A stretch of 64,000 nucleotides of DNA from contig NZ_CP130831.1 in NCBI RefSeq assembly GCF_030549525.1, forward strand, positions 3,869,501 to 3,933,500, written 5' to 3'. Under the pieces are notes generated by a model, which saw only the letters and a list, made by a program, of their open reading frames with translations, was not told where the DNA came from and searched no databases. The translations under genes were made by a program, and so were the position numbers. Origin of the DNA: Stenotrophomonas sp. 704A1 (GTDB lineage Bacteria; Pseudomonadota; Gammaproteobacteria; Xanthomonadales; Xanthomonadaceae). Shown in pieces: positions 1 through 64,000 of the stretch (position 1 is its first letter; every line of letters begins with the position of its first letter).

Positions 1-686
1 TGTACCTGAGCCTGACCCAGGCGCTGGAGCACGACGACGACGCCGACAGCGCCGATGTCGCCAAGCTGGTCGCCGCTGACCCGGCGATCGCCGCCAAGGT
101 GCTGCAACTGTCGAATTCCGCGTTCTTCAGCCAGGGCCGCACCATCGCCGACCTGCGCACGGCGGTGACCCGGCTGGGCCTGGCCACGCTGCGCGACCTG
201 GTGCTGGCCAGTGAGGTGTTCTCGGCGCCGACCCTGTCCGGCGCCGAACGCAATTCGCTGCAGCAACGGGCCCTGCTGGCGTCACGGCTGGCGGCGCGCA
301 TGCTGCCCGAGTCCAGCGCCGAACTGGGTGCGACCGCCGCCTTGCTGGCCGATATCGGCCTGTTGCTGCCGGGTGTACGCAACCAGCGCAGCGAGCCGTC
401 GCTGGCCGACGATACCCGCCCTGGCCATGCCGAGGCCGGCGCCTACCTGCTGGGACTGTGGGGCCTGCCGATGCCGATCATCGAGGCAGTGGCCTTCCAC
501 CTGCAGCCACAGCGCGCCAACACCCGCAGCTTCTGGGTGACCGGCGCGGTGCACGTGGCGCTGGCGCTGGTCAACGGCGATCCGGTCGATGAGGACTACC
601 TGCAGCGTGCCGGCGTGCTCAACAAGCTGCCGCAATGGCGCGAGCACGCCAACAGCCTGATGGGGCTGGTGCCGAGCGAAGCCTGA
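1..686 (+). CDS. HDOD-domain signalling protein (5' truncated by window)
   Basis: The frame is open from the first base, so the true start lies upstream; about 228 C-terminal residues are visible. The stretch around LVAADPAIAAKVLQLSNSAFF-type spacing is the classic opening of an HDOD domain, an HD-related output module without confirmed hydrolase activity, often found behind a receiver domain or alone in motility and stress signalling proteins of Xanthomonadaceae. The rest (helical, GAY-LLGLWGLP, AVAFHLQP) matches the body of the same fold. Whether a receiver or other input domain precedes it cannot be seen. A strong intrinsic terminator follows 27 bases after the stop, so this is the last gene of its unit. 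Confidence 0.8.
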   Translation, partial: YLSLTQALEHDDDADSADVAKLVAADPAIAAKVLQLSNSAFFSQGRTIADLRTAVTRLGLATLRDLVLASEVFSAPTLSGAERNSLQQRALLASRLAARMLPESSAELGATAALLADIGLLLPGVRNQRSEPSLADDTRPGHAEAGAYLLGLWGLPMPIIEAVAFHLQPQRANTRSFWVTGAVHVALALVNGDPVDEDYLQRAGVLNKLPQWREHANSLMGLVPSEA

Positions 687-712
687 TCCGCAGGCCGTGC
701 AGGACGATCAAG

Positions 713-738
713 GGCAGGCCGCACGGCCTGCCTTTTTT
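713..738 (+). terminator. Rho-independent terminator of the HDOD gene
   Basis: Perfect 8-bp stem GGCAGGCC / GGCCTGCC with a GCAC loop, followed by six T residues (733-738). Its U-tract is on the plus strand, so it serves the HDOD gene. Confidence 0.9.
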
Positions 739-785
739 CTGGGTGGATCGCGCACGCGGCGCATGCACACATCGGCAACGAAGAA

Positions 786-807
786 GGGCGGGCCTTGCGG
801 CCCGCCC
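786..807 (-). terminator. Hairpin terminator of the TonB-dependent receptor
   Basis: Perfect 9-bp stem GGGCGGGCC / GGCCCGCCC with a 4-nt loop, 29 bases past the receptor stop. On the minus strand it is followed by TTCTTCGTT, a moderate U-rich tail. It sits back to back with the HDOD terminator between convergent genes. Confidence 0.7.
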
Positions 808-835
808 TCCTGTCTTGCCGTCACGCCTCGATGGA

Positions 836-3703
836 TCAGAAGCGCTGGGTGTACTTCATGTAGTAGTAGCGACCGATGTCGAAGCCGCCGTAGTACGAGA
901 AGCTCGAGTTCGGCTGGCTGTACATGACCGGGCCTTCGTGGTTGAACACGTTGTTGGCGCCCAGCGAGACAGTCGCTTCCCACGGCAGGGTGTAGCGGAC
1001 CTGCAGGTCGTGGAAGGTGTTCGAACCCACCTTGCGGGTCGGCTGGCCCAGGGTGTAGGCCGAGCTGAAGTCAGGCAGGTTGCACTCGGTATCGTAGGAG
1101 CACGGCTCCTTCATGCTCGAGTAGTAACGCACGGCCCAGTTCACGCCGAAGTTGCCCAGGCTCCAATCGACATTGAGGTTCGAACGGACGCGGAAGTTGG
1201 CACCCCAGTCGCCGGTCGCCCAGCTGGTGTGCTGCTCGACCGGAGTCTCGGCTTCGTTGTCACGCTTGTACTCGAGGTAATCGACGTAGGTGGTCTTCCA
1301 GTCGACCACGATCTTGCCGAAGGAGAACTCCGGCAGGCGGTACTTGATGCCCAGGTCGTAACCTGCGGTTTCCTGGTAACCACCGTTGATCAGGGTACGG
1401 GTGACGTCGACCACCTGGTTGGCGGTACGGCCTTCGGTACCGCGATCGAAACGCTCACACGCCGACGCCACGCCCAGCACGTAGCACTGGTTGAGGATCG
1501 AGGTCACCGACTCGGCGGCGATCACGTTGTCGATGCGGATCTTCCACCAGTCCAGGCTGATGTCCAGGCCCTGCACGAAGTTCGGGCTGTAGACCAGGCC
1601 AGCGGTCCAGGTCTTGGAGGTCTCCGGCTGCAGTTCCGGGTTGGAACCGGATTCGAAGGCGCTGTAGGACTGGGTGCCCGGGCCGGTGGACAACGCGCCG
1701 CCAGAGGTGATCTGACGGAAGTTGGCCGGCACGCCACGTGCCTGGCAGGCAGCGGCCACCGACGGGTTGCGCGCCGCCGAACCGAAGCTGCTGTCGCACG
1801 GATCGGTGTAGGCGTCGAAGGTCTGCGAGGTGCCGCCGTACATGTTGGCGATGTTCGGCGCGCGGAAGCCCGTCGAATAGGTCGCACGCACCAGCAGGTC
1901 GTCGATCGGCTTCCACTTCAGGCCGAACTTGCTGTTGATGGTGTCGCCGAAGGTGTTGTAGTCGGAGTAGCGACCGGCCATGTCCAGCGACAGTTCCTTG
2001 GCGAACGGCATGTCCGCCAGCACCGGCACGTTCAGTTCGACGTAGAACTCGTCGAGCTTGTAGCTGCCCTTGGTCGGCGCGCCGGCCAGGTCGGTGCTCA
2101 GGCCCGACTGCAGCAGTGCATCCGGGTTGTACTCGCCGCTTTCTTCGCGGTGCTCGTAACCGGCGGCAATGGCCAGCTCACCCGCCGGCAGCGTGAACAG
2201 CGAACCGGAGAGGTTGGCGCTGTAGGCCTTGGTGGTGTTGGTGTAGGTGTCGTGGCTCGGCAGGAACAGGTAGGCCTGCAGGGCCGGATCAGCCAGCGAA
2301 CCGTTGCCGGTGGTGCCGTACGGCGCCAGCGGGTTCCACGGCGTGCAGCCGGCGATCACCTTGTCCGGGGTACCGCAACGGGCGACGTTGCCGTCCATGA
2401 AGGACGGGCCGACGGCGTTCTGCACGTTCGGAATGAACAGGTTGCCGGTGCCGGTCTTGACGCCCTTGTTCTGGTTGTAGACGTAGCCCACGTCCCAGTC
2501 CCAGAACTTGTCACCGAACTCGAACGAGCCCTCCAGACCGGCCGAGAAGCGGAAGGTTTCCTGCTCGGATTCGGTCTGGCGCGGGAACTCGGAGGTACGA
2601 CGGATGAAGTTCGCATCCGTGCCCAGCGGGTTGTAGATGCTGTCGGCCGACAGCGGGGTGCCGTAGACCTCGGACTGGTACGGGTAGCCGGCAATCTGCG
2701 AGGTGGCGGTGCGCTTGGTGTACAGCACGTTCGCGGTGGCGCGGATGGTGTCGGTCAGGTCGTAGTTGCCGTTGGCAAACACCGAGCGACGGGTCAGCTT
2801 GTTCTGCAGCCACATTTCCTGGCTGGCATTGGTGTAGTCCGCCAGGCCGAAATCGTGGAAGTCGGCCAGGGTGGTACCGGCCGCATCGGGGTTGCGCACA
2901 TACCAGTTGTCGTTGCCGTCGATCAGCACGCCCTGGTTGGTCGCAGCGGACCAGCCGTTGGCGCCTTCGGCGTCGGTCGGGAACGGATGGAAGCGGCCAT
3001 TGTTGTAGCGGCTGAAGGCGCGGTCCTTGGCCTGGACCTCGTCTTCCTTGCTGTACTCGGCACCGAAGGTGATCGAACCGCGCTCACCGGTCTGGCCGTA
3101 GACGAAGTTGTAGACCTGCTTCTGGCCGTCGCCCTGGCCGTACTGGCCACCGTAGACGCTGGCTTCCAGGCCATCGAAGTTCTTGCGGGTGATGATGTTG
3201 ACCACGCCGGCAATGGCATCGGAACCATAGATGGCCGACGCACCGTCGGTCAGCACTTCGATGCGCTCCACGACCGAGGTCGGGATCGATGCCAGGTCGG
3301 TGTAGCCGCCGGTGCTGGTGCCCATGCGCTTGCCGTCCAGCAGCACCAGGGTGCGCTCCGGGCCCAGGTTGCGCAGGTCGACGTACTGGCCGCCGACTTC
3401 TTCGCCCGAGGACAGTGCATCGGCGCGGCTGATCGCCGGCGAACCGGTCGCCGACAGGTTCTGCACGATGTCGGCAACGCTGGTGTAGCCCTGCTTTTCA
3501 ATGTCGGCGCGCTGCAGCGCGATCACCGGCTGCGCGGTTTCCATGCTCGCCTGGCGGATGCGCGAACCGGTGACCGAAATGCGGTCCAGGTCGGTCGTGC
3601 CGCCGGCAGCTGCGTCCTGCGCCGAAGCGAAGGACGGTGCCAAGGCAAGCGCAATGCCGGCCGGCAGCAAGCCGAGCCGCACTGCGGGAATACGAACGTT
3701 CAT
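836..3703 (-). CDS. TonB-dependent outer-membrane receptor
   Basis: About 955 residues. The start at 3703 is chosen because GGAGA stands 7 nt upstream and the protein then opens with a clean signal peptide (MNVRIPAVRLGLLPAGIALA, cleavage near ASAQDA); an open frame continues upstream but reads into noise. After the signal come a TonB-box-like stretch, then the plug domain (TGSRIRQ, LVLLDGKRMG, IEVLTDGASAIYGSDAIAGV, all typical), then a long beta-barrel ending in aromatic FxxxYYMKYTQRF with terminal Phe, the outer-membrane insertion signal. The family imports large scarce substrates (siderophores, carbohydrates, peptides); the Oar/Xanthomonad-type plug does not reveal which. An AraC-type regulator lies 49 bp upstream on the same strand and is its likely controller. 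Confidence 0.92.
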   Translation of the reverse strand: MNVRIPAVRLGLLPAGIALALAPSFASAQDAAAGGTTDLDRISVTGSRIRQASMETAQPVIALQRADIEKQGYTSVADIVQNLSATGSPAISRADALSSGEEVGGQYVDLRNLGPERTLVLLDGKRMGTSTGGYTDLASIPTSVVERIEVLTDGASAIYGSDAIAGVVNIITRKNFDGLEASVYGGQYGQGDGQKQVYNFVYGQTGERGSITFGAEYSKEDEVQAKDRAFSRYNNGRFHPFPTDAEGANGWSAATNQGVLIDGNDNWYVRNPDAAGTTLADFHDFGLADYTNASQEMWLQNKLTRRSVFANGNYDLTDTIRATANVLYTKRTATSQIAGYPYQSEVYGTPLSADSIYNPLGTDANFIRRTSEFPRQTESEQETFRFSAGLEGSFEFGDKFWDWDVGYVYNQNKGVKTGTGNLFIPNVQNAVGPSFMDGNVARCGTPDKVIAGCTPWNPLAPYGTTGNGSLADPALQAYLFLPSHDTYTNTTKAYSANLSGSLFTLPAGELAIAAGYEHREESGEYNPDALLQSGLSTDLAGAPTKGSYKLDEFYVELNVPVLADMPFAKELSLDMAGRYSDYNTFGDTINSKFGLKWKPIDDLLVRATYSTGFRAPNIANMYGGTSQTFDAYTDPCDSSFGSAARNPSVAAACQARGVPANFRQITSGGALSTGPGTQSYSAFESGSNPELQPETSKTWTAGLVYSPNFVQGLDISLDWWKIRIDNVIAAESVTSILNQCYVLGVASACERFDRGTEGRTANQVVDVTRTLINGGYQETAGYDLGIKYRLPEFSFGKIVVDWKTTYVDYLEYKRDNEAETPVEQHTSWATGDWGANFRVRSNLNVDWSLGNFGVNWAVRYYSSMKEPCSYDTECNLPDFSSAYTLGQPTRKVGSNTFHDLQVRYTLPWEATVSLGANNVFNHEGPVMYSQPNSSFSYYGGFDIGRYYYMKYTQRF

Positions 3704-3719
3704 CAATCTCTCCAAGGTA

Positions 3720-3754
3720 CGTGTTAGTAGCGTGTTAAAACGCCGTAGCACGTT
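3720..3754 (-). promoter_or_regulatory. Repeated CGTGTTA motifs before the TonB receptor
   Basis: CGTGTTA occurs at 3720-3726 and again at 3731-3737, exactly 11 bp apart (one helical turn), with a related CACGTTA just beyond (from 3749). They lie between the AraC stop and the receptor start. A regulator binding one face of the helix would see this pattern; the identity of the binder is inference. Confidence 0.35.
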
Positions 3755-4652
3755 ACGATTGCGTTGCAGCGCTGTATTTGCGCGACACAACCGGAGACTT
3801 TGCGGAGTGTGGCGGAAGCTTCCCGCCGTTCTCGCGGAACCGCGATGCCGATTGGCCGTAGCGGGCACGGAAGGCGCGCGCGAAGCTGCAGCAGTTGTCG
3901 AAGCCACTGGCAGCGGCCACTTCCCCCACCATCATGTCGGTATCGCGCAGCAGATCGGCGGCACGCTCCAGGCGCAGGCGTGCCGACAGCGATTGCGGGC
4001 TTTCCGCGTACAGGCTCTGGAAGGTCTTGGACAGGTACCAGCTGGAGAAGTTGGTCAGTTCGGCCAGTTCACCGATGCGCACCACCCGGTGGCTGTTGCC
4101 TTCCAGGTACAGGCGCGCGCGCTGCATGCGGCCGAAGACCTGGCGCTTGCGGCTGCGCGAGCGGCCCGGGCAGCGCTGCACGTTGTCGGCCAGGCTGCGC
4201 TGCAGGCCGGCCAGGTGCAGCAGCAGCGGGCGCAGCGCCTGCGCCGGCTGACCACTGGCCAGGGCATCGCGCCACAGGCGCAGGGCGACGCGGGCTTCGG
4301 CGCGGTTCATCTGGCCACGGCCGGCATACAGGCCGCAGTCGGCCATTTCGGTCAGCACGCGCAGCGCTTCGGCGTTCAGGTTCATGCCCACGCACAGGCC
4401 GTTGCGCCCGGCCTGGACCAGCGGCCGCGATTCCTTCTCGAACGCGATCCACTCGCCCTGGCGCAGCCGGAAGCGTCCTTCCTTGGCTTCCACCCACGAG
4501 GTACCCCGCACCTGCATCCAGACGCTGAAGCTGGTGCCGGCGGTCTGCAGGCTGCCAAGGCGGGCCACCCCCAGACAGGTGGGCGAGACATCGTCGATCG
4601 CCTTGTCCAGGGAAACGGTTTGGCCGCGATCGGCCAGGGAGAGTTGACGCAT
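3753..4652 (-). CDS. AraC-family transcriptional regulator
   Basis: 299 residues. The C-terminal third carries the two helix-turn-helix motifs of AraC proteins: IGELAELTNFSSWYLSKTF followed about 50 residues later by VGEVAAASGFDNCCSFARAF and the closing RYGQSASRFRE. The N-terminal part resembles the cupin-like, ligand-binding half of PchR-like regulators (charged, with FEKESRPLVQAGRNG), but I cannot name a ligand. No good ribosome-binding site precedes the ATG at 4652. It is transcribed towards the TonB-dependent receptor 49 bp away, so activation of that receptor gene by its own imported substrate is the natural hypothesis. Confidence 0.88.
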   Translation of the reverse strand: MRQLSLADRGQTVSLDKAIDDVSPTCLGVARLGSLQTAGTSFSVWMQVRGTSWVEAKEGRFRLRQGEWIAFEKESRPLVQAGRNGLCVGMNLNAEALRVLTEMADCGLYAGRGQMNRAEARVALRLWRDALASGQPAQALRPLLLHLAGLQRSLADNVQRCPGRSRSRKRQVFGRMQRARLYLEGNSHRVVRIGELAELTNFSSWYLSKTFQSLYAESPQSLSARLRLERAADLLRDTDMMVGEVAAASGFDNCCSFARAFRARYGQSASRFRENGGKLPPHSAKSPVVSRKYSAATQS

Positions 4653-4666
4653 GGGGGCACCACGGA

Positions 4667-4696
4667 TTTGCCAAGTACAGGCCTCCGTTTTGCCAA
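4667..4696 (-). promoter_or_regulatory. Direct repeat upstream of araC-type gene, possible autoregulatory site
   Basis: TTTGCCAA stands at 4667-4674 and 4689-4696 (plus-strand reading), in direct orientation and 22 bp apart, about two helical turns. AraC-family dimers usually bind direct repeats with this spacing. It sits 15-44 bp upstream of the AraC start codon. Confidence 0.35.
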
Positions 4697-4767
4697 ATCA
4701 GGTCACAGCGCGTCAGGAAGGTCTGCCGAGATCCCCACGAAATTGCCCCGAGATCATCACGAAGAAA

Positions 4768-7083
4768 TCACGAAGACAATTTCTCTTTCAATATCAAAAC
4801 GTTGGAGAAGGCCGGGAACGGCGCCGGTGGCTGCGCGGGCAGCCGCATGACGCCGATGTCGGCGCCGTCGCTGATCGCCAGTGCCAGATACAGTGCCTTG
4901 CCGTCGGCACTGACACTCAGCCCGTTGCCGGCACTCAGGCGTTGCGCGTCCAGGCAGCGCACCGGGGCTTCGCGGCCGGCCTGGATGCGGACCAAGGTGG
5001 TGCCGCAGGTCGCGCTGCTGCCGAGGTAATCGATGCTGCCCGTGCCGGACACGGTCCAGGTGCGGTACCGCCACCGCGTCGGCAGGTCCTCACTGACCTG
5101 CTGCACGCTGGCCGCACCCAGCGCCGGGTCCACCGACCACAGGCCACCGGCAGCCAGGCGGGTGAACAGTACCCGGCCCGTGCTGCGGTCGAAGCGCGCC
5201 TGGGAGACCCCCTCCAGGCTGGCCAGCCGCCGCCAGGGCTGCGTGCTGCGATCGAACAGGCTCAAGCGGGTGTGCTGGTCCGCATCGCGCTCGACCACCA
5301 GCAGCTGGTCAGGGGTAGCGCCGTACAGCGCCTGCAGCGGCTGTTCGGCCGGTACCGGCAGGCGTTGCAGCTGCTCATCGCGCGGGGCGATCTCATAGAC
5401 CACGGCCTGGCCATGCTCATCGCGACCCACCACCAGCACGCGGCGGCTGTCGGCCGACCAGTCCGGGGCCTGCCGCGCTTCCGGGCGCAGCCCTTCGATC
5501 GGCCGCAGCGACTCCGGCCGCTGCATGTCGGCCCACCACAGCGCAAAGCTGCCGGAGCGATCGGAACTGAACACCAGTTGCCGCCCATCGGGCGCGACCA
5601 TCGGCTGCCCATCGCGGCCACTGGAGGCGAACAGGCGTTCGCCATCGCCCCCCTGCAGCGGCATCCTGAACACGCCGAACTGGGCACGGCGATGGACGAA
5701 TGCCAGCATGTCGCCGCGGCGCGAGACCGCCGGCCACTGTGCATCGTCCAGCCCCGCATCGCGCAGCGTGCGGCGTTCCACGTCGAGGTAGTAGAGACGG
5801 GCCTCGCTGTCCACGCGACGGCCGAACACGATATGCCGGCCATCGCCCAGCCAGGCCCAGCCGCGCAGCTCGGCCGACTCGGTGGTCAGCTGCTCGGGCG
5901 TACCGCCCTGGGCAGGCATGCGCCACAGGTCGCCCAGCTGCGGGTTGCGCACGAACACCAGCCATCGCCCATCGGGCGAATAGCGCGGCGCATAGTCGAA
6001 GTCATCCTGCTCGACCGCATAGTCCAGTGCGCGCCACTGCCCGCTAGCCAGATCCAGCACGCGGATGCCGCGATGGGCGTAGCGGCCGACCATGCTGCCG
6101 AACACCAGGCCGCGGCCATCGGGCGTCCAGTCGAAACTCAGCAGTTCGGTGCCGTCGCAGCGCGTGGCCTGGCGCACGGCGCCGCCGGTGGCACTGGCGA
6201 TCAGCACCTGGCAGCTGGCATCGGCACCGAAGCGGGCAAACGCGATCTCGCGCCCATCCGGTGACCATTTCGGGAAGCGGTCACTGGCCCCGGCCGGCGG
6301 TGCCAGCAGCTGGCGCGCCGGCGCATTGCCGGAGGTCTGCACCTTGATCGCGCTGCCGCCCTTGCCGTCGTCGTTGGCGCCTTCGTAGGCCACCTGCGAT
6401 CCATCGGGCGACAGCGTGGGATAGGTCTCGAAACCCGACGTTGCCGTGATCAGCCGATAGGGCCTCGCGGGGCTGCCGATCACCCGCGTACCGTTTTCCA
6501 CCGCCGCATCCAGCGGCGAGCTCGGCGGCGCCGGCTGGCGCAGCAGCAGCACGCTCAGCACCAGCAACGCGATCAGCATCGCCACCCCCAGCACCAGCAA
6601 CACGCGTCGGCGCAGGTATCGCCAGCGGCGGCGGGCAGGCTCGGCGCGCGCCACGGCGGTTGCCGGTGCGGCAGGGACAGGCGCTGCGGCGCCGGCGTCG
6701 GCTGCGCCGAGCGCATCGCCCTCGGCATCGTCCAGCGCCTGCACCGGCACCAGCAGGCGATACCCGGTCTTGGCGATGGTTTCGATGTAGGCCTGGCCGT
6801 TGTCATCGCCGCCGCTGAAGGCCTTGCGCAGCTGGGTCACGGCCTGGGTCAGCACGTCGTTGGTCGGTAGCGTGTCCGGCCACACCTCGGCAAACAGCTC
6901 GTCGCGGGTGACCACGCGACCGGGTTGACGCAGCAGCGCGCGCAGCACACCCAGCGCCTTCGGCGTCAGCCGCCGTGGGCGACGCGCACCGACCACTTCG
7001 ACCTCGCGCGAGGACAAAGTGACGATGCAGTCACCGACGCGGATGCGATCGGGTTCGTGCGATGGGGTTTCGCTGCTGATCAT
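4768..7083 (-). CDS. CadC-like transmembrane regulator with beta-propeller
   Basis: 771 residues in three parts. Residues ~10-115 are an OmpR/CadC-type winged helix (RLTPKALGVLRALLRQPGRVVTRDELFAEVWPD region, then VLTQAVTQLRKAF and IETIAKTGYRLL). A charged Ala/Pro linker leads to RRRWRYLRRRV and one strong membrane helix (VLLVLGVAMLIALLVLSVLLL, ~residues 165-190). The rest, presumably periplasmic, is a TolB-like propeller of PD40 repeats (YPTLSPDGSQVAYEG, RFPKWSPDGREIAFAR, APRYSPDGRWLVFVR, QPMVAPDGRQLVFSS). The architecture suggests a one-component sensor that binds DNA in the cytoplasm and reads an envelope ligand. Target genes are unknown; it is separated by 115 bp from the AraC gene on the same strand. 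Confidence 0.85.
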   Translation of the reverse strand: MISSETPSHEPDRIRVGDCIVTLSSREVEVVGARRPRRLTPKALGVLRALLRQPGRVVTRDELFAEVWPDTLPTNDVLTQAVTQLRKAFSGGDDNGQAYIETIAKTGYRLLVPVQALDDAEGDALGAADAGAAAPVPAAPATAVARAEPARRRWRYLRRRVLLVLGVAMLIALLVLSVLLLRQPAPPSSPLDAAVENGTRVIGSPARPYRLITATSGFETYPTLSPDGSQVAYEGANDDGKGGSAIKVQTSGNAPARQLLAPPAGASDRFPKWSPDGREIAFARFGADASCQVLIASATGGAVRQATRCDGTELLSFDWTPDGRGLVFGSMVGRYAHRGIRVLDLASGQWRALDYAVEQDDFDYAPRYSPDGRWLVFVRNPQLGDLWRMPAQGGTPEQLTTESAELRGWAWLGDGRHIVFGRRVDSEARLYYLDVERRTLRDAGLDDAQWPAVSRRGDMLAFVHRRAQFGVFRMPLQGGDGERLFASSGRDGQPMVAPDGRQLVFSSDRSGSFALWWADMQRPESLRPIEGLRPEARQAPDWSADSRRVLVVGRDEHGQAVVYEIAPRDEQLQRLPVPAEQPLQALYGATPDQLLVVERDADQHTRLSLFDRSTQPWRRLASLEGVSQARFDRSTGRVLFTRLAAGGLWSVDPALGAASVQQVSEDLPTRWRYRTWTVSGTGSIDYLGSSATCGTTLVRIQAGREAPVRCLDAQRLSAGNGLSVSADGKALYLALAISDGADIGVMRLPAQPPAPFPAFSNVLILKEKLSS

Positions 7084-7299
7084 TCGCTGCTAAATGGGAG
7101 AAACAGGTCGCGGACACTGTTCGCCATCGGCATGATTCCGTCCTTGGCACAGCAAGAAGCCAGATTCCGCACAAAGCATCGGCGCATACCGCAAAAAAAA
7201 CGAAGCCCCGGAATACTAGCCTATGCAGGTTACCTCGCCTATCGCGTGGTCGACATCAGGCTCTCTCTCGCCGACGCATTCACATAATAAGCCTCACCA

Positions 7300-7327
7300 T
7301 TCGCGCCCTTTCGGGCGCGAAATTTTT
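7300..7327 (+). terminator. Orphan plus-strand intrinsic terminator
   Basis: 9-bp stem TTCGCGCCC / GGGCGCGAA with a TTTC loop, then ATTTTTA on the plus strand. Both flanking genes run on the minus strand, where the hairpin is followed by TGGTGAG and has no U-tract. So it ends a plus-strand transcript with no annotated gene. Confidence 0.75.
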
Positions 7328-7342
7328 ATCTGGCGTTCATTT

Positions 7343-8014
7343 TCAGAAGCGCCGCAGCATGGTCAGTCCGACCAGTCGTGAAACCACCAGGGCCACGTAC
7401 ATCACGCCGGAAAACTGCTCCAGCATGACCAGCGCACGCGCCTGCGGGTGCAGCGGAACCACGTCGCTCAAACCCACCCCTGACAGCAAGCTGAAGCTGA
7501 GATAAAGCAGTTCCATCCACGTGCGCTGCGGCCCGCTTCCGGCGCCCTGGAAACTGCCCGGATACCACTGTTGGCACACCGCAAAGGCAAATGCGAATGC
7601 CCACGCCAGCAGGGTGAACGTGGCCCCGGCGGCGAACAGCTCGTCACGCGTCACCTTGTGATCCTGCAGCATGTAGGCAATCAGCGCGCCGGCGGTATAG
7701 AAGTACAGCAGGCTTTCCAGCAGCTGGGCGGTGGTACCCAGCGCAGGCCGGTCGAGCAGCGCTGCGGCCAGCGAGAACACCACCGCCGGCAGGGCGAGCA
7801 GCAGGGCCAGCCAGGTACCCAGCGGGCTGCGCTGTACCACCCACAACGCCAGGCCCAGCACCGCCATGCCGAATACCCCCAGCGCTGCGCGGCCGGCCGC
7901 GGTGTCGTCCAGCGCCGGGTACAGCAGCACCGCCAGCAGCTGCGCGGCGAGCAGCCATGCCGAGGGATGGCGGCGGGCAATGGCCAGCCAGCGGGTGGTG
8001 GTGGCGATGGGCAT
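7343..8014 (-). CDS. Small ion-channel-like membrane protein
   Basis: About 223 residues from the ATG at 8014, which has AGGA upstream; the open frame extends further but is not membrane-like there. It has roughly five to six hydrophobic segments. The last two flank FSLLSGVGLSDVVPLHPQAR, which has the position and shape of the pore loop and selectivity filter of two-TM potassium channels (Ion_trans_2), where the usual core is TVGYGD; here the core reads GVGLSD. Xanthomonad homologues are usually called ion channel proteins. The altered filter makes potassium selectivity uncertain. It is 95 bp downstream of thiC on the same strand; no functional link is evident. Confidence 0.7.
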   Translation of the reverse strand: MPIATTTRWLAIARRHPSAWLLAAQLLAVLLYPALDDTAAGRAALGVFGMAVLGLALWVVQRSPLGTWLALLLALPAVVFSLAAALLDRPALGTTAQLLESLLYFYTAGALIAYMLQDHKVTRDELFAAGATFTLLAWAFAFAFAVCQQWYPGSFQGAGSGPQRTWMELLYLSFSLLSGVGLSDVVPLHPQARALVMLEQFSGVMYVALVVSRLVGLTMLRRF

Positions 8015-8109
8015 GGCGTCCTGTTCCCCTGGGCGATGGGGCGAGCATAGCCGGGCAGGATGTGAGGCGCCGGTCGCGCCGGGCATGGCCCGGCGCTGCC
8101 CAGGCGGGA

Positions 8110-10132
<2,023 letters not shown>

Positions 10133-10416
10133 CTTGCCGTGCATTAGAGCACACAGCACGCGCATTGCGGGTTGGATCTGTCCGCCGCCGAGCTGCGGCT
10201 CCCTGCTGCGAACAGCACGCCCCTCGCGTGGCGCGGCCGCGGGTCATTAACGCAATCGTGACGCCGCGTTCAGTAACGTGTAGACGCATCGGGCCACTGC
10301 CACCGGCGTTTCCTCCGCCGTATGCAGCGCCCCTGCCCGGTATGTGCCCCAGCCGCCGGCCCTTCGCTGCAAGCTCTGCTCGCTCCCCTCAATCCCTTGA
10401 TCGGAGAAGCCCCTTC
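10133..10416. other. Divergent intergenic region thiC / BCCT gene
   Basis: Holds the promoter of thiC (minus) and that of the transporter (plus). A TCTAAT hexamer on the minus strand near 10142-10148 could be the -10 of thiC. I see no further gene or repeat. Confidence 0.4.
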
Positions 10417-11994
10417 ATGGTGTTTCGCGTTTCCATCGCACTGGTCCTGCTGCTGGTGCTGCTCGCCGGCGTTGCACCGGGGCCCTTCAATGCCGTGGTG
10501 CAGAGCATCCTCGGTGAACTCATCCGCGGCATCGGCTGGTTGTACCTGCTGGTCGTGTTCCTGGCGCTGGTGTTCCTGATGTACCTGGCGTTCGGCCGCT
10601 TCGGCAACCTGCGCATCGGCGGTGAAGACGCCGAGCCGGAATTCTCGCGGGCCAGCTGGATGTCGATGCTGTTCGCCGCCGGCATGGGCATCGGCCTGGT
10701 GTTCTGGGGTGCGGCCGAGCCGATTTCGCACTTCAGCAAGCCCCCGGAGGGACTTGCGCCCGAAAGCATGGACGCCGCGCGTGCAGCCATGCGCTATGTG
10801 TTCTTCCATTGGGGCCTGCACCCCTGGGCCATCTATGCGCTGATCGGCCTGGCGATGGCCTGGTTCCAGTTCAACCGCAACGGCCGTGGCCTGGTCAGCG
10901 ACATGCTGCAGCCGATCATCGGCCGCCACCATCGCGGCTGGATCGGCCGCGTGGTCAACATCGCGGCCGTGGTCGCCACCGCGATCGGTGTCGCCACCAC
11001 GTTGGGCTTCGGCACCATCCAGATCGCGGCCGGTGTGGAGCGCGTGTTCGGGCTGCAGGCCACGGTGCCGATGCAGATGACCATCATCGCCATCGCCTTC
11101 GTGCTGTACATGGCGTCCACCGCCAGTGGTGTCGAGCGCGGGGTGAAATGGCTGTCCAACTTCAACCTGGCCCTGGCCGCACTGCTGGCGGCCACCGTGC
11201 TGGTACTGGGGCCGACGGGCTTCATCTTCGATACCTTCACCACCACGCTGGGCTCCTATCTCAACCAGCTGGTCACCATGAGCCTGCGCATGTCGCCCTT
11301 CTCGGGCAGCACCTGGGTCGCAGACTGGACGATCTTCTACTGGGCCTGGTGGATCTCGTGGGCACCGTTCGTGGGCTCGTTCATCGCCCGCATCTCGCGT
11401 GGCCGCAGCGTCCGCGAATTCGTCATCGGCGTGGTGCTGGCGCCGACCCTGCTGGGTTTCTTCTGGTTCGCCGTGTTCGGCGGGACGGCGCTGTGGGCAC
11501 AGATCTTCGGTCATGCCGATCTGGTGCAGGCGCTCGGCAACGGCTATGAAACCGTGCTGTTCACCCTGTTTGACAGCCTGCCGGCTTCGCTGATGCTGGC
11601 GGTGGTGGCGCTGGTGCTGCTGATGATCTTCTTCGTCACCTCGGCCGACTCCGCGGTGCTGGTGCTGGCCAGCATGTCCACGGACGAGGCCGGTGATCCG
11701 CCCCTGAAGCGCAAGCTGGCGTGGGGCATCGCCGTCGCGCTGATCGCTGCGGCGCTGCTGCTGGCCGGTGGCCTGGATGCACTGCAGGGCATGATCACCA
11801 TTGCGGCACTGCCGTTCGCGCTGCTGATGGTGCTGGTGATGGTGTCGCTGTACCGGGTGCTGGACCAGGAGTACACGCGCGAGCGGCGGCAGACGCAGCG
11901 CCAGCGGCACATGATCGATGCGTGGATCGCGCGGGAGATGGCGGCGCAGGAGGAAACACAGGCGGAGGCGGCGCGCGCGCAGGATCAGGATTGA
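10417..11994 (+). CDS. BCCT-family betaine/choline/carnitine transporter
   Basis: 525 residues from the ATG at 10417, which follows GGAGAA. BCCT proteins import quaternary ammonium compounds (glycine betaine, choline, carnitine), usually with sodium, for osmoprotection or catabolism. The family signature WTIFYWAWWISWAPFVGSFIAR is present near residue 305, and the glycine-rich MGIGLVFWGAAEPISHF stretch near residue 90. Around twelve hydrophobic helices can be counted. The C-terminal tail (~45 residues, RERRQTQRQRHMIDAW, Glu/Ala rich) is charged and cytoplasmic, shorter than that of osmosensing BetP. The exact substrate cannot be read from sequence. It is convergent with ggt. Confidence 0.93.
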   Translation: MVFRVSIALVLLLVLLAGVAPGPFNAVVQSILGELIRGIGWLYLLVVFLALVFLMYLAFGRFGNLRIGGEDAEPEFSRASWMSMLFAAGMGIGLVFWGAAEPISHFSKPPEGLAPESMDAARAAMRYVFFHWGLHPWAIYALIGLAMAWFQFNRNGRGLVSDMLQPIIGRHHRGWIGRVVNIAAVVATAIGVATTLGFGTIQIAAGVERVFGLQATVPMQMTIIAIAFVLYMASTASGVERGVKWLSNFNLALAALLAATVLVLGPTGFIFDTFTTTLGSYLNQLVTMSLRMSPFSGSTWVADWTIFYWAWWISWAPFVGSFIARISRGRSVREFVIGVVLAPTLLGFFWFAVFGGTALWAQIFGHADLVQALGNGYETVLFTLFDSLPASLMLAVVALVLLMIFFVTSADSAVLVLASMSTDEAGDPPLKRKLAWGIAVALIAAALLLAGGLDALQGMITIAALPFALLMVLVMVSLYRVLDQEYTRERRQTQRQRHMIDAWIAREMAAQEETQAEAARAQDQD

Positions 11995-12379
11995 AGATGG
12001 TGTTTTGCAGCCTGCGGCTGCACTGCTTTTCTTTCAAGCAAGAGCGAGTTCGAGAGCCAGAGCGGCTCTGGTTTTCTGCTGGTTGGGTGGGGCGGAGTGG
12101 GTGGGCAGGACACGCCGTAAACCCCCAGCCCGGCCCAGCCGCTGGCGGCTGGGCGTTCGGGCGCTTGCGAAGCAGTGCCTCGCAAGCAAAGCGCCCTCAC
12201 CCATGGGGCTCGATGGCGCCTTGCTCGTGTGCGCAGGACAGCGCACACGAGCATGCGGCGACCGAGCTTACATGGGCGTACTTGCAGCGTCCCCCAGACA
12301 ACCCGCCCGCCCGGCCAAGCCAAGCATCATTGAAACCACCACCACCGCAGAGGGGGCTGCGCCCGTTGGCCGGGAAACT
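11995..12379. repeat. Hairpin-rich intergenic repeat element, copy 1
   Basis: Gene-free 385 bp between the convergent BCCT and ggt genes. It contains several hairpins: GCAGCC-TGC-GGCTGC near 12010, CCAGAG-CGG-CTCTGG near 12060, CCCAGCCGC-TG-GCGGCTGGG (12134-12153), GGGCGCTTGCGA paired with a bulged arm (12159-12196), and a perfect 12-bp stem GCTCGTGTGCGC / GCGCACACGAGC (12223-12252). Directly after the last hairpin, 12255-12289 matches 54429-54463 at 34 of 35 positions, and the 3' end (GAGGGGGCTGCGCCCGTTGG) resembles 54521-54540. It is therefore a diverged second member of the element found at 54 kb. Confidence 0.75.
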
Positions 12380-14098
12380 TCAGTAGCCCGCCGCCTGCCC
12401 GTCCTTGCGGCTCTCCGACGCGCCGTAATACACGCCCGTCTCCGGATCACGCAGGATCGCCTGGTAGCCGCCATAGGGCCCATCGGCGAACACCACGCGA
12501 TGGCCCTTGCGCATCAGTGCGCGCACCGTCTCATACGGGAATCCGGTTTCCAGATTCACTTCACCGCCATCGCTCATTGCCGTGGCCTGCCCGGTCGGTT
12601 CAGTGGAACCTTCGTGCTGGATGCGCGGTGCGTCGCCGGCTTCCTGCAGGTTCATGCCGAAGTCCACCAGGTTCATCACGATCTGCGCATGGCCCTGCGG
12701 CTGCATCGCGCCGCCCATCACCCCGAAGCTGGCGTAGGGCTTGCCACCCTTGGTGATGAACGCCGGGATGATGGTCTGGAACGGTCGCTTGCCCGGCGCG
12801 TAGCCGTTGGGATGGTGCTTCTGCAGCACGAACATCTCGCCACGGTCCTGCAGGATGAAGCCCAGTCCCGGCGGTGCCATGCCGCTGCCCATGCCACGGT
12901 AATTGGACTGGATCAGCGACACCATCATGCCGTCGGCGTCGGCCACGGTCATGTAGATGGTGTCACCCTCTTCCAGCTGCTTCGGGGTGCCCGGCTGCAC
13001 TTCCTTCAGGGCCTTGTCCATCGAGATCAACGCGCGACGCTGCGCCGCGTACTCCTTGGAAACCAGCTTCTGCACCGGTGCCGGCTGGAACGCCATGTCG
13101 GCATAGAAGCGCGCGCGGTCGGCGAACGCCAGCTTCTTCGCTTCCACGAACAGGTGCACATGCTCGGGTGAGCCGAACGGAATCTTCGAGAAATCGTAGC
13201 CTTCCAGCACGTTGAGGATCTGCAGCGCGGCGATGCCCTGGCTGTTCGGCGGCAGTTCCCACACATCGTAGCCGCGGTAGTTGCTGCTGACCGGTTCCAC
13301 CCACTCACCGTGGTGGTCGGCCATGTCCTGGTAGCTCAGGTAACCGCCGTTGGCCTTGAAGTAGTCGCCGATGGTGCGGGCGATCTCGCCTTTGTAGAAG
13401 GCGTCGCGACCGCCGTCGGCGATCTTCTGCAGGGTGCTGGCCAGGTTCGGGTTCTTCCACATCTGGCCCTTGCGCGGGGCATGGCCGTCGATGGTGAACT
13501 GCTCGGTGAAGCCGGGGTACTTCGACAGGCGCGGCACCGAACGATCCCAGTAGTAGGCAATCACTTCGGCCACCGGATGGCCTTCGCGGGCATAGCGGAT
13601 GGCCGGGGCCAGATTGTCGGCCATCGGCCTGCGACCGAAACGCTCGTGCAGGGCGAACCAGCCATCGACCGCGCCGGGCACCGACACCGGCAACGGGCCG
13701 GTAGCGGGAATCTCCTTCAGCCCGCGGCGCTGGAACTCGGCCAGCGTCAGCGACTTCGGTGAGCGTCCCGAGCCGTTGTAGCCGTAGAGCTTCTGCGTCT
13801 TCGGGTCCCAGACGATGGCGAACAGGTCGCCGCCGATGCCGTTGCCGGTCGGCTCCATCAGGCCCAATGCCGCATTGGCGGCGATCGCGGCATCGACGGC
13901 AGAGCCACCGCCCTTCAGCACGTCCAGCGCGATCTGCGTGGCCAACGGCTGCGAGGTGGCGGCCATCGCATGGGGCGCGATCACTTCCGAACGGGTGGCG
14001 AAGGTATGGCCGGTAATGCGATCGGCGGCCAGGGTCAGCGTGGGCACGGCAGCCAGCACGGCGGCGGCGAGCAGGGAACGGGCGAGGCATCGGGACAC
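12380..14098 (-). CDS. ggt: Gamma-glutamyltransferase (periplasmic, self-processing)
   Basis: About 572 residues if translation starts at the GTG at 14098, which gives the signal peptide VSRCLARSLLAAAVLAAVPTL-TLAADR; a longer frame upstream has no signal. The Ntn-hydrolase cleaves glutathione and other gamma-glutamyl compounds in the periplasm. Visible family blocks: GGGSAVDAAIAANAALGLMEPTGNGIGGD (substrate groove), PGAVDGW, and the autoprocessing site EEGDTIYMTVADADG, where Thr of DTIY becomes the N-terminal nucleophile of the small subunit; SNYRGMGSG and GGAMQPQGHAQ follow. Length is normal. No operon partner is apparent. Confidence 0.92.
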   Translation of the reverse strand: MSRCLARSLLAAAVLAAVPTLTLAADRITGHTFATRSEVIAPHAMAATSQPLATQIALDVLKGGGSAVDAAIAANAALGLMEPTGNGIGGDLFAIVWDPKTQKLYGYNGSGRSPKSLTLAEFQRRGLKEIPATGPLPVSVPGAVDGWFALHERFGRRPMADNLAPAIRYAREGHPVAEVIAYYWDRSVPRLSKYPGFTEQFTIDGHAPRKGQMWKNPNLASTLQKIADGGRDAFYKGEIARTIGDYFKANGGYLSYQDMADHHGEWVEPVSSNYRGYDVWELPPNSQGIAALQILNVLEGYDFSKIPFGSPEHVHLFVEAKKLAFADRARFYADMAFQPAPVQKLVSKEYAAQRRALISMDKALKEVQPGTPKQLEEGDTIYMTVADADGMMVSLIQSNYRGMGSGMAPPGLGFILQDRGEMFVLQKHHPNGYAPGKRPFQTIIPAFITKGGKPYASFGVMGGAMQPQGHAQIVMNLVDFGMNLQEAGDAPRIQHEGSTEPTGQATAMSDGGEVNLETGFPYETVRALMRKGHRVVFADGPYGGYQAILRDPETGVYYGASESRKDGQAAGY

Positions 14099-14378
14099 GG
14101 TCGGGGTCCGAGGGAGGGGTGATCCCCGATCTTCGCTGCTGCGGCCTGCACCTGGAATCAGGCAGAGGTCATGGGCGGCGATCACCGCCCGCCGGTCATC
14201 GTTCCAGTGGCGCCGGGCCATGCCTGGCACAGCGGCCGGTCGCCGCGGAATCCGCGCAAAAAGCGCCCTGAAAAGAGTGAATTCCGGTTCACTGAAACAC
14301 TTTCAGCGGCAACCATCCTTCTGCCACAAGCGTTTGCACTGGATGCACGCGAAACCGAAGAAAAATCGGTCACCAGGG
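14099..14378. other. Intergenic region ggt / ilv leader
   Basis: Divergent spacer. It includes the hairpin GGGCGG-CCGCCC (14173-14192 area) and a degenerate SMAG-like palindrome GCCGGGC-CAT-GCCTGGC at 14212-14228. I see no convincing gene. Confidence 0.4.
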
Positions 14379-14415
14379 TTGACAGCGCCAAAATGGCTGT
14401 GTTTCTCTCGATCAC

Positions 14416-14544
14416 ATGTTGCATCACAACACGCCACCGCGAACCCACATCGAAGCCGCCGACACCGGCGCCGCCTCGCTGCGTTCGATTCTTGTGCTCG
14501 TACTTATTACCCAACCTACAGGTGCGGGACGAGCCAGCGTGTAA
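14416..14544 (+). CDS. ilv-leu operon leader peptide, 42 residues
   Basis: ATG at 14416 to TAA at 14542-14544. The peptide contains the run ILVLVLIT, encoded by ATT CTT GTG CTC GTA CTT ATT, i.e. seven consecutive branched-chain residues about two thirds along. That run is exactly what an Ile/Leu/Val-sensing attenuator needs, and it ends about 12 nt before the antiterminator segment. There is no clear ribosome-binding site; if the -10 near 14402 is real, transcription would start around 14414, giving an almost leaderless message. The other reading frame through this region is open too but has no such run. Confidence 0.85.
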   Translation: MLHHNTPPRTHIEAADTGAASLRSILVLVLITQPTGAGRASV

Positions 14545-14571
14545 GCAACAGACACACCGGAACTCTTCAAA

Positions 14572-14601
14572 AACCCGCACCCGCCCCGGTGCGGGTTTTT
14601 T
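14572..14601 (+). terminator. Attenuator terminator upstream of ilvC
   Basis: Stem AACCCGCACC / GGTGCGGGTT with a 6-nt loop and TTTTTT (14596-14601). It lies 27 nt after the leader peptide stop and 200 nt before ilvC. Confidence 0.92.
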
Positions 14602-14801
14602 CATTTCAGGACCTGGTTTCAGACGCAACCACCATGCACACCGCCAACCACACAACCCGGACCCGCAGCACCACGATGCCCCGTGGGGGCTGTGCCTGTG
14701 CGATGCGCGGTACCACCTCCACCGCTTTCCCCTGACCGGCCGGCACGTCACCTCGACGACCGGCCGTTCTTTTTTTCTTCCCACCGCAAGGAACCTCCCC
14801 C

Positions 14802-15776
14802 ATGAGCACCAACGACCTGCCCCAGACCAAGATCGCCGTCATCGGCTACGGCAGCCAGGGCCGCGCGCACGCGCTGAACCTGCGCGAATCCGGCTTCGAC
14901 GTGGTGGTAGGCCTGCGTCCGGGCGGCCCGACCGAAGCCAAGGCGCAGGCCGACGGCTTCACCGTGATCGCGCCGGCCGAGGCGGTGAAGGACGCCGACC
15001 TGGTCGCCGTGCTGACCCCGGACATGGTGCAGAAGAAGCTCTACAACGAGGTGCTCGCGCCGAACATGAAACAGGGTGCCTGCCTGCTGTTCGCGCATGG
15101 CCTGAACGTGCACTACGGCATGATCGAGCCGCGCGCCGACCTGGACGTGGTGCTGGTCGCACCGAAGGGCCCCGGCGCACTGGTGCGCCGCGAGTACGAG
15201 ATCGGCCGTGGCGTGCCCTGCATCTGGGCGGTTTACCAGGACACCAGCGGCCAGGCCGCGCAGCATGCGCAGGCCTATGCGGCCGGCCTCGGCGGTGCCC
15301 GCGCCAACCTGATCCAGACCACCTTCAAGGAAGAGACCGAGACCGATCTGTTCGGCGAGCAGGCGGTGCTGTGCGGTGGTGCCTCGGCACTGGTGCAGGC
15401 CGGTTTCGAGACCCTGGTCGAAGCCGGCTACCAGCCGGAGATCGCCTACTACGAAGTGCTGCACGAACTGAAGCTGATCGTCGACCTGTTCTACGAAGGC
15501 GGCATCTCGCGGATGCTGGAGTTCATCTCCGAAACCGCGCAGTACGGCGACTACGTGAGTGGCCCGCGGGTGATCGACGCCGGCACCAAGGAGCGCATGA
15601 AGGAAGTGCTGAAGGACATCCAGGACGGCACCTTCACCAAGAACTGGGTGGCCGAGTACGAAGCGGGCCTGCCGAACTACAACAGGTTCAAGCAGGCCGA
15701 CCTGGAGCATCCGATCGAGAAGGTGGGCAAGGAACTGCGCGCCAAGATGGTCTGGTTGCAAGGACAGGCCGCGTAA
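14802..15776 (+). CDS. ilvC: Ketol-acid reductoisomerase
   Basis: 324 residues, a compact class I enzyme. It converts acetolactate or acetohydroxybutyrate to the dihydroxy acids of valine/leucine and isoleucine synthesis, using NADPH and magnesium. The Rossmann glycine motif [21 protein letters not shown] opens the protein; the metal and substrate residues lie in [47 protein letters not shown] and EGGISRM blocks. AAGGA precedes the ATG by about 9 nt. First structural gene behind the attenuator; the acetolactate synthase gene follows after 38 bp. Confidence 0.97.
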
Positions 15777-15814
15777 CCACGCGGCCTCCCCCACCCGCTC
15801 TGCAAGGTTCCCCC

Positions 15815-17551
15815 ATGAACTCTTCCACACCTCGCAGCGCGCCGCCCAACGGCGCGCGCTGGCTGACCCAGGCACTGGAGGCCGAAGGCGTCCGTACGCT
15901 GTTCGGCTATCCCGGCGGCACCATCATGCCGTTCTACGACGCGCTGGTGGATTCGTCGCTGAAGCACATCCTGGTGCGCCATGAGCAGGGCGCGGCGCTG
16001 GCCGCCAATGGCTTCGCCCGCGCCAGCAACCAGGTCGGCGTCTGCGTGGCCACCTCCGGCCCGGGCGCCTCCAATCTGGTCACCGGCATCGCCGACGCGA
16101 TGCTGGACTCGGTGCCGATGGTCTGCATCACCGGCCAGGTCGCCACCCCGCTGCTGGGCACCGATGCGTTCCAGGAACTGGACGTGTTCGGTCTGACGAT
16201 GCCGATCGTCAAGCACAGCTGGCTGGTGCGCAGCGTCGACGACCTGCCGCGCGTGGTCGCCGATGCGTTCCGCATCGCCCGCGAGGGCCGGCCCGGCCCG
16301 GTGTTGATCGACCTGCCCAAGGACGTGCAGCTGGCCGATGCCGGTCATCTGCCCGCGCACGTGCCAGCCAGTGTCGAACCACCGCCGGCACCGGCCGAGG
16401 CCGCCATCGCCGAGGCCATCGCCGCACTGGCATCGGCGGAGAAGCCCGTGGTCTACGCCGGTGGTGGCATCGCGCTGGGCGATGCCGTGCAGGACCTGCG
16501 TGATTTCGTCGAAGCCAGCGCCATCCCCACCGTGATGACCCTGCGCGGCCTGGGCGCGCTGCCGGCCAGCCACCCGCAGTCGCTGGGCATGCTGGGCATG
16601 CATGGCACCCGCGCGGCCAACATGGCGGTGCAGGAAAGCGACCTGCTGCTGGTGCTGGGTGCGCGCTTCGATGATCGCGCCACCGGCAAGCTGGCCGAGT
16701 TCGCACCGTTCGCCCGCGTCGTCCACATCGACGCCGATGCCTACGAAATCTCCAAGCTGCGCAGCGCCGATGTCGCCGTCCCCGGCAATGTCGGTCATGC
16801 CATCCGCGCCCTGCGTGCCGCCTTCCCCTCCCCCAAGGCGCACCAGGAGGCATGGCGCAGGCGCTGCAGCCAGCATCGCGAACGCTTCATCGCGCGTTAC
16901 GACGCGCCCGGCCAGCACATCTATGCGCCGGCGCTGCTGAAGCGCCTGAGCGAGCTGGCGCCGGCCGATGCGGTGATCGCCTGCGATGTCGGCCAGCACC
17001 AGATGTGGGTGGCCCAGCACTGCCGCTTCAACCACCCGCGCAACCACCTGACCAGTGGCGCGCTGGGCACGATGGGCTTCGGCCTGCCGGCAGCGATGGG
17101 TGCGCAGTTCGCCTGCCCCGAGCGCACGGTGGTGCTGGTGTCTGGCGATGGCAGCTTCATGATGAACGTGCAGGAGCTGGCCACCATCGCCCGCTGCCGC
17201 CTGCCGGTGAAGATCGTGCTGCTGGACAACAGTTCGCTGGGCATGGTGCGGCAGTGGCAGGAACTGTTCTTCGCCGAGCGCTACAGCGAGATCGATCTGT
17301 CCGACAACCCGGACTTCGTGGCCCTGGCCAAGGTGTTCGGCATCGCCGCCACCCGCATCGAGCATCGCGACGACGTCGAAGGCGGCCTGGCCGCGCTGCT
17401 GGCCGAGCCCGGCCCGGCATTGCTGCACGTGGCCATCGACGCACGCGCCAATGTGTGGCCGCTGGTGCCGCCGAACACCGCCAACAGCACGATGCTGGAA
17501 AGCAACCCCGCCCATGCCCGCCAGGAGATCCCCAATGCAATACCGGCTTGA
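15815..17551 (+). CDS. ilvG: Acetolactate synthase, large catalytic subunit
   Basis: 578 residues. ThDP-dependent enzyme joining two pyruvates, or pyruvate and 2-oxobutyrate. The N-terminal domain has LFGYPGGTIMPFYDAL and the catalytic Glu in RHEQGAALAANGFARA; the centre has the FAD-binding region; the C-terminal domain has SGALGTMGFGLPAAMGAQ and the ThDP signature GDGSFMMNVQEL...LDNSSLGMVRQWQ. The start at 15815 is preceded by GCAAGG. The 3' end overlaps the small-subunit gene by 17 bp, so the two are translationally coupled. The pairing with a short ilvM-type subunit is why I use the symbol ilvG rather than ilvB/ilvI. Confidence 0.94.
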   Translation: MNSSTPRSAPPNGARWLTQALEAEGVRTLFGYPGGTIMPFYDALVDSSLKHILVRHEQGAALAANGFARASNQVGVCVATSGPGASNLVTGIADAMLDSVPMVCITGQVATPLLGTDAFQELDVFGLTMPIVKHSWLVRSVDDLPRVVADAFRIAREGRPGPVLIDLPKDVQLADAGHLPAHVPASVEPPPAPAEAAIAEAIAALASAEKPVVYAGGGIALGDAVQDLRDFVEASAIPTVMTLRGLGALPASHPQSLGMLGMHGTRAANMAVQESDLLLVLGARFDDRATGKLAEFAPFARVVHIDADAYEISKLRSADVAVPGNVGHAIRALRAAFPSPKAHQEAWRRRCSQHRERFIARYDAPGQHIYAPALLKRLSELAPADAVIACDVGQHQMWVAQHCRFNHPRNHLTSGALGTMGFGLPAAMGAQFACPERTVVLVSGDGSFMMNVQELATIARCRLPVKIVLLDNSSLGMVRQWQELFFAERYSEIDLSDNPDFVALAKVFGIAATRIEHRDDVEGGLAALLAEPGPALLHVAIDARANVWPLVPPNTANSTMLESNPAHARQEIPNAIPA

Positions 17552-17786
17552 CCTGGTGCTGCACCCGGCCGAAGGCGCGCTGCTGCGCGTGATCGGCATG
17601 GCCGAGCGTCGTGGCTTCGCGCCGCGCGCGATCACCGGTGCGCCGATGGCCGCCGACGATGGCCGCTGGCACCTGCAGCTGGTGGTGGATGGACAGCGTC
17701 CGCCGGAGACCCTGTGCCGGCAGATGGAGAAGATCTACGACTGCGTGTCGGTGCAGATGACCGCACTGGAAGGAGTACTGCCATGA
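17535..17786 (+). CDS. ilvM: Acetolactate synthase small (ACT) subunit, IlvM type
   Basis: 83 residues, a single ACT domain (LDLVLHPAEGALLRVIGMAERRGF, then WHLQLVV and LCRQMEKIYDCVSVQ), the length of IlvM-type regulatory subunits. It stabilises and regulates the large subunit. AGGAGATCCCC lies just before its ATG, inside the end of ilvG. Its stop TGA overlaps the ATG of a further small frame (ATGA). Confidence 0.9.
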   Translation: MQYRLDLVLHPAEGALLRVIGMAERRGFAPRAITGAPMAADDGRWHLQLVVDGQRPPETLCRQMEKIYDCVSVQMTALEGVLP

Positions 17787-17896
17787 AGACCCGTACCGTA
17801 GCGACCACGGTGCCGGTACGGAGGCGTCTTCTTCGCCGCCCGCGCCCGCATGCGGCGGTCGCCTGCCCCGCGCTGGTGGCCCATGCCGGCCGCTGA
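17783..17896 (+). CDS. Possible 37-residue coupled small protein between ilvM and ilvA
   Basis: ATG at 17783 overlaps the ilvM stop and is preceded by AAGGAGTACTGCC, a fair ribosome-binding site (AGGAG, 7 nt). The product would be Arg/Pro/Val/Ala rich (MKTRTVATTVPVRRRLLRRP...), not recognisable. Its stop at 17894-17896 overlaps the first codons of ilvA (start 17883). It may act only to carry ribosomes from ilvM into ilvA, which has no good site of its own. Confidence 0.4.
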   Translation: MKTRTVATTVPVRRRLLRRPRPHAAVACPALVAHAGR

Positions 17897-18982
17897 TGCC
17901 AGCAAGGAAAGCGATGTCGGCGACGTAAGCGTCGCCGACGTGCTGGCCGCGCAGGCGCGCCTGCGCCGTTTCCTGCCGCCCACCCCGCTGCACCATGCCG
18001 AGCGCTTCGGCACCTGGCTGAAGCTGGAGAACCTGCAGCGCACCGGCTCCTACAAGGTGCGCGGCGCATTGAACGCCTTGCTGGCCGGCCGCGAGCGTGG
18101 CGATGCGCGGCCGGTGATCTGCGCCTCCGCCGGCAACCACGCCCAGGGCGTGGCCTGGGCCGCCTACCGCTTGGACGTGCCGGCGATCACCGTGATGCCG
18201 CACGGCGCACCGGCCACCAAGATCGCCGGCGTCGCCCACTGGGGCGCGACCGTTCGCCAGCATGGCCACAGCTACGATGAGGCCTATGCCTTCGCGGTCG
18301 AGCTGGCGCAACGCCATGGCTACCGCTTCCTGTCCGCGTTCGACGATGCCGATGTCATCGCCGGGCAGGGAACGGTCGGCATCGAACTGGCCGCGCACGC
18401 ACCGGACGTGGTGATCGTGCCGATCGGTGGCGGTGGCCTGGCCTCCGGTGTGGCGCTGGCACTGAAATCACAGGGCGTGCGCATCGTCGGTGCGCAGGTC
18501 GAGGGCGTCGACTCGATGGCCCGCGCGATCCGCGGCGACGTGCGCGAGATCGCGCCGGTGCCGTCGCTGGCCGATGGCGTGCGGGTCAAGATCCCCGGCT
18601 TCCTGACCCGGCGCCTGTGCACCTCGCTGCTGGACGACGTGGTGATCGTGCGCGAAGCCGAGCTGCGCGAAACCCTGGTCCGGCTGGCGCTGGAAGAACA
18701 CATCATCGCCGAGGGCGCCGGCGCGCTGGCCCTGGCCGCGGGCCGCCGTGTGGCCGGCCGCCGCAAGTGCGCGGTGGTCTCCGGCGGCAACATCGATGCC
18801 GGCGTGCTGGCCGGCCTGCTGACCGATATCCGGCCGCGCCCACCGCGCAAGCCGCGGCGGCGCCGCAGTGACACCAACCGCACACCACCGCGCCCCGCCA
18901 CCAAGGCCAGCGCCCCCGCCTCCCCCACCTCTTCCCCTTCCAACCTGCACGCCGTCGCACCCGCTGTCGAGGAGATTTCCCT

Positions 18983-18986
<4 letters not shown>
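17883..18986 (+). CDS. ilvA: Threonine dehydratase without regulatory domain
   Basis: About 367 residues from the ATG at 17883 (an in-frame ATG at 17850 is possible). PLP enzyme turning threonine into 2-oxobutyrate, first step to isoleucine. The PLP lysine lies in [31 protein letters not shown] and [14 protein letters not shown] bind the cofactor phosphate; SGGNIDAG closes the catalytic domain near residue 320. Biosynthetic IlvA normally continues with ACT-like domains that mediate isoleucine inhibition. Here only a ~50-residue Pro/Arg/Ser/Ala-rich tail follows, apparently disordered. So feedback control is likely lost or replaced. The stop overlaps the GTG start of leuA. Confidence 0.9.
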
Positions 18987-20569
<1,583 letters not shown>

Positions 20570-20579
20570 GGACCCCGAC

Positions 20580-21353
20580 ATGAGCGCATTCGACACCACC
20601 GCCCTGCCCGCCGGGCAGAGCTGGAACGCCCAGGACTATGCCATCGACGCCGGTTTCGTACCCATGCTCGGCGGCGCAGTGGCGCGGCTGCTGGATCCGC
20701 GGGTAGGCGAGCACATTCTCGATCTCGGTTGCGGCGATGGCGTGCTGACCACCGAACTGGCGCTCAGTGGTGCGCGCATGCACGGGATCGACGCCTCGCC
20801 GGAAATGGTGATCGCCGCGCGTGCGCGCGGTGTCCAGGCGCAGGTGATGGACGGTCATGCACTGGCCTTCAATGGCGAATTCGATGCGGTGTTCAGCAAT
20901 GCCGCGCTGCATTGGATGACCCGCCCGGACCGTGTCCTGGAAGGCGTGCGCCGCGCGCTGCGCCCGGGTGGCCGCTTCGTCGCCGAGTTCGGCGGTCATG
21001 GCAACGTGGCCACGATCATCGCGGCCGTGCAGGCGGCACGCGTGGCCCACGGCCATGCCGCCGTCGCCAACCCGTGGTACCTGCCCACCGCCGACGACTA
21101 CGCCGACCGCCTGCGCCAGCATGGTTTCCAGGTGCAGCTGATCGAATGCACCGCGCGCCCGACCGCGCTGCCCTCCGGTGTCGCCGGCTGGCTGCGGGTG
21201 TTTGCCGCACCGCTGCTGGACGACCTGCCCACCCCTGCGCGTGCCATCGTGCGCGAGGCCGCTGCGGCGCTGCTGGACGATCTGCCGCGTGACCCCGCCG
21301 GCCAGCCGCTGGCCGACTACGTGCGCCTGCGCGTGCTCGCCCGCCGTCGCTGA
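20580..21353 (+). CDS. Class I SAM-dependent methyltransferase in the leu operon
   Basis: 257 residues, starting 10 bp after leuA. SAM motif I is ILDLGCGDGVLTTELA, motif II region GIDASPEMVIAARA, and motif IV FDAVFSNAALHWM, as in the methyltransf_11/trans-aconitate-methyltransferase-like group. Its position between leuA and leuC, with no promoter visible, shows co-transcription with leucine synthesis. A trans-aconitate or isopropylmalate-like acid substrate would fit: E. coli and yeast aconitate methyltransferases act on by-products of aconitase-type reactions, and yeast Tmt1 also methylates 3-isopropylmalate. That is inference from context, not from active-site residues. Confidence 0.85.
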   Translation: MSAFDTTALPAGQSWNAQDYAIDAGFVPMLGGAVARLLDPRVGEHILDLGCGDGVLTTELALSGARMHGIDASPEMVIAARARGVQAQVMDGHALAFNGEFDAVFSNAALHWMTRPDRVLEGVRRALRPGGRFVAEFGGHGNVATIIAAVQAARVAHGHAAVANPWYLPTADDYADRLRQHGFQVQLIECTARPTALPSGVAGWLRVFAAPLLDDLPTPARAIVREAAAALLDDLPRDPAGQPLADYVRLRVLARRR

Positions 21354-21413
21354 CGTGCCCCGTTCCCCTTCCCTAGTGATGTTCGCAACTTCGTACTTCT
21401 GCCAGGCATACGC

Positions 21414-22832
21414 ATGACTTCCGCACCCCGCACCCTGTACGACAAACTGTGGGACGCCCACGTGGTGGTTCCTGAATCCGACAGCGCGCCCGCCGTGCTG
21501 TACATCGACCTGCACCTGATCCACGAGGTCACCTCGCCGCAGGCCTTCACCGAACTGCGCGGGCGCGGGCTGGCACCGCGCCGGCCCGATCGCACCAAGG
21601 CGACGATGGACCACTCCACGCCGACCCTGCCGGCCGCCGCCGACGGCACGCTGCCCTATGCCAGCGCCGCCTCCGAGGCACAGGTCGCCACGCTCGCGCG
21701 CAACTGTGCCGAGCACGGCATCGAGCTGTTCGACATGGCCTCGGACAACCGCGGCATCGTCCACGTGATCGCGCCGGAACAGGGCTTCACCCAGCCCGGC
21801 ATGACCATCGTCTGCGGCGACAGCCACACCTCCACCCACGGTGCGTTCGGCTCGCTGGCCTTCGGCATCGGCACCAGCGAAGTCGGCCACGTGCTGGCCA
21901 CCCAGTGCCTGCTGCAGCGCAAGGCGAAGACCTTTGCGATCACCGTGGACGGTCCGCTGGCGCCGGGCGTCGGCGCCAAGGACGTGGTCCTGCACATCAT
22001 CGGCGTGATCGGCGTCAACGGCGGCACCGGCCACGTCATCGAGTTCCGCGGCAGCACCATCGAAGCGATGGACATGGAACAGCGCATGACCCTGTGCAAC
22101 ATGTCGATCGAGGCCGGCGCGCGCGCCGGCATGGTCGCCCCCGACCAGGTCACCTTCGACTTCGTCGCCCGCACGCCACGCGGCCCCAAGGGCGCCGACT
22201 TCGAGGCGGCGGTCGCGCGCTGGTCGCAGCTGCGCAGTGACCCTGGCGCCCGCTTCGACAGCGAAGTGCATATCGATGCCGCCGACATCCGCCCGACCCT
22301 GACCTGGGGCACCCATCCGGGCACCGCCATCGCCGTGGACGCGCCGATTCCGGCGGCCAACGATGCGGCCGCGCAGAAGGGGCTGGACTACATGCACTTC
22401 CAGGCCGGCGAGACGCTGGCTGGCACGCCGGTGGACGTGGTGTTCGTCGGCTCGTGCACCAATGGCCGCCTGAGCGACATGCGCGAAGTGGCGCAGGTGT
22501 TGCGCGGCCGCCACGTCGCCGAGCGGGTGCGCATGCTGGTGGTGCCGGGTTCGGAAATCGTCAAGCGCCAGGCCGAGGCCGAAGGCATCCACGAAATCGT
22601 GCGTGCCGCCGGTGCCGAATGGCGCGAGCCGGGCTGCTCGATGTGCATCGCCATGAACGGTGACCTGGTCGCCCCCGGCCAGCTGGCCGTCAGCACCAGC
22701 AACCGCAACTTCGAGGGCCGCCAGGGCCCCGGTTCGCGCACCCTGCTGGCCTCGCCGATGAGCGCGGCGTGGGCCGCCGTGCAGGGCCGCGTTGCCGACA
22801 CCCGTGAACTGTTTGCGCAGGAGGTGGCGTGA
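21414..22832 (+). CDS. leuC: 3-isopropylmalate dehydratase, large subunit
   Basis: 472 residues. With LeuD it isomerises 2- to 3-isopropylmalate using a [4Fe-4S] cluster. Visible: [21 protein letters not shown], and the cluster cysteines in VGSCTNGR and EPGCSMC (CxxC). The aconitase fold is complete. A 60-bp gap with no clear promoter separates it from the methyltransferase gene. The stop overlaps the leuD start region. Confidence 0.97.
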
Positions 22833-23410
22833 TGAGCGGCTTCCGTACCCTGACCTCGGCCAGTGTGGTGCTGCGCCAGACCAACATCGATACCGACCAG
22901 ATCATTCCGGCACGGTTCCTGTCCACCACCGAGCGCGCCGGCCTGGGCCGCAACGCGTTCAATGACTGGCGCTGGCAGGCCGACGGTTCACCGGTGGCCG
23001 ACTTTGCCTTCAACCAGCCGCACAACGCCGGCCGCAGCATCCTGCTGGCCGGCCGCAACTTCGGTTGCGGTTCCTCGCGCGAGCATGCGCCGTGGGCGCT
23101 GACCGACCTCGGCCTGCGCGCGATTGTCAGCAGCGAGATCGCCGATATCTTCCGCGGCAATTCGCTGAAGAACGGCCTGCTGCCGATCGTGCTGGACGAG
23201 GCCGACGTGCAGGCGCTGATGCAGCGCCCCGACGACGCGCTGACCATCGACGTGGCCGCGCGCGAGCTGCGCACGCCCGATGGCCGTGTCTATACCTTCC
23301 CGCTGGACGGCTTCTCGCAGACCTGCCTGCTGGAAGGTGTGGACCAGTTGGGGTATCTGTTGGGCCGTGTCCCTGAAATCGAACGTTACGAGAGTGAGCA
23401 TGCACGCTGA
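22832..23410 (+). CDS. leuD: 3-isopropylmalate dehydratase, small subunit
   Basis: 192 residues. The ATG at 22832 is preferred over the GTG three bases before because AGGAGG stands 7 nt upstream. Swivel domain of the dehydratase: [27 protein letters not shown] and NGLLPIVL are typical. Translationally coupled to leuC (overlap at TGATG) and overlapping leuB by 11 bp. Confidence 0.97.
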
Positions 23411-24461
23411 GATTGTCGTCCTGCCCGGTGATGGCATCGGCCCGGAAGTGGCCGCCGCCGCGGTTGCGGTCCTGAAATCCATCGCCGACCGCTTCAACCA
23501 CACCTTCACCTTCAGCGAGCACGACATCGGTGGCATCGCCATCGACCGCCACGGCGAGCCGCTGCCGGCCGCCACCCTCGCCGCCTGCCAGGGCGCCAAC
23601 GCGGTGCTGCTGGGCGCCGTCGGTGGCCCGAAGTGGTCCGACCCGAACGCCAAGGTCCGCCCGGAGCAGGGCCTGCTGGCGATCCGCAAGGCGCTGGGCC
23701 TGTACGCCAACCTGCGCCCGGTGCGCACCCATGAAGCGGCGCTGCACGCCTCGCCGATCAAGGCCGAGCTGCTGCAGGGCGTGGACTTCGTGGTGGTGCG
23801 CGAGCTGACCGGCGGCATCTACTTCGGCGACAAGACCCGCGATGCCGACAGCGCCAGCGACCTGTGCCGCTACAGCGTGGCCGAGATCGAACGCGTGCTG
23901 CGCAGCGCCTTCCGCCTGGCCCGGCAGCGCCGTGGCAAGGTCACCTCGGTGGACAAGGCCAACGTGCTGGAAACCTCGCGGCTGTGGCGCGACGTGGCCG
24001 CGCGGATCGGCCGCGAGGAATTCCCGGACGTGGCGCTGGAACACCAGCTGGTCGATTCGATGGCCATGCACCTGCTGGCCAAGCCGCGCGAGTACGACGT
24101 GATCGTGACCGAGAACATGTTCGGCGACATCCTCACCGATGAGGCCTCGATGCTGGCCGGCTCGCTGGGCCTGCTGCCGTCGGCGTCGCTGGGCGAGCCG
24201 GGGGCGGTCGGCATCTACGAGCCCATCCACGGTTCGGCGCCGGATATCGCCGGCAAGGGCATCGCCAATCCCTACGCAACGATCTTCAGCGCGGCGATGC
24301 TGCTGCGCCATTCGCTGGGGCTGGAAGCGGAAGCCGCAGCGGTGGAAGCTGCCGTGCATGCGGTGCTGGATGACGGCGTGTTCACCGCCGACCTGGCCGC
24401 CAAGGGCCAGGCGGTGAGCACGGCGGCCGCCACCGACGCGGTGCTGGCCAAGCTCGGCTGA
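23400..24461 (+). CDS. leuB: 3-isopropylmalate dehydrogenase
   Basis: 353 residues from the ATG at 23400, inside the end of leuD. NAD-dependent oxidative decarboxylation to 2-oxoisocaproate. [11 protein letters not shown] opens the protein; substrate residues lie in [22 protein letters not shown] and [10 protein letters not shown]; metal-binding Asp in [25 protein letters not shown]; and the NAD site [21 protein letters not shown]. Last gene of the operon, followed by two SMAG hairpins rather than a U-tailed terminator. Confidence 0.97.
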
Positions 24462-24478
24462 TCCATCCGGCAACACCT

Positions 24479-24537
24479 GTAGAGTCGAGCCAAGCTCGAC
24501 TCATGCAACACCCGTAGAGTCGAGCCAAGCTCGACTC
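24479..24537 (+). repeat. Two tandem SMAG (REP-like) palindromes
   Basis: Copies at 24479-24502 and 24514-24537, same orientation, each GTAGAGTCGAGC followed by CA and the complementary arm AGCTCGACTC-like. They lie 17 bp past leuB and 18 bp before the stop of the convergent dehydrogenase gene. GTAG-headed palindromes of this size are the SMAG family of S. maltophilia. Likely roles are mRNA 3' end stabilisation or termination. Confidence 0.9.
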
Positions 24538-24555
24538 CACAGGTACACCGCTGCC

Positions 24556-25329
24556 TTATTTGGTGGTGTACCCACCGTTGACCAGCACGGTCTGCCCGGT
24601 CATCCACCAGCCGTCGGTCACCAGGAAGCGGATCCACGGCACGATGTCGGCGATGTCGGTCAGGCCGGTGCGGGTGAACGCAGACAGCGCCGCTGCGGTC
24701 TTGTGATACGCCTGCGCATCGGCACTTTCGGCCGGGTAGAAGAACGGCGTGTCCATCGGACCGGGACCGATCGCGGTGACCGAGATGCCGCGCTCGCCGA
24801 ACTCCTTCGACGCTGCACGGGTGAAGTGCTCGACCGGTGCCTTGGTGCCGGCGTAGCTGGAGTAGAACGGCGTGTACGCGCCCAGCAGCGACGTCACCAG
24901 GGTGCAGATGCGGCCGCCGTCGTTGACGTGACGGCCGGCTTCCTTGAGGAAGAAGAACGCTGACTTGGCGTTGACCGCGCTCATCTCGTCGTACTCCGCT
25001 TCACTGATCTCCAGCAGGGGCTTTTTCAACACCTTGCCCACGGTGTTGATCGCGATGTCGGGCCGGCCGACCGCGGCCACGGCATCGGCGAACAGGCGTT
25101 CCATGGCCGCGGCCGAGGTCAGGTCGGCCTGCAGGGCCAGCGCCTTGCTGCCGGCGGCCTGTACCGCTGCAACGGTGGCCTCGGCGTCGGCCTGGGTGGC
25201 GGCGCTGTTGTAGTGGATGACGATGGCGCTGGCGCCCTGGGCGGCGAAGTCGCGGGCGATCAGGCCGCCAAGGTTCTTGGCACCGCCGGCGATCAGCACG
25301 GTCTTGCCCTGGAGGGAATGGTCGGTCAT
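24556..25329 (-). CDS. Short-chain dehydrogenase/reductase
   Basis: About 257 residues from the ATG at 25329 (MTDHSLQGKTVLIAGGAKNLGG). Classical SDR: cofactor motif GGAKNLGGLIA, NTVG in place of NNAG, catalytic Ser in TSLLGAYTP and YAGTK as the YxxxK pair. The closing WWMTGQTVLVNGGYTTK fits the family. Substrate unknown. It is divergent from a LysR regulator, 118 bp apart, the usual arrangement for a regulator and its target. Confidence 0.88.
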   Translation of the reverse strand: MTDHSLQGKTVLIAGGAKNLGGLIARDFAAQGASAIVIHYNSAATQADAEATVAAVQAAGSKALALQADLTSAAAMERLFADAVAAVGRPDIAINTVGKVLKKPLLEISEAEYDEMSAVNAKSAFFFLKEAGRHVNDGGRICTLVTSLLGAYTPFYSSYAGTKAPVEHFTRAASKEFGERGISVTAIGPGPMDTPFFYPAESADAQAYHKTAAALSAFTRTGLTDIADIVPWIRFLVTDGWWMTGQTVLVNGGYTTK

Positions 25330-25380
25330 GGCGTCGGTCTCGGGAAGGGGGTTGGCCGGGGTGGCAACCCTGCCCTGACG

Positions 25381-25390
25381 ACGATATCGT
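25381..25390. promoter_or_regulatory. Palindrome in the SDR/LysR divergent promoter
   Basis: Perfect 10-bp palindrome ACGATATCGT in the 118-bp spacer, 57 bp before the LysR start and 52 bp from the SDR start. A LysR or other dimeric binder could use it; this is inference. Confidence 0.35.
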
Positions 25391-25447
25391 GCAGAAATCG
25401 CGGATAAAGCCCGCAACATTGACTTAACCTTCCAGAGCCGACGAACA

Positions 25448-26353
25448 ATGGATCGGATCGAACGTTTCCGCATCTTCACCCGGGTCGTCGAGTGCGCCAG
25501 CTTCACCCGGGCCGCCGACCAGCTCGGCCTGCCCCGCTCCACCGTATCGGCGGCGGTAGCCGAGCTGGAACAGCGTCTGGGCACGCGCCTGCTGCAGCGC
25601 TCCACGCGACGGGTCTCGACCACCCATGACGGCGACACCTTCTATGCGCGCTGCCTGCGCCTGGTCGCCGAGGTAGAAGATGCCGAGGCGTTGTTCCAGC
25701 AGGACGACGCACCGCCAACGGGCACGCTGAAGGTCGATGTGCCGAGCCGGATCGGCCGCTGCATCATCGCGCCGGCGCTGCCGGCGTTCTTCGCACGCTT
25801 CCCCCAGGTGGAACTGGACCTGGGCATGACCGATCGCGCGGTGAACCTGATCGAGGACGGCTGCGACGCCGTGCTGCGGGTGGGTCACCTGGGCGATTCC
25901 AGCCTGATCGCACGCACGCTGGGCATGCTCGACTTCGTCAATGTGGCCGCGCCGTCGTATCTGCAGGCACACGGCGTACCGCAGGCCGCAGCGGACCTGC
26001 AACACCACCGCGCGGTGAACTATGCCTCGCCGACGACGGCGCGGGTGGAGCCCTGGGAATGGCAGGACGGCAGCCAGCTGCGCACGCAGCCGATGCACGG
26101 CTGGGTAAGGGTGAACAGTGCCGAGGCGTCGATCGCCTGCTGCTTGGCAGGGTTGGGCCTGCTGCAGATTCCGCGCTACGACGTGCAGGCGGAACTGCGT
26201 TCGGGCGCGCTTGTCGAAGTGCTGCCCCAGCATGTGGCGCAGCCGCTGCCGGTGACGTTGCTGCAGCCGCACCGCCAGCATCGCGCACACCGCGTGCAGG
26301 TGTTCATCGACTGGCTGCTGCCGTTGCTGCGCAGCGAACTGCAGTTGCAGTAG
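25448..26353 (+). CDS. LysR-family transcriptional regulator
   Basis: 301 residues, full length. N-terminal winged helix-turn-helix: FTRVVECASFTRAADQLGLPRSTVSAAVAELEQRLGTRLLQRSTR. The remaining ~210 residues are the periplasmic-binding-like co-inducer domain (LKVDVPSRIGRCIIAPALPAFFARFPQVELDL...DGCDAVLRVG). This sub-type commonly represses a divergent dehydrogenase or efflux gene; here the divergent gene is an SDR. No recognisable ribosome-binding site precedes the ATG. Its 3' end meets a 120-bp tandem repeat array one base after the stop. Confidence 0.93.
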   Translation: MDRIERFRIFTRVVECASFTRAADQLGLPRSTVSAAVAELEQRLGTRLLQRSTRRVSTTHDGDTFYARCLRLVAEVEDAEALFQQDDAPPTGTLKVDVPSRIGRCIIAPALPAFFARFPQVELDLGMTDRAVNLIEDGCDAVLRVGHLGDSSLIARTLGMLDFVNVAAPSYLQAHGVPQAAADLQHHRAVNYASPTTARVEPWEWQDGSQLRTQPMHGWVRVNSAEASIACCLAGLGLLQIPRYDVQAELRSGALVEVLPQHVAQPLPVTLLQPHRQHRAHRVQVFIDWLLPLLRSELQLQ

Positions 26354-26880
26354 CCCACGCCCTGCGTGGATGCTTCTGTAGCGTCGAGCCATGCTCGACT
26401 CATCCCCTCATCGCGCGAAGAACAGCCGAGCATGGCTCGGCTCTACAGAAAGCCGATCCCGCGAGCAGATCAATCCAGGCCCTGCGTGGGTGCTTCTGTA
26501 GCGTCGAGCCATGCTCGACTCATCCCCTCATCGCGCGAAGAGCAGCCGAGCATGGCTCGGCTCTACAGAAAGCAGATCCCGCGAGCAGATCAATGCACGC
26601 CCTGCGTGGATGCTTCTGTAGCGTCGAGCCATGCTCGACTCATCCCCTCATCGCGCGAAGAGCAGCCGAGCATGGCTCGGCTCTACAGAAAGCCGATCCC
26701 GCGAGCAACCCAGCCCACGCCCTGCGTGGATGGGTCTGTAGCGTCGAGCCATGCTCGACTCATCCCCTCATCGCGCGAAGAACAGCCGAGCATGGCTCGG
26801 CTCTACAGAAAGCAGATCCCGCGAGCAACCCAGCCCACGCCCTGCGTGGATGCTTCTGTAGCGTCGAGCCATGCTCGACG
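26354..26880. repeat. Tandem array of 120-bp units made of SMAG pairs (4.4 copies)
   Basis: Four full units (26354-26473, 26474-26593, 26594-26713, 26714-26833) and a 47-bp fifth, period exactly 120 bp, nearly identical. Each unit has one SMAG in plus orientation (e.g. 26377-26401, GTAGCGTCGAGC-CATG type) and one in minus orientation (e.g. 26423-26446, ending GCTCTAC), plus spacers CCCTCATCGCGCGAAGA and GATCCCGCGAGCA. Differences are confined to a few spacer positions (CAGATCAAT versus CAACCCAGC). The array fills the gap between the stops of the LysR gene and smeP. No gene is present; 120 being a multiple of three lets frames run through. Confidence 0.95.
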
Positions 26881-26900
26881 GACGCGGAAAACCCGGGGCA

Positions 26901-29900
26901 TCACGCCCCGGATTCATCCGGCTTGACCCGGAACCACGCGGCATACAGCGCCGGCAGGAACACCAGGGTCAGCACCGTGCCCACGATCAGGCCACCCATG
27001 ATCGAGATCGCCATCGAGCCATAGAACGCACTGCGCGACAGCGGAATCATCGCCAGCACCGCGGCAAGCGCGGTCAGCACGATCGGGCGGAAGCGGCGCA
27101 CCGTCGCATCGATGATCGAATGCCAGCGGTCATGTCCGGCGTCGATGTCCTGCTGGATCTGGTCGATCAGGATCACCGAGTTGCGCATGATCATGCCGGC
27201 CAGCGCGATCGTGCCCAGCAACGCCACGAAACCGAACGGCGCGCGGAACAGCAGCAGGAACAGCGTGGCACCGATGATGCCCAGCGGTGCGGTGACCAGC
27301 ACCATCGCCGCGCGCGAGAAGCTGCGCAGCTGCAGCATCAGCAGCGTGGCCACCACGATCAGGAACAACGGCATGCCGGCCTTGATCGAGTTCTGCCCAC
27401 GCGCCGAATCCTCCACCGAGCCGCCGGTCTCCAGCAGGTAGCCACTGGGCAGGTCGGCCCGGATGCCGTCCAGCGTCGGCACGATCTGCTGCACCACGTC
27501 CAGCGCCTGCATGCCATCACTGATATCGGCACGCACGGTCACCGTCGGCAGGCGGTTGCGATGCCAGATGATGCCGTCCTCGAAGGCGTACTCCAGCCGC
27601 GCGACCTGCGACAGCGTGACCGCCGTACCACCGCTGGTGGGGATCGCCAGGCTGCCGATCAGGTCCAGCTGTGCGCGTTCGTTGTCCGGCCCACGCAGCA
27701 GCATCTCGATCTGGCGGTTGCCTTCACGGTAGGTGCTCACGCTCATGCCCGACAGCGAACTGCTGAGGAACTGGCTGACCTGCGCGCTGCTGACGCCCAG
27801 CGCGCGTGCACGGTCCTGGTCGATCACCAGCCGCACCACCTTGCTCGGCTCGCTCCAGTCCAGGTTGACGTTCATCACATGCGGGTTCTCGCGCACCTTG
27901 GCTTCGACCTGGCGCGCGATCGCCTGCACCTGCGCGATGTGCTCGCCGGACACACGCATCTGCACCGGATAGCCGACCGGCGGGCCGTTCTCAAGCCGGG
28001 TCACGCGCATCTGCACATCCGGGAACTGCTTGATGACGTCCTTCAGCATCCAGTCGCGGGTGGCTTCGCGGGCCTTGGCATCTTCGGTGAGCACCACGAA
28101 CTGGGCGAAGTTGGTGGCCGGCAGCTGCTGGTCCAGCGGCAGGTAGAAGCGCGGCGAACCGGTGCCGACATAGGCCACGTAGTTGCTGATGCCCTCGCGG
28201 CCCTTCAGCAGCTTCTCCAGCTTGTCGGCCTGGGCCTGGGTCGCGGCCAGCGACGCCCCTTCGGCCAGTTCGATGTCCACCATCAGCTCGGGGCGGGTGG
28301 AGTCGGGGAAGAACTGCTGCGGCACGAAGCGGAACAGCATCAGCGAGCCGATGAACAGTGCGATGGTCGCGCCGATCACCCACCAGCGATGGCGAAGGCA
28401 GGTATCCAGGAAGCCGCGGAACCGGGTGTAGAACGGCCGCTGGTACGGATCATGGTCGTGCGCATGTTCCTTCGGCGCGATCCAGCGCGCGAGCGCCGGA
28501 TGGCGGTCGGCCCACTGCAGGCGCCTGGCACGCCAGCGACCGGCCAGGCTGTCGGGCCTGGGCAGCTGCGGATTGAACAGGTCCGGCAGCATCTTGTCGC
28601 CCAGGTAGGGGATGAACAGCACCGCTGCGATCCAGGACACCACCAGTGCGATGGTCACCACCTGGAACAGCGAACGGGTGTACTCGCCGGTGCTCGAGGC
28701 CGCCGTTGCGATGGGCAGGAAGCCGGCCGCAGTGATCAGCGTGCCGGTCAGCATCGGGAAGGCCGTAGATTCCCAGGCGAAGCTGGCCGCACGCAGGCGG
28801 TCGTAGCCCTGCTCCATCTTGGTGGCCATCATCTCCACCGCGATGATCGCATCGTCCACCAGCAGGCCCAGCGCCAGCACCAGCGCGCCCAGCGAGATCT
28901 TGTGCAGGCCGATGTCGAAGTAGTGCATGACGAAGAAGGTCATCGCCAGCACCAGCGGAATGGTCACGCCCACCACCAGGCCGGTGCGCAGGCCCAGCGA
29001 GAAGAAGCTGACCAGCAGCACGATCACCACCGCTTCGGTCAGCACCTGCACGAACTCGCCCACCGACTCCTCCACCGCGTGCGGCTGGTCGGACACCTTG
29101 CGCAGCTGCATGCCGGCCGGCAGGGTCTTCTGCAGGCGTTCGAACTCGGCATCGAGGGTGGCACCGAGTTTCAGGATGTCACCGCCGTCCTTCATCGCCA
29201 CCGCCAGGCCGATCGCGTCCTGGCCCATGAAGCGCATCTTCGGCGAGGCCGGATCGGCAAAGCCCCGCTTCACCTCGGCGATGTCGCCCAGGTGCACGGT
29301 GCGTTCGCCGGCCTGGATCGGGAACCTGCGGATGTCCTCGATCGAATCGAACTGGCCGGTCACGCGCAGCTGCACGCGGTCGGTCGGGGTCTCGAAGAAG
29401 CTGGTGGCGGTCACCGCGTTCTGGTCGGCCAGTGCCTGCTGCACCTGCTGCAGCGATACCCCCAGCGTGGCCAGCTTGGTGTTGGACAGTTCAATCCACA
29501 CCTTCTCGTCCTGCAGGCCGACCAGATCGATCTTGCCGACGTCGGGCACGCGCTGCAGTTCCAGCTGGATGCGATCGGCATAGTCACGCATCACCGCATA
29601 GTCGAAGCCTTCGCCGGTGAGCGCGTAGATGTTGCCGAAGGTGTCGCCGAATTCATCGTTGTAGAACGGCCCGACGATCTCGCGCGGCAGCGTGGCGCGG
29701 ATGTCGCCCACGCGCTTGCGCACCTGGTACCAGAGGTCGGGAATCTGCTTGGAACGCAGGCTGTCGCGGGCCATGAAGATCACCTGCGATTCGCCCGGGC
29801 GGGAGTACGAGCGGATGAACTCGTACTCGCCGGTGTTCATCAGCGCCTTCTCGATCGGCTCGGTTACCTGCCGCGAGACCTGCTCGGCGGTGGCGCCCGG

Positions 29901-30062
29901 CCACATCGTGCGCACCACCATCGCCTTGAAGGTGAAGGGTGGATCTTCAGACTGGCCCAGGTGCTTGTACGACCAGGCGCCGATGACGGCGAAGGCCAGC
30001 ATCGCAAACAGCACCAGCGGGCGATTGCCCAACGCCCATTCGGAGAGATTGAAGCGGCGCAC
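26901..30062 (-). CDS. smeP: RND efflux transporter of the SmeOP-TolC pump
   Basis: 1053 residues from a GTG at 30062, three bases after the smeO stop. Inner-membrane proton/drug antiporter of the HAE type. Twelve TM segments in two sets, two large periplasmic loops. The proton-relay aspartates lie in LGALVLALGLLVDDAIIAVEMM (~residue 400); PFGFVALLGTIALAGMIMRNSVILIDQI and GGLIVGTVLTLVFLPALYAAWF are the second-half signatures. In S. maltophilia the described SmeOP-TolCSm pump exports several drug classes; gene order here (pump, fusion protein, divergent TetR, pcm, tolC) matches that cluster, which is the basis for the symbol. Confidence 0.9.
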   Translation of the reverse strand: MRRFNLSEWALGNRPLVLFAMLAFAVIGAWSYKHLGQSEDPPFTFKAMVVRTMWPGATAEQVSRQVTEPIEKALMNTGEYEFIRSYSRPGESQVIFMARDSLRSKQIPDLWYQVRKRVGDIRATLPREIVGPFYNDEFGDTFGNIYALTGEGFDYAVMRDYADRIQLELQRVPDVGKIDLVGLQDEKVWIELSNTKLATLGVSLQQVQQALADQNAVTATSFFETPTDRVQLRVTGQFDSIEDIRRFPIQAGERTVHLGDIAEVKRGFADPASPKMRFMGQDAIGLAVAMKDGGDILKLGATLDAEFERLQKTLPAGMQLRKVSDQPHAVEESVGEFVQVLTEAVVIVLLVSFFSLGLRTGLVVGVTIPLVLAMTFFVMHYFDIGLHKISLGALVLALGLLVDDAIIAVEMMATKMEQGYDRLRAASFAWESTAFPMLTGTLITAAGFLPIATAASSTGEYTRSLFQVVTIALVVSWIAAVLFIPYLGDKMLPDLFNPQLPRPDSLAGRWRARRLQWADRHPALARWIAPKEHAHDHDPYQRPFYTRFRGFLDTCLRHRWWVIGATIALFIGSLMLFRFVPQQFFPDSTRPELMVDIELAEGASLAATQAQADKLEKLLKGREGISNYVAYVGTGSPRFYLPLDQQLPATNFAQFVVLTEDAKAREATRDWMLKDVIKQFPDVQMRVTRLENGPPVGYPVQMRVSGEHIAQVQAIARQVEAKVRENPHVMNVNLDWSEPSKVVRLVIDQDRARALGVSSAQVSQFLSSSLSGMSVSTYREGNRQIEMLLRGPDNERAQLDLIGSLAIPTSGGTAVTLSQVARLEYAFEDGIIWHRNRLPTVTVRADISDGMQALDVVQQIVPTLDGIRADLPSGYLLETGGSVEDSARGQNSIKAGMPLFLIVVATLLMLQLRSFSRAAMVLVTAPLGIIGATLFLLLFRAPFGFVALLGTIALAGMIMRNSVILIDQIQQDIDAGHDRWHSIIDATVRRFRPIVLTALAAVLAMIPLSRSAFYGSMAISIMGGLIVGTVLTLVFLPALYAAWFRVKPDESGA

Positions 30063-30065
30063 GGA

Positions 30066-31205
30066 TCAGTGCCCCTTGCCTGCGGCCGGCGCAGCGGCCG
30101 GCGTGGTCGCCGCTGCCAGCACCGGGCGATTCTGGCGGTCGACCGGCGTCACCCGCTGGCCCTCACGCAGCAGGTGACCGCCGGCAGCCACCACCCAGTC
30201 CCCTGCGGCCACGCCGGACAGGACCGGCACCGCCTGCGCACCGTAGGCACCGACCGTCACCGGCGTTGCCTTGACGGCGCCGTTGGACGGATCGACCACC
30301 CATACACTGGCCTTGCCATCACTGCCCCGCTGCACCGCCGCCAGCGGCAGCTGCAGCGTGCCACTGCGGCCGGCAGCGGCGAATACCCGCGCGCTCTGGC
30401 CCAGCTCCACTTCGCTCAGCGCTTCCGGCGCCAGGCTGACCCGCGTCGCGTAGGTGCGCGCCTGCGCATCGGCGGCCGGCGCGATCTCGCGCAGGGTACC
30501 CGGCAGCAGCTGGCCCGGGCGGTTCCACAGTTCGACCTGCACCGGCTGCCCGACCTGGTAATCACGGATGCTGCTTTCCGGCAGCGCGATCAGCACTTCG
30601 CGGCCACCGTCGGCGGCCAGGGTGAACACCGTCTGCCCGGCACTGACCACCTGCCCGGCTTCGGCCTGGCGGCTGGCGATGACACCGTCGGCCGGCGCGC
30701 GCAGCTGCGCATACTCGGCCTGGTTGCGCGCCACCGCCAGATTGGCCCGGGCGGCATTGGCCTGGCCCTGCGCGGCCTTGAACGCGGCGGTCTGCTGGTC
30801 CAGCGCCGAACGGCTGACCAGCTGGTCTTCGGCCAGCTTGGCATAGCGCTTCTGGTCATCGCGGGCGCGCACCAGGTCGGCTTCCGCCGCCGCCAGCTGC
30901 GCCTGCGAGGCGGCCGCCTGCGAGGCATAGTCGGCCGCATCCAGCTCGGCCAGCAGCTGGCCCTTCTTCACCCGTTGCCCGGCGTCGACATGGCGCTTGA
31001 CCAGGTTGCCACCGACCCGGAACGACAGCGGGCTTTCCTGGCGGGCGCGCACCTCGCCGGGATACGCCGCCGGGGCCTGCCCGTCCTGTGTGGTGGGATG
31101 CACCACCAGCACCGGAATGGCCGCCACCGGTTCGGCGGCCTGCCTGCCGCAGGCTGCCACCACCACCGCCAGCACGCCAACACCCAACCAACGCATGTTC
31201 TTCAT
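30066..31205 (-). CDS. smeO: Periplasmic membrane-fusion lipoprotein of SmeOP pump
   Basis: About 379 residues from the ATG at 31205 (MKNMRWLGVGVLAVVVAACGRQ), which gives a lipoprotein signal with lipobox VAAC. It links the RND pump to the TolC channel. Biotinyl-lipoyl half-motifs flank a coiled coil: LSFRVGGNLVKRHVDAGQRVKKGQLLAELD, then a long Ala/Gln/Glu helical hairpin (residues ~90-165), then APADGVIASRQAEAGQVVSAGQTVF. Beta-barrel and membrane-proximal domains follow. Precedes smeP by 3 nt; surely co-transcribed. Confidence 0.9.
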   Translation of the reverse strand: MKNMRWLGVGVLAVVVAACGRQAAEPVAAIPVLVVHPTTQDGQAPAAYPGEVRARQESPLSFRVGGNLVKRHVDAGQRVKKGQLLAELDAADYASQAAASQAQLAAAEADLVRARDDQKRYAKLAEDQLVSRSALDQQTAAFKAAQGQANAARANLAVARNQAEYAQLRAPADGVIASRQAEAGQVVSAGQTVFTLAADGGREVLIALPESSIRDYQVGQPVQVELWNRPGQLLPGTLREIAPAADAQARTYATRVSLAPEALSEVELGQSARVFAAAGRSGTLQLPLAAVQRGSDGKASVWVVDPSNGAVKATPVTVGAYGAQAVPVLSGVAAGDWVVAAGGHLLREGQRVTPVDRQNRPVLAAATTPAAAPAAGKGH

Positions 31206-31276
31206 GAGGTACAGGACCTGAAAAGGGGATCCGGGGGAACGCGTCGGCAACATACTGTTGCGACACGGACATTAGT

Positions 31277-31321
31277 GAACCAGTCGGTATAGTATAAATA
31301 TCGAACCGCTTGGTCTAGTAT
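31277..31321. promoter_or_regulatory. Tandem operator-like sites and -10 in the smeO/smeRo divergent region
   Basis: GAACCAGTCGGTATAG at 31277-31292 and GAACCGCTTGGTCTAG at 31303-31318 are 12-of-16 matches, 26 bp apart, each with a near-palindromic ACC-N4-GGT core as expected for a TetR dimer. The second overlaps a -10-like TAGTAT (31316-31321) seven nt before the smeRo ATG, so binding would repress smeRo; TATAGTATAAAT (31287-31298) lies between them. Confidence 0.55.
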
Positions 31322-31328
31322 TGGCGCG

Positions 31329-32009
31329 ATGATTTCTCCCCCTTCCCGAAAGCCGCCGGCCAGGCCGGCTGCGAAGGCTGCCGGACCCGGGCGCCCCAAG
31401 GACCTGGGCAAGCGCGCGGCGATCCTGGAGGCCGCCAAGACACTGTTCATCGAACAGGGCTACAGCGGTGTGAGCATGGACAGCATCGCCGCCCGCGCCA
31501 ATGTGTCGAAACTGACCGTATACAGCCATTTCGGCGACAAAGAGACCCTGTTCTCCGAAGCTGTGCAGTCCAAGTGCATGGAAATGCTGCCCGACGCGCT
31601 GTTCGTGGCGGACGTGGAAGGGCCGTTGCGCGACCAGCTGATCGGCATCGGCATGGCCTTCTTCGAGATGATCACCTCCGACGCGGCGCTCTCGATCCAG
31701 CGGGTGATGATGGCGCCGGAGACCGATGAACGGCTGCGCGAACTGTTCTGGCAGGCCGGGCCCAAGCGCACCTGCGAGGCCCTGGCCGACTTCATGCGTT
31801 CGCGCTGCGCGCGCGGCGAGCTGGACATCCCCGACTGCGCGGTCGCCGGCCAGCAGTTCCTGACGCTGGTGAAGGGCGAAGTGCACATGCATATGATGTG
31901 CGGCATGCCACTGTCCCCGGTCGAGACCGACGCGGCGCGGCATGTGGCCGCCAGTGTCGATTTCTTCCTGCGCGCGTATGCGCCGCGGGGAGGCGGAATG
32001 ACCGGATAA
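31329..32009 (+). CDS. smeRo: TetR-family repressor of the smeOP pump
   Basis: 226 residues. A basic Pro/Ala-rich N-terminal arm is followed by the TetR helix-turn-helix: RAAILEAAKTLFIEQGYSGVSMDSIAARANVSKLTVYSHFGDKETLFSEAV. The C-terminal ligand domain (AefR/TetR_C_7-like) ends AASVDFFLRAYAPRG. It is divergent from smeO, with candidate operators in the 123-bp spacer, and upstream of pcm-tolC in the same direction, as in the described S. maltophilia cluster. The start codon has no ribosome-binding site but is 7 nt from a -10-like hexamer, suggesting a leaderless mRNA. Confidence 0.9.
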   Translation: MISPPSRKPPARPAAKAAGPGRPKDLGKRAAILEAAKTLFIEQGYSGVSMDSIAARANVSKLTVYSHFGDKETLFSEAVQSKCMEMLPDALFVADVEGPLRDQLIGIGMAFFEMITSDAALSIQRVMMAPETDERLRELFWQAGPKRTCEALADFMRSRCARGELDIPDCAVAGQQFLTLVKGEVHMHMMCGMPLSPVETDAARHVAASVDFFLRAYAPRGGGMTG

Positions 32010-32036
32010 CCATAACTGAACGAACCGGAGGTCGCG

Positions 32037-32156
32037 ATGACTTCCGGCACTGCGACCCCGGCCACCCGGCAGCTGATGCTCTGGGCGCGCCGCCGGCCTC
32101 CGGCACCGGTAAAATGGCCGGCCCACTGCGCTGGATTTGAACCTCATGACGATTGA
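32037..32156 (+). CDS. Possible 39-residue upstream frame coupled to pcm
   Basis: ATG at 32037 with a strong ribosome-binding site (CGGAGGTCGCG), better than that of pcm itself. The frame runs 39 codons and stops at 32154-32156, ten bases inside pcm. Product (MTSGTATPATRQLMLWARRR...) is unrecognised. A TAAAAT hexamer at 32110-32115 inside it could be a separate pcm promoter, in which case the frame would be bypassed. Confidence 0.35.
   Translation: MTSGTATPATRQLMLWARRRPPAPVKWPAHCAGFEPHDD
32110..32115 (+). promoter_or_regulatory. Candidate -10 of pcm
   Basis: CCGGTAAAATGGCC has a near-consensus TAAAAT, 30 nt before the pcm ATG. No good -35 is seen at the expected distance. Confidence 0.35.
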
Positions 32157-32793
32157 TTACGCCCACGCCCGCGAACTGATGGTGGAACAGCAGATCCGTC
32201 CCTGGGACGTGCTGGACATCAAGGTGCTCGACGTCCTGGCCCGCCTGCCGCGCGAGGCCTTCGTCGCCGACGCGCACCGGGCGCTGGCCTACGCCGATGT
32301 TGAACTGCCGATCGGCAATGGCCAGAAGATGATGAAGCCGGTCATCGAGGGCCGTACCCTGCAGGCACTGGACCTGCAGCCGGGTGACGAAGTGCTGGAA
32401 ATCGGCACCGGCAGTGGTTTCCTGTCGGCCTGCATCGGCGCGCTGGCGCGCGACGTGCTGAGCCTGGAGATCGATCCGGAACTGGCTGCTGCTGCGCGCG
32501 CCCGCCTGGATGCATCGGGCCTGGGCACCAACGTGCGCGTGGAAGTGGCCGATGCGCTGGGCTGGCAGACCGAGCGCCGCTTCGATGTGATCTGTGTCAC
32601 TGGCGCCGTCAACGTGGTGCCGTCACAGTTTGCTTCGTGGTTGCGTCCGGGGGGTCGCCTGTTCGTCATCCAGGGCCGTTCGCCGGCGATGGAAGCACTG
32701 CTGGTGAAGGCCGACGGCAGCACCGAATCGCTGTTCGAGACCGATATCGATTACCTGCGTGGTGCCGCCCCGGCCCCCCAGTTCCACCTCTGA
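32146..32793 (+). CDS. pcm: Protein-L-isoaspartate O-methyltransferase-family protein
   Basis: 215 residues from the ATG at 32146. PCMT fold: an N-terminal region with DYAHARELMVEQQIRPWDVLD and LPREAFV, then SAM motif I DEVLEIGTGSGFLSACIGALA and RPGGRLFVIQG. The family repairs isoaspartyl residues, but this short sub-type next to tolC lacks some catalytic motifs of canonical Pcm, so the substrate is uncertain. The gene lies between smeRo and tolC, 16 bp before tolC, as in the S. maltophilia smeRo-pcm-tolCSm unit. Confidence 0.88.
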   Translation: MTIDYAHARELMVEQQIRPWDVLDIKVLDVLARLPREAFVADAHRALAYADVELPIGNGQKMMKPVIEGRTLQALDLQPGDEVLEIGTGSGFLSACIGALARDVLSLEIDPELAAAARARLDASGLGTNVRVEVADALGWQTERRFDVICVTGAVNVVPSQFASWLRPGGRLFVIQGRSPAMEALLVKADGSTESLFETDIDYLRGAAPAPQFHL

Positions 32794-32809
32794 GTCCAAG
32801 GAAGCCGCA

Positions 32810-34168
32810 ATGATCCGCCGATCCCTCGCTGTTGCGCTGGCCACTGCCCTGCTGCCGCTGTCTGCCCATGCCGCCGACCTGCTGCAGGTCTATGAAATGG
32901 CGCGCAATGGCGATCCGCAGCTGGCCGCCGCCGAATCGACCCGGCTGTACGACAAGGAAGGCGCCGTGCAGGCGCGCGCTGCCCTGCTGCCGCAGATCAA
33001 CGGCCAGGCCCAGCTGAGCCGCACCCGTACCGAAGCCGACCACGATGCCAATTCCGGCACGGTCACCAGCAAGCGCCGCAACTACACGATCGACGGCTCG
33101 CAGACGCTGTTCAACTGGACCCAGATCAACAACCTGCGTTCGCAGCGCGAACTGAGCAAGGCGGCTGACTTCACCCTGGATTCGGCCAACGACAACCTGA
33201 TCGTGCGCACCTCGGCGGCGTACTTCAACGTGCTGGTGGCGATCGAATCGCTGAACGCCGCACAGACCAACGAAGCCGCCGCGAAGAAGCAGTTCGACTT
33301 CGCCGACAAGCGCCTGGAAGTGGGCCTGGCGCCGATCACCGACGTGCATGAAGCGCGTGCCCAGTACGACCAGGCGCGCGCCAACACCATCGTTGCGCAG
33401 AACACCCTGGCCGACAACTACCAGGCCCTGACCGAACTGACCGGCCAGCCGGTGATGAACCTCAAGGGCCTGCCGGCCGACTTCCGTCCGGAAGTGCCGG
33501 CCAATCGCGGCAACATCGACGAACTGGTGCAGCAGGCCAGCAGCCAGAACCCGGCGCTGAAGGCGCAGGAGCTGAAGGTCAGTGCGGCTGAAGCCGGCGT
33601 ACAGGCCGCCCGCGGCGGTCACTACCCGACCCTGTCGCTGGGCGGCAGCTGGGGCAAGAGCGCAACCTGGGGCGACAGCGTCGGTGCCAGCTCGCTGTCT
33701 CCGGATGCGCGTACCAACAGCATCGGCCTGACCCTGAGCGTGCCGATCTTCTCCGGCGGCGCGACCCAGTCCGGCGTGCGCCAGGCACTGGCCCAGCGTG
33801 ATATCGCCCAGGACGGTTACGAGCAGCAGAAGCGCGCCCTGGACCGCAACACCCGCAACGCTTACCAGACCCTGGTGCAGGGCATCAGCGAAGTGGAAGC
33901 ACGCCGCCTGGCGGTGGTGTCGGCACAGAGCGCCTACGATGCGTCGCAGGTCGGCCTGGAAGTCGGCACGCGTACCGTGCTGGATGTGATCCAGAACCAG
34001 CGCATCCTGTTCTCGGCGCAGCTGGACTATGCGCAGGCGCGCTACACCTTCCTGCAGAACCGCCTGCTGTTGAGCCAGTCGCTGGGCGCACTGGACGTGG
34101 CCGAGCTGCAGGACATCAACCGCCTGCTGACCCTGGATGCAGGCAACCCGGCAACGACCACGCGCTGA
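32810..34168 (+). CDS. tolC: TolC-family outer-membrane channel
   Basis: 452 residues from the ATG at 32810, with AAGGA 7-8 nt upstream and a signal peptide MIRRSLAVALATALLPLSAHA cleaved before ADLLQVYEMA. Trimeric outer-membrane exit duct for RND pumps and type I secretion. Two repeated halves with long Gln/Ala/Glu helices; LPQINGQAQLSRT and LPQ-type, GLAPITDVHEARAQYD and VGTRTVLDVIQNQRILFSAQLDYAQARY are the family marks of each half. It is the outer-membrane partner named TolCSm for SmeOP. A terminator follows 25 bases after the stop. Confidence 0.95.
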   Translation: MIRRSLAVALATALLPLSAHAADLLQVYEMARNGDPQLAAAESTRLYDKEGAVQARAALLPQINGQAQLSRTRTEADHDANSGTVTSKRRNYTIDGSQTLFNWTQINNLRSQRELSKAADFTLDSANDNLIVRTSAAYFNVLVAIESLNAAQTNEAAAKKQFDFADKRLEVGLAPITDVHEARAQYDQARANTIVAQNTLADNYQALTELTGQPVMNLKGLPADFRPEVPANRGNIDELVQQASSQNPALKAQELKVSAAEAGVQAARGGHYPTLSLGGSWGKSATWGDSVGASSLSPDARTNSIGLTLSVPIFSGGATQSGVRQALAQRDIAQDGYEQQKRALDRNTRNAYQTLVQGISEVEARRLAVVSAQSAYDASQVGLEVGTRTVLDVIQNQRILFSAQLDYAQARYTFLQNRLLLSQSLGALDVAELQDINRLLTLDAGNPATTTR

Positions 34169-34192
34169 GTCGATGGCAACGGCCTGACCTGG

Positions 34193-34217
34193 AAAGCCAC
34201 CCTCACGGGTGGCTTTT
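34193..34217 (+). terminator. Terminator of tolC
   Basis: Stem AAAGCCACCC / GGGTGGCTTT with a TCAC loop, then TT. Read in reverse it also ends in TTT, so it may serve the convergent permease gene weakly. Confidence 0.85.
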
Positions 34218-34257
34218 CATTGTCCGGCCTTCGCAGCGGCCGGCGCCTTCGCGCCGG

Positions 34258-35511
34258 TCACGCCAGCAGCGGCAGAGGGATCCGTTGCAGCACCGGCAAC
34301 AGGCACAGCAGCGCGGCCAGCGGAGCAAGCAACCGCAGTGCGGCAGCCCGCCGCGACCGGACCGCGCCATCGGCCGCGGGCAGCTGACGCAGCGTCCCCA
34401 TGCACACCGCCGCCAGCACCAGCAGCGCGGCCGCGCCAGGCAGTTGCGGCAGATGGCCTTCGGGCAGCCACACCGCCAGCACGGCAGCAACCAGCACCAG
34501 TGACAGGGTGATCGTGCCCCGTGCCGGCCTGCCCGCCGGCGGCCAGACCGCGCCGCTCAACCGCGCCGCCAACAGCAGCAGGACCAGTTGCAGCGCCGCC
34601 AGCCCGGCGCCCCCGGCCAACGGCAGCAACGGCAACAGCCACTGCAGTTGCGGCAGCCCCTGCAGCGCGACGGACAGCGGCCGGGGACTGGCCAGCGCGG
34701 CGAATTCGACCAGACCCGACTGCAGCGCGGCCAGTCCCATCAGCAGCAGCATCGCCCCCAGCACGCCCCCGTTGGCCGCCTTGGACACCTGCGCACGTGG
34801 GCGCGACGCCAGCCCGGCGAACCCGGCCAACAGCCCGGTGCCCAGCAGGATGCCCAGCAGGGGCACGCTGGCCGCCAGCACACCGCCCAGCCCGAAGCGA
34901 TAGGGCGCCACCGCCGAAGGGAGCCACGGAATCCAGTGTGCGTAGTGCACGTGGCGCGCCGCCAGCAGCAACAGCAGCAGACCGATGCCGAGCTTCACCG
35001 TCAGCAGTGCGCAGGCCAGCAGCAACACAGGGCGTGGATGCCACAGCGCGGCGCAGGCACCCAGTGGCAGCAGCGTCAGTGCCGCCGCCAGCGGCAGCGG
35101 CAGCCCATCCCCCGGAACGAGGCCTGCGGCTTCAGTGGCAGCCTGCAGGTGCTGCGATGTGGATTGCGCCAGGCCGGCCACGGTGAGGGTCAGCTCCAGC
35201 ACCAGCAGGATCGTCAGCGCAGCGGCCACCCGCCGCCCCCAGGCTGCGTGCAACAGCGCATACAGCCCGCCCGCGGCGGGACTGCGTCGCATCGCCTCGC
35301 GCAGGCAGTACAGCATCGGCAGCGTGCCAAGCGCGGCCAACAGCAGACTCAGCACGATGGCCGGCCCCGCCTGCGCCGCGGTGTACTGGCCGACCAGGGC
35401 GATCACACTGCCGCCCATCACCAGCGTCAGCGCTGCCACCAGCAGGTGATCGGTACCCACGGTCCGGCACGCCGCACTGGCATGCGCGATGTCGCTGTTG
35501 TCGCCGCCCAT
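34258..35511 (-). CDS. APC-superfamily amino-acid permease-like protein
   Basis: 417 residues, about twelve hydrophobic helices. The APC signature region is visible early: GGSVIALVGQYTAAQAGPAIVLSLLLAALGTLPMLYCLREAMRRSPAAGGLYALLHAAWG, where the SPAAGGLY..LHAAWG part corresponds to the conserved P-x-x-GG-x-Y motif before TM3. The rest is unusually rich in Leu, Ala and Gln turns, and helices 8-12 are degenerate relative to characterised permeases. Substrate unknown. GGGAG precedes the ATG at 35511. It is separated by 222 bp from waaA upstream and shares the 3' region with tolC. Confidence 0.75.
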   Translation of the reverse strand: MGGDNSDIAHASAACRTVGTDHLLVAALTLVMGGSVIALVGQYTAAQAGPAIVLSLLLAALGTLPMLYCLREAMRRSPAAGGLYALLHAAWGRRVAAALTILLVLELTLTVAGLAQSTSQHLQAATEAAGLVPGDGLPLPLAAALTLLPLGACAALWHPRPVLLLACALLTVKLGIGLLLLLLAARHVHYAHWIPWLPSAVAPYRFGLGGVLAASVPLLGILLGTGLLAGFAGLASRPRAQVSKAANGGVLGAMLLLMGLAALQSGLVEFAALASPRPLSVALQGLPQLQWLLPLLPLAGGAGLAALQLVLLLLAARLSGAVWPPAGRPARGTITLSLVLVAAVLAVWLPEGHLPQLPGAAALLVLAAVCMGTLRQLPAADGAVRSRRAAALRLLAPLAALLCLLPVLQRIPLPLLA

Positions 35512-35733
35512 TCAAAGCTCCCTTGATGCCGTCCAGGCAGGGTCGCCATGCAGGCTGGCAGTCCGGCGGGAAATCCGGAACCGGAATCTGCGCGACAGAC
35601 GCCACGATGTGATGGCCTGCACGCAGCACGCCGACCGACCGTGGGATTCGCGACAGAATCAGCGACATCAAGCAGACTTGATACAGGCGATCACGACAGC
35701 GCCCGCCACGCTGCCGGTGCCGGTGCCGCGACC

Positions 35734-37032
35734 TCAGCCGCGCGGCGGCGGCAGATGCGGCGCCACCAGCGCCAGCGTGCGCTGCAGCGCACCGCGTCCA
35801 TTGCTGACCAGCGCACAGCCGGCCCGCGCCATGTCCTGGCGCGCCGGCGCATCGTCGAGCAGACGCTGCAGCAGATCGCCGACCGCCTGCACGTCTTCGC
35901 CGATCAGCAGCGCGCCGGCCTCGCGCATGCGCCGCGAGATCTCGGCGAAGTTGTGCAGGTGCGGGCCGGTCACCGCCGGGGTCCCCATCGCTGCGGGTTC
36001 CAGCAGGTTGTGGCCGCCGATCGACTGCAGGCTGCCGCCGACGAAGGCCACCTGTGCGCACCCGTAGAAGGGCATCAGCTCGCCCAGCGTATCGATGACG
36101 AACACATCACTGCCCGCCTCCGGCCACTGCTGGGCACGGCGCGTCGCCACGTTCCAGCCCTGCTCCCGGGCCAGTGCCTCGACCCGCGGAAAACGCTCGG
36201 GGTGACGCGGCGCCCACAGCAGCAGTAGATCCGGGTGGCGCTGGCACAGCCGCCGGTGCAGGTCGATCACCGCCTGCTCCTCGCCCTCATGGGTACTGGC
36301 CGCGATCCAGACCGGACGCGGCGTGGGCAGGTGGGCGTGGAACTGGGCGATGAAGGGCTGGACATCCGGGGTGGCGATGTCGAACTTCAGGTTGCCCAGC
36401 GCCTGCACCTGTTCCGGCGCGGCACCCAGCTGCACGAAGCGTGCAGCGTCATCCTGCGACTGCGCCGCCACGCAGGTGACCGTGCGCAGCGCGCGGCGGA
36501 TCAGCGCTGCCAGCACCCGGTAGCCGCGCAGCGAGCGTGCCGACAGGCGCGCATTGAGGATGTAGACCGGAATGCGGCGGTCGCGGCAGCCGAATAGCAT
36601 GTTCGGCCACAGCTCGGTTTCCAGGATCAGCGCCAGGCTGGGCTGGAAGTGGCCAAGGAAACGGTTGACGCTGCCGGGCACGTCGTAGGGCAGATAGACG
36701 TGGTCGAGGGCATCGCCCCACAGGGCGCGTACCCGTTCGGAGCCGGTCGGGGTGATGGTGGTGATGACCCAGCGGATGTCCGGGCGCTGCTCACGCAACG
36801 CATTGACCAGCGGCGCGGCGGCATTGACCTCGCCCACCGACACCGCATGCAGCCAGACCCGCGGCTGGCCGGTCGGCTGCGGGTAGGAGGCGTAACGCTC
36901 GTCCCAGCGCCGGAAGTACTCGCGGACCCGGAAACCCCGCCACACCAGGTGGTACACCGTGATCGGCAGCAGGATGTAGAGCACGGCCGAATACAGGCCG
37001 CGCAGGATCCATTCGACAGGGTCTTTGCGCAT
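35734..37032 (-). CDS. waaA: 3-deoxy-D-manno-octulosonic acid (Kdo) transferase
   Basis: 432 residues. Adds Kdo to lipid IVA at the inner membrane. N-terminal membrane anchor (residues ~8-28), then VWLHAVSVGEVNAAAPLV, whose Glu in SVGE is the catalytic base of GT30 enzymes; VYLPYDVPGSVNRFLGHFQPSLALILETELWPN; NLKFD; and a GT-B C-terminal half with FVGGSLQSIGGHNLLEPAAMGTPAVTGPH. The ATG at 37032 is chosen by homology of MRKDPVEWILRGLY; upstream frame is noise. It has no ribosome-binding site, but TATCCT stands exactly six nt before it. Divergent from lpxL, 60 bp apart: both modify lipid A core. Confidence 0.95.
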   Translation of the reverse strand: MRKDPVEWILRGLYSAVLYILLPITVYHLVWRGFRVREYFRRWDERYASYPQPTGQPRVWLHAVSVGEVNAAAPLVNALREQRPDIRWVITTITPTGSERVRALWGDALDHVYLPYDVPGSVNRFLGHFQPSLALILETELWPNMLFGCRDRRIPVYILNARLSARSLRGYRVLAALIRRALRTVTCVAAQSQDDAARFVQLGAAPEQVQALGNLKFDIATPDVQPFIAQFHAHLPTPRPVWIAASTHEGEEQAVIDLHRRLCQRHPDLLLLWAPRHPERFPRVEALAREQGWNVATRRAQQWPEAGSDVFVIDTLGELMPFYGCAQVAFVGGSLQSIGGHNLLEPAAMGTPAVTGPHLHNFAEISRRMREAGALLIGEDVQAVGDLLQRLLDDAPARQDMARAGCALVSNGRGALQRTLALVAPHLPPPRG

Positions 37033-37038
37033 GCGGCA

Positions 37039-37044
37039 AGGATA
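37039..37044 (-). promoter_or_regulatory. Candidate -10 of waaA giving a leaderless mRNA
   Basis: On the minus strand GTATCCT, then TGCCGC (6 nt), then ATG. Standard spacing puts the transcription start on the A of the start codon. Confidence 0.4.
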
Positions 37045-37080
37045 CGGGAGCCCCCCGGGAAAGACACGCGGCCGGGTTGG

Positions 37081-37086
37081 TAGAAT
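37081..37086 (+). promoter_or_regulatory. Extended -10 of lpxL giving a leaderless mRNA
   Basis: TTGGTAGAAT (TGn plus TAGAAT) followed by GGCGGC and the ATG at 37093. No Shine-Dalgarno sequence lies between, and the expected start point is the ATG itself. Confidence 0.6.
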
Positions 37087-37092
37087 GGCGGC

Positions 37093-38010
37093 ATGTCCGA
37101 TGCCTCTACCGCCGTCCGCCCGTCGCTGCGCGATCCCCGCAACTGGCCGATGTTCGCCGCCATGCTCGGTGCCTTCGCCATTGCCCGTCTGCCGTGGCTG
37201 CTGCAGCGGGCGCTGGGGCGCGGCGTTGGCTGGGTGAGCTGGCGCCTGCTCGGCAGCCGCCGCCGCGCCGCCGAAGTCAATCTCAGGCTCTGCTTCCCGG
37301 AAAAGGACGAGGCCTGGCGCCAGCGCCTGGTGCGCGACAGCTTCGACGCCCTGGGCGTGGGCGTGTTCGAGTGCATCCGCGCGTGGTGGGGCAGCATCGA
37401 CCGCCTCCGCCCGCAGGTGCGGATCGAGGGCCTGGAACACCTGCGGCGGATGCAGGCTGAAGGCCGCGGCGTGCTGCTGGTCTCCGGCCACTTCATGACC
37501 CTGGAAATGTGCGGCCGCCTGCTGTGCGACTACGTCGATCTGTCGGGCATGTACCGCAAGCACAAGAACCCGGTCTACGAGTGGGCGGTGAAGTTCGGCC
37601 GCCTGCGCTACGCCAAGGCGATGTACGCCAACGAGGACATCCGCGCCACCGTGCGTCACCTGAAGAAGGGCGGCTTCCTGTGGTACGCGCCGGACCAGGA
37701 CATGCGCGGCAAGGACACCGTGTTCGTGCCGTTCTTCGGCCATACCGCGTCCACCATCACCGCCACCCACCAGCTGGCACGGATGACCGGCTGTGCGGTG
37801 ATTCCGTACTTCCACCGCCGCGAGGGCGGCAAGTACTTCCTGAAGATCGGCGCACCGCTGGAGAACTTCCCCAGCGAAGACGTCGAGGCCGATACCACGC
37901 GGGTCAACCAGGCCATCGAGCAGATGGTGCGCGAGGCACCGGACCAGTACCTGTGGATCCATCGCCGCTTCAAGCGCCAGCCGGGCGGCCGGAGTGATTT
38001 CTACACGTAG
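37093..38010 (+). CDS. lpxL: Lipid A biosynthesis acyltransferase (LpxL/HtrB family)
   Basis: 305 residues. Transfers a secondary acyl chain from acyl-ACP to Kdo2-lipid IVA at the inner membrane. One N-terminal membrane segment (residues ~18-45), RRAAEVNLRLCFPE, and the catalytic HX4E motif in VSGHFMTLEMCGR; further WYAPDQDMRGKDTVFVPFFGHTAST and YFHRREGGKYFLKI are family blocks. It is divergent from waaA, with which it shares the pathway. The chain length preference (lauroyl versus other) cannot be told from sequence. Confidence 0.93.
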   Translation: MSDASTAVRPSLRDPRNWPMFAAMLGAFAIARLPWLLQRALGRGVGWVSWRLLGSRRRAAEVNLRLCFPEKDEAWRQRLVRDSFDALGVGVFECIRAWWGSIDRLRPQVRIEGLEHLRRMQAEGRGVLLVSGHFMTLEMCGRLLCDYVDLSGMYRKHKNPVYEWAVKFGRLRYAKAMYANEDIRATVRHLKKGGFLWYAPDQDMRGKDTVFVPFFGHTASTITATHQLARMTGCAVIPYFHRREGGKYFLKIGAPLENFPSEDVEADTTRVNQAIEQMVREAPDQYLWIHRRFKRQPGGRSDFYT

Positions 38011-38154
38011 CCGGCGGCGGCTGTCCGGTCCGGGACCCGGGCCTGCAACGGCCACCGACGCCCTGCCGTCGGCCAGGACGCCACTGCCGCCTGGCGAGCG
38101 CCTGCCCGGCAGCGGGTCGGCACAGGCCGGTCCACGCATCGCCGGTGCGCACGA

Positions 38155-39486
38155 TCAGATCGTCGGCGCCAGCTCTTCCGGTTCGCGCGCCAGCAGGGTG
38201 CCGACGAACAGCCCGGCCAGCAGCACGGTCAACCCGCCCCAGAACGTGGAATAGAACGCCAGATGGGTGTTGAGCGGAAACACGGTGACCGCCAGCGCCA
38301 GCATCGCGGGCCGTGCGCGTTCGCGCGCGGTGGCCGGTGCGAAGCGCCACGCGCGCCAGGCCTGGGCGGCCGCGGCCAGCCACAGCAGCAACCCGAGCAC
38401 ACCGGTTTCGGCGAGGATTTCCAGCACGATCTGGTGCGCATGCAGGGCCGGCGCTTCGCCCCACACGGCATCGCCCTGCTCGGCCACGCAGTGCGGATAG
38501 GCATCGCGGAAGCCGCGTGCGCCGACGCCGTTGAGCGGATGCGCTTCGATCATGCAGACCGCAGCCGACCAGATGCGGGTGCGCCCGGACAGCGCCTGCT
38601 CGACGCCGTCCTCGCCCCCGTCCCAGGCCAGCGCCGTGCGCGCCACGCGTTCGCGCAGCTGCGGCACGCCCGAGACCAGCGCGCCGGCACCGAGCAGCCC
38701 GGCCAGCACCAGCAGGCCGAGCCGCTTCCAGCCCAGCTGGCGCAGGCCGCTGTAGAGCACCACCAGACCGAAGGTGATCCAGGACGCGCGCGAGCCGGCC
38801 AACAGCAGTGCCACGCCCACCGCGACGGTGGCCAGCAACCAGCCGGCCGTGCCGAAGCGGCGCGCCGCTGGCAGCAGCAGGAATGCAGACAGGCTGGCCA
38901 GCACCTGGCCGAACTTGAGATTGCACGGCCCGAGCGCACCGCTGAGGCGGTCAGCCAGCGCGGCTTCCTGGGGCGGGCACAGGCCATGCCCGCTGATGGC
39001 CAGCTTGATCTGCTGCAGCGACCAGAACCACGGGCTGCTGCCGGCCACGGCCTGCACCAGCGCATCCAGCGTCCACAGCCCGGTGATCAGCGCCAGCCCA
39101 CCCAGGGTCAATCGCCGCCGCTGCGGGGTGGCAACGGCGATCGCCACCAGCCACATGAAGGGCAGATAGCGCAGTCCGGCGGCCGCCTTGGTCCACGCGG
39201 CCGAGGGATCGACGGCATCGACGGCGGACAGCGCCTGCGGCAGCCAGTAGCCGAGGAACAGGATCGACGTCAGCGCCCAGGCCGCCGGGCTCAGCAGATG
39301 CGGGCGATGCTGCAGCCTGCGCATGACCATGCGCGTGGCGGCGTACAACGCGCCCAGACCCAGCACGCCTTCGGCGATGCCCGGCAGCGGCCACAACGCG
39401 ACGTAGGCCAGCACCCACCAGGGTGCCCAGCGCCCGGCACGCTCGTCGCGCGCGGACGACGCGGCGTCAGCCGGCGAGATCGGCAT
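38155..39486 (-). CDS. O-antigen ligase / Wzy_C-type polymerase-like protein
   Basis: 443 residues from the ATG at 39486, which lies 20 bp inside the end of the preceding glycosyltransferase gene. About ten to twelve membrane helices. The Wzy_C region is clear: VGVALLLAGSRASWITFGLVVL, then a periplasmic loop with SGRTRIWSAAVCMIEAHPLNGVGARGFRDAYPHC and HAHQIVLEILAETGVLGLLLWL, which carries the conserved His, Asn and Glu-x-Gly pattern. This family includes WaaL, which joins O-antigen to lipid A core, and O-antigen or related polymerases. The neighbouring GT4 enzyme and lipid A genes favour a WaaL-like role. Confidence 0.8.
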   Translation of the reverse strand: MPISPADAASSARDERAGRWAPWWVLAYVALWPLPGIAEGVLGLGALYAATRMVMRRLQHRPHLLSPAAWALTSILFLGYWLPQALSAVDAVDPSAAWTKAAAGLRYLPFMWLVAIAVATPQRRRLTLGGLALITGLWTLDALVQAVAGSSPWFWSLQQIKLAISGHGLCPPQEAALADRLSGALGPCNLKFGQVLASLSAFLLLPAARRFGTAGWLLATVAVGVALLLAGSRASWITFGLVVLYSGLRQLGWKRLGLLVLAGLLGAGALVSGVPQLRERVARTALAWDGGEDGVEQALSGRTRIWSAAVCMIEAHPLNGVGARGFRDAYPHCVAEQGDAVWGEAPALHAHQIVLEILAETGVLGLLLWLAAAAQAWRAWRFAPATARERARPAMLALAVTVFPLNTHLAFYSTFWGGLTVLLAGLFVGTLLAREPEELAPTI

Positions 39487-40582
39487 AAAGGCGGAGGGTG
39501 TCACGCTGCATGGCCTGCAGGGTAAACGGGATACGGCCCGGCAGTGACGGCGGTTGCGCCAGCAGGGCCAGCGCACGTTCACCCAGCGCCTGCGCATCGC
39601 CATGTGGCACGGCGCCACTGGGCTGCAGCTGCTGCAGCAGCTCACCCACGCCGCCATGGTCCCAGCCCAGTACCGGGCGGCCGACCGACAGCGCTTCCAC
39701 CACGGTACGGCCGAAGGCCTCGGGCTTGTCGGACAACTGCAGCACCAGATCGCTCGCCGCATACGCCTGGGCGATGCGGGCGGTCGGCGGGCTGATGTGT
39801 ACGGCGGCGTCCACGCCCAGCTCCGTCGCCTGTCTGCGCAGCTCGGCCAGGTAGGCCTCGCGGCCCGGCTCGTCGGTGCCCAGCATCCACAGCTGCGCCG
39901 GCACGCCTGCGGCGCGGACATCGGCCAACAGCTGCAGGGCGTGTGCATGGCCTTTCAGGCGGGTACCGCGGCCGGGCAGCAGCAGCAACGGCCCTTCGAC
40001 CTGCGGTAACCAGGGGTGGTCGGCGGCCAACGCCAGCCGCGGCCGCCGGTCGGCGCGCGCTACGCGCGGGAACTGGGCGACATCCACGCCACGCGGAATC
40101 ACCTGCAGCTTTGCTTCGGGCACGGTGGGATAGTGCCGCTGCACGTAATCGCGCACGCTGTTGGACACGCAGATCACGCGCTCGCCACTGGTCATCACCG
40201 CGCTGTAGCGGCTGGGCGAATTGAGCCCGTGCACGGTGGTCACCCAGTGGGGCCGCTGCGCGGCCGGCATCGCGCGGATCGCAGACAGGCCCAGCCAGGC
40301 CGGCAGCCGCGAGCGCGCATGCACGATATCGGCCCCCACGTCGGTGAACAGCCGCCGCAGGGTCGGCAGGTGACGCAGCGTCAGCAGCGACTTGCGGCCG
40401 ATATCCAGGGTGAGGTGCTCGGCGCCGCTGTCCAGCAGCGGTTGCACCAGCCGGCCGCCGGCCGAGACCACCAGCGCACGTTGGCCGGCAGCGACCAGCG
40501 CCGCAGCAATTTCAAGGGTCGAGCGCTCGACACCGCCGGAGTGCAGCGCCGGCAGCAACTGCACCACGGTCAATCGGCGCAT
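39467..40582 (-). CDS. GT4-family glycosyltransferase
   Basis: 371 residues, GT-B fold. N-terminal acceptor half starts RRLTVVQLLPALHSGGVERSTLEIA; the donor half carries the E-x7-E motif in EAFGRTVVEALSVGRPVLGWDHGGVGEL. Acts at the cytoplasmic face of the membrane, probably in lipopolysaccharide core or surface glycan assembly; the sugar cannot be inferred. Middle gene of a minus-strand unit: zinc-finger gene, 15 bp gap, this gene, 20-bp overlap with the ligase-like gene. Confidence 0.9.
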   Translation of the reverse strand: MRRLTVVQLLPALHSGGVERSTLEIAAALVAAGQRALVVSAGGRLVQPLLDSGAEHLTLDIGRKSLLTLRHLPTLRRLFTDVGADIVHARSRLPAWLGLSAIRAMPAAQRPHWVTTVHGLNSPSRYSAVMTSGERVICVSNSVRDYVQRHYPTVPEAKLQVIPRGVDVAQFPRVARADRRPRLALAADHPWLPQVEGPLLLLPGRGTRLKGHAHALQLLADVRAAGVPAQLWMLGTDEPGREAYLAELRRQATELGVDAAVHISPPTARIAQAYAASDLVLQLSDKPEAFGRTVVEALSVGRPVLGWDHGGVGELLQQLQPSGAVPHGDAQALGERALALLAQPPSLPGRIPFTLQAMQRDTLRLYADLAG

Positions 40583-40597
40583 CGATCGAAGGCCTGC

Positions 40598-40795
40598 TTA
40601 GTCCGCCAGCACGAACACGGCGCCGCAGTACGCGCACTTCGCTTCGCCATTGGGCTCGTCTTCGATCGGCAGATACACCCGCGGATGCGAGTTCCACAGC
40701 GCCATTTCCGGGGTCGGGCAGCTCAGCGGCAGATCGCTGCGGTGCACGGTGTAGCGCTTTTCGGCGTTGGCGGGCGCGGTGGCGGTATGGCTCAT
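40598..40795 (-). CDS. zf-CHCC zinc-finger domain protein
   Basis: 65 residues from the ATG at 40795. The zf-CHCC pattern is visible: Cys in LSCPTPEMALWNSHPRVYLPIE, the His of SHPRVYL, then CAYC near the C-terminus. The fold is that of the mitochondrial complex I subunit NDUFS6; bacterial stand-alone forms are common in Xanthomonadales beside LPS genes but have no assigned role. An extended -10 (TGCTAGAAT, 40830-40838) precedes it. Confidence 0.85.
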   Translation of the reverse strand: MSHTATAPANAEKRYTVHRSDLPLSCPTPEMALWNSHPRVYLPIEDEPNGEAKCAYCGAVFVLAD

Positions 40796-40829
40796 GGCGG
40801 ATGTCGATGAACGGATTGCGAGGCCTGCG

Positions 40830-40838
40830 ATTCTAGCA
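40830..40838 (-). promoter_or_regulatory. Extended -10 of the zinc-finger/GT4/ligase unit
   Basis: On the minus strand TGCTAGAAT (TGn plus TAGAAT). The expected start is near 40823, giving a ~28-nt leader before the zinc-finger gene. No good -35 is evident. Confidence 0.55.
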
Positions 40839-41215
40839 TCTGGGCCGGGCCAGCACTGCGCCGCAGCAGGATCGCGGGCGCGCGCCGCGATTCGGCCGGG
40901 CCCGGCGCCCCGCCTGACGACTCGCGCTGGCGGGGATTTCTTCAATCGATCCAAGGAGTTCCCTGCAGATTCCCGTCACCGGCGATATTTGCCGCATTTG
41001 GATCGAACTAAATGGCACTTGTCAGGGCGCCGCCCGCTGTTGCAGCATCGGCCCAGGTCCTGACCGGACCGACCCCATTCCGACCCGATCGCGTGGCCCG
41101 TCCCCCACCGGACCTGCATCGCTTCCGGCGGCCGCTGCGGCCGTCGGCGCGATGCTGTCCGTGGCGCCGGCCGATGCGGGTACTGCCTGCCGCCTGCCCT
41201 ACCGGGAGACCCTGC
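40839..41215. other. Intergenic region upstream of the GH92 gene
   Basis: Divergent spacer of about 380 bp. It includes a run CCAAGGAGTTCC near 40950 that looks like a ribosome-binding site but leads to no convincing frame, and a short inverted pair GGATCGA / TCGATCC. I see no gene in it; the promoter of the mannosidase gene must lie here. Confidence 0.35.
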
Positions 41216-44200
41216 ATGACCCTGTCCGATCCGCGCCGCGCCCTGCTTCCGCTCGCCCTGGCCCTGGCCTGTGCGACCACCGCGATGCCGGTGCGGGCAG
41301 ACGGCTGGCAGACGTCCTTCGAGCCGGGCGAACCGGCGCCGGCCAAGGCGTCGGGCACGCTCGAGGTGGCCATCGGCAGCGGCCCGGCAGCGCCCTATGC
41401 GGCCAAGCGCAACGTGGGCTACAGCGGCCTGCATGCGCTGCACTACCGCAGCAGCGGCGGGAGCGCGCGCCGCGTGCTGTTCCAGACCGACCAGGCGATC
41501 GAGGCCGACACCATAGTGTCCTGGCTGGTGCTGCCCGAAATCGTTGGCAACGACACTGTGGCGTCCACCTACGTATCGCTGGACCTGCTGCTGGACGATG
41601 GCAGCCGGGTCTCCGCCGGTGCTGCGCGCGACCAGCACGGCGTCGCGCTGGGCGCACGCGCACAGGGCGATTCGAAGACGCTGTATCCCCAGCAGTGGGC
41701 GCGCAAGGCCGTGCGCCTGGGCGATGTACCCGCGCTGCAGGGTCGCCGCGTGCGCGCCATCGAACTGGAGGTGGCCAGCGCCGCCGGCGCGCCGGTATCG
41801 GGCTGGATCGACGACGTGCGCCTGCAGGTGCAGCCACGCCCGGCACCGCAGCGCGCGTCCGACTGGGTACTGACCACCCGCGGGACCCAGGCCAACGGGA
41901 CCTTCTCGCGCGGCAACAATTTCCCGGCCACGGCGGTGCCGCATGGCTTCAACTTCTGGACGCCGGTCACCGATGCCGGTGCGTTGAACTGGCTGTACCG
42001 CTGGAACGAGCAGAACGACGCGCAGAACCGGCCACAGCTGCAGGCGCTGGCGCTGAGCCACCAGCCGAGCCCGTGGATGGGCGACCGCCAGACCTTCCAG
42101 GTGATGCCTTCGGCCAGCCGCGGCGTACCCGACGCCGACCGCCGCAAGCGCGCGCTGTCGTTCGACCGCCAGCATGAACGCGCCCGCCCCTATCGCTACG
42201 ACGTGCGCTTCGACAACGGCATCTCCGCCGCCATCGCGCCCACGGATCATGCCGCGCTGTTCCGCTTCGAGTTCCCCGAAGGCGGCGATGCCAACCTGCT
42301 GTTCGACAACGTCGATGCACGCGGCGGACTGGTCCTGGATGCGGCCACGCAGACCCTGTCCGGCTACACCGATACCCGCAGCGGCCTGTCCAACGGCGCC
42401 ACCCGCATGTACGTGTTGGCCCGCTTCGACCGCCCGTGGCGCAGCAGTGGCTTGATCGACAGCGGGCGCCCGACCGGCTACATCAAGTTCGACGCGGGCA
42501 GCGAGCACCGGGTGACGATGCGCATCGCAACGTCGCTGATCTCGATCGAACAGGCGCGCCACAACCTGGCACTGGAAATCAGCGCAGCCGATACGCTGGA
42601 AAGCGTGGCCGGCCGCGCCCAGGACGCCTGGGACGCACGCCTGGCCCGCTTCGACATCGGCAATGCCAGCGACGACCAGAAGACCACGCTGTACTCCAGC
42701 CTGTACCGGCTGTTCCTGTACCCCAACTCGGGCCATGAGAACGCCGGCAGCGCAGCCGCGCCGGACTGGCGCTACGCCAGCCAGGCCAGCGCCGCCGAGG
42801 ACGACACCGACGGCAGCGCCAGCCGCAGCTTCGCGCCCGTGCGCGATGGCAGGGTGTTCGTCAACAATGGCTTCTGGGATACCTTCCGCACCACCTGGCC
42901 GGCGTATGCACTGTTCACCCCGGACGATGCCGGGCAGCTGGTGCAGGGCTTCATCGAGCAGTACCGCGCCGGTGGCTGGATCGCACGCTGGTCCTCGCCC
43001 GGCTATGCCGATCTGATGGTCGGCACCAGTTCGGATGTGGCCTTCGCCGATGCATGGCTGAAGGGCATCGGCGGCTTCGACCCGGAAGAGGCGTATGCCG
43101 CAGCACTGAAGAACGCCACCGTGGTTCCCCCCGATCGCCACGTCGGCCGCAAGGGCATGGAGCGCTCGACCTTCCGCGGCTACGCCAGCGCCGACGTGCA
43201 TGAGGGCATGTCGTGGACGATGGAAGGTGCCCTCAATGACTTCGGCATCGCCAACATGGCCGAAGCGCTGGCCAAGCGTGCGATCACCCCGGCCGCACGC
43301 GAACGCTACAGCACCGAGGCCGACTATTTCCGCCACCGCGCCGCCAGCTACGCGACCATGTTCGATCCGGCCGCCGGCTTCTTCCAGGGCCGCAGGGCCG
43401 ATGGCCGCTGGCGCGTGGACGCCAAGGACTACGACCCGCGCGTGTGGGGCCACGACTACACCGAATCCAATGGCTGGACCTTCGCCTTCACCGCTGCACA
43501 TGATGGCGAAGGCCTGGCCGCGCTGTATGGCGGCCGCGAAAAGCTGGCCGCCAAGCTGGATGCCTTCTTCGCCACACCGGAAACCGCCGATGCGGCGTTC
43601 GCCGGCTCGTACGGCGGCATCATCCACGAGATGACCGAAGCGCGCGATGTGCGCATGGGCATGTACGCGCACAGCAACCAGCCGGCACACCACATCCCAT
43701 GGATGTACCTGTACGCCGGCCAGCCCTGGAAGACCCAGCAGCACGTGCGCGAGATCCTGTCGCGGCTGTACGTGGGCAGCGAGATCGGCCAGGGCTACCC
43801 CGGCGATGAAGACAACGGCGAGACCTCGGCCTGGTACGTACTGGCCTCGCTGGGGCTGTACCCGCTGCGGATGGGATCGCCGGAGTATGCGATCGGCTCG
43901 CCGGCGTTCGAACATGCCCGGGTCGAGCTGCAGGGCGGTGCGGTGCTGACCGTCAACGCCGCCAACAACTCGCCGCAGAACGTGTACGTGCAATCGCTGA
44001 AGATCAACGGCCAGCCGTGGAGCCGGACCTGGGTGCCGCACGAGGTGATCGCCAAGGGGGCGACCCTGGACTTCGTGATGGGCCCGCACCCCTCACGCTG
44101 GGGCAGCGGCGTGGATGATGCCCCGCGCTCGCTCACCGCCCGCGGCCAGCGCCCGCAGTTGCTGCACGATCTGCTCGGCAGCAGCGCGCAGGCGGCGCTG

Positions 44201-44560
44201 GCCGATGGCCGTACCCTGCCCGCCCTGATCGACGATGACGCCGCCACCAGCGTGCCGCTCGGCGGTGGTGCCAGCATCGCACTGCACCCGGTGGGCGACG
44301 GCGCACCGACGATGTACACGCTGACCAGTGGCGAGGGCCCGATCCGCGGCGGCGCATGGACCCTGGAAGCGCGCAGCGGCGACGGACGCTGGCAGACGCT
44401 GGACCAGCGCCGCAGCGAAGACTTCCCCTCGCCACGCCAGACCCGTCCGTTCCGTATTGCCAAGCCGGCGCGCTACAGCGAGTACCGCCTGCGGCTGGCG
44501 GCGCCTGGACGCCTGTCGCTGGCCGAAGTCGAACTGTTGACACCCGCCCCCCTACAATGA
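41216..44560 (+). CDS. Secreted GH92-family alpha-mannosidase with extra N- and C-terminal domains
   Basis: 1114 residues from the ATG at 41216 (GGGAGA upstream), with a signal peptide (LLPLALALACATTAMPVRA). Residues ~30-215 form a galactose-binding/beta-sandwich-like domain (WIDDVRLQV); the GH92 part starts near SDWVLTTRGTQANGTFSRGNNFPATAVPHGFNFWTPVTD. Calcium and catalytic regions are typical: FWDTFRTTWPAYALFTPDDAGQLVQGF, YADLMVGTSSDVAFADAWLKGI, YTESNGWTFAF, HSNQPAHHIPWMYLYAGQPWKTQ and GYPGDEDNGETSAWYVLASLGLYPL. GH92 enzymes are calcium-dependent exo-alpha-mannosidases acting on N-glycan and fungal mannans. The last ~140 residues resemble an F5/8-type carbohydrate-binding domain. The bacterium may use it on host or fungal glycoproteins. 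Confidence 0.9.
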   Translation: MTLSDPRRALLPLALALACATTAMPVRADGWQTSFEPGEPAPAKASGTLEVAIGSGPAAPYAAKRNVGYSGLHALHYRSSGGSARRVLFQTDQAIEADTIVSWLVLPEIVGNDTVASTYVSLDLLLDDGSRVSAGAARDQHGVALGARAQGDSKTLYPQQWARKAVRLGDVPALQGRRVRAIELEVASAAGAPVSGWIDDVRLQVQPRPAPQRASDWVLTTRGTQANGTFSRGNNFPATAVPHGFNFWTPVTDAGALNWLYRWNEQNDAQNRPQLQALALSHQPSPWMGDRQTFQVMPSASRGVPDADRRKRALSFDRQHERARPYRYDVRFDNGISAAIAPTDHAALFRFEFPEGGDANLLFDNVDARGGLVLDAATQTLSGYTDTRSGLSNGATRMYVLARFDRPWRSSGLIDSGRPTGYIKFDAGSEHRVTMRIATSLISIEQARHNLALEISAADTLESVAGRAQDAWDARLARFDIGNASDDQKTTLYSSLYRLFLYPNSGHENAGSAAAPDWRYASQASAAEDDTDGSASRSFAPVRDGRVFVNNGFWDTFRTTWPAYALFTPDDAGQLVQGFIEQYRAGGWIARWSSPGYADLMVGTSSDVAFADAWLKGIGGFDPEEAYAAALKNATVVPPDRHVGRKGMERSTFRGYASADVHEGMSWTMEGALNDFGIANMAEALAKRAITPAARERYSTEADYFRHRAASYATMFDPAAGFFQGRRADGRWRVDAKDYDPRVWGHDYTESNGWTFAFTAAHDGEGLAALYGGREKLAAKLDAFFATPETADAAFAGSYGGIIHEMTEARDVRMGMYAHSNQPAHHIPWMYLYAGQPWKTQQHVREILSRLYVGSEIGQGYPGDEDNGETSAWYVLASLGLYPLRMGSPEYAIGSPAFEHARVELQGGAVLTVNAANNSPQNVYVQSLKINGQPWSRTWVPHEVIAKGATLDFVMGPHPSRWGSGVDDAPRSLTARGQRPQLLHDLLGSSAQAALADGRTLPALIDDDAATSVPLGGGASIALHPVGDGAPTMYTLTSGEGPIRGGAWTLEARSGDGRWQTLDQRRSEDFPSPRQTRPFRIAKPARYSEYRLRLAAPGRLSLAEVELLTPAPLQ
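44553..44558 (+). promoter_or_regulatory. Candidate -10 of the metallopeptidase gene (leaderless)
   Basis: TACAAT, then GACGCC, then ATG at 44565. It overlaps the last codons and stop of the mannosidase gene. A TTGACA at 44537-44542 is only 10 bp away, too close to be its -35. Confidence 0.5.
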
Positions 44561-44564
44561 CGCC

Positions 44565-45311
44565 ATGCGCCTACGTGTCCTCCCCCTCGCTCTCGCCACC
44601 CTTGCCTTTCCCTTTGCCAGTCCTGCCCAGCCGCAGACCCAGGCCTTCGATGGCCAGGTCAGCCGTGACGGCGTGACCCTGTACTACCAGGACGCGACGG
44701 GCGCGCTGGCCGCGCCGGTGCGCAAGCGCATCATCGATACGTTCTACTTCGCCTATCTGCGCGAGCGTGCCGATTTCCGTCCGGCCGCGCCGAACGAGGT
44801 ACGCATCGTGATCGATCCGGCCTACAACGGCGTGGCCTACGTGGGTGACAAGGACAAGGCCAGCACCATCACCATCAATCCCGGCTGGCTGGTCCAGCAT
44901 CCGGATGACATCGATCTGGTGACCCACGAAGCGATGCACATCGTGCAGGGCTACCCCGGCTATGGCGACAAGCGCGTGCCGGGCTGGCTGGTGGAGGGCA
45001 TTGCCGACTACGCCCGCGATCGCTACGGCATGAACAACGCCGCTGCCGGCTGGGCGTTGCCGGACAAGCTGAGCCAGGGCCAGACGGTGGAAAGCGGCTA
45101 CCGGGTGACCGGTGCCTTCCTGAAGTGGGCCGAAGCGGCGCACCCGGGACTGGTGCTGGCACTGGACAAGGATCTGCGCGACGGGCGCTATGCACCGGCG
45201 CTGTGGCAGAAGCACACCGGCAAGACCCTGCCGGCGTTGTGGGCGGAGTATGCCAAGCCGCGCTCCCCGGCCCCTGCGCCACCGCCCGCGCGACGCGCGA
45301 AGCGGCGGTAA
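44565..45311 (+). CDS. Basic-secretory-protein family putative metallopeptidase
   Basis: 248 residues with a signal peptide (MRLRVLPLALATLAFPFASPA, cleaved before QPQTQ). The BSP family (plant defence-type basic secretory proteins and bacterial relatives) is recognised by VTHEAMHIVQGYPGYG, containing HEAMH (HExxH zinc site), and PGWLVEGIADYARDRYG, whose downstream Glu/Asp could complete the site. INPGWLVQHPDDIDL is also typical. The C-terminal ~25 residues are Pro/Ala/Arg rich and basic. Starts 4 bp after the mannosidase stop; both are exported, so they may act together on glycoprotein, but a separate -10 suggests independent expression. Confidence 0.8.
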   Translation: MRLRVLPLALATLAFPFASPAQPQTQAFDGQVSRDGVTLYYQDATGALAAPVRKRIIDTFYFAYLRERADFRPAAPNEVRIVIDPAYNGVAYVGDKDKASTITINPGWLVQHPDDIDLVTHEAMHIVQGYPGYGDKRVPGWLVEGIADYARDRYGMNNAAAGWALPDKLSQGQTVESGYRVTGAFLKWAEAAHPGLVLALDKDLRDGRYAPALWQKHTGKTLPALWAEYAKPRSPAPAPPPARRAKRR

Positions 45312-45321
45312 GTTCGACGTT

Positions 45322-45340
45322 GCCGGGGCGATGCCCCGGC
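45322..45340 (+). terminator. Hairpin after the metallopeptidase gene
   Basis: GCCGGGGC-GAT-GCCCCGGC, 10 bp past the stop. The tail CTTCAAC is not U-rich, so it is a weak terminator or mRNA-end hairpin. Confidence 0.45.
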
Positions 45341-45342
45341 CT

Positions 45343-45417
45343 TCAACGCGACTGCACGAAGCCGGCGTACAGCGCGAACAGCTGCTGGAAATACCGCTTG
45401 CTCACTCGACTGCGCAT
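45343..45417 (-). CDS. Possible 24-residue protein or gene remnant
   Basis: ATG at 45417 with GGAG 8 nt upstream, frame ending in TGA at 45343. The product MRSRVSKRYFQQLFALYAGF-VQSR is amphipathic and looks protein-like rather than random, unlike its surroundings. It could be a genuine short peptide or the C-terminal end of a gene whose body was displaced by the repeat array next to it. I do not recognise it. Confidence 0.3.
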   Translation of the reverse strand: MRSRVSKRYFQQLFALYAGFVQSR

Positions 45418-45552
45418 GACACTGCTCCGCCCATGGAAAGTTGGTCGGGCCCAGGGTGGGAAGGCCGGTCCGGTCCCTTCCCACGGCCGGGCCGCGTGGG
45501 CGTATTGGGCCGCAACGAGGTTGCAGGGCGGTGACCACAGGACTGCAATCCG

Positions 45553-45864
45553 GTAGCGCCGGGCCATGCCCGGCGGGCCATGCCCGGCGGGCCATGCCCG
45601 GCGGGCCATGCCCGGCGGAACATGCCCGGCGGAACATGCCCGGCGGGCCATGCCCGGCGGGCCATGCCCGGCGGGCCATGCCCGGCGGGCCATGCCCGGC
45701 GGAACATGCCCGGCGGAACATGCCCGGCGGGCCATGCCCGGCGGAACATGCCCGGCGGAACATGCCCGGCGGAACATGCCCGGCGGAACATGCCCGGCGG
45801 AACATGCCCGGCGGAATGCGGAGAGCGCCGCGCTGCGCGCTCGCCGGGCATGGCCCGGCGCTAC
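45553..45864. repeat. 18-copy 14-bp minisatellite inside a SMAG pair
   Basis: Eighteen 14-bp units without a break from 45561 to 45812. Two versions alternate: A = GGGCCATGCCCGGC and B = GGAACATGCCCGGC, in the order AAAABBAAAABBABBBBB. The array is headed by GTAGCGCC (45553-45560), the 5' end of a SMAG, and followed by an intact inverted SMAG ending GGCGCTAC (45842-45864). Unit A is the SMAG palindrome core itself; B loses the symmetry. So a SMAG arm has expanded by slippage. It lies between the metallopeptidase gene and maeB. Confidence 0.95.
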
Positions 45865-45889
45865 CCGATCCGGTTTCCGCGGGGCGGAA

Positions 45890-45918
45890 ACAGAAACGCG
45901 CCCCGTGGGGCGCGTTTC
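45890..45918 (-). terminator. Terminator of maeB
   Basis: Palindrome AAACGCGCCCC-GT-GGGGCGCGTTT. On the minus strand it is followed by CTGTTT, a U-rich tail; 25-50 bases past the maeB stop. Confidence 0.75.
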
Positions 45919-45942
45919 CGCAGATCGCATCGGAACGAAGGC

Positions 45943-48234
45943 TTACGCCTTCTTTTCCGCTTCGATCTGCTTGCGGATCTGCGCATCCACCGCGGCAATC
46001 GCGGTCATGTTCAGGATCCGGCGCGAGGTCGCGCTGGTGGTCAGGATATGCACCGGCTTGTTGACGCCCATCAGGATCGGACCGATCGCCACGCCGTCGG
46101 TGAACACCCGCACCAGGTTGTAGGCGATGTTGGCCGCTTCCAGGTTCGGCAGCACGAACAGGTTGGCGCGGCCCTGCAGGGTCGAGCCCGGCAGCAGCTT
46201 CTGGCGCAGGGCTTCATCCCATGCCGTGTCGCCCTGCATCTCACCGTCCACGTTCAGGCGCGGGTTGCGCTTGAGCAGCAGCTCGCGCACCTGGCGCATC
46301 TTCAGCGCGTCCTTCGAATCATGGCTGCCGAAGTTGGAGTGCGACAGCAGCGCCACCTTCGGCTCCACGCCGAACAGCTTCATGCGGTACGCCGCCTGCA
46401 GGGTCGCTTCGCACAGCTGCTCGGCGGTCGGGTCTTCCTGCACGTGGGTATCGACGAAGAAGAACACCCCCTGCTGGTTGATCACGCCGGTCATCGCCGA
46501 GGTCGAGGTGACCTTGGTTTCCAGCGGCAGCACACTGCGCACGTAGCCCAGCTTCTTGTGGAAGCGGCCGACGATGCCGGTCAGCATCGCGTCGGCCTCG
46601 CCACGGGCCACCATCACCGCCGCGATCAGGGTCGGGCGCGAGCGCATCAGGTTCTTCGCTGCGGCCACGGTGACGCCGCGACGGCCGGTCAGGCCGTGGT
46701 AGTACTGCCAGTATTCGTTGAAGCGCGGATCGTCGTTGATGTTGGTGACTTCAACGTTCTCGCCGATCTTCAGGCGCAGGCCGAGGCGCTCGATGCGCGA
46801 TTCGATGACGTCCGGGCGGCCGATCAGGATCGGGTGCGCCAGGCCATCGTCGACCACGTTCTGCACGGCCTGCAGCACCACTTCCTCTTCGCCCTCGGCA
46901 TACACCACGCGCTGCTTGTCGCCGCGCGCGCGGTCGTAGACCGGCTTCATCATCAGGCTGGTGCGGTAGACGAACTGCGACAGCTTCTGCCGGTAGGCTT
47001 CCATGTCGGCAATCGGACGGGCGGCCACGCCCGAATCCATGGCCGCCTGGGCCACGGCGGCCGACAGCTCGACCAGCAGGCGGCGGTCGAACGGGCGCGG
47101 GATCAGGTATTCACGGCCGAAGCTCGGGGTCTCGCCGCCGTAGGCCGAGCCCATGTCGGTGGCGGCACGACGGGCCAGCGCGGCGATCGCGCGCACGCAG
47201 GCGATCTTCATTTCCTCGTTGATCGCGGTGGCGCCGACATCCAGCGCGCCACGGAACAGGTACGGGAAGCACAGCACGTTGTTGACCTGGTTCGGGTAGT
47301 CCGAACGGCCGGTACCGATGATCGCGTCCGGACGCGCGGCACGCGCCAGTTCCGGCATGATTTCCGGGGTCGGATTGGCCAGCGCGAAGATCACCGGATC
47401 CGGCGCCATCGTCTTGACCATCTCGGCGGTCAGGATGCCCGGTGCCGACAGGCCCAGGAAGATGTCCGCGCCGTCGACGATCTCGGCCAGGCTGCGCTTG
47501 TCGGTGTCGCGCGCATAGCGCTGCTTTTCCGGGTCCAGGTCGGTGCGGCCGGTATGGATCACGCCCTCGCGGTCGAAGGCCAGGATGTTCTCCGGCTTCA
47601 GGCCCAGCTGCACCAGCATGTTCACGCAGGAAATGCCGGCCGCGCCCATGCCCGTGGTCGCCAGCTTCACTTCCTCGATCTTCTTGCCGGTGATCGCCAT
47701 GGCGTTGAGCACGGCGGCACCGACGATGATCGCGGTGCCGTGCTGGTCGTCATGGAACACCGGGATCTTCATGCGCTCGCGCAGCTTGCGCTCGACGATG
47801 AAGCACTCCGGCGCCTTGATGTCTTCCAGGTTGATGCCGCCGAAGGTCGGCTCCAGCGAGGCGATGATGTCGACCAGCTTGTCCGGATCGGTCTCGTCCA
47901 CTTCGATGTCGAACACATCGATGCCGGCGAACTTCTGGAACAGCACGCCCTTGCCTTCCATCACCGGCTTGCCGGCCAGTGCGCCGATGTTGCCCAGGCC
48001 CAGCACCGCGGTGCCGTTGGAGATCACCGCCACCAGGTTGCCGCGCGCGGTCAGCTCGCTGGCCTGCTGCGGGTCGGCCTTGATCGCTTCACAGGCGTAC
48101 GCCACGCCCGGCGAATACGCCAGCGACAGGTCGCGCTGGGTCAGCATGGGCTTGGTAGCGGAAACCTTGATCTTGCCCGGAGGAGACATCCGGTGGTAAT
48201 CGAGGGCGGCCTGTTTGAAATCTTCGTTGGACAT
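45943..48234 (-). CDS. maeB: NADP-dependent malic enzyme, MaeB type
   Basis: 763 residues in two parts. Residues 1-~430 are malic enzyme: [55 protein letters not shown], and the Rossmann [17 protein letters not shown]. The remainder is the phosphotransacetylase-like domain found only in MaeB-type enzymes ([30 protein letters not shown]...[32 protein letters not shown]), which binds acetyl-CoA as a regulator and is not catalytic. Decarboxylates malate to pyruvate with NADPH. The neighbouring dctA on the same strand, 230 bp upstream, imports C4-dicarboxylates, so the two form a malate-to-pyruvate route. Confidence 0.96.
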
Positions 48235-48464
48235 CGATGTGGGTTACATGAATGGGCAGAAGGGACAGGGGATCATACCCCCGTTGGAGCGGTTGGACCT
48301 GTCGCTATGCTGTCGCACCGATGCTGCGACCGCACAATTCCGGGCCGTATGTGGGGGTCCCGCAGCACCAGCTTCGGCGCTGCCGATGACAGCCGTGGGA
48401 CGCCTGGAAACGCTGCGGGGCCGCATCACTGTCGTGACCGGCCCCGCAGTACCACACACCCGGG

Positions 48465-49817
48465 TCAGCTCTTGGCCGGCAAGGCCTCGGCCATCAGCGG
48501 CACCGCATCGACCGGCGGCGGCAGTTCGCTTTCACGGCCATCCAGCGCCAGCGCCAGGCGGTCGCGGTCCAGCGCGCCCTCCCAGCGCGACACCACCACG
48601 GTGGCCACCGCGTTGCCGATGAAGTTGGTCAGCGAGCGGCACTCGCTCATGAAGCGGTCCACGCCCAGGATCAGCGCCATGCCCGCCACCGGCACTTCCG
48701 GCACCACCGCCAGGGTGGCGGCCAGGGTGATGAAGCCGGCACCGGTCACGCCGGCCGCGCCCTTGGAACTGAGCATGGCGACCAGCAGCAGGGCGATCTG
48801 GTGGCCCAGGGTCAGTTCGGTGTTGGTGGCCTGGGCGATGAACAGCGCGGCCAGGGTCATGTAGATGTTGGTGCCATCGAGATTGAACGAGTAGCCGGTG
48901 GGAACCACCAGGCCCACCACCGACTTGCTGCAGCCGGCGCGCTCCATCTTCTCCATCAGCGACGGCAGGGCCGATTCGGAAGACGAGGTGCCCAGCACCA
49001 GCAGCAGTTCGGCCTTCAGGTAGCGCGCCAGCTTGAACACCGAGAAGCCGCACAGGCGGCAGACCACGCCCAGGATGACCGCCACGAACAGGAACGCGGT
49101 GAGGTAGAACGAGCCGACCAGCCACGCCAGGTTGACCAGCGAACCCACGCCGTACTTGCCGATGGTGAAGGCGATGGCGCCGAAGGCACCGATCGGGGCG
49201 GCCTTCATCAGGATGTGCACCAGCTTGAACACCGGGGCGACCAGCGCTTCCAGGAAGTTCTGGATCGGCTTGCCCTTGTCGCCCACCGAGGCCAGCGCGA
49301 TGCCGAACAGCACCGCCACGAACAGCACCTGCAGGATGTTGCCATCGACGAATGCGCTGATCAGCGTCTTCGGGATGATGTCCATCAGGAAGCCGACCAG
49401 GGTCAGGTCATGCGACTTCTCGACGTAGCTGTGCACCGCGGTCTGGTCCAGCTCCAGCGGATTGATGTTCATGCCGGCGCCGGGCTGCACCACGTGCGCC
49501 ACGATCATGCCGACGATCAGCGCCAGCGTGGAGAAGAACAGGAAGTACGCCATGGCCTTGGCGAACACGCGGCCGACGGTACGCAGGTGGGTCATGCCGG
49601 CGATGCCGGTGACGATGGTCAGGAAGATGACCGGCGCGATGATCATCTTCACCAGGTTGATGAAGGCATCGCCGAGCGGCTTCATCTTGGCGCCCAGCAG
49701 CGGTTCGTAGTGGCCGAGAACGGCACCCAGGATGATCGCTACGATCACCTGGAAGTACAGCTGTCGATAGAGCGGCAACGGCTTGCTGGGCACCGGCGCA
49801 GCGGTCGGGATGTGCAT
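48465..49817 (-). CDS. dctA: C4-dicarboxylate transporter DctA
   Basis: 450 residues from the ATG at 49817, with GGAG upstream. Proton- or sodium-coupled importer of succinate, fumarate and malate, DAACS family. Typical blocks: [28 protein letters not shown], the Ser-rich re-entrant loop [46 protein letters not shown], and [44 protein letters not shown]. Eight membrane helices plus two hairpins are present. It lies upstream of maeB and is divergent from a porin and a sensor kinase with a DctB-like input domain, likely regulators and partners. Confidence 0.96.
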
Positions 49818-50149
49818 GGCGGACTCCGGAAGGGGCGTTTTTTCAGGCGTGTATGACCCCGCGACTGCACTGGGGGCCGCTACCGTGGAAGCTGATCGCC
49901 GGCCCCGGACCGCAGGCACGGGGTGCGACCAATGGACGCCTTTGTACGCGCCACGCACCGCTGCGCAGATAACCTATTGGTACTAGCCCCCCGGTTCAGG
50001 TGGCTGCGGTGCCTACACTGGCCCCGCACCGCTGATGGCGGGGACGCCGGTGGCCCGACCTGAACGGCCGGGTGCGTCATAGCGAAAGTTCCGGCCATTA
50101 CGGCCGTTGTTGTCCTGTCCACACGCATTCCGAGAGAGCCGCACCATCC
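49818..50149. other. Divergent intergenic region dctA / porin
   Basis: 332 bp holding both promoters. I looked for a sigma-54 -24/-12 element (TGGC-N7-TGCW) ahead of dctA and did not find a convincing one. No gene or repeat is apparent. Confidence 0.4.
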
Positions 50150-51319
50150 ATGCGCCCGATTCCGACCTTGCTGGCCCTGTCACTGGCCACCCTCCCCGCC
50201 TTCGCATCCGCTGCCGATTTCGACAACTGGCCGACCAAGTACGCCTTCGGCGACGGCACCGAACTGGCAGCCACCGCCAACATCGCCTACGACTACAACG
50301 ACTTCTCCTCCGGCAGCGGCATCGACGATGACGATGCGGTGCGCCGCAAGGAATTCGGCGCGACCCTGAAGAAGAAGGGCGTGTACGACGCGATGGTCTA
50401 CTACGACTTCCAGGCCGACACCTGGCTGGACGTGTTCGTGCGGTTCGAGAGCAAGGCCTTCTTCGGCCGTGACGTGGGCCGCTTCCGCTTCGGCTACATG
50501 AAGACCCCGGTCGGCCTGGACGCGAACACGTCCTCGCGTGCCGGCAGTTTCCTGGAAACCGCGCTGCCGGTGCAGGCGTTCTACGCCGGCCGCCGTACCG
50601 GCGTGGAGTGGGTGCTGGAGCGACCGCAGTACCTGCTGCAGGCCGGCGCCTATGGCGGCAAGGACCTGCAGGGCGACAACCACGGCACCACCCAGGCCGT
50701 GCGCGCGGTGTGGACCCCGGTGAAGGCGCCTGGTGACGTGATCCACCTGGGCGTGGCGTATTCGCAGGAAAACCCGCGCGGCTACCACGACGGCCGCGAT
50801 GTGCACCATGAAGCCAGTGCGCGCCTGCGTGCGCGCCCGGAAGCCGGCCTGACCGACATCCGCTTCGTCGATTCGGGCGCACTGGTCACCGCCGACCAGA
50901 TCCGCCGCACCGGCCTGGAAGGCATCTGGATCCGTGGCCCGTTCTCGCTGCAGGCCGAAGCCCTGCAGGCCACCGTCACCCGCCACGATGGCAAGCCCGA
51001 CTACACCGGCCACGGCCAGTACGCCATGGCCAGCTGGACGCTGACCGGCGAATCGCGCCCGTACAACGCCGGCGCGGTGGCCAACATCAAGCCCGCCCAC
51101 GACTACGGCGCGGTGGAACTGGTCGCGCGTTACAGCCGCCTGGACCTGGACGATGGCAGCATCCTCGGCGGCCGCCAGCACGACCTGACCCTGGGTGCGA
51201 ACTGGTACCTGACCAGCCACTTCAAGTTCCAGGCCAACTACGTCAAGGTCGATGCCAGCCGCCGTGGTGTGCGCAGCACCCCGGAGATCTTCGAGCTTCG
51301 CGCGCAGATGCACTTCTGA
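50150..51319 (+). CDS. OprO/OprP-type outer-membrane porin
   Basis: 389 residues with a signal peptide (MRPIPTLLALSLATLPAFA, cleaved before ADFD). Phosphate-selective porin O/P family, 16-stranded barrel. N-terminal strands carry RRKEFGATLKKKGVYDAMVYYDF and VGRFRFGYMKTPVGLDANTSS; the C-terminus GANWYLTSHFKFQANYVKVDA...LRAQMHF ends in Phe. In Xanthomonads such porins are often linked to carboxylate or phosphate uptake. It is divergent from dctA and upstream of a hybrid kinase, so C4-dicarboxylate entry is a fair guess. A paralogue lies at 58.6 kb. Confidence 0.88.
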   Translation: MRPIPTLLALSLATLPAFASAADFDNWPTKYAFGDGTELAATANIAYDYNDFSSGSGIDDDDAVRRKEFGATLKKKGVYDAMVYYDFQADTWLDVFVRFESKAFFGRDVGRFRFGYMKTPVGLDANTSSRAGSFLETALPVQAFYAGRRTGVEWVLERPQYLLQAGAYGGKDLQGDNHGTTQAVRAVWTPVKAPGDVIHLGVAYSQENPRGYHDGRDVHHEASARLRARPEAGLTDIRFVDSGALVTADQIRRTGLEGIWIRGPFSLQAEALQATVTRHDGKPDYTGHGQYAMASWTLTGESRPYNAGAVANIKPAHDYGAVELVARYSRLDLDDGSILGGRQHDLTLGANWYLTSHFKFQANYVKVDASRRGVRSTPEIFELRAQMHF

Positions 51320-51375
51320 TCCCTTCCACGCGTCAGATACCGGCGGGCGTGCACGCCACGCCCGCCGGCCCTGCG

Positions 51376-51381
51376 TAGACT
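51376..51381 (+). promoter_or_regulatory. Candidate -10 of the hybrid kinase gene (leaderless)
   Basis: GCGTAGACT, then GCCGCC (6 nt), then ATG at 51388. No Shine-Dalgarno sequence. Layout matches that of lpxL and the neighbouring response regulator. Confidence 0.5.
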
Positions 51382-51387
51382 GCCGCC

Positions 51388-54033
51388 ATGTACTGGCTCA
51401 GCCGCCACCGCCAGCTGTTGCTGACCCTGCTGGTGATGGTCGGCGGTACGCTGCTGTGCGCGGCGGCCGCAGGCCATTACGCCTGGCGCCGCGCGCTGGC
51501 CAGCGAAAGCGCGCAGGTCCAGCGACAGCTGCAGCTGTACGGCCAGGGCCTGCAGCAGCGCATCGATCGCTTTGGCACCCTGCCACAGGTCATGGCGCTC
51601 GACCCGGACCTGCAGCAGGCATTGCGCCAGCCAGTCTCGCCCGCTGAACGGCAGCGCCTGAATCTCAAGCTGCATCGTGCCAACCAGGTCACCCGGACCT
51701 CGACCCTGACCCTGGTCGGCCGTGACGGCGTCGCGGTGGCCGCCAGCAACTTCGACCAGCCGACCAGCAATGTCGGCGAGGACTACAGCTACCGCCCGTA
51801 CTACCAGCAGGCCCTGGCCCATGGCCGCGGCCGCTTCTACGGCATCGGCATGACCACCGGCGTGCCGGGGTATTTCATGTCCGAGGCGATCCTGGATGGC
51901 GACAGCCAGCGCATCGGCGTGATCGTGATCAAGATCGAGCTGTCGGCACTGGAACAGGAATGGTTGAGCAGCCCCGACGTGGTGCTGGCCAGCGACAACC
52001 ATGACGTGGTGTTCCTGGCCAACCGCGATGCCTGGCGCTACCGCCTGCTGCGGCCACTGGGCAATGATGAGCGGCGCGAGATGCTCGATGCCCGCCAGTA
52101 CGCTGACCGTTCGCTGCAGCCGCTGCGCGTGCGCACCGAGGACGTGCTGGCCGATGGCGGGCGGATGGTGCGCCTGCTCGACCCCGCACTGCCGCAGGCC
52201 ATGCTGTGGCAGACCCTGCCGCTCCCCGATGAACACTGGAGCCTGCACCTGCTGCACGATGCCAGCGCCGCCGCCGGCGCCGGCCGTAGCGCCGCCCTGG
52301 CCGGCGCCGCAGCCTGGTTGGCACTGGGCTTCCTGCTGTTGTTCGTGCAGCAGCGTCGGCGCCTGTCCAAGCATCGCCAGCGCAGCCGGCGCGAGCTGGA
52401 GACGCTGCTGAAACAGCACGCGCAGGAACTGCGTACCGCCCAGGATGGCCTGCTGCAGGCCGCCACCGATGCCGACAGTGGGCTCAGCCGCAGCCTGGAA
52501 CACCTGCCGCAGGGCGTGGTGATCATCGACCGCGACCAGCGCCTGGTGGCCTGGAATTCGCGCTACCTGGAGCTGTTCCGTTTCCCGGCGGGTCTGGTCC
52601 GGGTCGGGCGTCCGATCGAGGAGCTGTTCCGCTTCAACGCCCGCCGCGGCCTGCTTGGGCCGGGCCCGATCGATGAGGCCATCGAGCGCCGCCTGACCCA
52701 CCTGCGCAGTGGCCGCCCGCACATGCGCGAAAGCGAGAAGGACGACGGCACGGTGCTGGAGATCCGTGGCAACCCGCTGCCCGATGGCGGCTTCGTCACC
52801 AGCTATGCCGACATCACCAGCTACAAGAACGCCGCGCGCGAACTGCGTTCGCTGGCCGATGCGCTCGAGCACCGCATCGCCGAGCGCACCCACGACCTGG
52901 ACGAAGCCCGCCGCGAAGCCGAGCAGGCCAACCGCTACAAGACCCGCTTCGTCGCCTCGGCCGTGCACGACCTGCTGCAGCCGCTGAACGCGGCGCGCAT
53001 GTTCGTGTCGGTGCTGCGCGGCAAGCTGGGCGACCCCACGCAGCAGCAGACCGCCGATCACATCGATGCCGCGCTGGCGGCACAGGATGCGATCCTCAAC
53101 AGCCTGCTGGATATCGCGCGGCTGGAATCGGGCAGCCTGCCGACCCGTGTGCAGGCGTTCCGGCTGGGGCCACTGCTGCAGACGCTGGCGCGCGAGTTCG
53201 GCATCGCCGCGCAGTCACGCGGGCTGGTGGTGGATTGGGTCGACACCAACGCGGTGGTGGTCAGCGATGAAGCGCTGCTGCGGCGCATCCTGCAGAATTT
53301 CCTGTCCAACGCGCTGCGCTACAGCGAGCGCGGCCGCGTGCTGCTCGGCTGCCGCCGCCGCGGCGGCCTGCTGTGGATCGAGGTGCACGACCAGGGCCCG
53401 GGCATTCCCGATGCGCTGCAGGGCGAGATCTTCGAGGAGTTCCGCCGCCTGCATGATGGTCAGCAGCGCGGTGCCGGGCTCGGCCTGGCGATCGTCGACC
53501 GCATCGGCCGCCTGCTCGGCCACCCGATCCGGCTGCGCTCGCAGCTGGGCCAGGGCAGCGTGTTCGCGGTGGGCGTGCCGTTCGGCGACGCCAGCGCGAT
53601 TCCCGCCACCGCCCCCGCGCCGGTGCTGGTGCAGGAACCGGCGACGGACAATCCGCTGCGTGCGCGCAGGATATGGGTGGTGGATGACGATCCGCACGTG
53701 TGTGCAGCCAGCCGTGCCCTGCTGGAGCGCTGGGGCTGCGAGGTGATGCTGGCCGATGGACCGCAGGCCGCGCTGCAGGCCGCTGCTGCCGATGCGGTGC
53801 CCGAGCTGGTGCTGCTGGACGTGCGCATGGGCGACCACCACGGCCCGGTGCTGTACGAGACCCTGGCGGCACGCTGGCAGGCGCGGCCGCCGGTGGTGCT
53901 GGTCACCGCTGAACGCGATGCGGGATTGCGCGAGATGGCGGCCGAGCGTGGCTGGGGGCTGATGGCCAAGCCGGTCAAGCCGCCGGCGCTGCGGGCGCTG
54001 ATGAGTCAGTTGCTGGTCCGCCATCGCGGGTGA
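51388..54033 (+). CDS. Hybrid sensor histidine kinase with periplasmic Cache-like domain
   Basis: 881 residues. TM helix ~8-30, a periplasmic Cache/DctB-like sensor (~35-295; VGEDYSYRPYYQQALAHGRGRFYGIGMTTGVPGYFMSEAI is typical), TM helix ~300-322, a coiled coil, a PAS domain (~370-490; PQGVVIIDRDQRLVAWNSRYLELF), HisKA with the phosphorylated His in FVASAVHDLLQPLNAARMF, HATPase (NFLSNALRYSERGRVLLG; DQGPGIP; RGAGLGLAIVDRIGRLLG) and a C-terminal receiver with Asp in ELVLLDVRMGD. DctB-type Cache domains bind C4-dicarboxylates, which fits the adjacent dctA and porin. It converges with a NarL/LuxR response regulator, probably its partner. Confidence 0.9.
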   Translation: MYWLSRHRQLLLTLLVMVGGTLLCAAAAGHYAWRRALASESAQVQRQLQLYGQGLQQRIDRFGTLPQVMALDPDLQQALRQPVSPAERQRLNLKLHRANQVTRTSTLTLVGRDGVAVAASNFDQPTSNVGEDYSYRPYYQQALAHGRGRFYGIGMTTGVPGYFMSEAILDGDSQRIGVIVIKIELSALEQEWLSSPDVVLASDNHDVVFLANRDAWRYRLLRPLGNDERREMLDARQYADRSLQPLRVRTEDVLADGGRMVRLLDPALPQAMLWQTLPLPDEHWSLHLLHDASAAAGAGRSAALAGAAAWLALGFLLLFVQQRRRLSKHRQRSRRELETLLKQHAQELRTAQDGLLQAATDADSGLSRSLEHLPQGVVIIDRDQRLVAWNSRYLELFRFPAGLVRVGRPIEELFRFNARRGLLGPGPIDEAIERRLTHLRSGRPHMRESEKDDGTVLEIRGNPLPDGGFVTSYADITSYKNAARELRSLADALEHRIAERTHDLDEARREAEQANRYKTRFVASAVHDLLQPLNAARMFVSVLRGKLGDPTQQQTADHIDAALAAQDAILNSLLDIARLESGSLPTRVQAFRLGPLLQTLAREFGIAAQSRGLVVDWVDTNAVVVSDEALLRRILQNFLSNALRYSERGRVLLGCRRRGGLLWIEVHDQGPGIPDALQGEIFEEFRRLHDGQQRGAGLGLAIVDRIGRLLGHPIRLRSQLGQGSVFAVGVPFGDASAIPATAPAPVLVQEPATDNPLRARRIWVVDDDPHVCAASRALLERWGCEVMLADGPQAALQAAAADAVPELVLLDVRMGDHHGPVLYETLAARWQARPPVVLVTAERDAGLREMAAERGWGLMAKPVKPPALRALMSQLLVRHRG

Positions 54034-54545
54034 TTCCAGCCAACGGCGCAGCCCTCGTGGGTGGTGTCTGGTTGGTCGTGGAAAGCAAATGCCGTGGGGG
54101 GGGCCGGTCGGGTTGGGTGCGCGGGGGACGCCGTGAATCCGTCCCTGGAGGCTTGGCAGCCGCATCCATGCGGCTGACACCGCCCGCGAACCCAACCCGA
54201 CCGGCCTCTGACATATTTCGGTGGCCTGCCACCCACGGAGAAGAAAAAGAAGATCAAAAGCGGATCGCGCGCTGGGCTTGCTCGTGTAAAGCCGAGCCCA
54301 TGCTCGGCTTCGCGGACCGGCCAGGCTGCCTTTGCTTTTGATCTTCTTTTCTCTTCCGTGGATGAATGCGCACGGAACCTGTCCGTGGCCGGGCAGGTGG
54401 GCTGCGCAGGGGCGTGAGCCGCATGGATGCGGCGACCGAGCTTACATGGACGTACTTGCAGCGGCCCCTGCGCAGTCCACCTGCCCGGCCTCACCCATGA
54501 CTGCTCTACGTGTCCACCCACGAGGGGCTGCGCCGTTGGCTGGAA
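54034..54545. repeat. Compound palindromic element, copy 2 (complete)
   Basis: Fills the whole gap between the convergent kinase and response-regulator genes. Outer inverted repeats 54034-54064 and 54514-54545 (31/32 nt, one-base bulge). Inside lie three large hairpins in series. A: 54102-54118 with 54190-54206 (17 of 17), with an apical AGCCGCAT/ATGCGGCT hairpin (54158-54175). B: 54233-54260 with 54335-54361, with apical AAGCCGAGC/GCTCGGCTT (54289-54310). C: 54389-54413 with 54464-54488, with apical CCGCAT/ATGCGG (54419-54432) beside a core (54429-54463) shared with 12255-12289. No coding frame is credible. Confidence 0.92.
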
Positions 54546-54546
54546 A

Positions 54547-55197
54547 CTACACGCCCGCGCCGGCGTCGCCTTCCGGCTCCAGTGCCTTCACCAGCACCGC
54601 CGCCTGGGTGCGGCTGTGGCATTCGAGCTTTTTCAGAATCGCGGTGACATGCACCTTCACCGTGTTCTCGGCCAGCCCCAGCGTATAGGCGATCTGCTTG
54701 TTGAGCAGGCCATCGGCCAGGCACAGCAGCACGCGGAACTGCTGCGGGGTCAGCTGGGCCAGGCGGCTGGCCAGCAGTGCGTCGGCCTCGGAACGTTCGG
54801 GGGCCATCGCCGGGAACCACAGCCCGCCATCGAGCACCGACTGCACCGCCTCGCCGATGGTCTCGGCCGGGGCCGACTTCGGGATGAAACCGGCTGCGCC
54901 GAACTGCTGCGCGCGGCGGATCACCCGCGGGTGATCGTTGGACGAGAGGATCACCACCGGAATGTCCGGATGCGAACCACGCACGTGCAGCAGCGCCGAA
55001 AAGCCGTGCGCACCGGGCATGGTCAGGTCGAGCAGCACCAGATCCACGTCCGGGTGGGCGTCGAGCGCCTCGGCCAGCGCATCGGCACTGGCCACTTCGC
55101 GCACCTGCGCCAGCGGCAGGCTCTGCCGCAATGACTGCACCACCGCCGACCGCAGCAGCGGATGGTCATCGGCGATCAGGATGGTGTATTCGCTCAT
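54547..55197 (-). CDS. NarL/LuxR-type response regulator
   Basis: 216 residues from the ATG at 55197. Receiver domain: DDHPLLR at the N-terminus, phosphoryl Asp in DLVLLDLTMPG, Ser of ILSSND and Lys of PKSAP. C-terminal LuxR helix-turn-helix: LTPQQFRVLLCLADGLLNKQIAYTLGLAENTVKVHVTAILKKL. Probable partner of the convergent hybrid kinase. The start has no ribosome-binding site, but TACAAT lies six nt upstream (55204-55209), so a leaderless transcript is likely. Stop abuts the compound palindromic element. Confidence 0.93.
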   Translation of the reverse strand: MSEYTILIADDHPLLRSAVVQSLRQSLPLAQVREVASADALAEALDAHPDVDLVLLDLTMPGAHGFSALLHVRGSHPDIPVVILSSNDHPRVIRRAQQFGAAGFIPKSAPAETIGEAVQSVLDGGLWFPAMAPERSEADALLASRLAQLTPQQFRVLLCLADGLLNKQIAYTLGLAENTVKVHVTAILKKLECHSRTQAAVLVKALEPEGDAGAGV

Positions 55198-55203
55198 GCG
55201 GGC

Positions 55204-55209
55204 ATTGTA
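55204..55209 (-). promoter_or_regulatory. Candidate -10 of the response regulator gene (leaderless)
   Basis: On the minus strand CTACAAT, then GCCCGC (6 nt), then ATG. Confidence 0.55.
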
Positions 55210-55252
55210 GCGGCAGCCCATCGCATCCGCCGGGCCGGGCGCTACCAGGGCA

Positions 55253-56308
55253 TCAGCGCCCCGCCGGTTCCACGCTGCTGCGCCAGGCATCGAGGAACTG
55301 GCGGCGCTTGAGCGCATCCAGGTACACCAGCAGGCCCGGGCCAAGCTGGATCGGGCGGCGGCTGCGGCCTGGTGCATCGTCACCGCGTGCGTTACCGGTC
55401 ACGATCGGCATCAGACGCGCTTCGCGCGACAGCACCTGCTGGCCACGCGGCGACAACAGGTAGTCGAGGAAGCGCCGGGCTTCTTCCGGGTGTGGGCCGG
55501 TGCGTGGAATCACCGCGGTACGCAGCACCACCAGCGTGTAGTCTTCGGGCTCGACGATGGCCAGCGGTGCGCCGGCATCGATGCGGGCCTGCGCGTAGGA
55601 ACCGAGCACGTTGTAGACCAGCGACAACTGGCCGCTGGCGACCTTGTCCAGCAGCACGCCGGTGCGCTCCTCGCGCACCACGGCGTTGTCGCCCAGCGCG
55701 CCCAGCAGCGCGCCGGCGATGCTGCCGCGCTGGGCATCCTGGGTGGCCAGCAGGTACCCCACGCTGCTGCGTTCGATATCGTAGGTACCGACCCGGCCAC
55801 GCAGGGGGGGATCTTCCGCGCGCAGCAGGTCCAGCAGCTGCCGGCGCGTGTGCGGCGCCTTCGCCGCAGGCAGCCGGCGCGTGTTGTAGACCATCACGAC
55901 CGGCTCGTAGCTGATGCCGAACGCTTCGCCACGCCACTGCGCCCACGACGGCAGCGCCGCGGTCTGTGCCGAACGGTGCGGCAGCGCGTGGCCGTCGTTG
56001 ACCAGCCGGGTCTGCAGGTCCATGCCGCTGGAGATCAGCAGATCCGGCGATCCCGCGCCGGCGCGGTCGTGCAGGTACCGCGCATACAGGTCCTGGGTGA
56101 TGATGTCCTCGTACACCACTTCGGTGCCCGGGTGCAGGCGCTGGTAATCGGCGATGACTTCGGCGAACACCTCGATATCGGTGGTGCCATGGATGCGCAG
56201 CTGCGCGGTGCCGGCGCCCTGGGCCGGGAAGCGCCGCACATCGCCGGGTGCAGCGATCACCGGCAGGGCCAGCAACAGGGCAACGGCGGTGGCCAACAGG
56301 CGGATCAT
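55253..56308 (-). CDS. Periplasmic solute-binding protein in the TctDE operon
   Basis: 351 residues with a signal peptide (MIRLLATAVALLLALPVIAA). It has the ferric-ion/extracellular solute-binding type 1 fold: LRIHGTTDIEVFAEVIADYQRLHPGTEVVYED, PDLLISSGMDLQTRLVNDGHAL, WRGEAFGISYEPVVMVYN, LDLLRAEDPPLRGRVGTYD and ARRFLDYLLSPRGQQVLSREARLMPI. There is no permease or ATPase gene nearby. Its ATG overlaps the tctE stop (ATGA), so it is made with the two-component system and may be its periplasmic ligand presenter rather than a transporter part. The ligand is unknown; carboxylate or metal-citrate are possibilities. Confidence 0.85.
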   Translation of the reverse strand: MIRLLATAVALLLALPVIAAPGDVRRFPAQGAGTAQLRIHGTTDIEVFAEVIADYQRLHPGTEVVYEDIITQDLYARYLHDRAGAGSPDLLISSGMDLQTRLVNDGHALPHRSAQTAALPSWAQWRGEAFGISYEPVVMVYNTRRLPAAKAPHTRRQLLDLLRAEDPPLRGRVGTYDIERSSVGYLLATQDAQRGSIAGALLGALGDNAVVREERTGVLLDKVASGQLSLVYNVLGSYAQARIDAGAPLAIVEPEDYTLVVLRTAVIPRTGPHPEEARRFLDYLLSPRGQQVLSREARLMPIVTGNARGDDAPGRSRRPIQLGPGLLVYLDALKRRQFLDAWRSSVEPAGR

Positions 56309-57699
56309 GGCGTGCTCCGGGGCAGGCGGATGGTGGCGACCAGGCCGCCCTGCGGGCGGTTGCTGAGGTCGATGCGGCCGCCGTGGCTGTCGACCACGCG
56401 CTTGACGATGGCCAGGCCCAGGCCGGCACCGCCGGACGGCGCGCCCTCGCCACGCGCGAAGCGCTCGAACACGCGCTCGGCATCGGCGGCGGCGATGCCC
56501 GCGCCATGGTCGGCGATGGTCAGCACCGCCTGCCCGCCCTCGACCGTCAGCGCGATCTGCAGCGGGCCGTCACCGCCGTACTTCATCGCGTTGTCGACCA
56601 GGTTCTTGATCGCCTCACGCAGCAGCAGCGCATCGCCGTGCACCTGCACCGGCTCGGCGGTCATCGCCAGCTGCACGCGCGGTGCAGGCCCGGCCTGCGG
56701 CAGCGCTTCGTGCAGCGCCTGATGCACGGTTTCGGCCAGGTCCACCGCGGCGAAGCGCTGCAGGTGCGAGCGATGGATCACGCTGGCATCGCTGAGCAGC
56801 TGGTTGAGCAGGCGGCTCATGTGGGTGGCGTTGCGTTCGATGGCCAGCAGGCTGCGCCGCATGTCTTCCGGATCGTCATCGTCCAGTGCCAGCTGCGCCT
56901 GCGCGCGCAGTGCCGCCAGCGGCGTGCGCATCTGGTGCGCGGCTTCGGCCATGAATGCGCGCAGCGTCTCGTTGCTGCTGGAAAGACGCTCCATGAAGCG
57001 GTTCAACGCCGCCACCATCTGGTCCATCTCGCGCGGCACGCGGGCATCGAGCGGTTTCAGGTCGGACGGCTCGCGCCGCGACAGCTCGCGTTCGACCCGC
57101 ACCAGCGGCCGGAAGGCGCGGTGCACGCCGAACGCCACCAGCGCCAGCAGCATGCCCGACAGCACCCCGATGGCCAGCAGCGCGCGGTTGACCAGGTCCT
57201 GTGCCACCGCTTCGCGCGCGCGTCGGGTCTGCCCCACCTGGACCTGCACTTCGCCCTGCGCCGACGCGGCGGCGAAGCTGCGGCTGACCACCACGAAGCG
57301 CACGGTCTCGCCGCTGTACGCAGCATCGAACAGGTACGGCTGGGTGCCCGGCCGGCGCGGCGATGCCGGCAGGTCGTCATAGCCGGTGATGAGCGTGCCG
57401 CGGCTGTCGGCGACCCGGTAGAACACGCGGTCCTCCGGCGCCATCGCCAGCAGGTCCAGCGCCGCGTAGGGCAGGTCGACCTGCCACTGGCCATCCACCA
57501 GCGCCACCGAATCGGCGATCGACAGCGCCGAGGACACCAGCAGGTGGTCGTAGGAGCGATTGGCCGCACGCTGGCCGTAATCGCGTGCGGCGAACAGCAG
57601 GGCCACCGCGAACACCGCCAGCAACGCGCCCAGATACAGCAGCAGGGTGCGCCGCAGCGAGCCGGGCGCGGCAGGGGCCGGGGATTCAGCTGTCGCCAT
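56305..57699 (-). CDS. tctE: TctE-type sensor histidine kinase
   Basis: 464 residues from the ATG at 57699. TM helix ~15-40, a ~130-residue periplasmic 2CSK_N domain (DYGQRAANRSYDHLLVSSALSIADSVALVDGQWQVDLPYAALDLLAM), a second TM helix (~170-190), HAMP-like linker, HisKA with phosphorylated His in MAEAAHQMRTPLAALRAQAQLAL, and HATPase (LVDNAMKYGGDGP, DHGAGI, GGAGLGLAIVKRVVDSHGG). The architecture is that of TctE, sensing tricarboxylates. Start overlaps the tctD end by 14 bp; stop overlaps the solute-binding protein gene. Confidence 0.9.
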   Translation of the reverse strand: MATAESPAPAAPGSLRRTLLLYLGALLAVFAVALLFAARDYGQRAANRSYDHLLVSSALSIADSVALVDGQWQVDLPYAALDLLAMAPEDRVFYRVADSRGTLITGYDDLPASPRRPGTQPYLFDAAYSGETVRFVVVSRSFAAASAQGEVQVQVGQTRRAREAVAQDLVNRALLAIGVLSGMLLALVAFGVHRAFRPLVRVERELSRREPSDLKPLDARVPREMDQMVAALNRFMERLSSSNETLRAFMAEAAHQMRTPLAALRAQAQLALDDDDPEDMRRSLLAIERNATHMSRLLNQLLSDASVIHRSHLQRFAAVDLAETVHQALHEALPQAGPAPRVQLAMTAEPVQVHGDALLLREAIKNLVDNAMKYGGDGPLQIALTVEGGQAVLTIADHGAGIAAADAERVFERFARGEGAPSGGAGLGLAIVKRVVDSHGGRIDLSNRPQGGLVATIRLPRSTP

Positions 57700-58375
57700 C
57701 GGCGCTATCGTCACTGGTTTCCAGCAGGTAGCCGACACCGCGCACGGTGGTGATGCGCAGCGGCGCGCCGGCGAGCTTCCTGCGCAATCGACCGATGTAC
57801 AGCTCGATGGCATTGGGACCGGCTTCGTCATCGAAGCCGAACAGGCCGTTGCCGATCTCGTCCTTGCCCACGACCTGGCCGAGGCGGCCGACCAGGATCT
57901 CCAGCAGCCGGTACTCGCGGTTGGGCAGTTCGATCGGCTCGCCGTCCAGGCTCACCCGGTGCGCGGCGTTGTCGAACTGGAAGCCACCGATCTGCACCAC
58001 CTCGCTGGCCTGGCCACGGGCGCGGCGCAGCAGCACCCGGCAGCGCGCCTCGAACTCGCGGAAATCGAACGGCTTGCCGAGATAGTCGTCGGCGCCCACG
58101 TCCAGTGCCTGCACGCGGTCTTCGATGCCATCGCGTGCGGTCAGCATCAGCACCGGCGTGCTGTCACCGCGCTCGCGCATGCCGGCCAGCACGCGCAGGC
58201 CATCGAGCTTGGGCAGGCCGATATCCAGCACCACCAGATCGAAGCTCTGGTAGCGCAGCACGCTGGCCGCGGCCAGCCCGTCGGCCTGCCAGTCCACGGC
58301 GTGCCCGCTGCGGCGCATGCGTCGGATGATCGCATCGGCCAGGTCCGGGTTGTCTTCGACCAGCAGCAGGCGCAT
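57686..58375 (-). CDS. tctD: TctD-type OmpR-family response regulator
   Basis: 229 residues from the ATG at 58375 (MRLLLVEDNPDLADAIIRRM). Receiver with acidic pair EDN, phosphoryl Asp in DLVVLDIGLPKLDG, and Lys in YLGKPFDFREFEAR; OmpR winged helix with LPNREYRLLEILVGRLGQVVGKDEI and IELYIGRLRRKL...ITTVRGVGYLL. First gene of the tctD-tctE-binding-protein operon. In Xanthomonas the TctDE system activates a citrate transporter gene; a CitMHS transporter lies divergently here. Confidence 0.9.
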   Translation of the reverse strand: MRLLLVEDNPDLADAIIRRMRRSGHAVDWQADGLAAASVLRYQSFDLVVLDIGLPKLDGLRVLAGMRERGDSTPVLMLTARDGIEDRVQALDVGADDYLGKPFDFREFEARCRVLLRRARGQASEVVQIGGFQFDNAAHRVSLDGEPIELPNREYRLLEILVGRLGQVVGKDEIGNGLFGFDDEAGPNAIELYIGRLRRKLAGAPLRITTVRGVGYLLETSDDSADGDS

Positions 58376-58428
58376 GGGTACGGATGTGGGAGGGGAAACG
58401 AATGCTACCGCATGCCGCCGCAGGGGCC

Positions 58429-58499
58429 CGCCGGGCATGGCCCGGCGCTACCGGGTGTCGCGGCGCCGATGTGTTCCGCCGGGCGTGGCCCGGCGCTAC
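58429..58499 (-). repeat. Two SMAG palindromes in the tctD / porin spacer
   Basis: Copies at 58429-58451 and 58477-58499, both in minus orientation and ending GGCGCTAC, with cores CCGGGCATGGCCCGG and CCGGGCGTGGCCCGG. They lie within 125 bp of the tctD start, in a divergent promoter region, which is unusual for an element normally found at gene ends. Confidence 0.88.
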
Positions 58500-58556
58500 C
58501 GGGCACGGTCGCAGCGGCGCGCTTTACGCTGCACCGCACAAACCGCTGACAGGACG

Positions 58557-58682
58557 ATGACAGCTACGGCAACCCAGACTGCGGCCGCGCACCGTCCGGT
58601 GCCCACGATTGCCGCGCGCCTGGCGCGCACCTGGGAGGGTTTGTGGAATTCACGTTTGCCTGGCGGCGTCCTGCCGCCATGA
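58557..58682 (+). CDS. Possible 41-residue frame overlapping the second porin start
   Basis: ATG at 58557 with AGGA 4 nt upstream; frame closes at 58682, forty bases inside the porin gene. Ala/Thr/Arg rich, unrecognised. It may be a coupling leader or chance. Confidence 0.2.
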   Translation: MTATATQTAAAHRPVPTIAARLARTWEGLWNSRLPGGVLPP

Positions 58683-59818
58683 TGGCCCTGGCTGCGCTGT
58701 CCGCGCCGGCCCTCGCCGCCGAAGACGACCGTCCGGTCACCGCCACCCTCGGTGGCCGCCTGCACCTGGACTTCGCCACCTTCGACAACGACAACCGCGG
58801 CACCCCGAACAAGGACGACACCGAGATCCGCCGCGCCTGGCTGGACGTATCGGGCAGGTTCTTCGTGGTCGACTACAAGCTGGAAGCCGATTTCTCCGGC
58901 GACCGCGTCGAGGCCAAGGATGTGTATCTCAGCCGCAGCTTCGGCAATGCCGGCAAGCTCACCGTCGGCCAGTTCAAGCAGTATTTCTCGCTGGATGACC
59001 GCACCAGCTCCAACTACGGCAGCTTCCTGGAGCGCGGCAACGCCGGCACCACGCTGGCGCCGCTGTACCGGCTGGGCGCGTCGTGGCAGGCGAACCCGGG
59101 TGACTTCACCTGGGCGGCCAGCATCTACAGCCTGGAAAGCATCGACGCCTGGCAGGTCAAGGGCCGGGCCGCCGGTGGCCGCGTCACCTGGGCGCCGTCG
59201 CCCAGCGACGGCGACGTGCTGCACCTGGGCCTGTCGCTGGCCCGCGAGGCGTACGACAACCCCGGCGCGAGCGGTGCCCCCGGGCTGAAGATCCGCCCGC
59301 GCCCGGCCGGCCATCTGTCGGACGAAAGCCGCCTGACCCTGGTCGACTTCTCCGCCGGCCGCGATACCGACGTCAACAAGTGGTCGCTGGAATACGCGCA
59401 GGTGCGCGGCCCGCTGTCCTGGCAGGGCGAATTCAGTGGCGCCACCTTCGACGACGGTGCCCAGCGCGGCGACGTGATGGCCGCCTACGGCATGCTCAGC
59501 TGGTTCGTCACCGGCGAAAGCCGCGCCTACGACCGCAAGACCGGCCGTTTTGCGCGGGTGAAGAACATCCGTCACAAGGCCGGTGCCTTCGAAGTGGCGT
59601 TGCGCTATGACCAGATGTGGGGCGCGCAGCACCTGGACGGTGCACCGGACCTGCGCCGCGGCAGCACCGAAGCATGGACGCTGGGGGGCAACTGGTACCT
59701 GCGCGACAACCTGCGCTTCATGCTCAACGTGATCGAGAGCCGCAACCGCGACCGCCTGGCCGGGGTCACGCTGGACCGCACGCGCGCAGTCACCGGCCGC
59801 CTGCAGTACGACTTCTGA
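58643..59818 (+). CDS. OprO/OprP-type porin of the citrate cluster
   Basis: 391 residues from a GTG at 58643, with GGGAGG six nt upstream and a signal peptide (RRPAAMMALAALSAPALA, cleaved before AEDD). Same porin family as the protein at 50.2 kb: RRAWLDVSGRFFVVDYKLEADF, GKLTVGQFKQYFSLDDRTSSNYGSFLERG (typical of OprO/P), and C-terminal GGNWYLRDNLRFMLNVIESRNRD...LQYDF ending in Phe. It is followed after 72 bp by the CitMHS gene and is divergent from tctD, so outer-membrane passage of citrate or metal-citrate is the likely role. Confidence 0.9.
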   Translation: MEFTFAWRRPAAMMALAALSAPALAAEDDRPVTATLGGRLHLDFATFDNDNRGTPNKDDTEIRRAWLDVSGRFFVVDYKLEADFSGDRVEAKDVYLSRSFGNAGKLTVGQFKQYFSLDDRTSSNYGSFLERGNAGTTLAPLYRLGASWQANPGDFTWAASIYSLESIDAWQVKGRAAGGRVTWAPSPSDGDVLHLGLSLAREAYDNPGASGAPGLKIRPRPAGHLSDESRLTLVDFSAGRDTDVNKWSLEYAQVRGPLSWQGEFSGATFDDGAQRGDVMAAYGMLSWFVTGESRAYDRKTGRFARVKNIRHKAGAFEVALRYDQMWGAQHLDGAPDLRRGSTEAWTLGGNWYLRDNLRFMLNVIESRNRDRLAGVTLDRTRAVTGRLQYDF

Positions 59819-59890
59819 ACCCGGCAATCCGGGCACGCCGCCCGGACCCCTTCCACTCCCCCACGTCCTGTTTCCGCAAGGAGTCCGCAG

Positions 59891-61222
59891 ATGATGCTGA
59901 GCATCCTCGGCTTTGGCATGGTCATTACGTTCATGTACTTGATCATGAGCAAACGCCTGTCGCCGCTCGTCGCCCTGATCACCATCCCCATCCTGTTCGC
60001 GCTGATCGGCGGCTTCGGCGCCGGCATCGACGAAATGATGCTGGAGGGCATCAAGAAGATCGCGCCGACCGGCGTGATGCTGATGTTCGCCATCCTGTAC
60101 TTCGGGGTGATGATCGATGCCGGCCTGTTCGATCCGCTGGTGCGGGTGATCCTGCGCTTCGTCAAGGGCGATCCGATGAAGATCGTGCTCGGCACGGCGG
60201 TGCTGGCGATGCTGATCTCGCTCGACGGCGACGGCTCGACCACCTACATGATCACCGTCTCGGCGATGCTGCCGCTGTATCAGCGCCTGGGCATGAACGC
60301 GCTGAACATGACCTGCGTGACCATCCTCGCCGGCGGCGTGATGAACCTGACCCCGTGGGGCGGACCGACCGCGCGCGCGGCCACCGCGCTGCACGTGGAC
60401 CCGGCCGATGTGTTCGTGCCGCTGATTCCGTCGATGGTGATCGCCTGTGCCGGCGTGCTGCTGCTGGCCTGGTACCTGGGCCTGAAGGAGCGCCGCCGGC
60501 TGGGCGTGGTGACCCTGCCGCAGGGCGGCAGCTGGATGGACAGCAGCGTGTCCGATGACAGCACGGCGCTGCCGACCGTGGAAGATGCCGAGGACATCAA
60601 GCGCCCGAAGCTGTTGTGGGTGAACCTGGCACTGACCCTGGCGCTGATGACCGCACTGATCATCGGCGTGCTGCCGATGCCGGTGCTGTTCATGGTCGGC
60701 TTCGCCATCGCCCTGGTGATCAACTATCCGAACCTGGCCGAGCAGCGCCGCCGCGTGGTCAATCATGCCGGCAACGTACTGTCGGTGGTCGCGCTGATCT
60801 TCGCCGCCGGCATCTTCACCGGCATCCTCAACAACACCGGCATGGTCGAGGCGATGTCGCACAGCTTCCTGGCGATCATTCCCGAATCGTGGGGGCCCTA
60901 CCTTGCGGTGATCACCGCGCTGGCGTCGATGCCGTTCACCTTCTTCATGTCCAACGACGCGTTCTACTTCGGCGTGCTGCCGATCCTGTCCGAGGCGGCC
61001 GGCAACTACGGCATCACCCCGGTGGAGATGGCGCGCGCCTCGCTGGCCGGGCAGCCGGTGCACCTGCTCAGCCCGCTGGTGCCCTCCACCTACCTGCTGG
61101 TGGGCCTGGCCAAGGTCGAATTCGCCGACCACCAGAAGTTCACCCTGAAGTGGGCCATCGCCATTTCGCTGCTGCTGATGGTGGGCAGCCTGCTGTTCGC
61201 GCTGTATCCCCTCGCCGCCTGA
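59891..61222 (+). CDS. CitMHS-family citrate transporter
   Basis: 443 residues; AAGGAG stands 8 nt before the ATG. About twelve membrane helices. CitMHS signatures: FYFGVMIDAGLFDPLVRVILRFVKGDP, LISLDGDGSTTYMITVSAMLPLYQRL, GGVMNLTPWGGPTARAATAL, and AAGIFTGILNNTGMVEAM, FFMSNDAFYFGVLPILSEAA. Transports citrate complexed with a divalent metal (magnesium or calcium type, not decidable here) with protons. In Xanthomonas a homologous gene (citH) is activated by TctDE, encoded divergently as here. A hydrophilic loop (~residues 215-240) separates the halves. Confidence 0.92.
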   Translation: MMLSILGFGMVITFMYLIMSKRLSPLVALITIPILFALIGGFGAGIDEMMLEGIKKIAPTGVMLMFAILYFGVMIDAGLFDPLVRVILRFVKGDPMKIVLGTAVLAMLISLDGDGSTTYMITVSAMLPLYQRLGMNALNMTCVTILAGGVMNLTPWGGPTARAATALHVDPADVFVPLIPSMVIACAGVLLLAWYLGLKERRRLGVVTLPQGGSWMDSSVSDDSTALPTVEDAEDIKRPKLLWVNLALTLALMTALIIGVLPMPVLFMVGFAIALVINYPNLAEQRRRVVNHAGNVLSVVALIFAAGIFTGILNNTGMVEAMSHSFLAIIPESWGPYLAVITALASMPFTFFMSNDAFYFGVLPILSEAAGNYGITPVEMARASLAGQPVHLLSPLVPSTYLLVGLAKVEFADHQKFTLKWAIAISLLLMVGSLLFALYPLAA

Positions 61223-61246
61223 TCCCGAGCCAAGGAGCACCCTGCA

Positions 61247-61987
61247 ATGACGCTTCGCATCGCCTACGTCACCAGCGGAATGGGCAGTGTCGGCACTGCC
61301 ATCTGCCAGAGCCTGGCCCGTTCCGGCCACACCGTGGTTGCCGGCTGCGCACCGAACTCGCCGCGCAAGGCCAACTGGCTGCGTGAGCAGCGCGACCAGG
61401 GCTTCGACTTCATCGCCTCCGAAGGCAACGCCACCGACTGGCCCTCGACCACGGCCGCATTCGCCAAGGTGCGTGCGGAAGTCGGGGAGATCGACGTGCT
61501 GGTGAACAATTCCGGCGGCAGCCGCGACCTGCTGTTCCGGCAGATGACGGTGGAAGACTGGAACGCGGTGATCGCCTCCAACCTCAATGCGCTGTTCAAC
61601 CTGACCAAGCAGGTGGTCGATGGCATGGCCAGCCGCGGCTGGGGCCGCATCATCAACATCGGCTCGGTCAGCGCGCACAAGGGCCAGATCGGCCAGGTGA
61701 ACTACGCCACCGCCAAGGCCGCCATGCACGGTTTCAGCCGTGCGCTGGCCGCGGAAGTGGCCTCGCGCGGGGTCACGGTGAACACCTTGTCGCCGGGCTA
61801 CATCGCCAGCCAGGCGATCAGCAGCTTCCCGCCGGACGTGCTTGACCGCCTGGCCGCATCGGTGCCGGTGCGGCGGCTGGGACGCCCTGACGAAGTGGCC
61901 GGGCTGGTCGCGTGGCTGGCCTCGGACGAGGCCTCGTATGTGACCGGTGCCGATTACCCGGTCAACGGCGGCTTGTACATGGGCTGA
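61247..61987 (+). CDS. phbB: Acetoacetyl-CoA reductase-like SDR
   Basis: 246 residues; AAGGAG eight nt before the ATG. Classical SDR: TSGMGSVGTAICQSLARSG, NNSGGSRD, catalytic Ser in NIGSVSAHKGQ and YATAKAAMHGFSRALA, VNTLSPGYIAS. It is closest by eye to PhbB-type acetoacetyl-CoA reductases (NADPH). No PHB synthase or thiolase gene is nearby; it trails the citrate transporter by 24 bp and is presumably co-expressed. The role in citrate growth is unclear, and another beta-keto substrate is possible. Confidence 0.78.
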   Translation: MTLRIAYVTSGMGSVGTAICQSLARSGHTVVAGCAPNSPRKANWLREQRDQGFDFIASEGNATDWPSTTAAFAKVRAEVGEIDVLVNNSGGSRDLLFRQMTVEDWNAVIASNLNALFNLTKQVVDGMASRGWGRIINIGSVSAHKGQIGQVNYATAKAAMHGFSRALAAEVASRGVTVNTLSPGYIASQAISSFPPDVLDRLAASVPVRRLGRPDEVAGLVAWLASDEASYVTGADYPVNGGLYMG

Positions 61988-62002
61988 GGCCCGTTCACGC
62001 GC

Positions 62003-62040
62003 GGCGTGGATCTACGCCCCTCCCCCGGTAGATCCACGCC
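62003..62040. terminator. 13-bp hairpin between convergent SDR and TonB receptor genes
   Basis: GGCGTGGATCTAC (62003-62015) pairs perfectly with GTAGATCCACGCC (62028-62040) over a 12-nt pyrimidine-rich loop. GTAG/CTAC at the inner ends mark it as a SMAG-type variant. No U-tract. A smaller CCACGC-CCC-GCGTGG follows near 62060. Confidence 0.7.
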
Positions 62041-62085
62041 CCGCTCCTGCAGCAGGTCCACGCCCCGCGTGGATGCCTCGACCGA

Positions 62086-64000
62086 TCAGAACTCCGCAGC
62101 CACGGTCATGAATACCTGGCGCGGCGCACTGGCATGGATGGCGTAGCGCGTACCGTTCGGGTCGGTCGGTGCGAACGAACTCAATTGCCCGGCGTAGCGC
62201 TTGTTGGTCAGGTTGGTCGCATTCAACGACACCCGCACGTTGCGCAGGCCCAGACCGGGGCCGAAGTCATAGCCGGCACCGGCGTCGAAGGTGGTCACGC
62301 CCGGCACCGACTGATCGTTGGTGTAGGTGTAGTAGCGCTTGCCGGTGTACTTGGCGCGCAGGCTGGCGAAGAAGCCATCGCGGTTCCAGCTGATTTCGCT
62401 GGAGGCCATGCGCTGCGGGGTGTCCACGGTGATCTTGCCGGCCACCGGCACGATCGCACCGCCGGAGGTGTAATCGTCCTCGTAGGTGGTCTTGTTCCAG
62501 GACAGCGCGTTGTACCACTGCAGGCCGTCCACCGGCTTGAGGATGAAGGTCAGCTCGGCGCCGCGGCTCTTCACCGAACCGACGTTGATGAAGCGCGTCA
62601 CGCACTCCGGGCGCGTGCCGACTTCGATGCTCGAACACGGGTTGAGCGACAGCAGGCGGTTGTCGAACTTCACGTTGTAGGCGGCAATCGACGCCTGGTA
62701 CTTCTCACCGAAGGTACGGAAACCGGCTTCCAGGCTCTTCGACTTCTCCGGCTCCAGGCCGGCGCTGGCCGCGAACGATTCCGGCGAGACCTGCAGCGGG
62801 CCGCCACTGCCGCCACCGACGAACGCGGCGATGTTCTCGGCGTACGAGGCGAACAGCTCGTTGTTGGCAGTGAGCTTGAAGCCCACGCCCAGCTGCGGCA
62901 GCACCGACTCCTTGGCGGTCAGCGTGCCCGAGGCGATGCTGGTTTCCACGCCCGGCTGCGCGGTGGCGCGCATGCGGGTGTTGGGGCTCTTGATGCCCAC
63001 GTCCACGGTCAGGCGCTGGTCGAGGAAGCGCATGCGGTCCTGCACGTAGAACTGCCGCGTGCGGATGTCGAAGTCCTGGTTGAACAGCAGGCGGTCCGGG
63101 TTCTGCAGGTACAGGTCATCCAGGAACGGGCCGCTGATGTAATAGAAGTTGCGCGAGACGTTGTGGTCGTTCTGCTCCAGCCACAGGCCGGCTTCCAGTT
63201 CGTGGATGCCCAGCGTCCACGACAGCGCGGCGGTCAGGCCGTCGCGGTTGATGGTGTAGTTGGTGCTGCGGATCGAGATCGGCAGCATCCTGTCGGTGCC
63301 CGGGTAGGACGGCTGGCCCGGTGCCCACCAGTGGCCCTGGCCACGGTTGTCGTGGTGGTAGGCCAGCAGCTTCAGACGGCCCTGTTCGCCCAGCCGCAGG
63401 TCGGCATCGATCGAGTACAGGTTGTCGTCGCGCAGCGCGCGGCTCTGGTAGTAGGCATCGTCGATGCTGTTGACGCCGCCGCTGAACTGGCACCTGCTGC
63501 GGTCCAGCGTGCCCGGCGCGCAGTAGGCGGCGGCGACGGCGCGATCCCAGTCCGGTGCATAGATGTTCCAGTCATAGCCCAGGCCGCGCGCCAGCATGTC
63601 CTTGGACAGATAGGCGTAGTTGGCCTGGCTGGCCCGCGAGGTGGCCACGAAGGCGCCGAAGCGATGATCGCCCACGTTCCACACCGCCTTGGCATTGAAC
63701 TGGCGGGTGGTCTGGTTCTGGTAGGGCGCGGCCCACATGTCCGCATCCTGGTGCACGCCGGACACGTAGGCCGAGAAGCCGTTGATGTCGCCGGTATCCA
63801 CCCGCAGGTAGCCGCGGCGCTGGTTGTCGTCGCCAACGGTGATGCTGGCACGCCCGCCGAACTCGGTGGACGGGTCCATCGAGAAGTACTGGATGGTGCC
63901 GCCCAGGTTGCTGGTGGACGCCACGCCCAGCGAACCGATGCCCTGCGACAGCTCGGCACCGGCGAGGTTCTCGGCGATCAGTGCGCGGGCAATGCTCAGG
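62086..64000 (-). CDS. TonB-dependent receptor (5' end beyond window)
   Basis: 638 C-terminal residues are visible; the frame is open to the last base. The visible start is inside the plug (ALIAENLAGAELSQGIGSLGVASTSNLGGTIQYFSM), followed by a full barrel with FDNRLLSLNPCS, LGVGFKLTANNELFASYAENIAAFVGG, GLEPEKSKSLEAGFRTFGEKYQASIAAYNVKFDNR (the TonB-receptor C-terminal signature) and a closing LTNKRYAGQL...VFMTVAAEF with terminal Phe. Convergent with the citrate cluster. Citrate-metal import would fit the location, but it may be unrelated. Confidence 0.9.
   Translation of the reverse strand, partial: LSIARALIAENLAGAELSQGIGSLGVASTSNLGGTIQYFSMDPSTEFGGRASITVGDDNQRRGYLRVDTGDINGFSAYVSGVHQDADMWAAPYQNQTTRQFNAKAVWNVGDHRFGAFVATSRASQANYAYLSKDMLARGLGYDWNIYAPDWDRAVAAAYCAPGTLDRSRCQFSGGVNSIDDAYYQSRALRDDNLYSIDADLRLGEQGRLKLLAYHHDNRGQGHWWAPGQPSYPGTDRMLPISIRSTNYTINRDGLTAALSWTLGIHELEAGLWLEQNDHNVSRNFYYISGPFLDDLYLQNPDRLLFNQDFDIRTRQFYVQDRMRFLDQRLTVDVGIKSPNTRMRATAQPGVETSIASGTLTAKESVLPQLGVGFKLTANNELFASYAENIAAFVGGGSGGPLQVSPESFAASAGLEPEKSKSLEAGFRTFGEKYQASIAAYNVKFDNRLLSLNPCSSIEVGTRPECVTRFINVGSVKSRGAELTFILKPVDGLQWYNALSWNKTTYEDDYTSGGAIVPVAGKITVDTPQRMASSEISWNRDGFFASLRAKYTGKRYYTYTNDQSVPGVTTFDAGAGYDFGPGLGLRNVRVSLNATNLTNKRYAGQLSSFAPTDPNGTRYAIHASAPRQVFMTVAAEF

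What the first reader, a model, noticed from the sequence alone, without database searches (positions are those of the whole stretch)
54034..54545. Compound palindrome: three serial hairpins enclosed by 31-nt inverted repeats
The complete gap between a convergent hybrid kinase and response regulator forms nested complementarity: outer arms 54034-54064/54514-54545, then hairpins A (54102-54206), B (54233-54361) and C (54389-54488), each with its own apical hairpin. This is much larger than SMAG or REP elements and codes for nothing. A transcript from either side would fold into a multi-arm structure. It could be a bidirectional terminator, a double-stranded RNA source, a non-autonomous mobile element, or a recombination target. 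I do not recognise it as a described family.
Basis: seen in the sequence. Interest (0 to 1): 0.75.

Follow-up and report, generated by a model that had tools for sequence, protein, structure and literature searches.

The report
Mirrored pair of GGA-loop RNA hairpins
The gap between two converging genes holds two mirror-image copies of a repeated RNA hairpin whose loops look like docking sites for the regulator CsrA/RsmA; related hairpins are scattered through many gammaproteobacterial genomes, which may be an overlooked, spread-out layer of gene control.

Summary
In detail: coordinates are right and the fold lies 13 SD below shuffles. It is a mosaic. Hairpins A and C are opposite-orientation copies of one ~120-nt unit, of which I count 54 at 36 places in this genome. 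B is a third hairpin with a GTAG REP (SM9, one mismatch) at its apex. A 31/32-nt inverted repeat encloses all three. The unit's long stem differs between copies but stays paired (28 of 39 pairs show double changes). It is topped by two hairpins with C-ANGGAY-G loops, the recalled CsrA/RsmA signature. On that strand the stems hold far more G·U than A·C (126 v 26), so one single strand is selected. Related units occur in 65 of 369 sampled genomes of the class. Nearest described family: Rfam TwoAYGGAY, predicted in print to bind CsrA; its model passes threshold nowhere in this genome. The orthologous gap is near-empty in three species and has a flipped interior in another. Best reading: a dispersed REP-like repeat that displays CsrA/RsmA sites when transcribed. 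Binding, transcription and spread are inferred; lack of orientation bias to genes counts against a simple 3'-UTR role.

The parts
   Evidence: ORF; orthologs found by tblastn
54034..54064 (.). outer inverted repeat, left arm
   Evidence: nearly the same in six relatives
54095..54215 (-). unit A, sense on the - strand (paired arms 54102-54125 / 54183-54206)
   Evidence: covariance model hit, (E 5.7e-24); arms
54163..54170 (-). unit A first loop, C-AUGGAU-G on the - strand
   Evidence: (complement on +)
54140..54147 (-). unit A second loop, C-AGGGAC-G on the - strand
   Evidence: (complement on +)
54233..54361 (.). hairpin B (inner arms 54245-54261 / 54334-54350)
54285..54309 (+). GTAG REP of class SM9 with one mismatch, at the apex of B
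   Evidence: position; SM9 sequence from PMC3686654 table, passages
54378..54497 (+). unit C, sense on the + strand (paired arms 54387-54413 / 54464-54490)
   Evidence: covariance model hit, (E 1.7e-23); arms
54422..54429 (+). unit C first loop, C-AUGGAU-G
54445..54452 (+). unit C second loop, C-AUGGAC-G
54514..54545 (.). outer inverted repeat, right arm
   Evidence: ORF; orthologs

Best explanation
The 512-nt compound is a mosaic of dispersed intergenic repeats: two inverted copies (A, C) of a ~120-nt palindromic RNA unit flank a third hairpin (B) that carries a GTAG REP, and an inverted repeat encloses all three. SHOWN: the unit is multicopy, its long stem is kept paired by double changes, and one particular single strand is the selected one; on that strand the stem is topped by two hairpins with C-ANGGAY-G loops whose second base is free. 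INFERRED: when that strand is transcribed, the two loops clamp a CsrA/RsmA dimer. As A and C point outward, readthrough from either converging gene would carry one sense unit, so the copies together act as spread-out RsmA-binding decoys or 3'-end modules. INFERRED: units and pairs spread as non-autonomous, REP-like elements.
For: 54 units at 36 places in the genome. 28 of 39 consensus pairs with double changes. Second loop C-A-N-GGA-Y-G with N free in 27 of 27 aligned units. In 107 units chosen by a core pattern that left these bases open, 103 have C-A-N before GGATG of the first loop. G·U 126 v A·C 26 in the unselected arms of those units; same direction in three model-found sets, 31/6, 37/7, 29/6. 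Loop starts 23 nt apart in unit C. One csrA in the genome. TwoAYGGAY was predicted to bind CsrA (PMC4333381, passages). Near-empty orthologous gaps in three species.
Against: No transcript and no binding data. Orientation to tandem genes is unbiased: 8 sense / 5 antisense in the own genome (read by eye), 7 / 12 in class loci, 18 / 24 in pattern-found units. Five of 65 unit-bearing genomes showed no csrA hit, one of them 98% complete; the association is p 0.085 over all genomes and p 0.015 only in those at least 90% complete. First-loop ATGGATG in the 27-unit alignment was my selection criterion, so its invariance there proves nothing. Minimum-energy folds do not show both loops cleanly. No sigma-70-like promoter in the gap. 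Folded single-stranded DNA would also give G·T over A·C.
Confidence: 0.5

Rival explanations
1. A REP/REPIN-like non-autonomous mobile element: the folded single-stranded DNA, GGA loops included, is what an unknown transposase or strand-transfer enzyme recognises; CsrA is irrelevant. Inverted pairs would be the mobile form, single units remnants.
For: Many dispersed copies, patchy occurrence (36 of 149 family genomes), no orientation bias, outward pairs 18 of 18 in the own genome, near-empty sites, REPs in and beside units.
Against: Only two Y1-transposase hits in the genome, about 50 and 65 kb from the nearest unit. The units lack a GTAG end. The free second base and fixed A, G, G, A of both loops fit a known RNA-binding protein and no transposase that I know.
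Confidence: 0.25
2. A plain structural 3' end: the long stems block exonucleases or end transcription for both converging genes; the loops are incidental.
For: Enriched in convergent gaps in pattern-found units (19 of 71 v 47 of 330 background gaps, p 0.013); very stable stems.
Against: No intrinsic terminator found in the gap. Does not explain conserved loops over variable stems. In the own genome most places are tandem (22 of 36).
Confidence: 0.12
3. An invertible DNA segment used as a switch, flipping between its outer 31/32-nt repeats.
For: In G005 the interior aligns to the own one inverted (80.7% over 482) better than directly (70% over 438).
Against: Seen only between species; other relatives are direct (G017, G021) or mixed (G022, G001, G008); the two halves are near-equivalent, so flipping changes little. 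I did not look for a recombinase.
Confidence: 0.04

Closest known systems
TwoAYGGAY RNA (Rfam RF01731)
   Same: Two hairpins with (AYGGAY-type) GGA loops, one strong and one weak, within an outer stem; units of the same covariance model overlap RF01731 hits in L271, L275, L298.
   Different: Window units score under threshold or not at all. Unit A's second loop is AGGGAC, not AYGGAY. Rfam's second stem is longer in the consensus printed. Dispersed multicopy and mirrored arrangement is not mentioned in the passages I saw.
GTAG REPs / SMAG / REPINs of Stenotrophomonas
   Same: Dispersed intergenic palindromes, often in inverted pairs; SM9 sits in hairpin B.
   Different: The unit is about four times longer, has no GTAG end, two apical hairpins and per-copy stem sequences.
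CsrB / RsmY / RsmZ sponge RNAs (recalled)
   Same: GGA loops that can hold CsrA/RsmA.
   Different: Those are dedicated RNAs; here many two-site hairpins are scattered and no transcript is shown. No such Rfam hit in 53800-54800.
RsmU of Xanthomonas campestris (PMC7694677, outline and passages)
   Same: An RsmA-binding RNA from a 3' UTR in the same order of bacteria.
   Different: Processed sRNA from one gene with no Rfam homologue; its GGA-changed form still bound RsmA in vitro, a caution for reading GGA as proof. I did not compare its sequence with the unit.

Membership tests
TwoAYGGAY (RF01731) | score at or above Rfam's gathering score (43 bits) | tested here: not met
   Own genome: 7 matches at E<=10, none over 43, best 41.3; units A and C of the window not among them, nor at E<=1. 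Elsewhere L275 and L298 pass in gathering mode and L271 in the permissive mode, of 44 sense units in 40 loci.
TwoAYGGAY (RF01731) | two hairpins with AYGGAY loops | tested here: inconclusive
   Unit C has AUGGAU and AUGGAC (met); unit A has AUGGAU and AGGGAC (second not AYGGAY).
CsrA/RsmA binding site | A-N-GGA in a hairpin loop closed by C-G, in pairs | tested here: met
   Both loops in 43 of 56 sense rows of the own genome, 28 of 33 in other families of the order, 36 of 44 across the class; 103 of 107 for the open bases of loop 1. The site definition is recalled.
CsrA/RsmA binding site | the protein binds the RNA | not testable with these tools
   needs a binding assay
REP / REPIN | short GTAG-tagged palindrome with a cognate RAYT | tested here: not met
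   Units have no GTAG end; two Y1_Tnp hits in the genome, none near a unit. Met only by the SM9 REP inside B for the sequence; its RAYT was not sought.
intrinsic terminator | G+C-rich hairpin followed by a T run | tested here: not met
   The one site found lies at 54605-54625, outside the gap; shuffle mean 0.7.

The most novel reading that the evidence does not exclude
A class-wide, mobile, distributed CsrA/RsmA sponge: a REP-like dispersed repeat that presents paired ANGGA hairpins at dozens of 3' ends and so ties the level of free RsmA to how much of the genome is read through. TwoAYGGAY as catalogued would be a small corner of this family.
Probability: 0.25. Interest if true: 0.85.

Novelty: new variant of a known kind. 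Interest (0 to 1): 0.6.

Why it matters
An orphan Rfam family appears to be the edge of a large, covarying, multicopy element in Gammaproteobacteria: named carriers include Marinobacter, Halopseudomonas, Vreelandella, Microbulbifer, Luteimonas and Methylomonas. If it binds CsrA/RsmA, part of a global regulatory system rests on a dispersed repeat. One binding assay or pull-down would settle the central claim.

Tried and rejected
Rfam on the gap: only hits far under threshold, mostly microRNA families. Coding: several ORFs run through the gap, but by inspection they follow the palindromes; no protein search was made. RAYT association: two Y1_Tnp hits, not near units. Phage carriage: three viral contigs hold the second-hairpin core; I looked at one. 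A first ortholog-gap script translated the regulator in a wrong frame and gave wrong gaps; only the corrected one search is used. 'Pairs always outward' holds in the own genome (18 of 18), for 8 of 8 close pairs that I read by eye in two f7 genomes and for three class loci, but not everywhere: G745 has a same-direction tandem array, and G766 and G550 have same-direction neighbours beside outward ones.

Limits of the counts: the 27-unit alignment took only units with an exact ATGGATG loop and a tail motif, so loop-1 invariance there is by selection. Of 74 model matches I left out 20 mirror-strand overlaps to count 54 units; 9 of the 54 are weak, short or long variants. One search scored 150 of 6708 candidates; searches scored only 59, 24, 9 and 9 candidates per genome, so copy counts are floors. 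In one search, 28 of 121 units looked intragenic and 22 lacked a flank; these 50 were left out. The gene finders are crude. In one search, 14, 4 and 1 mirror-strand rows were dropped, and two rows counted as misses (L067 -, L087 -) are also mirror hits. In one search the 27 positive genomes of 398 all lie in the own class; how many of the 398 lie outside it was not shown. The csrA comparison was made by eye between the lists.

Full report
WHAT IS THERE. The window lies at 3869501-3933500 of an unnamed 4.69-Mb single-contig genome. It is probably Stenotrophomonas; I infer that from its REP class, and no tool names it. Hairpin A (- strand) and hairpin C (+ strand) are the same kind of unit; they appear as 87-nt inverted arms at 75%. 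B has another sequence and carries an SM9 REP with one mismatch at 54285-54309.

A REPEATED UNIT. A DNA search with the compound gave 56 matches in the own genome, mirror matches included, with one other full-length copy at 72%. I aligned 27 units from 19 loci and folded them together: 39 consensus pairs, 28 with double changes. A covariance model, R1, found 74 matches at E<=0.01, the best 45 at E<=5.4e-16. After leaving out 20 mirror-strand overlaps I count 54 units at 36 places. By a crude gene finder none of the 36 is inside a gene: 22 tandem, 11 convergent, 3 divergent, against 26/9/8 for the gene pairs of the window. Eighteen pairs lie within 500 bp, 18 of 18 with sense strands pointing outward.

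WHAT IS CONSERVED. The arms vary from copy to copy and stay complementary. The loops read C-ATGGAT-G and C-A-N-GGA-Y-G. The first is fixed in the 27 because I selected for it; in the second, C, A, G, G, A and the closing G are invariant in 27 of 27 without selection on those bases. In other families of the order the arms are unrelated between copies and the first loop becomes A-N-GGA-T, although the model was built on ATGGATG. Both loops are present in 43 of 56 sense rows of the own genome, 28 of 33 in other families of the order and 36 of 44 across the class; the misses include long variants, short units and rows with altered loops. These sets lean towards the model, so I also took 107 units found in named genomes by a pattern that fixed only part of the core. 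103 of 107 have C-A-N before GGATG, and their unselected arms show 126 G·U against 26 A·C. The model-found sets show 31/6, 37/7 and 29/6. A DNA cruciform would give no such asymmetry; RNA, or one DNA strand, would.

DISTRIBUTION. Units at the stated cut-offs: 32 of 61 relatives, of which 28 of 37 in the genus with the own genome; 36 of 149 family genomes, 15 of 54 genera; 65 of 369 class genomes; 27 of 398 phylum genomes, all in the own class.

HOW IT MAY WORK. C-ANGGAN-G loops in pairs about 20 nt apart are the recalled signature of CsrA/RsmA sites; in unit C the loops start 23 nt apart. The genome has one csrA with an ordinary sequence. Gardner and Eldai matched TwoAYGGAY to a CsrA-site model (PMC4333381, passages). 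Of 369 class genomes 313 have csrA; 60 of the 65 unit-bearers do. Fisher p is 0.085 over all and 0.015 in genomes at least 90% complete, so this support is weak, and G399, 98% complete, has units and no csrA hit. Orientation to genes is unbiased in three counts, which fits a repeat that spreads on either strand better than a fixed 3'-UTR element. On one transcript A and C could also pair with each other: -172.9 kcal/mol against -84.3 and -82.1 apart. That would hide the loops; it is a calculation only.

HISTORY OF THE SITE. Of 22 genomes with a match to the regulator gene, own included, the own genome and six relatives have the compound with nearly the same outer ends; in G008 the left unit is disrupted. 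In G003, G013 and G019 the genes are 10, 10 and -4 nt apart. G006 and G010 have other sequence there, G004 a 275-nt gap without the arms, and in the other nine no adjacent ortholog of the upstream gene was recognised. Whether the short gaps are ancestral or deletions is not shown. In G005 the interior matches the own one inverted (80.7% over 482) better than directly (70% over 438), while G017 is direct at 98%.

RELATION TO KNOWN THINGS. Rfam's TwoAYGGAY model hits 6 units and one fragment in this genome, none over threshold, and passes in three of the class loci. I therefore call the unit a relative, not a member. A preprint calls the motif relatively unexplored and notes that its two hairpins differ in stability (PMC11661157, passages), as here. 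Text searches gave no paper that, from the listings and passages I saw, describes a dispersed repeat with CsrA-type loops; most subscription papers are not held and supplements could not be read.

Noticed in passing
L314:1888-3323 (G745): Six tandem same-direction copies of a ~227-nt repeat, each with one unit and a REP-like palindrome: a candidate multi-site RNA.
   Followed up: partly
own genome 664448, 916379, 2045644, 3157837, 3615445, 2819463: Long variants of the unit with roughly 80 extra nt inside the core, seen as ~197-200-nt model hits.
   Followed up: no
window 26354-26879: Tandem array, 120-bp period, 4.4 copies at 94%, holding GTAG-REP-like palindromes.
   Followed up: no
window 45560-45816: 14-bp tandem repeat, about 18 copies, beside a long ORF on the - strand.
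   Followed up: no
L312:200-275 (viral contig): A unit-like core whose first hairpin looks replaced by a REP-type palindrome.
   Followed up: no
L307:1527-1710, 1761-1877, 2001-2120 (G442): A 6S RNA gene directly beside an outward pair of units.
   Followed up: no
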